Shown here: positions 1-35,815 of the stretch, one piece after another
Numbering within the stretch: the stretch's first letter is position 1
Layout: every line of letters starts with the position of its first letter
NCBI GenBank assembly: GCA_013215275.1
Contig: JABSRF010000011.1
Location: 1 to 35,815 of the forward strand
Source of the DNA: Oligoflexales bacterium
GTDB lineage: Bacteria > Bdellovibrionota_B > Oligoflexia > Oligoflexales > Bog-1112
Length of the DNA: 35,815 bases
Direction of reading: 5' to 3'
Notes under the pieces: model-generated
What the model saw: the letters and a program-made list of their open reading frames with translations, nothing else
What the model was told of the DNA's origin: nothing
Databases searched by the model: none
Position numbers and translations under genes: made by a program

Positions 1-632
1 ATAGAGTGCGCAATCACAGGCCAGAACTGTACTAAAATTAACCATCAATGGGTAGGACATTTATTTGGAGTTACCTGACCAGGTTCTAATCCGTTGTTGT
101 TTGGGCAATAATCAGCATAAATGTCTTGCTAATTTATTGATAGGAATGGTACCTAATAAGGGTCCTTGAAGAGGAAGCTAAACCGCCCAGAAAATATCCT
201 ATCTTTTAGGGATGATGCGCCGAACTTAAATTAATTGAAAAGAATGAGTTGTTTAGGTTTTCAAAGCATTTATACTAGAGTGACAGACAAGTACTCCTGG
301 TGATTTTTAAGTCTTCTGAAAGAGCGGACATTTTTTTGCATTAATAAACAGACATTTTGCAGCCGTGGGCAGTGACAATTGCTCGATGATCGTATCAGTG
401 TAGTTATTCCTGTTGTATTGTGCGACTGCAGAGTTTTAATTTTCAAAAATTAATTGAGACCTAGGATTTGCGGGAGGGTTTTTCAGTTAGCGCTGGACCT
501 GATTTAGATGCCCGTACCAATAAGCAGTTGCCCATTATTTTGTTGTTAGATGTGTCCTTTACGACACTTGGCTAATTTATTGATTTCTCAAATTAATTAG
601 ATATCTTATGTCTTTTTTTATGAGGTGATTCC
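1..632. other. non-coding leader region with short repeats
   Basis: No convincing open reading frame, tRNA or rRNA is visible here. It holds a 14-base direct repeat (GCTAATTTATTGAT at 128-141 and 571-584) and three copies of AAATTAATT followed by GA or AG (228-238, 447-457, 590-600). The region is AT-rich and may be the extended regulatory region of the gene at 633, or the distal side of an upstream gene outside the window. Confidence 0.5.
580..607 (+). promoter_or_regulatory. candidate sigma-70 promoter for the RHH-like gene
   Basis: TTGATT (580-585) and TATCTT (602-607) are separated by 16 bases, which would start transcription about 20 bases before the ATG at 633. The -35 element lies inside the second copy of the 14-base direct repeat, and an AAATTAATT site fills the spacer, so a repressor bound there would block the promoter. 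The match is moderate and untested. Confidence 0.35.
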
Positions 633-1190
633 ATGGACAAGGAAAACAAAGTGGATTTAAGCGAAAACCTAGGTGAAGGACAAACGGCAGTGCCTTCAGG
701 GGGATCTGCTGAACAAGGGTCTGTGAGTCAGGTGAAGGACCAAAAACAGGATCAGACTGAAGGGAATAAGAGCCAGCAAAAGGAAGAAAATACCCTTACA
801 ATAAGTTTGTCCAGGGCTTTGTATAAAAAGCTGAAAAGCAAAGCACAGGTGGAAGGGGTAAGTCCCCAAGATTTGGCCAGCGAATTACTAGCAGAAGGCC
901 TTGTTTTACGAGCTTGGGAAATCATGGAGAGAAAATCGACCATGAGGCAAAGCTCCAACGGAGGTAATTATAACCAAGGTGGTAATCGTTCCGGTCACAA
1001 GCAGTCGTATAGGAACGGCTCTCAAAATGGTTATAATAGAGGACGTTCGTCTAATCACAGTAACTCAAATTACAGCAATTCAAATAACAATAATGGCCAA
1101 AATAGACGAGGTAACTACCAGCATATTTTAGAGGATAGTGCTAATTTTCTAGAATATGTAAGAAACCAAGAAAAAAAAAATAATACCTAG
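633..1190 (+). CDS. RHH-like protein with Asn/Gly/Ser-rich disordered tail
   Basis: Hypothetical protein of 185 residues; I do not recognise a named family. Residues 1-50 are acidic, polar and probably disordered. Residues about 53-94 read as a beta-strand plus two helices (TLTISLSRALYKKLKSKA, then a second helix), which resembles the ribbon-helix-helix fold of small DNA-binding regulators. Residues 107-163 are low-complexity Asn, Gly, Ser, Arg and Tyr, like RNA-binding or phase-separating tails. A short acidic/aromatic segment ends the protein. The start is secured by GAGGTGATT just upstream of the ATG. A run of ten adenines lies four codons before the stop and could be slippery. speE starts 32 bases later on the same strand, so the two may be co-transcribed. 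The DNA-binding role is an inference from fold-like pattern only. Confidence 0.7.
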   Translation: MDKENKVDLSENLGEGQTAVPSGGSAEQGSVSQVKDQKQDQTEGNKSQQKEENTLTISLSRALYKKLKSKAQVEGVSPQDLASELLAEGLVLRAWEIMERKSTMRQSSNGGNYNQGGNRSGHKQSYRNGSQNGYNRGRSSNHSNSNYSNSNNNNGQNRRGNYQHILEDSANFLEYVRNQEKKNNT

Positions 1191-1222
1191 CGTTATAGAG
1201 ATAGAAAGGTTCGAGATTTAAG

Positions 1223-2071
1223 ATGGTGAATTGGTTTAAAGAAATTGAGAATGGTGAAATCGAGTATGGATATGCATTCCAGAATAAACTATTTGAGGAT
1301 CAGTCCAAGTTTCAGGATATCAAGGTAATCGATACCTTAGCTTATGGGAAGATGCTGATTTTAGATGATTTTGTAATGCTTACTGAGTCAGATGAGTTTG
1401 TTTATCATGAGTTGATTGCTCACATCCCTGTATGTTTTCACAAAAACCCTGAGAAGGTTGTGGTCATCGGTGGGGGAGATGGTGGCACGGTACGAGAACT
1501 AGTCAAGCACGATTGCGTAAAGGAGGTTGTGCTTTGCGAAATAGATGGGATGGTTGTTGATGTCTGCAAAAAGTTTTTCCCAGCAGTAGCTGGAAGGCTT
1601 GACCATCCTAAAGTCGACGTCAAAGTAGGTGATGGGATGGACTATGTTCGCGGTCTTGAGAATGAAGTAGACCTGATGATCATTGACTCCACAGATCCAG
1701 TGGGACCAGGAGAAGGGCTCTTCACTGGGGAGTTTTATCAATCTGTGTCAAAAGCGTTGAAGCCAGATGGAATGATGGCCGCACAGTCTGAATCTCCATG
1801 GGCCGAAGCAGAGTTTCTCAACCGTATTCACAATAATATTCGTACTGGTTTTGATTATGTTAGACCATATATCGCCTCTGTTCCAACGTATCCAAGAGGT
1901 TTATGGTCATGGACACTGGGCTCTCATTCGCCAATTGATGTTGATCAGTTTGACTACGAACGCTTTGCAAAAGTAGAGCCCGAGCTAAACTACCTTAGTG
2001 ATGCAATGGTTAGAGCTTGTTTTGAACTGCCAAAGTTCTACCGAAAAAAGCTCAGTGTTTTGAATCAGTAA
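1223..2071 (+). CDS. speE: spermidine synthase (polyamine aminopropyltransferase)
   Basis: Transfers the aminopropyl group of decarboxylated S-adenosylmethionine to putrescine to give spermidine, in the cytoplasm. At 282 residues it has the usual family length. Visible signatures are the N-terminal beta domain (about 1-60), the glycine-rich nucleotide loop GGGDGG at 83-88, the acidic E106-I-D108 that contacts the aminopropyl donor, GDG at 136-138, and the catalytic loop D155-S-T-D158-P-V-G-P. It lies 32 bases downstream of the RHH-like gene; no SpeD or arginine decarboxylase gene is present in the window, so the substrates must be made elsewhere. The Shine-Dalgarno region (AAAGG, well upstream) is weak. 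Family assignment is firm; putrescine as acceptor is the family default, not proven here. Confidence 0.95.
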   Translation: MVNWFKEIENGEIEYGYAFQNKLFEDQSKFQDIKVIDTLAYGKMLILDDFVMLTESDEFVYHELIAHIPVCFHKNPEKVVVIGGGDGGTVRELVKHDCVKEVVLCEIDGMVVDVCKKFFPAVAGRLDHPKVDVKVGDGMDYVRGLENEVDLMIIDSTDPVGPGEGLFTGEFYQSVSKALKPDGMMAAQSESPWAEAEFLNRIHNNIRTGFDYVRPYIASVPTYPRGLWSWTLGSHSPIDVDQFDYERFAKVEPELNYLSDAMVRACFELPKFYRKKLSVLNQ

Positions 2072-2076
2072 TCTTT

Positions 2077-2094
2077 CTCTGAAAATGTTCAGAG
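2077..2094. terminator. hairpin in the speE/orn convergent gap
   Basis: CTCTGA (2077-2082) and TCAGAG (2089-2094) form a perfect six-base stem with a six-base loop, extendable by a G-U and an A-U pair. It sits between the two convergent stop codons, where a bidirectional terminator is expected. Neither strand has a U-tract, so it may only block transcripts weakly or protect 3' ends. Confidence 0.4.
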
Positions 2095-2102
2095 GAGTCA
2101 GT

Positions 2103-2645
2103 CTAGCAAGGCTCTTTGAAGCACTTTTCTTTATAAAACTTCAGTTCCCCAATACTTTCTTCAATGTCTGTTTTGGCCCTATGAGCCTCTTTTTTACGAA
2201 AGGGCTCAAGTTGATACCATGAGTTCGCCAGGATTTTTATGGTGCTAACATCGAGCAGACGATAATGAAGGTACTGATCAATCTTCGGCATGTGTTTTAT
2301 AATGAACCTGCGATCTTGCCAAATTGAGTTACCTGCCAATATACCTTTTTTTTCTTTCACATGAGTTTTTATAAATTCTAAGGTCTCAGCCTCTGCTTCC
2401 AGGGAGCTTGTACTGGACTGTTGGACTCTTTCTATGAGACCGGACTTCTTGTGATGAGTCTGATTCCACTCATCCATAGCCTCTAGCACTTTATTATCTT
2501 GATGAATCACTAATTCCGGACCATGAGCAATGATATCGAGGTCAGAGTTAGTGATAATCGTTGCAATTTCTAGGATTTTATCATGCTCAGGAATAAGGCC
2601 TGTCATTTCCAGGTCCATCCAAACTAATCTAAGGTCTTCACTCAC
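2103..2645 (-). CDS. orn: oligoribonuclease (DEDDh 3'-5' exonuclease)
   Basis: Degrades 2-5 nucleotide RNA fragments, including pGpG from c-di-GMP breakdown, to mononucleotides. The DEDDh catalytic set is complete: D11 and E13 in the DLEMTGL motif, D111, H155 and D160 in AHRAKTDIEES. I prefer the GTG start at 2645. It is preceded by AGGAG at 10 bases, gives 180 residues (Escherichia coli Orn has 181) and places the first catalytic Asp at residue 11. A longer frame from ATG 2687 exists, but has no Shine-Dalgarno sequence and adds 14 unconserved residues. The gene converges on speE. With a PilZ protein close by, it fits a cell that uses c-di-GMP, although orn is broadly housekeeping. Confidence 0.95.
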   Translation of the reverse strand: MSEDLRLVWMDLEMTGLIPEHDKILEIATIITNSDLDIIAHGPELVIHQDNKVLEAMDEWNQTHHKKSGLIERVQQSSTSSLEAEAETLEFIKTHVKEKKGILAGNSIWQDRRFIIKHMPKIDQYLHYRLLDVSTIKILANSWYQLEPFRKKEAHRAKTDIEESIGELKFYKEKCFKEPC

Positions 2646-3106
2646 TACTTCATTACTCCTGTAAATCGAATTACCATAATAGGACAAGAATAAACTATCA
2701 TCGGTGCCTAATCTACTGTCCCATCATTTTTTTGGATCAAAAAATCAGCTACACTTAAAATAAATTGATGTTTGAATTCATAAGGTAGCATGCTTTGGTA
2801 TATAACACTTATTTATTATGTCATTGATGTATAATCTTGCTAAGGATCCATCCAACTCAAAGAATTACTTGGCGTAAGCTTTTTCTATGGACCGAACTTG
2901 TGCCACCTGTTCCAAATTCAAAAAGTATAGCTCATGAGGCAAGCAAAACTATCTATTATTTAGTAAATCATAGACAGACCTTCAGGCAGAGCTATATTAT
3001 TTCAGCCTTAAGGACGTTGGTTGGTCTTGAAGTCGAACCAGGTTCATATTGCTCTCATCATGGTAATGAGATATCAACTTAGACGATAATGATTCTAGGA
3101 GTATTC
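2646..3106. other. intergenic region between orn and the dsbA-like gene
   Basis: This gap should contain the divergent promoters for orn and the dsbA-like gene. A TATAAT box at 2830-2835 faces right but has no good -35 partner. A near-palindrome of T6 and A6 around GGATC lies at about 2727-2745. An 81-codon TTG-initiated frame (2837-3082) ends just before the next gene, but has no ribosome binding site or recognisable protein features, so I do not call it. Confidence 0.4.
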
Positions 3107-4198
3107 ATGAAACTACGAAGATTGCCTAAATTTTGGTCACATGGCTTTGCATGCCTTGCAGGGCTTTTATTTACTATTGGCTACTCAGCAACTAGTTTTT
3201 CTAGTGAAGCCTTTAAAATTAATGGCAAGGTCACGACTATTAAAGACCTCATGAAGCTTGAGCAGGACAAGTTCTATCGTCTGGAAAAAGATAAGTATCA
3301 GTTGGTCGAAGGGCTTGCTAGGCAAGCTTATTTAGATGCCTATTTTAAAAAAATGGGAGATGAGCAGAAAATTTCTGCAGAGGCTGCCCGTGAGCGCTAT
3401 ATGGACAAGCACGCAAAGTTTACGGATAAAGAAATCAAAGAGACCCTGGAAAAATACAAGAATCATCCAAAATTGAAAGAGTTGCCAAAAGCAGAGCAAG
3501 AAAACCAGATTCGTAATCTATTGAGAGTGCGCGGCGAGCAGGAAATAGTTCAAGCAATCATTAGTGACGGCTTAAAGGCTGGGCATCTGCAAATCAGTTA
3601 TCCGAGACCAAGTGAGCCTGTTTATGATATTAAAGTGACCTCCGATGACCACGTTCGTTATCATGCAGATGATAGCAAAGCAACAAAGCCAGTGGCTTGC
3701 AAGGGCGATGACTGTGCGATCACAATTGTTGAGTACTCAGAGTACCAATGCCCATTTTGTGCTAGGGTTATACCCACAACAAAGCAGATTCTCAAGGAGT
3801 ATGAAGGTAAGGTAAGGTGGATTACAAGAGACTTTCCTTTGGACTTTCATGATCGAGCAAGGCCTGCAGCAATTGCGGCTCATTGTGCTGGATTCCAGGG
3901 GAAATTTTGGGATATGTACAGTATTTTGTTCGAAAACCAAAGAAGCCTTTCTGATAAAGATTTAGATGGCTATGCTGATAAAATCAAATTGGATAAGGAC
4001 AAATACCTGAAATGTGTTGCTGAGCCACAAAAAGCCATTGCTTTGATTGATAAGAACATGCAGACAGGTGCGAGCGTAGGGGTGACCGGAACGCCTGCTT
4101 TCTTCATCAATGGCAGAAGGTTGTCAGGAGCATTGCCATTCGAAGAATTTAAAAGAGTGATTGATGATGAGCTGGCGAAAGCTGGCAAAAAGTCCTAA
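3107..4198 (+). CDS. exported DsbA-like thiol oxidoreductase with chaperone-like N-terminus
   Basis: Periplasmic thiol-disulfide oxidoreductase of the DsbA/thioredoxin-fold family. Residues 1-30 are a signal peptide with basic n-region and hydrophobic core. Residues about 36-165 are charged and helical and resemble the SurA-type N-terminal domain of peptidyl-prolyl isomerases. The thioredoxin domain follows (about 195-360) with active site C215-P-F-C218 in the context EYQCPFC and a cis-proline loop GVTGTP at P330. An extra pair C-K-G-D-D-C just before the domain could form a structural disulfide. The start is the ATG at 3107, with AGGAG six bases upstream; an in-frame ATG 18 bases earlier has no site. 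The arrangement suggests a foldase that binds unfolded clients and oxidises them. Whether it oxidises or isomerises disulfides cannot be read from sequence. Confidence 0.9.
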   Translation: MKLRRLPKFWSHGFACLAGLLFTIGYSATSFSSEAFKINGKVTTIKDLMKLEQDKFYRLEKDKYQLVEGLARQAYLDAYFKKMGDEQKISAEAARERYMDKHAKFTDKEIKETLEKYKNHPKLKELPKAEQENQIRNLLRVRGEQEIVQAIISDGLKAGHLQISYPRPSEPVYDIKVTSDDHVRYHADDSKATKPVACKGDDCAITIVEYSEYQCPFCARVIPTTKQILKEYEGKVRWITRDFPLDFHDRARPAAIAAHCAGFQGKFWDMYSILFENQRSLSDKDLDGYADKIKLDKDKYLKCVAEPQKAIALIDKNMQTGASVGVTGTPAFFINGRRLSGALPFEEFKRVIDDELAKAGKKS

Positions 4199-4253
4199 TT
4201 CCTCCCCTTTTCAATATTACGAGAAAAAAATCTCAAGATCCTCATAATAAATT

Positions 4254-4275
4254 CCGATTGACTATCGGATTTTAT
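4254..4275 (+). terminator. weak intrinsic terminator after the dsbA-like gene
   Basis: CCGAT (4254-4258) and ATCGG (4264-4268) form a five-base stem, one more T-A pair extends it, and ATTTTATT follows. It lies between the dsbA-like stop and the PilZ ribosome binding site. The stem is short, so termination may be partial. Confidence 0.4.
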
Positions 4276-4292
4276 TATTGAAGGAGCTTCAC

Positions 4293-4721
4293 ATGGGAAG
4301 CAGGGACAACCGCCGTGTTATCAGAGTTAATCTAGAATCCCCTTTGACTGTCACCATGGGTTCGATTGGCTCTGATGTGAAATACAACCTCATGACTCGT
4401 GATATCTCGAATAATGGCTTTTTCTTAGACTTTGAAAAACCTGGTAGGTTTCCATTTACGCCCTCTAGTATCATGGAAGTATGGATGGCTATTGGGAATG
4501 ATGAGACCATTTTTTTTAACGGAAAAATGGCTCGGGTTGTTTATCCTACCGATGAATCTGCTAAGGTGACAGGTCCGGGCATTGCTATAAGAATTATTCA
4601 GATAGAGCCCCAACAGGAACAAGATCTCATAGACTTCATTAGTAAAAAAATTGAGGAACAAGAAAGGGAGCACGGTGCTGCGCTCACCCATGGTGAAGGC
4701 CCCAGTGGTGCTGCATCCTAG
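4293..4721 (+). CDS. PilZ domain protein (c-di-GMP receptor)
   Basis: Single-domain PilZ protein of 142 residues, a cytoplasmic effector that binds cyclic di-GMP. Both halves of the ligand signature are intact: R7-x-x-x-R11 in RRVIR and D37-x-S39-x-x-G42 in DISNNG, followed by the beta-barrel strands through about residue 115. The C-terminal 25 residues are polar and probably flexible. The ATG at 4293 is chosen because AAGGAG lies six bases upstream; a TTG five codons earlier has none. The gene appears monocistronic, between a weak terminator and a strong one. Its partner is unknown. The flagellar genes further along make motility control a reasonable guess, but nothing here links them directly. 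Confidence 0.9.
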   Translation: MGSRDNRRVIRVNLESPLTVTMGSIGSDVKYNLMTRDISNNGFFLDFEKPGRFPFTPSSIMEVWMAIGNDETIFFNGKMARVVYPTDESAKVTGPGIAIRIIQIEPQQEQDLIDFISKKIEEQEREHGAALTHGEGPSGAAS

Positions 4722-4776
4722 AACTCCCTGATTTTTAAGATAGTTATTCCTAATTAACGGCTTCAAATTTTTAACG

Positions 4777-4797
4777 AACAAGCAGAGGCTTGTTTTT
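4777..4797 (+). terminator. intrinsic terminator after the PilZ gene
   Basis: AACAAGC (4777-4783), loop AGAG, GCTTGTT (4788-4794), then further T residues: a perfect seven-base stem with a tetraloop and U-tract. This is a convincing Rho-independent terminator for the PilZ transcript. Confidence 0.8.
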
Positions 4798-4841
4798 CCA
4801 CAGCATTTTTGCGTTTTCCTTTAAAATTAACTTTTATCCAC

Positions 4842-4847
4842 TATACT
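4842..4847 (+). promoter_or_regulatory. candidate -10 box for the NamZ-like gene
   Basis: TATACT lies about 43 bases before the preferred ATG, just after the PilZ terminator. A weak TTTAAA sits 16 bases upstream as a possible -35. Position and -10 quality support it; the -35 does not strongly. Confidence 0.35.
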
Positions 4848-4889
4848 TGAAGGCTTAGACATTGTTCAATGATAAGGGATGGAAGCCTC

Positions 4890-6086
4890 ATGGATGCTAA
4901 AACGCTTGTTGGTCTGGAAGTACTAAGAAGGAACCCCAAACTATCTGATAAGTGGGGAAGGTGCGGTTACCTTTGTAACCAAGCGTCTGTTTGCGCTGAT
5001 TGGACTCATGGTATTCCTATCATTGAGAATGCCCTAGGAGATCGGTTCGTCAGTCTTTTTGGCCCTCAGCATGGCTTTTTAGGCACCGTGCAGGATAATA
5101 TGATTGAAACAGAGCATGCCACTCATGTTCCCAGTGGGAGGCCTATTTATAGTCTTTATTCCGAAACTCGCGAGCCTACTGAGGAGATGGTCGAAGGACT
5201 AGATACCATCATTGTGGACTTACAGATCACTGGTTGCCGGATCTATACTTTTAAATCTACCATCGCTGGTTGCTTGCGAGCAGCTAAGAAGCATCACAAG
5301 AGGGTTGTGGTTCTAGACCGACCAAATCCCGTTGGCGGGCGATATATTGAGGGACGTTGTGTCGAGCCGGAGCTGTATTCGTTTGTTGGTCAATTTACGA
5401 TGCCAATGCGCCATGGGTTATCTGCAGGTGAAGCTGCACAATTCTTTAACTCTAGCATCGGGGCGGAGTTGGAGGTGGTAGCTTTAGAGGGCTGGGATGC
5501 AAAAGCCGACTGGCGAAGCACTGGTAGGCCTTGGGTCTTAACCTCGCCAAACTTACCAAGTATCGACCCTGTTTACGTTTACCCTGGAATGGTCATTTTT
5601 GAGGGTACAAACATTTCAGAGGGGAGGGGAACTGGCTTACCATTTCAATTTATTGGTGCCCCCTTTTGCCAAGATACGAGCAAACTCATTGAACGCATAA
5701 AGGATTATTGTGGAGGAGAGCCCCAAGGAGTGCATTTGCGGGAGGCTGTTTTCGAGCCTACCTCAGGCAAATGGATGGGACAAGAGTGTCGTGGGGTGCA
5801 GTTACATATTACTGAGCCTGCAAAGATTGCAAGCTATCAGTTAGCATTGTCTTTGCTAAAATCTTTCTGGGATCTCAGTGATGGGCGGTTTGAGTTTAGC
5901 CAGCAACCATATGAGTATGAATTTGATACCTTGCCAATCAAGATAATACTTGGGGGAGCTGAGTCAGTGAAGCACCTCGAAAACTACTCTAAGAGTGATC
6001 CTTATTGGCTATGGGGCGTAGAAGAGTACCTTAAACAAGTCGCACCGATGCTAAAGTATGACAGAAAACAAGAAATTCTTGTCTAG
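4890..6086 (+). CDS. DUF1343 / NamZ-like exo-N-acetylmuramidase family protein
   Basis: Member of the DUF1343 family, whose characterised representative NamZ removes terminal N-acetylmuramic acid from the non-reducing end of peptidoglycan fragments. The N-terminal half has the family's landmarks: CGYLCNQASV, the LFGPQHGFLG block, an acidic T-E-H-A-T segment, PIYSLYSETREPTEEM and VDLQITGCRIYTF. The central PNPVGG and GLSAGEAA blocks also match. The ATG at 4890 is preferred because GGAAG lies just upstream; ATG 4869 would add seven residues. Length is 398 residues. No signal peptide or lipobox is visible, so the protein looks cytoplasmic, which suits recycling of imported muropeptides better than attack on the intact wall. 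Activity is inferred from the family only. Confidence 0.85.
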   Translation: MDAKTLVGLEVLRRNPKLSDKWGRCGYLCNQASVCADWTHGIPIIENALGDRFVSLFGPQHGFLGTVQDNMIETEHATHVPSGRPIYSLYSETREPTEEMVEGLDTIIVDLQITGCRIYTFKSTIAGCLRAAKKHHKRVVVLDRPNPVGGRYIEGRCVEPELYSFVGQFTMPMRHGLSAGEAAQFFNSSIGAELEVVALEGWDAKADWRSTGRPWVLTSPNLPSIDPVYVYPGMVIFEGTNISEGRGTGLPFQFIGAPFCQDTSKLIERIKDYCGGEPQGVHLREAVFEPTSGKWMGQECRGVQLHITEPAKIASYQLALSLLKSFWDLSDGRFEFSQQPYEYEFDTLPIKIILGGAESVKHLENYSKSDPYWLWGVEEYLKQVAPMLKYDRKQEILV

Positions 6087-6112
6087 CTCGTTTAGTAATG
6101 CAGCTTTCGCTG

Positions 6113-7645
6113 TTAATTATGCTGCTTGTTCCAATTCTGTTCATGAGTTATGAGGCGGAAGTGTGGCAAATCCTTCACGTTGATGAAGTCGTTATCCTCC
6201 TGAGCCATTTTTTGAAGGCTGGGATTGAGCTGTATAGCCTTATTTAACACAATAAGCGCTTCGTCAGAACGATTTGTTAGGGCAAGCACACAAGCCTTAT
6301 TGTACAGAGCGATGGAGTCATCTGGGTTGACCCTGACGGCATCATCAAATGCTCTAATGGCCTTGTGATAAGATTTCATTTTGTAGTAAATCAAGCCAAG
6401 AGAGGTTAAAAACTGTCCGTTATCAGGGCTCAGAATCGCAGCGTTTTTGTAACTCTTGGCAGCAAGTTCATGCTTTTCCAATTTTTCTGAATATAGCTCT
6501 CCTAGAAGTGCATACAGCTCCGCATGACCTGGTAGCTCTATAACAATGTCTTCCAGTACTTTTGCAAGTTGGCTGTAAGCTTCGTTTTCCTTATAAATAT
6601 TGAGAATGTACTCGACAGTGAGCACTTGATGTGAGGTTGAGGTAATGGACGTGACATAATGCTTTTTAGCAAGTTCAAAGTTCTTTGCGGCTAACTCCAC
6701 AGATCCTAGGTGAGCATGAATGACGGCAAAGACATCGTCGCTACCTGAGTTAACATTCAGTGCTTCGTTTAAAAGCCTGCGAGCTAGCTCAGGCTTTCCA
6801 AGGTGTTTGTATAGAAGCACTGCATCGTTAATGATTGCCTCTTCGAATTTTGGATCAGCTTTTCTAAGCTGAGCGTATATCTTATGAGCTTTCTCATACT
6901 GCTGCAACTCGGTGAGCGTTACAGCCTGCATCAGATCAAACAGTGGGTGAGGGTGTTTTTTATTCCAAGTTGCAAGAGCATTTTGTAGACGCTCGTTTTC
7001 GTAATTAGCTTGCAGGATGGTAATCACATATGGAATTACAATATCTTTTTTTGTTGCTGGGCGGGTTAAACACGAATCGATGCTATCAAGGATTGAATTA
7101 AAGTCCTGTCCTGCTGCAGATAAGCGTGCTTTCGTAAACTCAAACCTCCAAGATGGGTCTGCCTTCAGTTTTGCTTTTGCATCGCTTAAAATAGCCATTC
7201 CATGGTCAGACTTTCCCATGATGTCCATAATGTCTGCTAATGCCAAATAGCCAAATTCTTCATTAGGAGCCAGTTGTATCGCCTGAACAGCGAGAGCAGA
7301 TGCTTTTTGTAACAAGTCAAGGCGACTTGGGTTTAGAGCAAATATTCGAACATAGGTATGAGAAAGGACATAGTGGTGATAAGCACTCTTTGGATTCTTC
7401 TGGATTTCTCTGACGATCTTGTTTTCGAGAGAAATCAGTTCCGAGTCATCAGAAATCCAGGCCTCCGTTTCCAAGTCTTCTGTCGCAGCTAAGCTGTTTT
7501 GCTGAAAAGCAATGAATCCAAGTGCGGTAATAATTAGAAATCTTCTTGCTAATACTAGTGATTTTCTTAGAGTCTTAGGAGTGAACCGTTCAGCCCTGCT
7601 CGCAAAGAGCATAACAATATTTAGCGAATTCAGATAACAGGGCAT
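6113..7645 (-). CDS. exported or membrane-anchored TPR protein
   Basis: 510 residues, made mostly of tetratricopeptide repeats from about residue 60 to 490. The clearest consecutive repeats are near the C-terminus, with typical W/L-G-Y-A-P spacing such as GLIYYKMKSYHKAIRAFDDA. Near the N-terminus a basic segment is followed by a hydrophobic stretch (about 35-50: RRFLIITALGFIAF) and AA, which reads as a late signal peptide or single anchor. The start is supported by CGGAG five to six bases upstream of the ATG. TPR proteins act as scaffolds; no catalytic domain is present. The leader carries an exact sigma-28 -10 sequence, which suggests expression with late flagellar genes. A role in motility or envelope assembly is therefore possible but unproven. 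Confidence 0.8.
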   Translation of the reverse strand: MPCYLNSLNIVMLFASRAERFTPKTLRKSLVLARRFLIITALGFIAFQQNSLAATEDLETEAWISDDSELISLENKIVREIQKNPKSAYHHYVLSHTYVRIFALNPSRLDLLQKASALAVQAIQLAPNEEFGYLALADIMDIMGKSDHGMAILSDAKAKLKADPSWRFEFTKARLSAAGQDFNSILDSIDSCLTRPATKKDIVIPYVITILQANYENERLQNALATWNKKHPHPLFDLMQAVTLTELQQYEKAHKIYAQLRKADPKFEEAIINDAVLLYKHLGKPELARRLLNEALNVNSGSDDVFAVIHAHLGSVELAAKNFELAKKHYVTSITSTSHQVLTVEYILNIYKENEAYSQLAKVLEDIVIELPGHAELYALLGELYSEKLEKHELAAKSYKNAAILSPDNGQFLTSLGLIYYKMKSYHKAIRAFDDAVRVNPDDSIALYNKACVLALTNRSDEALIVLNKAIQLNPSLQKMAQEDNDFINVKDLPHFRLITHEQNWNKQHN

Positions 7646-7993
7646 AAATACTCCGTATTGAGACTCAGTTTCGAAAAACCCCTAATTAACTTATCGGCCG
7701 AATTAGCTATTTTTTAATTTAATATATTAAAAAAGTTAAAAAAAATTATTTATTTAATAAATTACAAATGTTTATAAGCATATTTTATTGCGATAGTACA
7801 CCAATAAAATTTCACAGTAGGAAAATATTTTACCTCTGAGGAACAAGTGAAGCGAGGCTTAGGCTAATTATATAACTAGCTTTGAATACAGGTTATAGTC
7901 TGACTTTTTGGGCAGATATTCAAAATATTTAATCGATGTAATTAATCAATTATTGCCTAGCGACGATAAGGACCAAGTGCAAAAAGGGGCTTT
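7646..7993. other. AT-rich divergent promoter region
   Basis: This gap separates the leftward TPR gene from the rightward S41 protease. It is strongly AT-rich from about 7710 to 7850. On the minus strand it holds a sigma-28-like promoter close to the TPR gene. No clean rightward sigma-70 promoter or small gene was found. Confidence 0.5.
7691..7716 (-). promoter_or_regulatory. candidate sigma-28 (FliA-type) promoter of the TPR gene
   Basis: Read on the minus strand, GCCGATAA is an exact copy of the FliA -10 consensus (plus-strand 7691-7698). A TAAA lies 14 bases upstream, one base closer than the usual TAAA-N15 arrangement. Transcription would start near 7684, about 40 bases before the start codon at 7645. 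The -35 half is weak because the region is A-rich, so the call rests on the -10 match and its position. Confidence 0.45.
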
Positions 7994-10531
7994 ATGGTTG
8001 CTAGAATGAAAAAATTAAAACTTCTAATCATTTTTGGAATTTGCTCGTTTGTATTCACCGGCATTTTATTCAAAAAAACCGAGTTTTTAGATCAGTTTAG
8101 TGAGCTCCTTATTGATACGGATATAGAAGCAGTAGAGGACATTTCCATATCAGTCGGTAGTAGGCTGAGCGGTGATTCTGAAGAGCTAAAATATGCCAAC
8201 ATTCTGTTGGTGGATTCTGTCTTATCGATTATCAAGAACTACTATGTTGACTCTGTGAGGGTTAGTGAGAAGCTAGTTTTCGATGCAATATTATTCTCCT
8301 TAGAAAGCAGTCTTGAAGTGAAAGCTAGGCACTATACAAATGAGGTCGTTCTTTCATTGGATGATAATGAATTAGAGTTAACAATACCATATGAGTTCGG
8401 ACACGAACAGCTTCTCAACTATGTGTTCCAGATAAGCAGGTTTATTAGTCACAAGGTCGAAACCTATTCACTCACCCAGAAGTTTTCAAATAAACAAGAA
8501 ACCGCATTGGTTTATATTCTTCGGGGACTGGTAAGCACTTTAGACGCTCACAATAACTTGTTATCAAAAGAATCTTACAAAGAGCTCAAACAAGGAACAG
8601 AGGGAACATTTGGGGGGCTAGGAGTCCTTGTAGGAATGAGAGATCAGTTACTGACCGTCATTAAGCCTTTACCTAGAAGCCCTGCTGAAAGGGTTGGTAT
8701 TGCTATAAAAGATCGTATTCTCTCAATTGATGGAATGGATACCTACGGATACTCATTGGGAGACCTTGTGGAGCATATGCGAGGAGATCCTGGTACTGAT
8801 GTTAGGCTCTCCCTTCTTAGAGAGGGAGCAATGTCTGCCCAGCAGATTTCTGTCAAACGAGAGGTTATTCAAGTCGACTCTGTTACCCATAAAGTCATCA
8901 AAAAACCGTATGGGTATTTAATGTCAGTTTTAATAGAAAGCTTTACATCCAGAACTGTTGATGAAGTCAAACTCGCAATTGCTCAGTTTAAACGAAACCA
9001 CCCACGTAAAGAGCTTAAGGGACTTATTTTGGACCTTAGATCAAATCCTGGTGGTTTACTTGACCAGGCAATCAAAGTAGCGGATCTATTTTTGACTCAT
9101 GGGGTTATTGTTTCAACGAAGGGGAGAAACACAGAAGTAGAGATGGCATACAACCAAGAGAAATCAGAAATCAGATGCCCCGTCGTTGTTCTTATCAATG
9201 AAGAATCTGCATCGGCAAGTGAGATTGTTGCAGGTGCATTGCAAGATCATGATCGAGCAATCGTGATAGGTCAACCTAGCTTTGGAAAAGGGTCAGTGCA
9301 AACAATTTTTGAACTGCCGGATGATAGAGCTTTAAAGCTTACCATTGCTCGGTACTATACTCCCTCAGGTACTTCTATTCAAAATATAGGGATTTTTCCT
9401 GATATTTGGCTGCAGCCAGTCTTTAAGCTAGAAGACAATAAGAACTTATTAGGTGAATACCGTTATAAAAACGAGCGATTTTTAAGCAATCGATTGCTTA
9501 ACAAGACAATCGTACCAACTAACAGTAAAAATGCCCCTATGTTTAAGGGGTATTATTTGAAGGAACATAACTCTGAATTTGAGGCTGAAAATTCGACTGA
9601 TCGAGAGTTGGAGACTGCTCATTTGGTCTTTAATCAAATCTATAGTGTATATAAGAATAACATTCCTAGCTTTAATACTAGGGCAAATCACTGGATTAGC
9701 TTGGCAGGAAAGGCTCTCAATAATAAAATCGGAGCTTGGAGTAAAGAGGTCGATCGTTACCTAACGAATAATTTGAACCTAAATTGGAGTGGTCGTGAGG
9801 TTAATTCGAAAAGTATTCCGGTTTTTCGGCTTATCAGCACTAGTAAAAAGGCATTAAAGGCTGGAGATTTTGTCAAGATTCCATACACAGTTGTGAATAC
9901 CAGTGATAAGCCAATGAGTCGCTTATCGATTTTCATACGTAATGAACACCCCGAGTTTGAGACTCATGAAAAATTGCTTCGGACTATCGAGCCCGGGCAA
10001 GTTTTCAATGATGAGGTTAAAATTCATATCCCTACATTCTGGAGCTCTGGAAAGCTAAACTTCGAAATTGGTCTAGCTTCAGGGGGAAGGGCTATCTCTT
10101 CATTAAATAAATTTGCCAGTTACCAAGTGACCGAAAGAGCGACGCCGGAGATAGGAATTTCCATCAACCTTGTTAATGAAGCAGGTGGAAAAATAGCTGG
10201 TGAGTTAGAGGCAAATGAGCACGCAAAAATAGCTGTGTATTTGAAAAACAAGAGCAAAATCGAGGCAAAGGATCTTTTGGTGAGGCTTATGAATTTGGCA
10301 GGAAACCAGCTCAATATTCTTGAAGACAAGGAAATTGTTGGTAGTTTGCCTGCCCATCAAGAGAAAATTGTCTACTTCGATGTTTCTGGTGCTGATGCTA
10401 TGTTTACTAAAGATATTGGATTAGGACTTATTGTCGAAAGCAATGATTTGAAGCTACCTGTGAAGAAAAAGGCAGCTATCGTTGCGGTTCCTTCAGTTAA
10501 GTGGGACAAGGATAAGCTAATTCGAAAATAG
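7994..10531 (+). CDS. S41 family C-terminal processing protease with long C-terminal extension
   Basis: CtpA/Prc-type serine protease that cleaves envelope proteins near their C-termini. Residues 9-26 are a single hydrophobic segment that anchors or exports the protein. A PDZ domain spans about 203-290 (GTFGGLGVLVG, then SPAERVGIAIKDRILSIDG). The S41 core follows (about 300-470), with LILDLRSNPGG, nucleophile S407 in ESASASE and the general base K432 in SFGKGSVQT, spaced exactly as in E. coli Prc. The remaining 370 residues are beta-rich and hold no second catalytic motif; they resemble stacked Ig/CARDB-like modules. At 845 residues it is about twice a standard CtpA and similar in plan to long myxobacterial S41 peptidases. 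The glycosyltransferase-TPR gene begins 29 bases after its stop, so the two probably form an operon. Confidence 0.92.
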   Translation: MVARMKKLKLLIIFGICSFVFTGILFKKTEFLDQFSELLIDTDIEAVEDISISVGSRLSGDSEELKYANILLVDSVLSIIKNYYVDSVRVSEKLVFDAILFSLESSLEVKARHYTNEVVLSLDDNELELTIPYEFGHEQLLNYVFQISRFISHKVETYSLTQKFSNKQETALVYILRGLVSTLDAHNNLLSKESYKELKQGTEGTFGGLGVLVGMRDQLLTVIKPLPRSPAERVGIAIKDRILSIDGMDTYGYSLGDLVEHMRGDPGTDVRLSLLREGAMSAQQISVKREVIQVDSVTHKVIKKPYGYLMSVLIESFTSRTVDEVKLAIAQFKRNHPRKELKGLILDLRSNPGGLLDQAIKVADLFLTHGVIVSTKGRNTEVEMAYNQEKSEIRCPVVVLINEESASASEIVAGALQDHDRAIVIGQPSFGKGSVQTIFELPDDRALKLTIARYYTPSGTSIQNIGIFPDIWLQPVFKLEDNKNLLGEYRYKNERFLSNRLLNKTIVPTNSKNAPMFKGYYLKEHNSEFEAENSTDRELETAHLVFNQIYSVYKNNIPSFNTRANHWISLAGKALNNKIGAWSKEVDRYLTNNLNLNWSGREVNSKSIPVFRLISTSKKALKAGDFVKIPYTVVNTSDKPMSRLSIFIRNEHPEFETHEKLLRTIEPGQVFNDEVKIHIPTFWSSGKLNFEIGLASGGRAISSLNKFASYQVTERATPEIGISINLVNEAGGKIAGELEANEHAKIAVYLKNKSKIEAKDLLVRLMNLAGNQLNILEDKEIVGSLPAHQEKIVYFDVSGADAMFTKDIGLGLIVESNDLKLPVKKKAAIVAVPSVKWDKDKLIRK

Positions 10532-10560
10532 TAGATCCTCTTAGGGTTTGCGAGGTTGGT

Positions 10561-12327
10561 ATGGAGCGTAAAAACTTAGGCTTAGTTATCGGTGAGCTTT
10601 ACCATCCACGAATGGTTCATGTGTTTGAACGCTTGAGCGAATATTTTAATGTTTCTGCATTCGTCATTCAAAGAGACCAAATTCTGAAGAAAATTCCTGG
10701 ATGTTTTAACACTCTATTATTCAAGAGTAACGAACAAACACCAGGGTATATGCGTGGTCTTGAGCCCTATCTTTCAGATAAAGATATCATATTATGCATA
10801 AATATCGGCTCTTTTAGCTCTTTGCAGGCCGCTCGGACTGCGAAGGAAAATAACATTCCTCTGGTTTGCTACACCACTGATAGTGATCTGAGTATCTATC
10901 AGAATTATCCAAACATCAAAGCGATCCAAGAATTCCTAGCAGATATGGTGGAGATGTTTCTTGTGCCTACAGCTGGGGTAGCTCATGAGCTGGCAAAAGT
11001 TGGGGTGTTAGAGGAAAAAGTGACGATACTTCCTCCTCGTGTTGACACAACAAGGTTTGCGTTTAGCCAAGAAAAGCGGATGAAGTTTAGGAAATACATT
11101 GGACTGATGGAGTCAGACCGAGTGATTCTTTTTTATGGTGACTTAGAACGCTCAGAGCAACCTGAGCTTGTTTTGAAGGCTTTGAAGTTTCAGCAAAACC
11201 TTAACAAAGACCTGTTTGGTCATCTCAAGCTTATTTACCTCGGAAAAGGAAGTTTCAGTAAGGAGCTTCAGTATTTATCATACAAACTTGGGCTGGGAAG
11301 TCAGACATACTTCTTGAGTCAAGACCCAGAGCCATTTTTAGCTGATTTATTTTGCGCTAGTGATGCACTGGTTTTACCTAACTGTATCGACCAAGATAGG
11401 TTGCCCCTATTCCCTTACCAGATGTTAGAGGCTATGGCTTCGGGAGTGATTCCTCTCGTTGCTGAAAATGGAGCTCAGGCTGAACTTTTGTCTTCCCCAG
11501 AGTTGACTTGGAGCGATCACTCGTACGAATCATTGGCTTTCTTGATTAATAAAACTTTGCAAGCGGGAAATAAATTGGATTCTTATAAAAGAATAGTTGC
11601 TGAAAAGGTGGCTCAAATTGGGGATCAGTCGTCTGCAGATCTAATCTTCTCTCAGATTCGGGACATCGTGGAGCTAGGTACTAGGCAAAACAACGAGATT
11701 GCCTGGGAACAGTGGGAAGGGCAGTCCTTCCAAGAAGATCAATCTGCAGAGGTTTTGGAAAGAATCAAAATACTTGATCTTGATCGGTTAAGTCTAACGG
11801 ATCGTAGCCGGCTGTTGACTATTAAAGCCCAGGCCCTCATGACAGGTAAAGATTTTGACCAGGCTCAAACTTGCTTTGAATCAGCTATTAAATCGTATGG
11901 TAAAAATTCCAGAGCATTCTGTGGCCTCGGGTATTTAGCATGGCATAGCTACAACCATGAAGAGGCCATTGGAGCCTTTAAAAAAGGCCTAGCACTTTCA
12001 CCCAATAATCATCAGTGCGTGCTCGGAATAGCTCTGGTTTACAAACGGCTCGGTATGTTGGAAGACGCCATTTACTGGACTGAAAAGTCCATTGTCATGG
12101 GCGCTCCGGGTAAGGTACCACTTAAGGCTTTAGTTCAGGCTTGTTGTGAAAGCAATGAAGCGGAGTATGCCATAGCCTCCTTGGAAAGAGTGTTAGATTT
12201 GGTCGGGGATGATCCAATTCTAATGAGAGGTTTAGGGCAGCTATACTTAAAAACAGGACATGTAAAGATAGGCCATCAGATTTTGGATAAGTACCTACCT
12301 TCAGCCCTTCCTATTAAGAAAAGCTAG
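10561..12327 (+). CDS. GT4-type glycosyltransferase fused to TPR repeats
   Basis: 588 residues in two parts. Residues 1 to about 380 have the GT-B fold pattern of family 4 glycosyltransferases: an N-terminal Rossmann half, then ILPPRVDTTRF, a second half with LFYGDLERSEQPELVLKAL, and the donor-site block LEAMASGVIPLVAENG around E290. The first glutamate of the usual E-x7-E pair is missing (proline at 282), so the donor site is atypical. Residues about 405-580 are tetratricopeptide repeats, for example GLGYLAWHSYNHEEAIGAFKKGLALSPNN. There is no signal peptide, so it acts in the cytoplasm. GAGG lies seven bases before the ATG. TPR-linked glycosyltransferases often modify proteins, but the acceptor is unknown. 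Its stop codon interlocks with that of the convergent gene (CTAG at 12324-12327). Confidence 0.85.
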   Translation: MERKNLGLVIGELYHPRMVHVFERLSEYFNVSAFVIQRDQILKKIPGCFNTLLFKSNEQTPGYMRGLEPYLSDKDIILCINIGSFSSLQAARTAKENNIPLVCYTTDSDLSIYQNYPNIKAIQEFLADMVEMFLVPTAGVAHELAKVGVLEEKVTILPPRVDTTRFAFSQEKRMKFRKYIGLMESDRVILFYGDLERSEQPELVLKALKFQQNLNKDLFGHLKLIYLGKGSFSKELQYLSYKLGLGSQTYFLSQDPEPFLADLFCASDALVLPNCIDQDRLPLFPYQMLEAMASGVIPLVAENGAQAELLSSPELTWSDHSYESLAFLINKTLQAGNKLDSYKRIVAEKVAQIGDQSSADLIFSQIRDIVELGTRQNNEIAWEQWEGQSFQEDQSAEVLERIKILDLDRLSLTDRSRLLTIKAQALMTGKDFDQAQTCFESAIKSYGKNSRAFCGLGYLAWHSYNHEEAIGAFKKGLALSPNNHQCVLGIALVYKRLGMLEDAIYWTEKSIVMGAPGKVPLKALVQACCESNEAEYAIASLERVLDLVGDDPILMRGLGQLYLKTGHVKIGHQILDKYLPSALPIKKS

Positions 12328-12680
12328 TCTGTTTTCTTTTTGAATAACTTAGCAAAAAATCCCTCTGCAGGCTTAACTGGCATATGTGAGTCAATCTTAG
12401 GGGCGTCAAGTTTAATGGTAGACTTCTTAATGGTGGCTCCGCAATTTGGGCAATAACCAAGTAAGTCTTGTTTCTTGCTTCCTTTGGGTTTGGCAGGTTT
12501 GAATATCACCTCCCGCAGAAGCGAATCAAGGTATTGATCAACGGTCATTTTGCGATACTTTGCATCTTTCTTGGCTCTCTCATAGGCATCCATAGAGATC
12601 TGAGTGGTTCGGCCATCAATGCTTTTCTTGTCAGCTTTATTGGTTTTTTGAGCTGACTTTGCCTTAGCTTCTTGCTTCAT
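12324..12680 (-). CDS. small RHH-like protein with one CxxC pair
   Basis: Hypothetical basic protein of 118 residues. Residues about 24-58 (RTTQISMDAYERAKKDAKY and the helix after it) look like a ribbon-helix-helix strand and two helices, the fold of MetJ/Arc-type regulators. A single C77-P-N-C80-G knuckle follows, which is half of a zinc ribbon; a full site would need a second subunit. The tail ends in a Lys/Phe-rich amphipathic segment. The ATG at 12680 is chosen because AGGGTGA lies five bases upstream; a GTG three codons earlier is less likely. It is downstream of dut on the same strand but separated by a large hairpin. Its stop overlaps the convergent gene by four bases. Function not recognised. 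Confidence 0.75.
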   Translation of the reverse strand: MKQEAKAKSAQKTNKADKKSIDGRTTQISMDAYERAKKDAKYRKMTVDQYLDSLLREVIFKPAKPKGSKKQDLLGYCPNCGATIKKSTIKLDAPKIDSHMPVKPAEGFFAKLFKKKTD

Positions 12681-12758
12681 AGGATTCACCCTAAGAGGTT
12701 AAAGGGTTTACCCGCCTTGACAAGGCTTCCTCGCTCAGAAGGGAGGACTCCTAAAACT

Positions 12759-12802
12759 CCGACAGAAAGGATAAGGTTAATGACTCACTCCTTTGCTGTC
12801 GG
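12759..12802 (-). terminator. large stem-loop downstream of dut
   Basis: CCGACAG with AAAGGA (12759-12771) pairs with TCCTTT and CTGTCGG (12789-12802): thirteen base pairs interrupted by one bulged base, around a 17-base loop. In the leftward transcript it follows dut and is trailed by GGAGUUUUAG, a short U-run. It is probably a terminator or attenuator, leaving partial read-through into the RHH-like gene. A structured regulatory element is the alternative. Confidence 0.55.
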
Positions 12803-12811
12803 CGGGTTGTG

Positions 12812-13246
12812 TTAGACTCTAACACCAGTGGATCCAAACCCACTTGTTCTAAGCCCCTTTTGTTCGAGCATAGGTATTTTGTGACAAAGGTTCAATACCA
12901 TCTGAGCGATGCGATCACCTTTGCTGATCGTGAAATCAGTATCAGAGCTATTCCATAAGAGCACGCAAATTTCATCGGGATAGTCTGCATCAATGGTTCC
13001 GACCCCATTAGTCAGACAGATACCGTGTTTATAGGCAAGTCCAGAACGAGCTCTAATCTGCAACTCCGGAATGCATCCTTGAGGGACCTGACTCCAATCA
13101 ACTGATTCAATCCAAACCCCTGTGGGGAACTTTGCCTTTTGGCCAGCTTTTACACATAGGTCTATGGTCGAGACAAGGTCTGCACCAGCACTCTGCTCGG
13201 TTTGATAGACAGGAGCGAATTCGGGGCTAAACTTTAACTTAATCAT
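12812..13246 (-). CDS. dut: deoxyuridine 5'-triphosphate nucleotidohydrolase (dUTPase)
   Basis: Hydrolyses dUTP to dUMP and pyrophosphate, keeping uracil out of DNA and supplying thymidylate synthesis. It is the trimeric all-beta type, 144 residues. Motif 1 is AGADL near residue 20; motif 2 RARSGLAYKHG; motif 3 GVGTIDADYPDEI with the catalytic Asp; motif 4 KGDRIAQMVL; motif 5 the flexible C-terminal RTSGFGSTG. The ATG at 13246 is preceded by AAGGAAG; the frame extends 16 codons further upstream, but that part is unconserved. It follows pnp on the same strand by 87 bases and is likely co-transcribed with it. All five motifs are intact, so the enzyme should be active. Confidence 0.96.
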   Translation of the reverse strand: MIKLKFSPEFAPVYQTEQSAGADLVSTIDLCVKAGQKAKFPTGVWIESVDWSQVPQGCIPELQIRARSGLAYKHGICLTNGVGTIDADYPDEICVLLWNSSDTDFTISKGDRIAQMVLNLCHKIPMLEQKGLRTSGFGSTGVRV

Positions 13247-13333
13247 GGCTTCCTTCTCTAAAATCAGGCAAAAAAAAACCGCTGTTAAAAACACCTGCGA
13301 TATAGGGTTGTGCTGAAATTTAAGTTTTTAAAA

Positions 13334-15424
13334 CTAGGTGTTTGGCTTTTGGCCAAAGGCTTCCTTACGGCTTAACTTGATGCGCCCTTGACGGTCAATA
13401 TCAATAACCTTTACGAGCACTTCGTCACCCAGTTTTAGAACTTCTTCAGTATTGTTGACCTTCTGATCAGACAACTGGGTAATGTGACAAAGTCCATCTA
13501 CACCAGGTTTGATTTCGATAAAGACTCCAAAATCAGTGAGTCTGACTGCTTTACCAAGGAACACATCACCAACCTGCGGGTTGCTTGTAAAGGCACGGAT
13601 CATAGATTTGGCAGCTTGAGCAGCAGTGGCATTAGGGGCTACGATGCTAATAAGGCCCTCATCCTCAATGTCCATCTTGACACCAGTTTCTGAAGTAATC
13701 TTTTTGATACTTTTTCCACCTGGGCCAATCAGGTCACGAATTTTATCCTGCTTTATTTTTAGCTTGAAAATTCTCGGTGCATGAGGAGCAACTTCTTCTT
13801 CAGGCTTTGAGATGACTTCATTCATTTTACCAAGGATATGCAGCCTACCCTCTTTGGCTTGATCAAGGGCTTCACGCATGATTTCTTTCGTGATGCCTCC
13901 AATCTTAATATCCATCTGCAAAGCCGTGATTTTGTCAGCAGTTCCGCAAACCTTAAAGTCCATATCACCAAGATGATCCTCGTCACCAAGGATGTCTGAG
14001 AGGATAGAGTACTCTTCTTCCTCTTTTACAAGCCCCATTGCAATTCCCGCAACAGGCTCTTTAAGAGGGACCCCTGCCTGCATCATAGCCAAGGTGCCCG
14101 AGCAGACTGCTGCCATTGAGGAGCTACCATTGGACTCCAGAGTTTCTGAGACCACCCTGATGGTATAACCAAACTGGCTAACTTCTGGGATCACTGGAAT
14201 CAAAGCTTTACGTGCAAGAGTTCCATGGCCAATTTCCCTTCGACCAGGTGAACGCTGCATACGCGCTTCACCAACGCAGAACGGAGGAAAGTTGTAATGA
14301 AGCATAAAGCGTTGCTTATTATCCGAATCCCAAAGAGTCTCTTGACGCTGCTGGTCCTCTTCTGCTGCTAGAGTTACAGAAGCAAGGGCCTGAGTTTCTC
14401 CACGGGTAAATAAAGAGGAGCCGTGAGCCTTCTGTAGTAAGTTCGTTTCACAACTGATAGGCCGGATATCCTTAAGGCCCCTCTGGTCGATACGGACTTT
14501 ATCTTTCAAAATCATAGAGCGCATGTGCTCGGACTTAAGCTTAGACCACAATTCTTTAACCTCAGCACCAAGAGCTGGGTCGTTATCAGGGTTTAGCTTT
14601 GCAACAACGTCATCTTTGCCTTTAGATAGAGCTTCATTACGAGCTTGCTTATTGCTGATTGCAAAAAACTCTTTTAACAAAGGTTCTGCGACCTCTTTGA
14701 CTTGTGCTAAAAGTTCGGTGTTTTCAGCCTTAGGTGTGATTTCCCACTTAGGCTTGCCAATTTCTTTTTGCACTTCCATTTGCATGTCGAATAAAGGCTT
14801 CATAGCATCGTGAGCATGCTCTATGGCATCGAGCATTTCCTGCTCGCTTAGGAAGTTTGCGCCAGCTTCAACCATCAGAACTGCATCTGGCTTGCAAGCT
14901 ATATTTAAATCAAGGTCACCCTCGGAACCTTCTGGAGGGTCAATCAAATATTGACCATCTTTCAGTCCAAGCCTTAAACCAGCAACAGGCCCGTTGAACG
15001 GAATATCACTGATCATCAGAGCCGTACTCGCACCCATTAAGGCGAGGGTACTTGGGCTATAGCCAAACTCATATGAGAGAACCGTCGCTGTGATGACCGT
15101 TTCGTTGCGAAAGTCCTTTGGAAAGCAAGGGCGTAGAGGCCTGTCAAGTACACGCGCCGTTAAGGTCGCCAGGTCGCTAGGTTTTCCTTCTCTTTTCACA
15201 AAGCCAGGAGGGATCTTTCCGACTGCATAGGATTTTTCAATGTAGTCAACGCCTAGGGGAAAAAAGTCTGTGTCGGGGTTAGCTTCTCTGGCTGCGCAGA
15301 CAGTTACCAGTACTTGGGTTCCTCCCGAGGAAACCATAACAGTACCATTTGCTTGTTTTGCAAACTTATTAAACTCAAATTTTATGATCCGGTTGTTTAT
15401 CGTTACTTCACGGACTGTGGACAT
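13334..15424 (-). CDS. pnp: polyribonucleotide nucleotidyltransferase (PNPase)
   Basis: Phosphorolytic 3'-5' exoribonuclease, a trimeric core enzyme of mRNA decay, often in the degradosome with RNase E. 696 residues in the standard order: first RNase PH domain (about 1-220), helical linker, second catalytic RNase PH domain (about 310-540, with FPPFCVGEARMQRSPGRREIGHG), a KH domain with GPGGKS (about 552-615) and a C-terminal S1 domain with VGDVFLGKAVRLTDFGVFIE (about 620-690). The KH and S1 RNA-binding domains are both present. AAAGGA lies eight bases before the ATG. It sits downstream of rpsO as in most bacteria, separated by a hairpin. The larger frames on the opposite strand of this gene are antisense shadows. 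Confidence 0.98.
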   Translation of the reverse strand: MSTVREVTINNRIIKFEFNKFAKQANGTVMVSSGGTQVLVTVCAAREANPDTDFFPLGVDYIEKSYAVGKIPPGFVKREGKPSDLATLTARVLDRPLRPCFPKDFRNETVITATVLSYEFGYSPSTLALMGASTALMISDIPFNGPVAGLRLGLKDGQYLIDPPEGSEGDLDLNIACKPDAVLMVEAGANFLSEQEMLDAIEHAHDAMKPLFDMQMEVQKEIGKPKWEITPKAENTELLAQVKEVAEPLLKEFFAISNKQARNEALSKGKDDVVAKLNPDNDPALGAEVKELWSKLKSEHMRSMILKDKVRIDQRGLKDIRPISCETNLLQKAHGSSLFTRGETQALASVTLAAEEDQQRQETLWDSDNKQRFMLHYNFPPFCVGEARMQRSPGRREIGHGTLARKALIPVIPEVSQFGYTIRVVSETLESNGSSSMAAVCSGTLAMMQAGVPLKEPVAGIAMGLVKEEEEYSILSDILGDEDHLGDMDFKVCGTADKITALQMDIKIGGITKEIMREALDQAKEGRLHILGKMNEVISKPEEEVAPHAPRIFKLKIKQDKIRDLIGPGGKSIKKITSETGVKMDIEDEGLISIVAPNATAAQAAKSMIRAFTSNPQVGDVFLGKAVRLTDFGVFIEIKPGVDGLCHITQLSDQKVNNTEEVLKLGDEVLVKVIDIDRQGRIKLSRKEAFGQKPNT

Positions 15425-15516
15425 AGTAAAATCCTTTAAAGGGAATGATGATAACCGCTGGTAGATTGTTTATATATTTAAGAATAAAAAGAGTCATTTG
15501 ACCAGGGTTAGTGGAT

Positions 15517-15545
15517 ATGGCAGCCCCGAGAAGCAGTGCTGCCAT
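15517..15545 (-). ncRNA. rpsO-pnp intercistronic hairpin
   Basis: ATGGCAGC (15517-15524) and GCTGCCAT (15538-15545) form a perfect eight-base stem with a 13-base loop, about 14 bases downstream of the rpsO stop in the leftward transcript. There is no immediate U-tract, so it is more likely a processing or 3'-end protection hairpin than a full terminator. In E. coli the same interval carries terminator and RNase III/RNase E sites controlling pnp. Confidence 0.55.
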
Positions 15546-15558
15546 GTGAGGTATGTGC

Positions 15559-15828
15559 TTACTTTCGGATACCAAGTTCAGCAATGAGCTTTTTGTAGCT
15601 AGGTGCATCATTATTATGTAGGTAGTCAAGAAGCCTTCTACGCTGGCCTACGATCTTCATCAGTCCTCTGCGGGAATGATGGTCTTTTTTGTTCTTTTTG
15701 AAGTGATCGTTTAGGTAGTTCAAGCGAGAGGTCAAAAGAGCAATCTGCACCTGTGGAGATGCTGTGTCTTTTTCGTTTAATTGAAATTTTTTGATGATTT
15801 CTGTTTTTTGCTCTTTGCTGAGAGACAT
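15559..15828 (-). CDS. rpsO: 30S ribosomal protein S15
   Basis: Primary 16S rRNA-binding protein of the small subunit platform, 89 residues, the standard length. The signature runs from [21 protein letters not shown] through [24 protein letters not shown], with the conserved HHSRRGL RNA-contact segment. GGAG lies seven bases before the ATG. It heads the leftward rpsO-pnp-dut group. In other bacteria S15 represses its own mRNA by binding a structured leader; the leader here is long enough for that, but I could not identify the pseudoknot by eye. Confidence 0.98.
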
Positions 15829-15936
15829 TTGGTAACTCCAATACTGATTGACGGAGCCTCAAGCTAACCCCTTCAAACTAATATGTTTTTTACTCGGTTC
15901 ACAAAGGATAATTTCTTGCGAAGCTTGACAGCGAGT

Positions 15937-15959
15937 AGTGTAACACTGAAAACTATAAC
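15937..15959 (-). promoter_or_regulatory. candidate extended -10 promoter of rpsO with palindrome
   Basis: On the minus strand TGTTATAGT (plus-strand 15951-15959) matches an extended -10 element. TTGAGA lies 15 bases upstream, a short spacing. The 11-base palindrome AGTGTAACACT (15937-15947) covers the expected start site and could be an operator. Moderate pattern match only. Confidence 0.35.
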
Positions 15960-16081
15960 AATTCGCCTCGGATCTCAAGCTAAATCATGGTCGAGAAATC
16001 CCTAATTATCAGGGGGTAGGTGGTATCATGATGGAATTTAAAGCAAACATGCGCAGTGTGTATAACATTTAATCATTCCGC

Positions 16082-16110
16082 TTGACATTTTCCTAAATCT
16101 TTTTTACATT
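16082..16110 (+). promoter_or_regulatory. sigma-70 promoter of the CarD-family gene
   Basis: TTGACA (16082-16087), 17-base spacer, TACATT (16105-16110): a consensus -35 with a good -10 at ideal spacing. The start near 16117 gives a leader of about 164 bases before the ATG at 16281. Confidence 0.65.
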
Positions 16111-16280
16111 AACCCAGCAATTTAGATCATAAAGATAAGCATTTTAGCCAATTATATCCAAAAGCTAGCTGTTTCATGTTAGTGAGTTCTTTCCTAGATC
16201 CTCTTTATTCTTAGCTCTTGGATGGTTAACTTAGCCCCAAATAGTCATAGCCTTCATAGTATATAAAAAAGAGGAATCGG

Positions 16281-16766
16281 ATGAATTTCAAAACTGGTGA
16301 CAAAGCTGTATACCCATCCCATGGAATCGCAGAAGTTAGAGGAGTTGAAGCGAGAAATGTTGGCGGGCATCAAGTTCAATGCTATGTGATGAATATCATG
16401 GCATCTGGAGCAACCGTAATGGTTCCTGTCTCTGCCACAAAGCGTGCAGGTATTCGAAGCCTAAGCACTCCAGGCGAAATCGAGCAAATTATGGACGTTA
16501 TGAAAAAGCCTGCTAGGATAGCTCAAAGAGCCTGGAACAAGCGCTTTCGGGAGTTCAATGAAAAGTTGCGCACGGGTTCAGCATGTGAGGTAGCAGAAGT
16601 TTATCGTGACCTTAAAACCCTCGAAAAGACTAAAGATCTTTCTTACGGTGAAAAACAGATTCTTGAAAAATCGAAGAAACTAGTGGTTTCCGAGATAAGT
16701 GCAGCGAAAAATGTTGCGGCTTCTGAGATAGAGGTTGAGATTAGCAAGTGCTTCCCTGTAGGTTGA
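16281..16766 (+). CDS. CarD/CdnL-family transcription regulator
   Basis: 161-residue member of the CarD_CdnL_TRCF family, which binds the RNA polymerase beta subunit and stabilises open complexes at promoters. The N-terminal Tudor-like RNAP-interaction domain is clear (FKTGDKAVYPSHGIAEVRGV, ending with ATVMVPVSATKRAGIRSL, about 1-65). The helical C-terminal domain (about 70-160) carries the basic RAWNKRFREFNEKL segment and the EVAEVYRDL helix typical of the family. GAGGA lies five bases before the ATG. It lacks the acidic/HMGA tail of Myxococcus CarD, so it is closer to CdnL. It stands alone between divergent rpsO and a reductase-like gene. Related proteins are often essential for rRNA transcription; its targets here are unknown. 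Confidence 0.92.
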   Translation: MNFKTGDKAVYPSHGIAEVRGVEARNVGGHQVQCYVMNIMASGATVMVPVSATKRAGIRSLSTPGEIEQIMDVMKKPARIAQRAWNKRFREFNEKLRTGSACEVAEVYRDLKTLEKTKDLSYGEKQILEKSKKLVVSEISAAKNVAASEIEVEISKCFPVG

Positions 16767-16838
16767 TCCGCAAATAAATTCTTACCAAAAAAGTCCCCTG
16801 TGCTTATCATAGCCTTTTTGTTCGGGGGGCTATTTTTA

Positions 16839-17477
16839 ATGTACCTACTAAATGTTATGGCAGTCAGTATTGACGGAAAAATCTCTGCACATGCTGGTGA
16901 GTCAGATGGTGAACGCATGCAAAGTGGGTTTATCAACGAAGATGATCATAATCTTGTTGAGCATGAACTAAAGCAAGCAGATGCGGTGATCATTGGCGCT
17001 GATACCCTTAGAGCAAGTGGTCGCATTTGGGCATTGAAAAACCACCAAAACGTTTTTCCACCTTGGTACGTCTTTACAAGCAAAGGTTTTGACAGCAATT
17101 TGCCTTTTTGGAAGCAAAATGCAATTGAAAGAGTTTTGGTTACACCAAAGCCCTTTTCAAGAGAAGAGCACTGGCATGAGAGTATCAAAAGTATTGCTTA
17201 CGAGGATCACTCTCCCGCTACTTTTGTCTATAACCACCTTAAAGGCCGCAATATTGAGAAGATCATTCTTTTTGGGGGAGGTCATGTTAACACTATGTTT
17301 TATCAAGAAGGCTTAGTCGATGCTCTACAGCTAACCATTGCTCCGATGATCATAGGCAAAAAATACTCTAGTTCCTTTATAAGCCCTCATTTATCCGAGA
17401 GTATCGATCTGAAGCTAGAGTCTTCCCAGGTGTCAAAAAATCATGTATTCTTAAGGTATACCGTCAAAAAACCATGA
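16839..17477 (+). CDS. RibD C-terminal / dihydrofolate reductase-fold protein
   Basis: Stand-alone reductase of the RibD_C family (dihydrofolate reductase fold), NADPH-dependent by family. Landmarks are the start strand LNVMAVSIDGKISA, the loop ADAVIIGADTLRASGR and the C-terminal FGGGHVNTMFYQEGLVDALQLTIAPMIIG, all typical of the RibD reductase domain. The N-terminal deaminase domain of bifunctional RibD is absent. The ATG at 16839 is chosen as the first methionine before the conserved strand; ATG 16857 is also possible and neither has an ideal ribosome binding site. It may reduce a riboflavin or pterin-like intermediate, but stand-alone members have varied and mostly unknown substrates. It lies between the CarD-family gene and flagellin without obvious link to either. 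Confidence 0.8.
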   Translation: MYLLNVMAVSIDGKISAHAGESDGERMQSGFINEDDHNLVEHELKQADAVIIGADTLRASGRIWALKNHQNVFPPWYVFTSKGFDSNLPFWKQNAIERVLVTPKPFSREEHWHESIKSIAYEDHSPATFVYNHLKGRNIEKIILFGGGHVNTMFYQEGLVDALQLTIAPMIIGKKYSSSFISPHLSESIDLKLESSQVSKNHVFLRYTVKKP

Positions 17478-17522
17478 TGTTCATAGGTCACCCATCCCAT
17501 GACTTATGCATAAAGGAGCCAA

Positions 17523-18455
17523 ATGCCTCTAAGGATAAGAACGAATGTTATGTCGTTAATTTCTCAACGGCATTTCGGTCAGTCTGAAACTCGGGTAAAA
17601 AAGCACATGGAGAGGCTGGCTTCTGGGCATAGAATCAATAGAGCTGCAGACGATGCTGCAGGCTTAGCGATATCTGAATCCATTAGATCTGATGTGAGGT
17701 CATTGGCACAAGCTAGGAGAAATACGGTTGATGGAGTTTCTCTGATCCAGGTAGCTGAAGGTAGCTTAAATGAGATTGGAAATATTGTGATCCGTTTAAA
17801 AGAGCTCGCGATTCAAGGTGCTTCAGACAATATAAGCTCAAGAGAACGAGGATACTTGAACCTAGAGTTTATGCAATTGAAAGACGAAATTGACCGTATT
17901 AGTCTGTCTACTGAATTTAATGGGACAAGGCTTCTTACTGGAAAAGCAGAAAATCTTCCTGAGCCCATTTTAGAGAAGCATCAGATGCCTCCTTTTGAGA
18001 TCCAGGTTGATATAGACTATCATGAATTGGTGGATTCACTTGATATTGATAATCCCGTAAATATCATTCGGTTAAATTTTGAAAACTTAAATGCGATGAC
18101 CGAGGGAGAAAATTCTCTCGGTATTGGATCTCCTGCAAACGAAGAAGGGACTCGGGTTGATAGCAAAGTGGCAGCACAAAATTCCATAAGGGTTCTAGAC
18201 GAAGCTGTCAATAAGTTGTCGAGTTACCGAGCTACACTTGGCTCTCTCCAAAACAGGCTAGAATCCACAGATCGAAACCTCGCAATCCGCATTGAAAACC
18301 TCTCAGCAGGTAGATCAAGGATCATTGATGCTGATTTTGCAACTGAATCTGCGGAGTATACTCAGTGGAATATCCTTAATCAAGCAGGTGCTTCGGTCCT
18401 CAGTCAAGCAAACCAGCTTCCTCAAGTTGCACTGCAGCTACTTCAAAACACCTAA
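17523..18455 (+). CDS. fliC: flagellin
   Basis: Filament subunit exported by the flagellar type III apparatus. 310 residues. The N-terminal D0/D1 helices (about 1-140) carry MSLISQRHFGQSE, SGHRINRAADDAAGLAISESIRSDVRSL and IQVAEGSLNEIGNI; the C-terminal D1/D0 (about 215-310) ends with AEYTQWNILNQAGASVLSQANQLPQVALQLLQ. Only a short variable middle (about 145-210) remains, so the surface D2/D3 domains are essentially absent. AAGGAG lies four bases before the ATG. It is immediately upstream of the flgF operon but separated by a likely terminator. Flagellin genes normally use sigma-28, yet I found no GCCGATAA-type box in the 45 bases before it, so its promoter remains unclear. It may be one of several flagellins. 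Confidence 0.97.
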   Translation: MPLRIRTNVMSLISQRHFGQSETRVKKHMERLASGHRINRAADDAAGLAISESIRSDVRSLAQARRNTVDGVSLIQVAEGSLNEIGNIVIRLKELAIQGASDNISSRERGYLNLEFMQLKDEIDRISLSTEFNGTRLLTGKAENLPEPILEKHQMPPFEIQVDIDYHELVDSLDIDNPVNIIRLNFENLNAMTEGENSLGIGSPANEEGTRVDSKVAAQNSIRVLDEAVNKLSSYRATLGSLQNRLESTDRNLAIRIENLSAGRSRIIDADFATESAEYTQWNILNQAGASVLSQANQLPQVALQLLQNT

Positions 18456-18527
18456 AGTCTCTAAAGTCATTTGTTTGGCATCATAAATTATTGACATAAG
18501 AAATAAAGTACCTAGTTGAAGAACTGG

Positions 18528-18546
18528 TGAGCCCGAGGCTTTTTTG
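18528..18546 (+). terminator. candidate terminator after flagellin
   Basis: AGCC (18530-18533), loop CGA, GGCT (18537-18540), then five further T residues. The stem is short, with one G-U extension, but the position between fliC and the sigma-54 promoter is right. Confidence 0.45.
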
Positions 18547-18598
18547 ACGAATCGTGGTTATTCTGGGTAAAACGCTTGCAATGACTCTAAAACAAGTT

Positions 18599-18615
18599 TT
18601 GGCACTAATTTTGCT
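18599..18615 (+). promoter_or_regulatory. sigma-54 (-24/-12) promoter of the flgF operon
   Basis: TTGGCAC-N5-TTGCT matches the RpoN consensus, with the GG (18601-18602) and GC (18613-18614) doublets exactly 12 bases apart. Transcription would start near 18626, about 43 bases before the flgF ATG. It implies control by a flagellar enhancer-binding protein of the FlrC/FlgR type encoded elsewhere. Confidence 0.85.
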
Positions 18616-18668
18616 CTAAGTAATAAAAGCTACTCGTAGCATTAATCACCATGAGCTGGAGAAATAGG

Positions 18669-19457
18669 ATGCTTAAAAGTATCTATACACCATTGTCTGG
18701 AGCCGTAGCTTCAGAACGCGTTTTGGAGATTATTGCCAATAACTTGGCAAATGTGAGTACCACCGGCTTCAAAGGCGAAAAGGTATCTTTTAAGCTTCTT
18801 GAGCCCGAACCTTACAAATCTTATAGGGATCCTTTACCTCCAGCCAACTATAAAGTCCCTATCGAAGAATTGATGCCTTTCCGAGGAAATGAGGTGGCCT
18901 ATGTCGGAGTATCAGGAGTCAGTAGGGACCTTACTCAAGGCTCACCGATTGCAACCAAGAATCCGTTCGACGTGATGATAGAAGGGGATGGATTTTTCTC
19001 AGTTCATACTAAAGAAGGCATCATGTATACCCGTAATGGAGCATTTAGTCTGAGTGAGGATGGTGCTCTGGTGGATAAAAATGGTTTTCCTGTTCTTGGT
19101 GAGAAGGGAAACATTTTTCTCCATGGTCACAACGTAAACATCAATCACCTTGGGGAAGTTTACCAAGATGGTGAGCTAGTGGATACCCTTTTGATAAAAG
19201 ACTTTAAAAATCCGGCGAATTTGGAAAAAGTTGGTATGAATCACTTTTTTTATGACGGTTTGGAGGAGGAAGTGCTCAATGTCGACTATCCGAATGTTAA
19301 GCAGGGTTTTCTTGAGTCATCAAATGTCAATGCGATCAAAAACCTTACTGATATGATTTTGGCACATCGATCCTTTGAGGCTTATCAACAAGCAATTAAG
19401 AACTATGATAGTATGATGGAAAAATCTCATAACACCTTTGGAGAAGTTCAAGGTTAG
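18669..19457 (+). CDS. flgF: flagellar basal-body rod protein FlgF
   Basis: Proximal rod subunit, exported by the flagellar type III system. 262 residues, from the ATG at 18669, which has GGAG seven bases upstream; ATG 18651 has no site. It begins with SIYTPLSGAVASERVLEIIANNLANVSTTGFK, the rod/hook family N-terminal helix. It carries the central VMIEGDGFFSVHTKEGIMYTRNGAF block and ends with QGFLESSNVNAIKNLTDMILAHRSFEAYQ. It is paralogous to the next gene, flgG; first place in the operon and the divergent central region support FlgF over FlgG. It is the first gene downstream of the sigma-54 promoter. Confidence 0.93.
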   Translation: MLKSIYTPLSGAVASERVLEIIANNLANVSTTGFKGEKVSFKLLEPEPYKSYRDPLPPANYKVPIEELMPFRGNEVAYVGVSGVSRDLTQGSPIATKNPFDVMIEGDGFFSVHTKEGIMYTRNGAFSLSEDGALVDKNGFPVLGEKGNIFLHGHNVNINHLGEVYQDGELVDTLLIKDFKNPANLEKVGMNHFFYDGLEEEVLNVDYPNVKQGFLESSNVNAIKNLTDMILAHRSFEAYQQAIKNYDSMMEKSHNTFGEVQG

Positions 19458-19517
19458 TTGAATTTAAAGGGCCTTACGCTGTGTGGGTATCATTAAACTA
19501 AACGAGAGGAGAGATTT

Positions 19518-20297
19518 ATGATTAGGTCACTTTTAACAGCTGCTACCGGCATGGAGGCTCAGCAATTAAATATTGATACGATTGCCAATAACTTGGCAAA
19601 TGTTAATACCACCGCTTTTAAGCGTTCACGTGCAAATTTTCATGACCTCCTTTACCAAACCTTACGGGCTCCAGGACAAAGTGCAACGACGGGCACTGTG
19701 GTCCCAAGCGGAATTCAAATTGGGACAGGAACTAAACTTTCCTCAGTGGACAAGATGTTTACCGAGGGAGCAATTCAAGTAACAGGAAATGAGCTCGATT
19801 TAATGATAGAAGGTGATGGGTTTTTTCGCATCCAAAAAGACGATGGAGAGATAGCATATACTCGTGATGGACACTTTAGTAGAGATAATGGAGGAAGGGT
19901 TGTGACCGCTGATGGCTACCCGTTAATTCCTGAGATAATCATTCCTCAAGGTTCCCAGGACTTTCATGTGGGTTATGATGGTACGGTAACCGTTAAAATC
20001 GCTGGCGAAACGCAAGAAATTGGGCAAATTTTGCTTGCAGACTTCATTAATCCAACAGGGCTCGTTTCATTAGGTGGAAACTATAATGCTCCCTCTCGTT
20101 CGAGTGGAGAAGCAGTGGTCGGGGTCCCAAATCAAAACGGCATGGGTAGGCTTGGGCATCAACAGCTTGAAAGCTCAAATGTCAATATCGTTGAGGAAAT
20201 GGTGAACATGATTACAGGACAACGTGCCTACGAAATTAATTCCAAAGTGATACAAACTGGCGATCAAATGCTTCAGACTACCACAAATATAAGGTGA
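19518..20297 (+). CDS. flgG: flagellar distal rod protein FlgG
   Basis: Distal rod subunit, 259 residues, close to the E. coli length of 260. N-terminal LTAATGMEAQQLNIDTIANNLANVNTTAFKRSR, the middle ELDLMIEGDGFFRI and YTRDGHFSRD, and C-terminal LESSNVNIVEEMVNMITGQRAYEINSKVIQTGDQM are all standard for FlgG. GAGGAG lies six bases before the ATG. It lies 60 bases after flgF, and its stop overlaps the start region of flgA. A 23-base stretch near its 5' end is identical to the same place in flgF and forms a perfect hairpin. Confidence 0.97.
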   Translation: MIRSLLTAATGMEAQQLNIDTIANNLANVNTTAFKRSRANFHDLLYQTLRAPGQSATTGTVVPSGIQIGTGTKLSSVDKMFTEGAIQVTGNELDLMIEGDGFFRIQKDDGEIAYTRDGHFSRDNGGRVVTADGYPLIPEIIIPQGSQDFHVGYDGTVTVKIAGETQEIGQILLADFINPTGLVSLGGNYNAPSRSSGEAVVGVPNQNGMGRLGHQQLESSNVNIVEEMVNMITGQRAYEINSKVIQTGDQMLQTTTNIR

Positions 20298-20302
20298 TTT
20301 TA

Positions 20303-21376
20303 TTGGTGAGTCGTTCAAGGCAACCCTTCTATGTAGCAGTATTAATTTGGCTTGCTAGCACATACCCGGCCTTGGGAGACGAGTATAGCTGGTCTTTCGT
20401 GGATGAGGTTGAGGTCGAGGTCGAAGAATCCTCGACAGCACGCCATAAACTTAAGCTCAAGCAATCGGCAGCTGTCAATACAGACTGGGTTGAGGTCGGA
20501 GATGTTGCAAACTGTATTCACGATGATCCCAAATGTTTGGACTTTTTAAATTTGTCCGTCATGAGATCACCACCTCCTGGGAAAACCGAAAGAATTAGCG
20601 TTGACCAAGTGAAAAATCAGCTTCTCGAGGAAAACACCAGTATAGTTTTTGAAGCTGACGACCATAGCTACATTGAAATTGAGTCGCTAGCTCAGGAGAT
20701 TTCTGCGGATGAGGTAAAGGCATCCTTGAATGGTCTGTTAGACACTTTTTCTAGGAGTTTAGATGGAATAAAGGTTAAGGTCTCATCTCTGACTTTATTG
20801 AAACCTTGGTTTATTAGGCCGCACGAGTTCCAGTTTGAGTTTACTGGCTGGTCCTCCTTACTTAATGAGGACTCAGTAGCGCGTTTGTTCAAACTCTATA
20901 AGCAGAGAACAAAGCTAGTTGTGAGAGAAGTACCCCTAGACGCATTGAATGCCCCATCAGAGCGAATCGCTTTGGTAAAGCTAGACTTTCATAAGCCAGT
21001 TTTGCTTGCTAGAGAATTATTGCAAAGGGGACAGGTCATTTCTGAGGATTTATTTGCTAAGGAATGGAGGCATATACGCTCTAAACTTGATGGTTATCCA
21101 AGCTCCCTCAATGGCTATAAGGGGTTTGCTCTAAAACGGTCTCTTTCCCCTGGTTCGGTACTAAGTTTTTCACACCTGGAGAAGCCACTTGCGGTCAAAA
21201 GAGGGCAATTGGTCCTTATGGAGTTAGGCTCAGGAGCCTACGTGGTGACCGCAAAAGTGAGGGCGAAACAGCCTGGAAGGCCTGGTGAAACGATCGAGGT
21301 TGTTTACGAACCTACGAAAAAGAGGCTAAGAGCGAAGGTTATCAACTCCAATTTGCTTAGGCAGGTTTCGTCATGA
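20303..21376 (+). CDS. flgA: flagellar P-ring assembly chaperone FlgA
   Basis: Periplasmic chaperone that helps FlgI polymerise into the P-ring. The N-terminus has a signal peptide (RQPFYVAVLIWLASTYPALG). The C-terminal part (about 225-350) is the SAF/ChapFlgA domain, recognisable from LARELLQRGQVISEDLFAKEW, RSLSPGSVLSFSHLEKPLAVKRGQLV and the final PGRPGETIEVVYEPTKKRLRAKVI. The extra N-terminal region (about 30-200) makes it longer than the roughly 220 residues of E. coli FlgA. The start is uncertain: TTG 20303 has AAGGTG six bases upstream and is preferred; GTG 20294 overlaps the flgG stop, and GTG 20306 is also possible. Its stop overlaps the flgH start (ATGA), so translation is coupled. 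Confidence 0.88.
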   Translation: MVSRSRQPFYVAVLIWLASTYPALGDEYSWSFVDEVEVEVEESSTARHKLKLKQSAAVNTDWVEVGDVANCIHDDPKCLDFLNLSVMRSPPPGKTERISVDQVKNQLLEENTSIVFEADDHSYIEIESLAQEISADEVKASLNGLLDTFSRSLDGIKVKVSSLTLLKPWFIRPHEFQFEFTGWSSLLNEDSVARLFKLYKQRTKLVVREVPLDALNAPSERIALVKLDFHKPVLLARELLQRGQVISEDLFAKEWRHIRSKLDGYPSSLNGYKGFALKRSLSPGSVLSFSHLEKPLAVKRGQLVLMELGSGAYVVTAKVRAKQPGRPGETIEVVYEPTKKRLRAKVINSNLLRQVSS

Positions 21377-22410
21377 TGAGTGCTCTTAGGGTCAATATCA
21401 TTGCTTGTATCTTAATGCTGTTACTCAGCTCCTGCTTTTCTGGGATCCAAACCATTGATAGTAGAGAGCCCCATTTGTTCTCTAGACAAGAGGGAGGGCA
21501 GGTATTCAAAAACCCAATGAAGGGAGCAACTGAGAAAAAATCTCCAGAAGTCTTTATTCGTAAAAGAAAGACTAGAATAAATCCAAAGCCGACTATGGAT
21601 AACTCAGGTAGCTTGTACAACCTAGAAGATAAAAACAACCGGCTATTTGTTACCTTTAATCGGCCAGATCTTAATGATTTTCTTATGATAAAGATACTGA
21701 ATCAAAAGGCGCTAAAGGATTCCGAGCAAACTGCTGAAGATGGATCCCAGCCAGCTGAAGATGAAAACGAACTAGATGAAGATAAGCTTATAAAGTCCCT
21801 GCCGAGCTTGGAGCCTTTTGACCTAAAGTCCAAAGGTATTTTGAAGGAAATTAAAATGAAAGTGATGCATCGATATGATAACGGTGATTTGCTTTTGTCA
21901 TACAACCGCGAATCCGTAAGTGAAGAAAACACAAGTCTTATTAAAGTGAGTGCTAGGCTTCCAGCTCAGTATTTGGACCCTGCGAAAGAGCTTACGACCA
22001 AGGACCTTGCTGACATCCATTTTATTGAACTCGGCGAAGAGGAGGTCATCGATAAGAGCTCTAGCTCTTGGGAAGACGAATACACCCTAAGGCTAAGCGG
22101 GTTTAGTGAAGCTGATTCAAAGCTCGCAGCTGAACTTGACGTGAAGAGGCGAGAACTAATGGACATCAAGCAGCAACTTGAAAATCGGCTGAAATCTCTT
22201 GGCTCTGAACGCCGTCAAATGGCTAAGGAGCGTGATACTTGGATCGAAAAAAATAAGCAAGCAGATCAAAAGCTAGCTGAAGCAAATGCAAAACTTGAAG
22301 AACAAAAGCAGCAAATTGCCGCAAAGGATAACGAGTTAAAGGAAAAAAATCAGGAGATTGAAGAGCTAACCCGACCTGAGGAAAAGCCAGAAGCTAATGA
22401 AGAAGAATAG
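21373..22410 (+). CDS. flgH: FlgH-like flagellar L-ring lipoprotein with C-terminal coiled coil
   Basis: Probable outer-membrane L-ring protein. The signal peptide ends in the lipobox LSSC with Cys21. Residues 79-107 (GSLYNLEDKNNRLFVTFNRPDLNDFLMIKI) align by pattern with the FlgH GS-L-F and GD-x-L-x-V-x-I segment, and position between flgA and flgI matches the conserved gene order. The protein departs from the family in two ways. It has an acidic insertion (about 113-140), and residues about 246-333 form a long charged coiled coil ending in a Glu/Pro tail. At 345 residues it is about 110 longer than E. coli FlgH. The assignment therefore rests on synteny, lipobox and a short motif. It overlaps flgI by 14 bases. 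Confidence 0.7.
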   Translation: MMSALRVNIIACILMLLLSSCFSGIQTIDSREPHLFSRQEGGQVFKNPMKGATEKKSPEVFIRKRKTRINPKPTMDNSGSLYNLEDKNNRLFVTFNRPDLNDFLMIKILNQKALKDSEQTAEDGSQPAEDENELDEDKLIKSLPSLEPFDLKSKGILKEIKMKVMHRYDNGDLLLSYNRESVSEENTSLIKVSARLPAQYLDPAKELTTKDLADIHFIELGEEEVIDKSSSSWEDEYTLRLSGFSEADSKLAAELDVKRRELMDIKQQLENRLKSLGSERRQMAKERDTWIEKNKQADQKLAEANAKLEEQKQQIAAKDNELKEKNQEIEELTRPEEKPEANEEE

Positions 22411-23431
22411 CCTTATAGCCATTGTCGTGACTCTGATGGGAGTGTTTAGTCATTATGACTTTGCAGCTGGTCAGAGAGCTAGACTTAAGGATCTCACAAA
22501 TATAAAAGGAGTGAGAAGCAATAAGCTGATTGGCTATGGGGTGGTTTTTGGTCTTGCTGGTACGGGAGACTCAGCCGCATCGATCACTAGCTTAGAAACC
22601 GTTTCCCAGATGCTCACTAAGCTTGGAGTTAAATCAAAGCCTGAGCAATTAGCATCTGGAAATTTCGCATCAGTTTTGGTTACTGCCGAGCTACCTCCTT
22701 TTGCTCGTAGCGGCGATCGTCTTGATATCAGAGTGTCTACAAACGGAGACGCTACGAGTTTGGCCGGAGGGACCCTCCTTCTAAGTGAGCTTAGGGCTGG
22801 AGACGGAAAGGTTTATGTGGTTGCACAAGGCCCTGTGGTCATCGGTCAGGCTAATGGAGTTGGAGCCTCAGTGTTGACAGTTGCAACGGTGCCAATGGGT
22901 GGACTTGTTGAAAGAGAGTTTCGGCCTCAGCTTGCTCCGGGTGGAAGCCTTATTCTGAGCCTTAAAAAGGCAGATTTTACGACGAACGCTCGGATTTCTC
23001 ATGCAGTGAATGCCCACTTTCGTGGCTTTTATGCAAAATCCCTCGACCCTGCATCCATTAGGGTTGAGGTGCCCCCACAGTTCAAGTCCCGTTTGGTTGA
23101 GTTTGTCGCTGAGCTAGAAAGCTTAAAAGTTGCCTTAGATCGCAAAGCGGTGGTCGTTTTGAATGAGAGGACCGGAACCGTTGTGATTGGAAATGATGTT
23201 ACCTTAGGTCCTGTGACCATTGCCCATGGGGATTTGTCAATAAAAGTTAAAGACCCTGAAGATGAAGAGGCAGAAGAAAAAGATCACTCCTTGTTAAACC
23301 TGCCAAAGGCGACGGTGGGGGGGCTTGTTAAGTCATTGAATGAGCTTGGAGTTAAGCCTCAGGATTTGATCGGAATTTTACAAGCAATCCATGCTGCAGG
23401 AGCCTTGCAAGGCGAAATTGTCTTTATCTAA
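22397..23431 (+). CDS. flgI: flagellar P-ring protein FlgI
   Basis: Forms the periplasmic P-ring, the bushing around the rod in peptidoglycan. 344 residues with a signal peptide (about 1-25). Family blocks are all present: RARLKDLTNIKGVRSNKLIGYGVVFGLAGTGDS, NFASVLVTAELPPFARSGDRLDI, SLAGGTLLLSELRAGDGKVYVVAQGPV, LNERTGTVVIGNDVTLGPVTIAHGDLSI and the C-terminal ATVGGLVKSLNELGVKPQDLIGILQAI. There is no clear ribosome binding site; translation probably depends on the overlapping flgH reading frame. An acidic insert (DPEDEEAEEKD) replaces the usual serine-rich loop near residue 290. Confidence 0.97.
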   Translation: MKKNSLIAIVVTLMGVFSHYDFAAGQRARLKDLTNIKGVRSNKLIGYGVVFGLAGTGDSAASITSLETVSQMLTKLGVKSKPEQLASGNFASVLVTAELPPFARSGDRLDIRVSTNGDATSLAGGTLLLSELRAGDGKVYVVAQGPVVIGQANGVGASVLTVATVPMGGLVEREFRPQLAPGGSLILSLKKADFTTNARISHAVNAHFRGFYAKSLDPASIRVEVPPQFKSRLVEFVAELESLKVALDRKAVVVLNERTGTVVIGNDVTLGPVTIAHGDLSIKVKDPEDEEAEEKDHSLLNLPKATVGGLVKSLNELGVKPQDLIGILQAIHAAGALQGEIVFI

Positions 23432-23445
23432 GATAAGGAAGCTTT

Positions 23446-23847
23446 ATGAAAGTACATCGCATGAGTCCAGAGGTCAGGCAGAATTTACCCAATACCCCTA
23501 TTACGAATAATGATACAGTTAAGAGTGAAAAGACTAGGAGTGAATCAGAACTCCTAACCGTAGCGAAAGATTTTAGCTCCCTTTTTTTTGACACAGTACT
23601 TCAAAACATGCGTAAATCAGTGATGAAATCTAATTTTATGGGAGGGGGGCACGCTGAGGAAATGTACCAAGGCATGTTAGATAGTGAGTATGCAAAAATG
23701 ATAGCCAAACAAGACCAAACAGGACCTGCTAAAATGATAGCAGATCAATTGACTAAAATATCAAGCAAGAATCTGACTTCTGCAAATAAAGTAAAACAAA
23801 ACCATGCATTGGATGCTTACCGCATGACAAAGCCAACCCTGAAATAA
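23446..23847 (+). CDS. flgJ: rod-binding protein, FlgJ N-terminal domain only
   Basis: Rod-capping scaffold matching the N-terminal half of FlgJ. 133 residues. The family core runs from about 37 to 95: ELLTVAKDFSSLFFDTVLQNMRKSV, then GGHAEEMYQGMLDSEYAKMIAKQ, with the hydrophobic heptads typical of rod-binding proteins. The C-terminal beta-N-acetylglucosaminidase domain of enteric FlgJ is missing, so another hydrolase must open the peptidoglycan for the rod. AAGGAAG precedes the ATG. It lies 14 bases after flgI. Confidence 0.9.
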   Translation: MKVHRMSPEVRQNLPNTPITNNDTVKSEKTRSESELLTVAKDFSSLFFDTVLQNMRKSVMKSNFMGGGHAEEMYQGMLDSEYAKMIAKQDQTGPAKMIADQLTKISSKNLTSANKVKQNHALDAYRMTKPTLK

Positions 23848-23871
23848 TGTTGCTTCTTGAAGGAGGATTAG

Positions 23872-24216
23872 ATGAATAAAGTATCTGGGAACGATCAGCT
23901 TAATGGACAGCTTGCAAGCATAGGCACGGACAAGTCCAATCGCGTAGCTTCTGCCCGTGAAAAAAGGCAAAATCAGAAGCTTAAAAGCGCCAGAGCAGAA
24001 AGCTATGATGTGGACCTCTCTAATCAATCCAAGACCGTTAGAAGTCAGCATAAAAAAGCCTACGATATTGCGAGGGCAACTCCAGATGTAAGAGAGCAGA
24101 AAGTGGCTGATTTAAAGGAAAAAATTAAAAACGGCACTTATCAGATCGACTCAGGAAAAATTGCAGATGGCATCTTAAAGGAAGCTATTCGAGATCACCT
24201 TGCAGCCAGTGATTGA
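23872..24216 (+). CDS. flgM: anti-sigma-28 factor FlgM
   Basis: Negative regulator that holds sigma-28 (FliA) until it is exported through the completed hook. 114 residues. The N-terminal half is polar and disordered as in all FlgM proteins. The C-terminal sigma-binding region (about 70-108) reads ARATPDVREQKVADLKEKIKNGTYQIDSGKIADGIL, a strong match to the family. AAGGAGG lies close before the ATG. Placement inside the sigma-54 operon means the inhibitor is made together with the hook-basal-body proteins. That gives the hook-completion checkpoint for late genes, which could include flagellin and perhaps the TPR gene at 6113. No fliA gene is in the window. Confidence 0.92.
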   Translation: MNKVSGNDQLNGQLASIGTDKSNRVASAREKRQNQKLKSARAESYDVDLSNQSKTVRSQHKKAYDIARATPDVREQKVADLKEKIKNGTYQIDSGKIADGILKEAIRDHLAASD

Positions 24217-24242
24217 TTCTCCATCAAGCAGGTAGAACGATA

Positions 24243-24788
24243 GTGTCTCTAAATCAACATAGTGTTCTAAAAAGCGTAAAAAATGAGCTCAAGAGCCTTG
24301 AGCAGTACGCTGAGCTATTCTTGGATATTTTTGCAAAGGAAGAGCAAGCGATTATTCATCATGATATCAATAGTTTAGAGAAAATCGGGCAGCAAAAGAA
24401 TCAGCTGCTATTAAGCTTGCAAAATGGCATCACGAATGTCGCTAAATTATGCACTCAATTGTTCCACCCTCCTTTAGATCCTCCTAAGTCATTTAGTGAA
24501 ATGCAAGGGTACCTTAAATCTTATACAAGTGGCCTCACTTCAGATAGTTATCAACTAAAAGCACTATCGGAGCATTTAATCACCAGGCTTAGTGTCCTGA
24601 TCGAAACCTATCGAGATATCAAACCTCAAATCGAGAAAAATAGGTTTATCATAGCTCGGCTGCTGCGTAACCATCAGGAGAGCTACCGGTTCTGGAGTGA
24701 GCTAAAGAAGGAAAATAGCTCAAGCTACAATGCAAAGGGAGCAAAGAAGAGCCCGTCTACCATCTCACAGGTGTTTGCTAAAGCATAG
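24243..24788 (+). CDS. flgN: flagellar export chaperone FlgN
   Basis: Cytoplasmic chaperone for the hook-filament junction proteins FlgK and FlgL, both encoded directly downstream. The protein is almost wholly helical, with SVLKSVKNELKSLEQYAELFLDIFAKEEQAI matching the FlgN N-terminal helix that begins the family, and a C-terminal region rich in charged and aromatic residues. The GTG at 24243 is preferred because AGGTAG lies upstream; a TTG at 24213 overlaps the flgM stop but has no site. Length from GTG is 181 residues. Sequence conservation in FlgN is low, so the call leans on gene position between flgM and flgK. Confidence 0.82.
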   Translation: MSLNQHSVLKSVKNELKSLEQYAELFLDIFAKEEQAIIHHDINSLEKIGQQKNQLLLSLQNGITNVAKLCTQLFHPPLDPPKSFSEMQGYLKSYTSGLTSDSYQLKALSEHLITRLSVLIETYRDIKPQIEKNRFIIARLLRNHQESYRFWSELKKENSSSYNAKGAKKSPSTISQVFAKA

Positions 24789-24795
24789 GTCATAT

Positions 24796-26220
24796 ATGGC
24801 AGGTCTGTTTCATTCGCTAAATATCGGATCTGAATCCCTTTATGCAAATCGGCAAGGGATTGATACCACTGCTCACAATATTGCCAATGCTCAAACGGAA
24901 GGATACTCCAGACAGAGGGTTAAGCTGACTCAGCGAGATCCTATGGAGAAATCGGGTCTCTTAATCGGTAATGGGGTCTACGTGGGCTCTATTGATCGTT
25001 TTCATAATAAATTCATCGAACGACAAATTAACTTAGCTCACAATGATGTCGGTGATAGTGAAGCGAGAATGGATTCCCTTACCAGGCTTGGAGAAATTTA
25101 TAGCCCGGAACTTAATAATAGCCTCGCAAATGAACTGAATAACTTCTTTGCTTCCTGGCAAAACCTTTCTAAATACCCCGAAGAGTTAACGGTACGGACA
25201 CAAGTTAAAGAACAGGGTGAGAATATTGCAGATGCTTTCCGTCGTATTGATTCAGAAGTGAGAAGGCAACGAGGGGGCATCAATGAATACATAAAAATGA
25301 CCGCTGAAGAAGCAAGCGAAACCATCTCAACCATTGCCAACCTTAATGATCAAATCAGGCAGACCGAGGTGGGGGTGCGTAACCCCTCAAATGACCTTAG
25401 GGATCAGCGTGATCGCTTGGTCAGGAAGCTAAGCACCTTAATTGATATGAATTATTATGAAGACGCCGATGGTATGGTGACGATTCACGGTCCAGGTGGA
25501 GCGCAGCTGGTTGACCGCGGGAGAGCTGCAAGTGTTGAGGTCAGGCAAAATGGAGAAAACCAGGGTCTTTTTGATATTATTATTGTGGACTCTGAAGATA
25601 GTTCAGAAAGAAATGTTACCCAAGCGATCAATGGTGGACGCCTCAAAGGCTTGCTGAATATACGCGATGTGGTGTCTGCGAGCCTCCTAGATAGCAATAA
25701 TGAAATGGCAACAAAGTTTGTCGAGTTGGTTAATGGCAATCATCGAAGAGGCTATGGTCTAGAGCAGTTTAGTAGCTCCAATGGACGAAATTTTTTTGAT
25801 TCGGTTGCTGATCCGAATTTTGCAGCACAGAATATAAAGCTCTCCTTAGATGTGTTAAATTCAACTGATGCTATTTCCGCTTCGAGTTTACAGAGTTCTC
25901 CAGGCGACAATGTGGTCGCTAACAATATTGCGCGCATTCAGTCTTCAAAGGTGTTTACAGATACTGACGCCACCTTGAATGAGTATTATGCTGACTACGT
26001 TGGTGTCTTAGGTATGGAGACGGTCAGGGTGCAGCAGGTGAAGGAGTCCGATCAAATTATTATGGCAGACCTTCAATCAAGGCGTGAGGCTGTTGCAGGA
26101 GTGTCATTGGATGAGGAGGCCACAAATCTTATCCGTTGGCAGACTGCCTTCACAGCGTCTTCAAAGGTGGTCACCACTGTCGATGAAATGTTGCAAACGG
26201 TACTAAACTTAAAACGCTGA
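24796..26220 (+). CDS. flgK: hook-associated protein 1 (FlgK)
   Basis: First junction protein between hook and filament. From the ATG at 24796 it has 474 residues. The N-terminus (FHSLNIGSESLYANRQGIDTTAHNIANAQTEGYSRQRVKL) is diagnostic, as is the C-terminal SLDEEATNLIRWQTAFTASSKVVTTVDEMLQTVLNLK. The central region contains the coiled segment TIANLNDQIRQTEVGVRNPSNDLRDQRDRLVRKLS, standard for FlgK. AGGT lies six bases before the start; the open frame extends 22 codons further into flgN but is unconserved there. It lies 7 bases after flgN. At 474 residues it is shorter than the E. coli protein (547), mostly in the central domain. Confidence 0.96.
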   Translation: MAGLFHSLNIGSESLYANRQGIDTTAHNIANAQTEGYSRQRVKLTQRDPMEKSGLLIGNGVYVGSIDRFHNKFIERQINLAHNDVGDSEARMDSLTRLGEIYSPELNNSLANELNNFFASWQNLSKYPEELTVRTQVKEQGENIADAFRRIDSEVRRQRGGINEYIKMTAEEASETISTIANLNDQIRQTEVGVRNPSNDLRDQRDRLVRKLSTLIDMNYYEDADGMVTIHGPGGAQLVDRGRAASVEVRQNGENQGLFDIIIVDSEDSSERNVTQAINGGRLKGLLNIRDVVSASLLDSNNEMATKFVELVNGNHRRGYGLEQFSSSNGRNFFDSVADPNFAAQNIKLSLDVLNSTDAISASSLQSSPGDNVVANNIARIQSSKVFTDTDATLNEYYADYVGVLGMETVRVQQVKESDQIIMADLQSRREAVAGVSLDEEATNLIRWQTAFTASSKVVTTVDEMLQTVLNLKR

Positions 26221-26237
26221 GGAGTGTGACTAGGTAG

Positions 26238-27137
26238 ATGCGTGTTTCTGAAAGACAAAAATATTGGGTTGCGAATCGGCGCATAGAAAAGGGGCGCACC
26301 GATAATACGGGGGCCCTCGATATTCTTTCGACACAAAAACGCATAAATAAGCTTCATGATGACCCGATTGGTGTTGTCCGCAGCCTGAAATTAAAGGATC
26401 GTCTTTCTGAAATCAAGGCGTTCAAGGAAAATATTGATTACTCCAAAGGCTTTTTAGATGTGACTGAAACAGCAATTTCAAACCTGCATCAACGGATAGA
26501 AAGAGCTCAAGAGCTTGCAATTTCAATGGCAAATGATACCTATGATGGGATTAATCGTAGTATCACTGCGAAGGAAGTTAAGGAGTTAATGAATGAGGTA
26601 AGCTCCCTAGCAAATAGTAAGTATGGAGCAAAGTATGTGTTTTCTGGCTTTCGTAGCCTCTCCCCAGCAGTCGATTTAGAGGGTAACTTTTTAGGTGATG
26701 ATGGGCAGATCTTCCTACAGATTGGAGAGGAGCAGTATAAGCGAATCAACATACCGGGAAGGGAGTTGTTTGAAGCAAACCCTGAGGAGCGTATGGAAGG
26801 GCACTTCAACCTTATCGATGCCTTAGGTCTGCTCTTACACGGTCTTAACCACGATGATAAAGAAGCGATCTACAAAAGTATTGGAGAATTTAGCTTTCAA
26901 CTAGATAAGCTCTCCAGCTTCCAGGCAAGTGTCGGGGCAACTTGGAAGGCCATAGAGGATGCAGATCAAAAGCTTGATTATGATCAATTGCAAAAAACTA
27001 CTTTTCTCTCAAAGATTGAGGATGCCGATATATACAAGGCAACTTCAGACTTCAAAAGGACGGAGGCTGTGCTGCAGAGTACCTTGTTAGCTTCCAATAA
27101 GCTTCTTCAGCCCTCTCTGCTCAACTTTTTGCAATAA
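26238..27137 (+). CDS. flgL: hook-associated protein 3 (FlgL)
   Basis: Second junction protein, flagellin-like at both ends. 299 residues. The N-terminal half shows DILSTQKRINKLHDDPIGVVRSLKLKDRLSEIKAFKENIDYSKGFLDVTETAISNLHQRIERAQELAISMAND, the FlgL D0/D1 pattern. SKYGAKYVFSGFRSLSPAVD marks the FlgL central start. The C-terminal helix ends LQSTLLASNKLLQPSLLNFL. GAGGAG lies 13 bases upstream and AGG is also just before the ATG. It is the last operon gene; only three bases separate its stop from that of the convergent sthA, so no dedicated terminator fits between them. Confidence 0.95.
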   Translation: MRVSERQKYWVANRRIEKGRTDNTGALDILSTQKRINKLHDDPIGVVRSLKLKDRLSEIKAFKENIDYSKGFLDVTETAISNLHQRIERAQELAISMANDTYDGINRSITAKEVKELMNEVSSLANSKYGAKYVFSGFRSLSPAVDLEGNFLGDDGQIFLQIGEEQYKRINIPGRELFEANPEERMEGHFNLIDALGLLLHGLNHDDKEAIYKSIGEFSFQLDKLSSFQASVGATWKAIEDADQKLDYDQLQKTTFLSKIEDADIYKATSDFKRTEAVLQSTLLASNKLLQPSLLNFLQ

Positions 27138-27140
27138 CTC

Positions 27141-28547
27141 TTAGCACAAGCGGTTAATGCCGTTTAGCGCTGCCACCCGGTAAGCTTCAGCCATGGTAGG
27201 GTAGTTGAAGGTTGTGTTGATAAAGTATTTTAAAGAGTTGGACTCTTGCTCCTGGCACATAATTGCTTGACCGATATGGACGATTTCAGCTGCGTTTTGG
27301 CCAAAGCAATGAATGCCCAAAATTTCTAAGGTCTCAGAGTGAAATAAAATTTTTAACATCCCAACTGTTTGTCCAGTGATTTGAGCTCTAGCTAGGTGAC
27401 GGAAGGAAGAGTGGCCTACTTCGTAGGGAACCTTCATGTCGGTTAATTCTTTTTCTGTTTTGCCTATGCAAGAAATTTCTGGGCTTGTATAAATTCCAAC
27501 CGGTATGTCTTTCACAAGGGCGTCATCGCAATCAGGGTTTAAGATATGGCATGACGCAAACCTTCCTTGGTCGTAAGCAGAGCTTGCCAAGGATGGAAAG
27601 CCAGTAAGATCACCAACAGCATAGATGTGAGGGCTGCTTGTCTGGTAGTGCTTGTTAACTTTAATATGCCCTCTTTTATTTCTTTCGATCTGAAGGTCTT
27701 CAAGGCCTAGATGATCTGAATTTCCAGTGCGTCCAGTCGCAAAAAGAATGATGTCAGAACGAATGCGCTTACCGGACTTCAAATGAGCAATCACACCGTC
27801 ATCCAAAGTTTCCAGGCGATCAAGCTCTTCGTTGTTGCGAATAAGGACCCCTTGGTCGCGAAGATGATAAGACAAAGCATCTGAGATCTCATCATCCAAA
27901 AAGCTTAAAAGGCTAGAACGGGTGTTGATTAGGTTAACTTTTCTCCCCAGTGCTCTGAATATGCTTGTGTATTCGCATCCAATGACACCGGCACCATAAA
28001 CCGTAACCGTTCTGGGTTTTAAATCTAAGGTTAGGATGGAGTCTGAGTCGAATATGCGTGGGTGGGAAAAATCTATATTGTCAGGTTGGTATGGCCGTGA
28101 GCCCGTAGCAAGGACAATATACTTGCCGTGGACTAGGTCTGTCTTACCATCGATATCTTTTACTTCAACAGTGTGTTCGTCAAGCAGAAGAGCATTTCCA
28201 TGCATCACCTCTATTTCGTTGCGATGATAGTGGTTTGTACGCATTTGTACTTGCTTTGCTATGACTGTTTTTGCCCGCTTAAGCAGGTCAGAGAATGACA
28301 GGCTCCCACCGTCGATGATATTTCTAAATATGGAATCTGACTGTAGCGTTGTCAGTCGGTAGGCCACTTGCCTCAGTGCTTTTGAAGGGATGGTCCCCTG
28401 ATGGGTGCAGCTACCCCCTACTTGATGAAACTTTTCTATGATGACAGTTTTTAAGCCTTGTTTCGCAGCTTGCATTGCGGCGCCTTCACCGCCAGGCCCA
28501 CTACCGATAATGACTACATCAAATTTCCTAACTTTTTCTGAGTCCAT
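27141..28547 (-). CDS. sthA: soluble pyridine nucleotide transhydrogenase
   Basis: FAD flavoprotein that transfers hydride between NADPH and NAD+, balancing cofactor pools in the cytoplasm. 468 residues, typical length. The N-terminal FAD motif [10 protein letters not shown] lies at 15-24. The redox-centre region reads [17 protein letters not shown]: the second cysteine of dihydrolipoamide dehydrogenase-type enzymes is a threonine, the hallmark of SthA. A second dinucleotide motif [17 protein letters not shown] and [21 protein letters not shown] (FAD) follow. The C-terminal dimer interface is [16 protein letters not shown]. It converges on flgL. No ferredoxin or lipoamide partner is nearby, which supports the transhydrogenase call. 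Confidence 0.95.
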
Positions 28548-28709
28548 TAGAAAAGCTTCCTTCTCGTGAGAGCGTCGTTTTTTGTGCCTTCAAACATTGC
28601 CGTCGGTGCTTAACTTAGACCAGCTTTAGAAAAACAGCAACAACTGCGGGGATGCTTACAATAAGTTGTTAATATAAATAGCGATTACTGAAAAAAAAAT
28701 GGAGCTAAC

Positions 28710-28868
28710 ATGAAAAGGAGTTTAGTTATAGGTCAATTATGTCATAGTCATAGCTGCTTTTGGTCTTTACCAGGAATGCAAAAATCTATAGTCAACTTTA
28801 CAGCAAATCATTATGATGCGACCTTAAGCCAACCTGTTGACCAAGGTATTGAACTGAATTGCGAATGA
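28710..28868 (+). CDS. possible 52-residue small protein upstream of lipA
   Basis: Short frame, too small for usual gene cut-offs, starting with an ATG that has GGAG five bases upstream and ending ten bases before the lipA ATG. The product begins MKRSLVIGQLCHSHSCFWSL and has three cysteines in the first 16 residues or so, no membrane segment, and no family I recognise. Its tight spacing to lipA suggests translational coupling or a leader-peptide role. The rest of the 28548-28878 gap shows no gene or clear promoter; poly-A precedes the ribosome binding site. Confidence 0.35.
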   Translation: MKRSLVIGQLCHSHSCFWSLPGMQKSIVNFTANHYDATLSQPVDQGIELNCE

Positions 28869-28878
28869 AGGGGGTGTT

Positions 28879-29811
28879 ATGACGGAACCAGCGAAAAACA
28901 AAGCAAAAAACCTCCATGTTAATAAGCCTACATGGTTAAAGACTAAAATCCCAACGGGCAAGGTCTATTTTGATATTAAAAAAGACCTGAGATCGAGGAA
29001 GTTGGTCACTGTTTGTGAAGAGGCAAAGTGCCCAAATATTGGTGAATGCTGGAATACCAGAACAGCTACTTTTATGGTTTTAGGGGACACCTGTACCCGA
29101 GCCTGTAGATTCTGCAATGTTAAAACAGGAAACCCTGGAGGGGTCACAGACCCTCAGGAGCCCCTGCAGGTCGCCAAAAGCTGTAGCCTCATGAAATTGC
29201 AGTATGTCGTGATCACGATGGTCGATCGCGATGACCTCTCCGACGGAGGGGCTCGCCATGTTGGCTCGGTTATTCAGACAGTCAAAGACCATAATCCTGG
29301 CATTAAGGTGGAATTGCTCGCTGGAGATTTTCGTGGTTTAGATAAGGCAATAGCAGTGATTCTTGAGTCAAGGCCCGAGGTCTATGCCCATAATTTGGAG
29401 ACCGTAGAACGCTTAACACCAAGGGTCAGGGATGCACGGGCATCCTACGTGCAGTCCTTACAAAGCTTGGCTAAGGTCAAGGAAATAGCCTCTTATCCGG
29501 TTTTGACTAAAAGTGCACTGATGTTAGGCCTTGGCGAAACGAGGGAAGAGGTCATCCAAAGTATGAGAGACTTAAGAGAAGTGGGTGTTGATTTATTGAC
29601 GGTCGGTCAATACATGCGGCCTACAAGGAAGCACCTTGCGGTGAAAGAGTGGGTTGCTCCTGAGGTGTTCAAGGAGCTTGAGGGAGTCGCCAGGGAATTG
29701 GGGTTTTCTGGAGTTGTCTGTGGCCCCTTAGTGAGGAGCTCATACCGAGCCCGAGAGTTTTATGAAGATGCCACTCAAGCAGTGACAAAGCCAGGAGCTC
29801 AAGTTGAGTAA
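28879..29811 (+). CDS. lipA: lipoyl synthase
   Basis: Radical SAM enzyme that inserts two sulfurs into protein-bound octanoate to make lipoyl groups for 2-oxoacid dehydrogenases and glycine cleavage. 310 residues. The auxiliary cluster cysteines C46, C51 and C57 (CEEAKCPNIGEC) and radical SAM cysteines C72, C76 and C79 (CTRACRFC) are intact, as is the C-terminal RSSYRA (286-291), whose serine ligates the auxiliary cluster. AGGGGG lies five bases before the ATG. No lipB is present in the window, so octanoyl transfer must be encoded elsewhere. The next gene starts inside its last codons. Confidence 0.97.
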   Translation: MTEPAKNKAKNLHVNKPTWLKTKIPTGKVYFDIKKDLRSRKLVTVCEEAKCPNIGECWNTRTATFMVLGDTCTRACRFCNVKTGNPGGVTDPQEPLQVAKSCSLMKLQYVVITMVDRDDLSDGGARHVGSVIQTVKDHNPGIKVELLAGDFRGLDKAIAVILESRPEVYAHNLETVERLTPRVRDARASYVQSLQSLAKVKEIASYPVLTKSALMLGLGETREEVIQSMRDLREVGVDLLTVGQYMRPTRKHLAVKEWVAPEVFKELEGVARELGFSGVVCGPLVRSSYRAREFYEDATQAVTKPGAQVE

Positions 29812-30673
29812 GCACTTACCTCCAGCAGCTAAGCTCCCTCCTTTTCTTTTTGGCTTGGTAGCCCTATGTGCTTCGGCCCTAACGACCCTTCGGTGCTGGT
29901 TTAGTCGCAAAGAAACCAAATGGTTTGAAGCAAACCTTGATAAAATTTGGTCTTTGAGACCGAAGTCGACGTTTGCTGATATGTTTATCAAGCAGGTTTA
30001 TCACAACCAGATCATGGTCGCTTTTGAAACCATTCTTGAGGTCTTCTTTCCAGGGTGTATTACCTTCGAAGGGATCAATGAGTTTGAGGCTCAGATGCGT
30101 CCTCTTGAGAAGGAGAAGCAAGGCCAGATTATGGTCTCTGCTCACCTTGGTAGCTGGGAGCTTATTGGCTACGCTGCTTCGAGAATATCTGACTGTAAGT
30201 TTTATGCACTTGCAAAGCCTTCGAAATACAAAGCGGCAACTGCGCTGCTTGATCGGATGCGCAGAAAAATGAAAATACTGGTGCTTTGGACGAGCGGAGC
30301 TTCAGCACAAAAAAACATGATCAGAGCCCTCAAGGAAGGCTCATGGCTTGGGTTTATCATGGACCAAAAGCCAATGGGGCGGCGTGGGCCCAAGGTAAAT
30401 TTTTGGGGGCGTCCAACCGAGTTTGTGGGAGGCCCTGCTCAGATGGCAGTCAAGTTTAAGAAACCAGTTTTGGCCGCTTTCTGTGTTAGAGTTGGCCCTC
30501 TTCGCTACCGTTTATTTACTAAAACAGTCCTTGACGTCGGTCATGATTGCCAAGATGTTCAGCAGCTTACCCAGCTCATGGCCCAGGAAATCGAGGAGGC
30601 AATCAAAACATATCCAGAACAATGGTGCTGGAATTATAAGCGTTGGCGTTTTGATGATAAAATGGCCTTGTAG
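29804..30673 (+). CDS. LpxL/HtrB-like lysophospholipid acyltransferase
   Basis: Member of the lysophospholipid/lipid A acyltransferase family, inner-membrane-associated, adding secondary acyl chains to lipid A or a related lipid. 289 residues with a hydrophobic N-terminal segment (about 11-32). The catalytic H-x4-E motif is H114-L-G-S-W-E119; the family's substrate block follows in FIMDQKPMGRRGPKVNFWGR and GGPAQMAVKFKKPVLAAFCVR. It ends with PEQWCWNYKRW, the usual LpxL terminus. The start is an unusual TTG at 29804 inside the last codons of lipA, supported by AGGAG six bases upstream and an 8-base overlap, so the pair is translationally coupled. Lauroyl or myristoyl specificity cannot be read. 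Confidence 0.85.
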   Translation: MSKHLPPAAKLPPFLFGLVALCASALTTLRCWFSRKETKWFEANLDKIWSLRPKSTFADMFIKQVYHNQIMVAFETILEVFFPGCITFEGINEFEAQMRPLEKEKQGQIMVSAHLGSWELIGYAASRISDCKFYALAKPSKYKAATALLDRMRRKMKILVLWTSGASAQKNMIRALKEGSWLGFIMDQKPMGRRGPKVNFWGRPTEFVGGPAQMAVKFKKPVLAAFCVRVGPLRYRLFTKTVLDVGHDCQDVQQLTQLMAQEIEEAIKTYPEQWCWNYKRWRFDDKMAL

Positions 30674-30694
30674 ACCCCCTATCAAGGTTCTTTT

Positions 30695-31303
30695 ATGAAA
30701 ATACGCCTTCGCTACTGGTTTGAGCCCTCTCTGTGGTTCTTTATTGTAAGCCTTGCAGACCCGACTCTATCCTCCTTTTATGTTGGGAGCTTTATCTGTT
30801 TTTTAGGTGCAGTCGTGAGAATCTGGACCGTTTATGTCCCCCTGTCTGAAAAAGTTGGCATCATAGGCCCACAAAATTTTGTCAGGTACCCAACCCAGCT
30901 TTCTGGCTTAATGATTTTACTAGGAATAGGTTTAGCAGCCGGAAATGTGCATAGTTTTGTCCCTGCGCTGATCTTTTATTTTTTTTGCTGCAAGCAGCTT
31001 ATCCAACAGGGTGAACGTTATCGAAGCCAGCAGTTCATGGGGGGGAGTAAAGAAAAAGTAGCTTTATTTTTTCCGCAGTTGATACCGTTTTTTCCTAAGG
31101 GCACTCAACTTCCCGTGCACAAGCCTTGCAGGAATCTAGGAATTTCAGAGCTTATCAGCTTGCTTGGGCTTTTGTTTCTCTTACTGGTACTGGTTTATTT
31201 GAAAATGTATTACCTAGACGGAAGCATTTTTCTATCTTTAATTTTGATGCTCTTAGCTCTATTCTTAGTTTCCTGTTTTACGATTGCTTGGGCTCGTCGC
31301 TAG
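30695..31303 (+). CDS. ICMT-like polytopic membrane protein
   Basis: Inner-membrane protein of 202 residues with four to five hydrophobic segments. The section GPQNFVRYPTQLSGLMILLGIGLAAG followed by QLIQQGERYRSQQF resembles the phospholipid/isoprenylcysteine carboxyl methyltransferase family, where VRHP-x-Y-L-G and a later EE-x2-L-x3-FG-x2-Y segment bind the methyl donor. Here the histidine of VRHP is tyrosine and the glutamate pair is partly lost, so activity is uncertain. AAGG lies seven bases before the ATG. It follows the acyltransferase by 21 bases in the same operon, which suggests lipid metabolism. Confidence 0.6.
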   Translation: MKIRLRYWFEPSLWFFIVSLADPTLSSFYVGSFICFLGAVVRIWTVYVPLSEKVGIIGPQNFVRYPTQLSGLMILLGIGLAAGNVHSFVPALIFYFFCCKQLIQQGERYRSQQFMGGSKEKVALFFPQLIPFFPKGTQLPVHKPCRNLGISELISLLGLLFLLLVLVYLKMYYLDGSIFLSLILMLLALFLVSCFTIAWARR

Positions 31304-31342
31304 CCTAGGCATCAAGATGATTAAAAAGAATGGAGCCTCCCA

Positions 31343-32515
31343 ATGAGCCTTCCCCATAGTAGTCCCATACCTGATTTTTTTTGTATTAAAGACCTTTGGA
31401 CAGATGAGCAGAGGCTCGTCGAGAAAACAGTTCAAGAGTTTGTTGCAAACGAAGCTCAGCCCTACATTCAGGATGCTTTTCGCCAGGAGACCTTCCCAAG
31501 CCAGCTTATACCAAAGCTTGGTGAGCTAGGCCTGATTGGATCAAATTTGACTGGTTATGGGCTCCCAGGTATGGACCAGATTTCATACGGTATCGTGATG
31601 AAAGAGCTCGAACGCTGTGACTCTGGTTTACGGAGCTTTGCTTCCGTCCAGGGAGCCTTAGTGATGTACCCGATTCATGCCTTTGGGAGTGAAGAGCAGA
31701 AGCAAGAATGGTTGTCACCTTTAGCAAAAGGTGAGCTCATTGGATGTTTTGGGCTTACAGAGTCTGAAGGAGGGTCAGATCCGTCTGCGATGAAAACTAA
31801 GGCAGAGGACAAGGCGGACCACTGGTTACTAAATGGGGCCAAAATGTGGATTACCAATGGTAATTTAGCCTCCATTGCAGTCGTTTGGGCAAAAACTGCT
31901 GATGGAGTTCATGGGTTCTTGGTCCCTATGAAAGCAAAAGGGCTCAAGGTTACGAAAATGATAGGTAAGCTATCCCTGAGAGCGTCGGTAACCTCTGAAC
32001 TTTACTTTGATAATGTGAAACTCCCAAAAAGTGCTATATTACCGAAAGCCCGTGGCCTGAAAAGTGCCCTGGCTTGTTTGTCTCAAGCTCGTTACGGCAT
32101 AGCTTGGGGAGTGATAGGAGCTGCGGAAACCTGTTTTGACGAAGTCACGGCCTATGTAAAAGAACGAATTTTGTTTGGGAAGCCACTGGCAACCAAACAG
32201 CTTATCCAACGCAAGCTTGCTTTGATGCTTTCAAAAATTACCCAGGCTCAGCTACTTGCTTACCGACTTGGGCAGCTAAAACAGTCAGGAAGCCTTCACT
32301 TCTCTCAGGTGAGCTTAGCAAAGCAAAATAACTGTGAGGTAGCCTTAGAGGTTGCACGAACCTGCAGGGATATGCTCGGGGCTAACGGAATCATGGATGA
32401 GTATAAAACTATGCGGCATATGTGCAACCTTGAAACGGTGAGCACTTATGAGGGAACAAGTGATATCCACTTGCTCATCATGGGCTCACACATAACTGGA
32501 ACTCCTGCATTTTAG
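31343..32515 (+). CDS. gcdH: glutaryl-CoA dehydrogenase-type acyl-CoA dehydrogenase
   Basis: FAD acyl-CoA dehydrogenase that oxidises and decarboxylates glutaryl-CoA to crotonyl-CoA in lysine and tryptophan breakdown. 390 residues. Signatures are SGLRSFASVQ (R97, equivalent to the glutarate-binding Arg), CFGLTESEGGSDPSAMKT, the flavin-binding WITNG, RILFGKPLATKQLIQ, and the catalytic base E370 in LETVSTYEGTSDIH, which is close to known GcdH. GGAG lies seven bases before the ATG. It ends the lipA run; its stop interlocks with that of the convergent gene in TTAG. Grouping with lipid and lipoate genes is probably positional rather than functional. Confidence 0.92.
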   Translation: MSLPHSSPIPDFFCIKDLWTDEQRLVEKTVQEFVANEAQPYIQDAFRQETFPSQLIPKLGELGLIGSNLTGYGLPGMDQISYGIVMKELERCDSGLRSFASVQGALVMYPIHAFGSEEQKQEWLSPLAKGELIGCFGLTESEGGSDPSAMKTKAEDKADHWLLNGAKMWITNGNLASIAVVWAKTADGVHGFLVPMKAKGLKVTKMIGKLSLRASVTSELYFDNVKLPKSAILPKARGLKSALACLSQARYGIAWGVIGAAETCFDEVTAYVKERILFGKPLATKQLIQRKLALMLSKITQAQLLAYRLGQLKQSGSLHFSQVSLAKQNNCEVALEVARTCRDMLGANGIMDEYKTMRHMCNLETVSTYEGTSDIHLLIMGSHITGTPAF

Positions 32516-33543
32516 AAATGGTCGATTGCAGCCTTAGGAGGTTCACATTCGACATGAAAATAACGAAACCATCCACCATATTTTTTTATTCTCTGTGTTG
32601 ATCCCAAGGATTCATCACAGAGGTATTGAACAGTGGAAGGGGCTGTCATGTTCATGATTGGCCTGCTAGATTTAAAAGGGCTTAGAGAGCCTCTTTCATC
32701 GAGGAAGAAGGGAACAGGGGTTTTGGCCTTTGCCCTTAGCCTGCATAGGCCAAGTTTAGAATTTGTGTGATCTAATGGCAGGCATCGGGCTAGTACTTGT
32801 TGCTTTTGAGGCACTTGAATTCTCCTAAACCAATCCAAGCATGATGGATCTCCCATATCCCTTATTAGCTTGTTGCGAAGCCTTGCACGGGAGTCTGGTA
32901 AGGTGCATGACTGGGCAGGAAAAGCCAAGGATAGGTTGACCTTGTAATCCATTAGAGCTTGATGTGCAGCTTCTTCATAGCCTTTTTGATACTCTAAAAA
33001 GCATGAGCGTACATGAATATCAGGTTTGTCTGGGGAGCCTACCCACAAGAGGTCTGAGGTTAAATAGATACTACTGAGATTTTCTAATTCAGCGTCGCTT
33101 TTTAAAGGTGATCCAAATAGGTTTATTTTTTTTACATCGAAGTATTTTGTTTTTAGATAATTCTTATAGAGGCAGAGTGTTGCAGCTTGATCCTGCTTGA
33201 AGAAAGGAAAAATTGTCTTCATTTTTTCTAGAAAACTTTGGTCTCTTGAAGGTTTTAGAATCAAAACCTCAATTTTATATCCCATACTAAAAATCAGTGA
33301 CTGGCCCTGAATTTCTAAGCTGATGGGGTCAGACGAGGTAAACTCTTGCTCGTAAGCTTTGATAAGGCTCATTTTGGGTGTCATAGAAGCAGGGATACCC
33401 TTGGTTTCAAAGTACTCTCTTAGGATTTTAGTTTGAAAGTCATTGCCTACACGGCTTACAGCTTCTTGGAAGGTTGGGTTAGGAGGAGTTGTGCATGAAA
33501 AATGAAGCATTAAGATAAGCACCTTAAGAAACCTTCGAGCCAT
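32512..33543 (-). CDS. cysteine-rich putative lipoprotein of unknown function
   Basis: 343 residues from the ATG at 33543, which has GAGGT six bases upstream; the frame extends 31 codons further, but that part is not signal-like. The N-terminus MARRFLKVLILMLHFSC has a basic start, hydrophobic core and a candidate lipid-attachment Cys17, although His at -3 makes the lipobox weak. The mature part has eight further cysteines, concentrated in the C-terminal half (positions near SCTLPD, PSCLDW, ARCLPL, GLCRLR, YLCDES, VECEPP), enough for four disulfides. No repeats or catalytic motif. It converges on gcdH with a four-base stop overlap. I do not recognise a family; an exported, disulfide-bonded lipoprotein is the best description. 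Confidence 0.65.
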   Translation of the reverse strand: MARRFLKVLILMLHFSCTTPPNPTFQEAVSRVGNDFQTKILREYFETKGIPASMTPKMSLIKAYEQEFTSSDPISLEIQGQSLIFSMGYKIEVLILKPSRDQSFLEKMKTIFPFFKQDQAATLCLYKNYLKTKYFDVKKINLFGSPLKSDAELENLSSIYLTSDLLWVGSPDKPDIHVRSCFLEYQKGYEEAAHQALMDYKVNLSLAFPAQSCTLPDSRARLRNKLIRDMGDPSCLDWFRRIQVPQKQQVLARCLPLDHTNSKLGLCRLRAKAKTPVPFFLDERGSLSPFKSSRPIMNMTAPSTVQYLCDESLGSTQRIKKYGGWFRYFHVECEPPKAAIDHF

Positions 33544-33842
33544 AAGCTTACCTCTGTCTTTACAAAAAATCGTTACCAATAAAAACTCCACACAAAGATT
33601 ATAGTCGTAAACGCATACAAATTTAATGTTAACCATAAAAGAGTTTGGTTAATGTTGAATCAACAAATCTCACCCTTTTTTTTAAGGCGTTGAAAACTAA
33701 TAGCAAAAAAAAATATTGTTGTTTTTTATTAAATAAAAATTGCAATTCAATCCAATACATCATAAACAAAATTGTGATTACGGTACTGGGCCCTTAGTAC
33801 ACATAACTTGATTACTCAACATCTGTGGAATGGAGTGCTGTC
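33544..33842. other. AT-rich intergenic region upstream of the vWA genes
   Basis: About 300 bases without a gene, rich in poly-A/T between 33670 and 33740. It holds a candidate rightward promoter with an operator-like palindrome at 33783-33800. Confidence 0.5.
33772..33800 (+). promoter_or_regulatory. candidate promoter and palindrome upstream of the first vWA gene
   Basis: TTGTGA (33772-33777), 17-base spacer, TAGTAC (33795-33800). An inverted repeat GTACT (33783-33787) / AGTAC (33796-33800), with GGGCCC between the arms, overlaps the -10. Spacing is ideal but the -10 match is poor, so this may be an operator rather than the core promoter. Confidence 0.3.
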
Positions 33843-34772
33843 ATGAATGTTATACGAAGTCTCCCTGTAGCGTTTGGAATTGCTAGTCTAGCTATAGCAG
33901 GTATAGCTGCTGCTAAACCTGTAAAAAATAAGTACGGAGTTACCCAGAACGGTAAAATGCCTGAACCAGTTCGCATGGAACTTGCACAAGAGGTCGTGCA
34001 AACAAAAACGAATATGTCAAAAGAACACTACGAGTATATTGTTAGAGACCCTCAAAGAGCTCAGAATGATCAGGAAAGAATTACAGGTCTTTCAGCAAGG
34101 GAAGTCTTTATTTTAGTCGATCGTAGTGGCTCTATGAATGCTAACGATGAAAACCCTACAGGTAGGTCAACTGGTCAAAGGTGGACTCGGTGGGATTCTG
34201 CACGGGTAGCAGCAGAAAGCATTGCTGAGCTTTCTTTAAGCTTAGATCAAGATGGTAAAGTTGACATAATGCTATGGGATGGAGATCGCTATAGCAAGTT
34301 GCAGCACCGTTATGAGTCTATGACAAATGTGTCTGACATTAAGAGATTTTTCGAAAACAATAGGCCTCAAAGGGGAAGTACTCCTTTAGCAGAAGCATTG
34401 GAAGAGGTTTATGACACTCATCTAGCACAATTGTTGAGAGCCTCCGAGCCTTTCACAGTTGTTGTGTTAACAGATGGACAGCCTAATGATCCATCAAAAG
34501 TTAAGAACCTATTCAAGCGTATCATCCAAGAAAACAACTTAGAGCAGCCAGGACGAGAAACTTTAGCAGCCTTTTCTTTCGTACGCATGGGTGATGATCA
34601 AGGAGCGATCAATTTTCTTCAGGATTTAGATGATAATTTAATCTCTCAGCTACGTGTGAACGTTGATATTGTCGATACTAAAGAAGATAACTTCCTTTTT
34701 GGTACTGGTATGTATACAGGTCGAGAAGGTGTCGGTCCTTTTGCCCTTTTCTGGGATGCTCTATACGACTAA
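33843..34772 (+). CDS. exported von Willebrand factor A domain protein (copy 1)
   Basis: 309 residues with a clear signal peptide cleaved near AAA-KP (residue 24), so the protein is periplasmic or secreted. The vWA domain (about 85-285) has a complete metal-ion-dependent adhesion site: D93-R-S95-G-S97, T180 in STPLAEAL, and D211 in LTDGQPND. The late segment GDDQGAINFLQDLDDNL and VDIVDT marks a specific vWA subfamily. A 28-residue tail after that (TGMYTGREGVGPFALFWDALYD region) is absent from copy 2. The ATG at 33843 is chosen because GGAG lies seven bases upstream. It is probably a metal-dependent protein-protein binder; no enzyme domain is attached. Function unknown. Confidence 0.88.
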   Translation: MNVIRSLPVAFGIASLAIAGIAAAKPVKNKYGVTQNGKMPEPVRMELAQEVVQTKTNMSKEHYEYIVRDPQRAQNDQERITGLSAREVFILVDRSGSMNANDENPTGRSTGQRWTRWDSARVAAESIAELSLSLDQDGKVDIMLWDGDRYSKLQHRYESMTNVSDIKRFFENNRPQRGSTPLAEALEEVYDTHLAQLLRASEPFTVVVLTDGQPNDPSKVKNLFKRIIQENNLEQPGRETLAAFSFVRMGDDQGAINFLQDLDDNLISQLRVNVDIVDTKEDNFLFGTGMYTGREGVGPFALFWDALYD

Positions 34773-34798
34773 TAAAAAGTTCTTACGCACTAAAATTT

Positions 34799-34830
34799 AA
34801 AGTCCTCTTTTTAAAAGGAGGGCTTTTTTT
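34799..34830 (+). terminator. strong intrinsic terminator between the vWA genes
   Basis: AAAGTCCTC (34799-34807) pairs with GGAGGGCTTT (34817-34826) over about nine base pairs including one G-U, followed by further T residues to 34830. It ends just 14 bases before the next start codon. Confidence 0.8.
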
Positions 34831-34844
34831 AATGGAGTCAGTAA

Positions 34845-35666
34845 ATGCGAATAAAAAATATGGCTTTAAATATTATTGTTATGGCCTTGCTTAGTGTCGG
34901 TGTTGTACATGCAAAGCCGATAAAAAACAAGTATGGCAAAACAGAGAATGGAAAGATGCGTTCCTCTGATCTTGAGGATCTTTCTGCAGAAGTGGTCAGT
35001 TCACAACAACAAATGAGTAATGAGCATTTTGTTGAAGTGGTGGCAGATCCTCAGAAAGCTATCAACGATCAAGAGAGATTGGCGGCACTCTCTGCTAGAG
35101 AAATTTTTATCCTAGTTGACCGAAGTGGCTCTATGGGAGCAAGTGATGAAAACCCTACTGGCCAAAGGAGTTCCCGTTGGACTCGTTGGGATTCAGCACG
35201 GGTAGCGGCAGAAAGCATTGTTGAGCTCGCTTTGTTCTTAGACATCGATAATAAGGTTGAAGTGACCCTTTGGAGTGGAAGTAGTATCAAAACTGAAGTC
35301 GTAAGCCAGATCAATGATATATCCCATCTATTTTCAAGGAACTCACCATCTGGAGGCACTCCGTTAGCAGAAGCCCTTGAAGATGTCTATAAGCGTAGGC
35401 TGAAGGGTTTGCTAAAAAGATCAGAGCCTTTCACAGTCATTATTCTTACGGACGGTGCCCCCAATGACCAAAGAAAGGTCAAAAAATTCTTCAAAAAGGT
35501 CATCAAGGATCACCACCTTGAGGATTACGGACGCGAGACTCTTGCAGCATTTTCCTTTGTTCGTATGGGTGACGACTCGGGAGCCACTCGATCCCTTCAG
35601 GATTTGGATGACAACTTAATAAGGGAATTGGGAGTAAAAGTAGACATTGTGGATACTAAACCCTAA
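34845..35666 (+). CDS. exported von Willebrand factor A domain protein (copy 2)
   Basis: 273 residues, a paralogue of the preceding protein. Signal peptide to about residue 23 (ALLSVGVVHA-KP), then the same KNKYGKTENGKM segment. The adhesion site is intact: D92-R-S94-G-S96, T172, D203. The linker DPQKAINDQERLAALSAREIFILVDRSGSM is nearly identical to copy 1, and stretches of DNA such as the codons around RVAAESI are almost unchanged, so duplication is recent. It ends at VDTKP and lacks the C-terminal tail of copy 1. GGAG lies seven bases before the ATG. A strong terminator separates it from copy 1, so it probably has its own promoter or relies on read-through. Confidence 0.88.
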   Translation: MRIKNMALNIIVMALLSVGVVHAKPIKNKYGKTENGKMRSSDLEDLSAEVVSSQQQMSNEHFVEVVADPQKAINDQERLAALSAREIFILVDRSGSMGASDENPTGQRSSRWTRWDSARVAAESIVELALFLDIDNKVEVTLWSGSSIKTEVVSQINDISHLFSRNSPSGGTPLAEALEDVYKRRLKGLLKRSEPFTVIILTDGAPNDQRKVKKFFKKVIKDHHLEDYGRETLAAFSFVRMGDDSGATRSLQDLDDNLIRELGVKVDIVDTKP

Positions 35667-35797
35667 TCAAGTGACCTTTATAATGGCGTAATTTTCAAGA
35701 TTTTCACTGGATACATGAGCAAATTCACCATATTTTTTAATTTTTCTCTATTCTGTGGTTTTATTATTCCATAAGACAAGAAAACAGAGGAGGTGAT

Positions 35798-35815
35798 ATG
35801 TTCAGTAACACAAAT
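35798..35815 (+). CDS. start of a further gene, cut by the window edge
   Basis: An ATG followed by six open codons (MFSNTN). It is preceded by AGAGGAGGTGAT, which is fully complementary to the 3' end of 16S rRNA and is the best Shine-Dalgarno sequence in the window. It lies 131 bases after the second vWA gene. Product unknown. Confidence 0.5.

What the first reader, a model, noticed from the sequence alone, without database searches (positions are those of the whole stretch)
33843..35666. Tandem exported vWA proteins from a recent duplication
Two signal-peptide-bearing vWA proteins with complete adhesion sites lie in tandem, differ in the C-terminal tail, and are followed by a new gene start. 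Exported vWA proteins without other domains may be surface adhesins or metal-dependent binders, perhaps for attachment to other cells. This is the most plausible undescribed unit in the window.
Basis: partly seen in the sequence, partly recalled or inferred. Interest (0 to 1): 0.55.

Follow-up and report, generated by a model that had tools for sequence, protein, structure and literature searches.

The report
Exported vWA pair, one IS-broken
Two old sister genes for exported metal-binding (vWA) proteins lie side by side in an uncultured bacterium, and the odd short tail of the second is damage by a jumping gene rather than a new design, so the pair is fairly ordinary.

Summary
The two genes are real. 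Gene 1 (33843-34772, 309 aa) and gene 2 (from 34845) each encode a signal-peptide-like N-terminus and one vWA domain with a complete MIDAS. (1) Gene 2 is not a natural variant: after codon DTK it runs into an insertion sequence (IS A). Its last residue, its stop codon and the 'new gene start' are IS A DNA. The missing 3' end, in frame, with a direct repeat ACTAAA and the opposite IS A end, lies at the end of contig C291. (2) The duplication is old: 59% aa identity, 40% at third codon positions, about as far apart as gene 1 is from its relative in another genus. (3) The array does not continue: the next gene encodes a TPR protein. Two other vWA copies in this genome also end in an IS, so gene 1 is the only one of four seen whole. 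The family looks like an exported offshoot of cytosolic TerF-like vWA proteins, found in 4 of 8 genomes of its taxonomic family, without conserved neighbours and without TerD in this genome. A cation-dependent binding role outside the cytosol is likely; the partner is unknown.

The parts
33843..34772 (+). vWA gene 1, the only copy of the family seen whole in this genome (309 aa)
33843..33914 (+). predicted signal peptide of gene 1 (24 aa, ends AAA before Lys25)
   Evidence: sequence, (hydropathy only)
34119..34133 (+). MIDAS DxSxS of gene 1 (D93, S95, S97)
   Evidence: identical in 9 of 9 aligned sequences
34380..34382 (+). MIDAS Thr180 of gene 1
34473..34475 (+). MIDAS Asp211 of gene 1
34799..34826 (+). 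terminator-like hairpin (12 pairs) plus T run between the two genes
34845..35660 (+). vWA gene 2, 5' part only (272 codons of host DNA), with signal-peptide-like start 34845-34913 and complete MIDAS (35118-35132, 35358-35360, 35451-35453)
35655..35660 (+). direct repeat ACTAAA at the insertion point, found again at C291:3500-3495 before the missing 3' part
35661..35815 (+). end of insertion sequence IS A; its first six bases CCCTAA give gene 2 its last Pro and stop; runs to the contig end
35798..35815 (+). ATG after GGAGGTG inside IS A, probably the start of its transposase (the 'new gene start')
   Evidence: the transposase itself is not in the contig

Best explanation
Gene 1 encodes a small exported protein: a signal peptide, a short helical region and one vWA domain with a full metal site. 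It belongs to a lineage-restricted family that branched off the cytosolic TerF-like (copine/RGLG-like) vWA proteins and acquired export. Gene 2 is an old paralogue that was cut by insertion sequence IS A at a YTAR-type target (ACTAAA). What is left encodes the vWA domain without the conserved last 30 or so residues. Shown here: the vWA family match, intact metal-site residues, the IS junctions, the in-frame missing half and the age of the duplication. Inferred: cleavage of the signal peptide and residence in the periplasm, on the surface or outside; that a divalent cation at the MIDAS bridges to an acidic side chain of a partner protein, as in other MIDAS vWA domains; and loss or weakening of gene 2 function after the insertion.
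For: IS cut: gene 2 reads ...GATACTAAA then CCCTAATCAAGTGACC; C291 reads GGTCACTTGATTAGGG then ACTAAAGAGGATAAC, which translates in frame as TKEDNFLFGTGKYRNSPFVGPFAIFWDALYD, the tail seen in gene 1. The IS A end occurs at 31 places; 29 of the 30 fetched end their contig inside it, C291 being the exception (locus lengths). 30 distinct flanks have Y at -5 and T at -4 in 30 of 30. Old paralogues. Metal site. Fold: AlphaFold2 mean pLDDT 80.4, pTM 0.81; best VIA matches Rpn10 Z 16.8 (rmsd 2.8, 180 aligned) and RGLG1/2/5 Z about 15 (rmsd 3.2-3.8, 210-221 aligned). Relationship to cytosolic TerF-like vWA: hits, and 4 of 4 such short relatives scanned exceed the PF10138 cut-off.
Against: Export rests on hydropathy and motif, not on a trained predictor or experiment. 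The hexamer ACTAAA is not unique to this pair (3 of 30 flanks), so the pairing of gene 2 with C291 rests mainly on the matching vWA halves and frame. The genome is a 710-contig draft. C291 carries IS B nested in IS A, so the two halves are not joined on one contig. No partner or ligand was found.
Confidence: 0.8

Rival explanations
1. One reading: two functional exported adhesins with naturally different tails, kept as a tandem array.
For: Both have signal-like starts and full MIDAS; the shortened gene 2 frame is free of stops up to the junction.
Against: The end of gene 2 coincides exactly with a repeat end present at 31 places, and the missing conserved tail exists elsewhere with the opposite repeat end. 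A terminator-like hairpin lies between the genes. Divergence is old.
Confidence: 0.08
2. The gene 2 truncation is an assembly chimera at a repeat, not a real insertion.
For: Draft assembly of 710 contigs; most IS A ends coincide with contig ends.
Against: 155 bases of IS A are assembled past the junction, the two halves are in frame with a shared 6-base direct repeat, and the flank fits the target consensus of the other IS A ends.
Confidence: 0.05
3. The proteins are part of a Ter-type stress or phage-defence system (TerF or TerY-P).
For: Weak PF10138 (TerF vWA) match of gene 1, 25.8 bits; the cytosolic relatives pass that cut-off.
Against: Below the 29.4-bit cut-off; no TerD found in the genome (0 of 1); no PADLOC match; no kinase/phosphatase pair beside the window genes; TerF and TerY act in the cytosol (recalled).
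Confidence: 0.06
4. Secreted factor acting on another cell (prey or host), exported by Sec and then through a secretin.
For: Signal-like N-termini without a lipobox Cys; four secretin matches over cut-off in this genome.
Against: Secretins also serve pili; no second export signal was tested; no target known.
Confidence: 0.2

Closest known systems
Cytosolic TerF-like vWA proteins of cyanobacteria and of a related family in the same class (PF10138)
   Same: vWA domain with the same DxSxS/T/D site and the GDD, LDD and DxxDTK-like motifs; about 27-35% identity
   Different: About 200 aa, no signal peptide, no 80-residue N-terminal region; over the PF10138 cut-off while the window genes are not
TerY-P triads
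   Same: TerY-like vWA with MIDAS (passages read in PMC11090510)
   Different: There next to a PP2C-like enzyme and a kinase with zinc ribbon; none beside the window genes
RGLG and copine-type (BON1) vWA domains
   Same: Predicted fold, including part of the helical region before the domain, Z about 15, 210-225 residues aligned, rmsd 3.2-3.9
   Different: Eukaryotic, 11-14% identity; no C2 or RING domain here
CglB gliding lipoprotein (NF033757)
   Same: Exported bacterial vWA; weak partial match of gene 2, 23.4 bits
   Different: Far below its cut-off of 200 bits; no lipoprotein Cys in gene 1 or 2

Membership tests
vWA domain superfamily | Curated profile match | tested here: met
   PF13519 34.6 and 27.6 bits, cut-off 27
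vWA domain superfamily | Complete MIDAS (DxSxS, T, D) | tested here: met
   Invariant in 9 of 9 aligned sequences
vWA domain superfamily | vWA fold | tested here: met
   Predicted model of gene 1, pLDDT 80.4; solved vWA domains at Z up to 16.8, rmsd 2.8, 180 aligned
TerF-like vWA (PF10138) | Score above the gathering cut-off | tested here: not met
   Gene 1 25.8 bits, cut-off 29.4; gene 2 not listed
Ter system | TerD in the genome | tested here: not met
   0 of 1 genome, with the control ringing in 2 of 14; genome 94.5% complete
TerY-P triad | Neighbouring PP2C and Ser/Thr kinase genes | tested here: not met
   None among the 8 other window genes scanned; the far side of gene 2 leads to C291 with a TPR protein
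CglB | NCBIfam equivalog cut-off | tested here: not met
   23.4 of 200 bits
Sec-exported protein | Cleavable signal peptide | tested here: inconclusive
   Hydrophobic core and AxA-like site in gene 1 and gene 2; no trained predictor
Insertion sequence (IS A) | Multiple copies with precise ends and a direct repeat at the target | tested here: met
   31 places, 30 distinct flanks, ACTAAA on both sides of gene 2
Insertion sequence (IS A) | Transposase | not testable with these tools
   Contig ends 18 bases after the likely start; no other copy of that start in the genome

The most novel reading that the evidence does not exclude
A vWA lineage that elsewhere works in the cytosol was re-addressed outside the cell in one bacterial family, alongside ABC1-type kinase-like proteins with signal-like starts in three of the genomes that carry the exported vWA (G000, G002, G004). 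Together they could form a vWA-kinase signalling or effector set that works in the periplasm or in another cell.
Probability: 0.07. Interest if true: 0.55.

Novelty: new member of a known kind. Interest (0 to 1): 0.17.

Why it matters
It corrects the annotation: the apparent variant tail and new gene are the scar of a transposable element, so nothing should be built on the tail difference. What remains is a small, narrowly distributed family of exported vWA proteins with no assigned partner, a modest lead for people studying envelope biology of this poorly cultured group.

Tried and rejected
Other half of the C129 copy: a pattern for its expected junction with the other IS B end found nothing. 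Viral contigs: 27 stretches matched a pattern, none confirmed. Plasmids: three cyanobacterial VWA proteins at 30-35% over 64-65% of the query. Phages: five Gordonia phage records at 28%. PDB by sequence: no match. PADLOC: none; PHROGs: weak matches of unknown function. Seven-row tree: all inner branches open, so no order of duplication is claimed. Conserved neighbours: the all-against-all comparison of ORFs from 15 stretches found, between genomes, only the vWA genes themselves, antisense shadows of them and partial ABC-ATPase similarities. Naming IS A as IS701-like would rest on a recalled target preference only, so it is left unnamed; a paper search for that found nothing.

Full report
What is there. 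The window is the whole of contig C13 of a 710-contig draft genome, 94.5% complete. Its last two genes encode proteins of one family. Gene 1 starts best at ATG 33843 (309 aa), gene 2 at ATG 34845. Each has a hydrophobic N-terminus ending in an AxA-like site before Lys-Pro, a region of about 60 residues, and one vWA domain above the Pfam VWA_2 cut-off. The five MIDAS residues are identical in all 9 sequences aligned. A terminator-like hairpin with a T run at 34799-34826 separates the genes, so they may not form one transcript.

Gene 2 is broken by an insertion sequence. Gene 1, the C129 paralogue and the two closest relatives end in a conserved tail (DIxDxKxDNxLFGTxxYxGxxxVGP...); gene 2 stops right after DTK plus one Pro. 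The bases after its ACTAAA are CCCTAATCAAGTGACC..., and this repeat occurs at 31 places in the genome. Of the 30 fetched, 29 contigs end inside it (locus lengths); the exception, C291, continues into another repeat, IS B. Thirty distinct outer flanks show a YTAR-like target: Y at -5 in 30 of 30, T at -4 in 30 of 30, A at -3 in 28 of 30, R at -2 in 28 of 30; some flanks are themselves IS B ends. The 31st place (C258) had no locus and was not examined. On C291 the same end, inverted, is followed by ACTAAAGAGGATAAC, in frame with the missing tail TKEDNFLFGTGKYRNSPFVGPFAIFWDALYD and a stop. Thus the final Pro and stop of gene 2 are IS A bases, and the 'new gene start' at 35798 is inside IS A. Gene 2 and the C291 piece are the only two complementary fragments of this family found in the genome. 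The hexamer alone does not prove the pairing, because ACTAAA flanks 3 of 30 IS A ends.

The same genome holds IS B, whose end occurs at 33 places. It abuts the C129 vWA gene at its 5' side, where no signal peptide is left, the His-rich, more distant C209 vWA gene at its 3' side, and sits inside the IS A end on C291. Of four vWA copies (gene 1, gene 2 with C291, C129, C209) only gene 1 is seen whole.

Age of the pair. Gene 1 and gene 2 share 58.6% aa over 273 positions and 39.6% of third codon positions. Gene 1 to C129 is 60.8% aa and gene 1 to the G007 relative from another genus 55.8% aa; synonymous change is saturated in all six comparisons made. This is not a recent duplication. The seven-row tree is unresolved.

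The array does not go on. Beyond the C291 tail the next gene on the same strand encodes a TPR protein (L024 822-3215).

Relatives. In the phylum search 8 of 58 genomes match at E up to 1e-5; in the genome's own family 4 of 8 match (G000, G002, G004, G007). A wider search gave 10 of 383 at E up to 1e-8, the members outside the family being about 200-aa proteins. G002 and G004 have further signal-bearing members, and G004 C80 holds a broken one. The short cytosolic relatives pass the TerF-like cut-off in 4 of 4 scanned, which the window genes do not.

Fold and mechanism. The model of gene 1 matches vWA domains: Rpn10, Z 16.8, and RGLG and BON1, Z about 15, the latter covering part of the helical region before the domain. 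A shared fold does not show function. Most likely, gene 1 binds a partner protein through a cation at the MIDAS, outside the cytosol. This is inference from the domain family; no partner gene is conserved beside it. TerD was not found and PADLOC is silent. Passages of PMC11090510 and PMC7824862 describe TerY-P and TerF vWA contexts; neither context is met here. Four secretin matches leave secretion to the outside open.

Verdict. A real but ordinary pair: an old, exported, narrowly distributed vWA family, one member cut by an IS whose end was read as a variant tail and a new gene.

Noticed in passing
L023 (G000:C129) 2774-5173, minus strand: A lipoprotein-like protein of 800 aa with an ABC1 atypical kinase-like domain (PF03109, 61 bits) directly downstream of the C129 vWA gene; relatives in G002, G004, G006 and a second one in G000, some with signal-like starts. 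An exported UbiB-type kinase fold would be unusual.
   Followed up: partly
L025 (G000:C209) 3908-4666: A vWA protein with a long His-rich stretch (HEHLHEHLYKYLHVHEHD) before the domain, cut by IS B at its 3' side.
   Followed up: partly
window 35661-35815; L024 3501-3602: IS A ends are nearly identical in inverted orientation for about 100 bases, long terminal repeats for an IS; family not determined.
   Followed up: partly
L019 (G002:C128) 1396-6182: Two neighbouring Hsp70-like proteins (GIDLGTS start motif recalled, no family scan; 31% identical to each other) near an exported vWA relative.
   Followed up: no
window 32512-33636, minus strand: 374-aa protein with a lipoprotein-like FSCTTPP site (an internal start is likely); no Pfam or NCBIfam match.
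   Followed up: no
window 24730-27137: Flagellar FlgK and FlgL genes, so the organism is probably flagellated.
   Followed up: no
L023 (G000:C129) 61-2541, minus strand: DabA inorganic carbon transporter subunit (PF10070, 656 bits).
   Followed up: no
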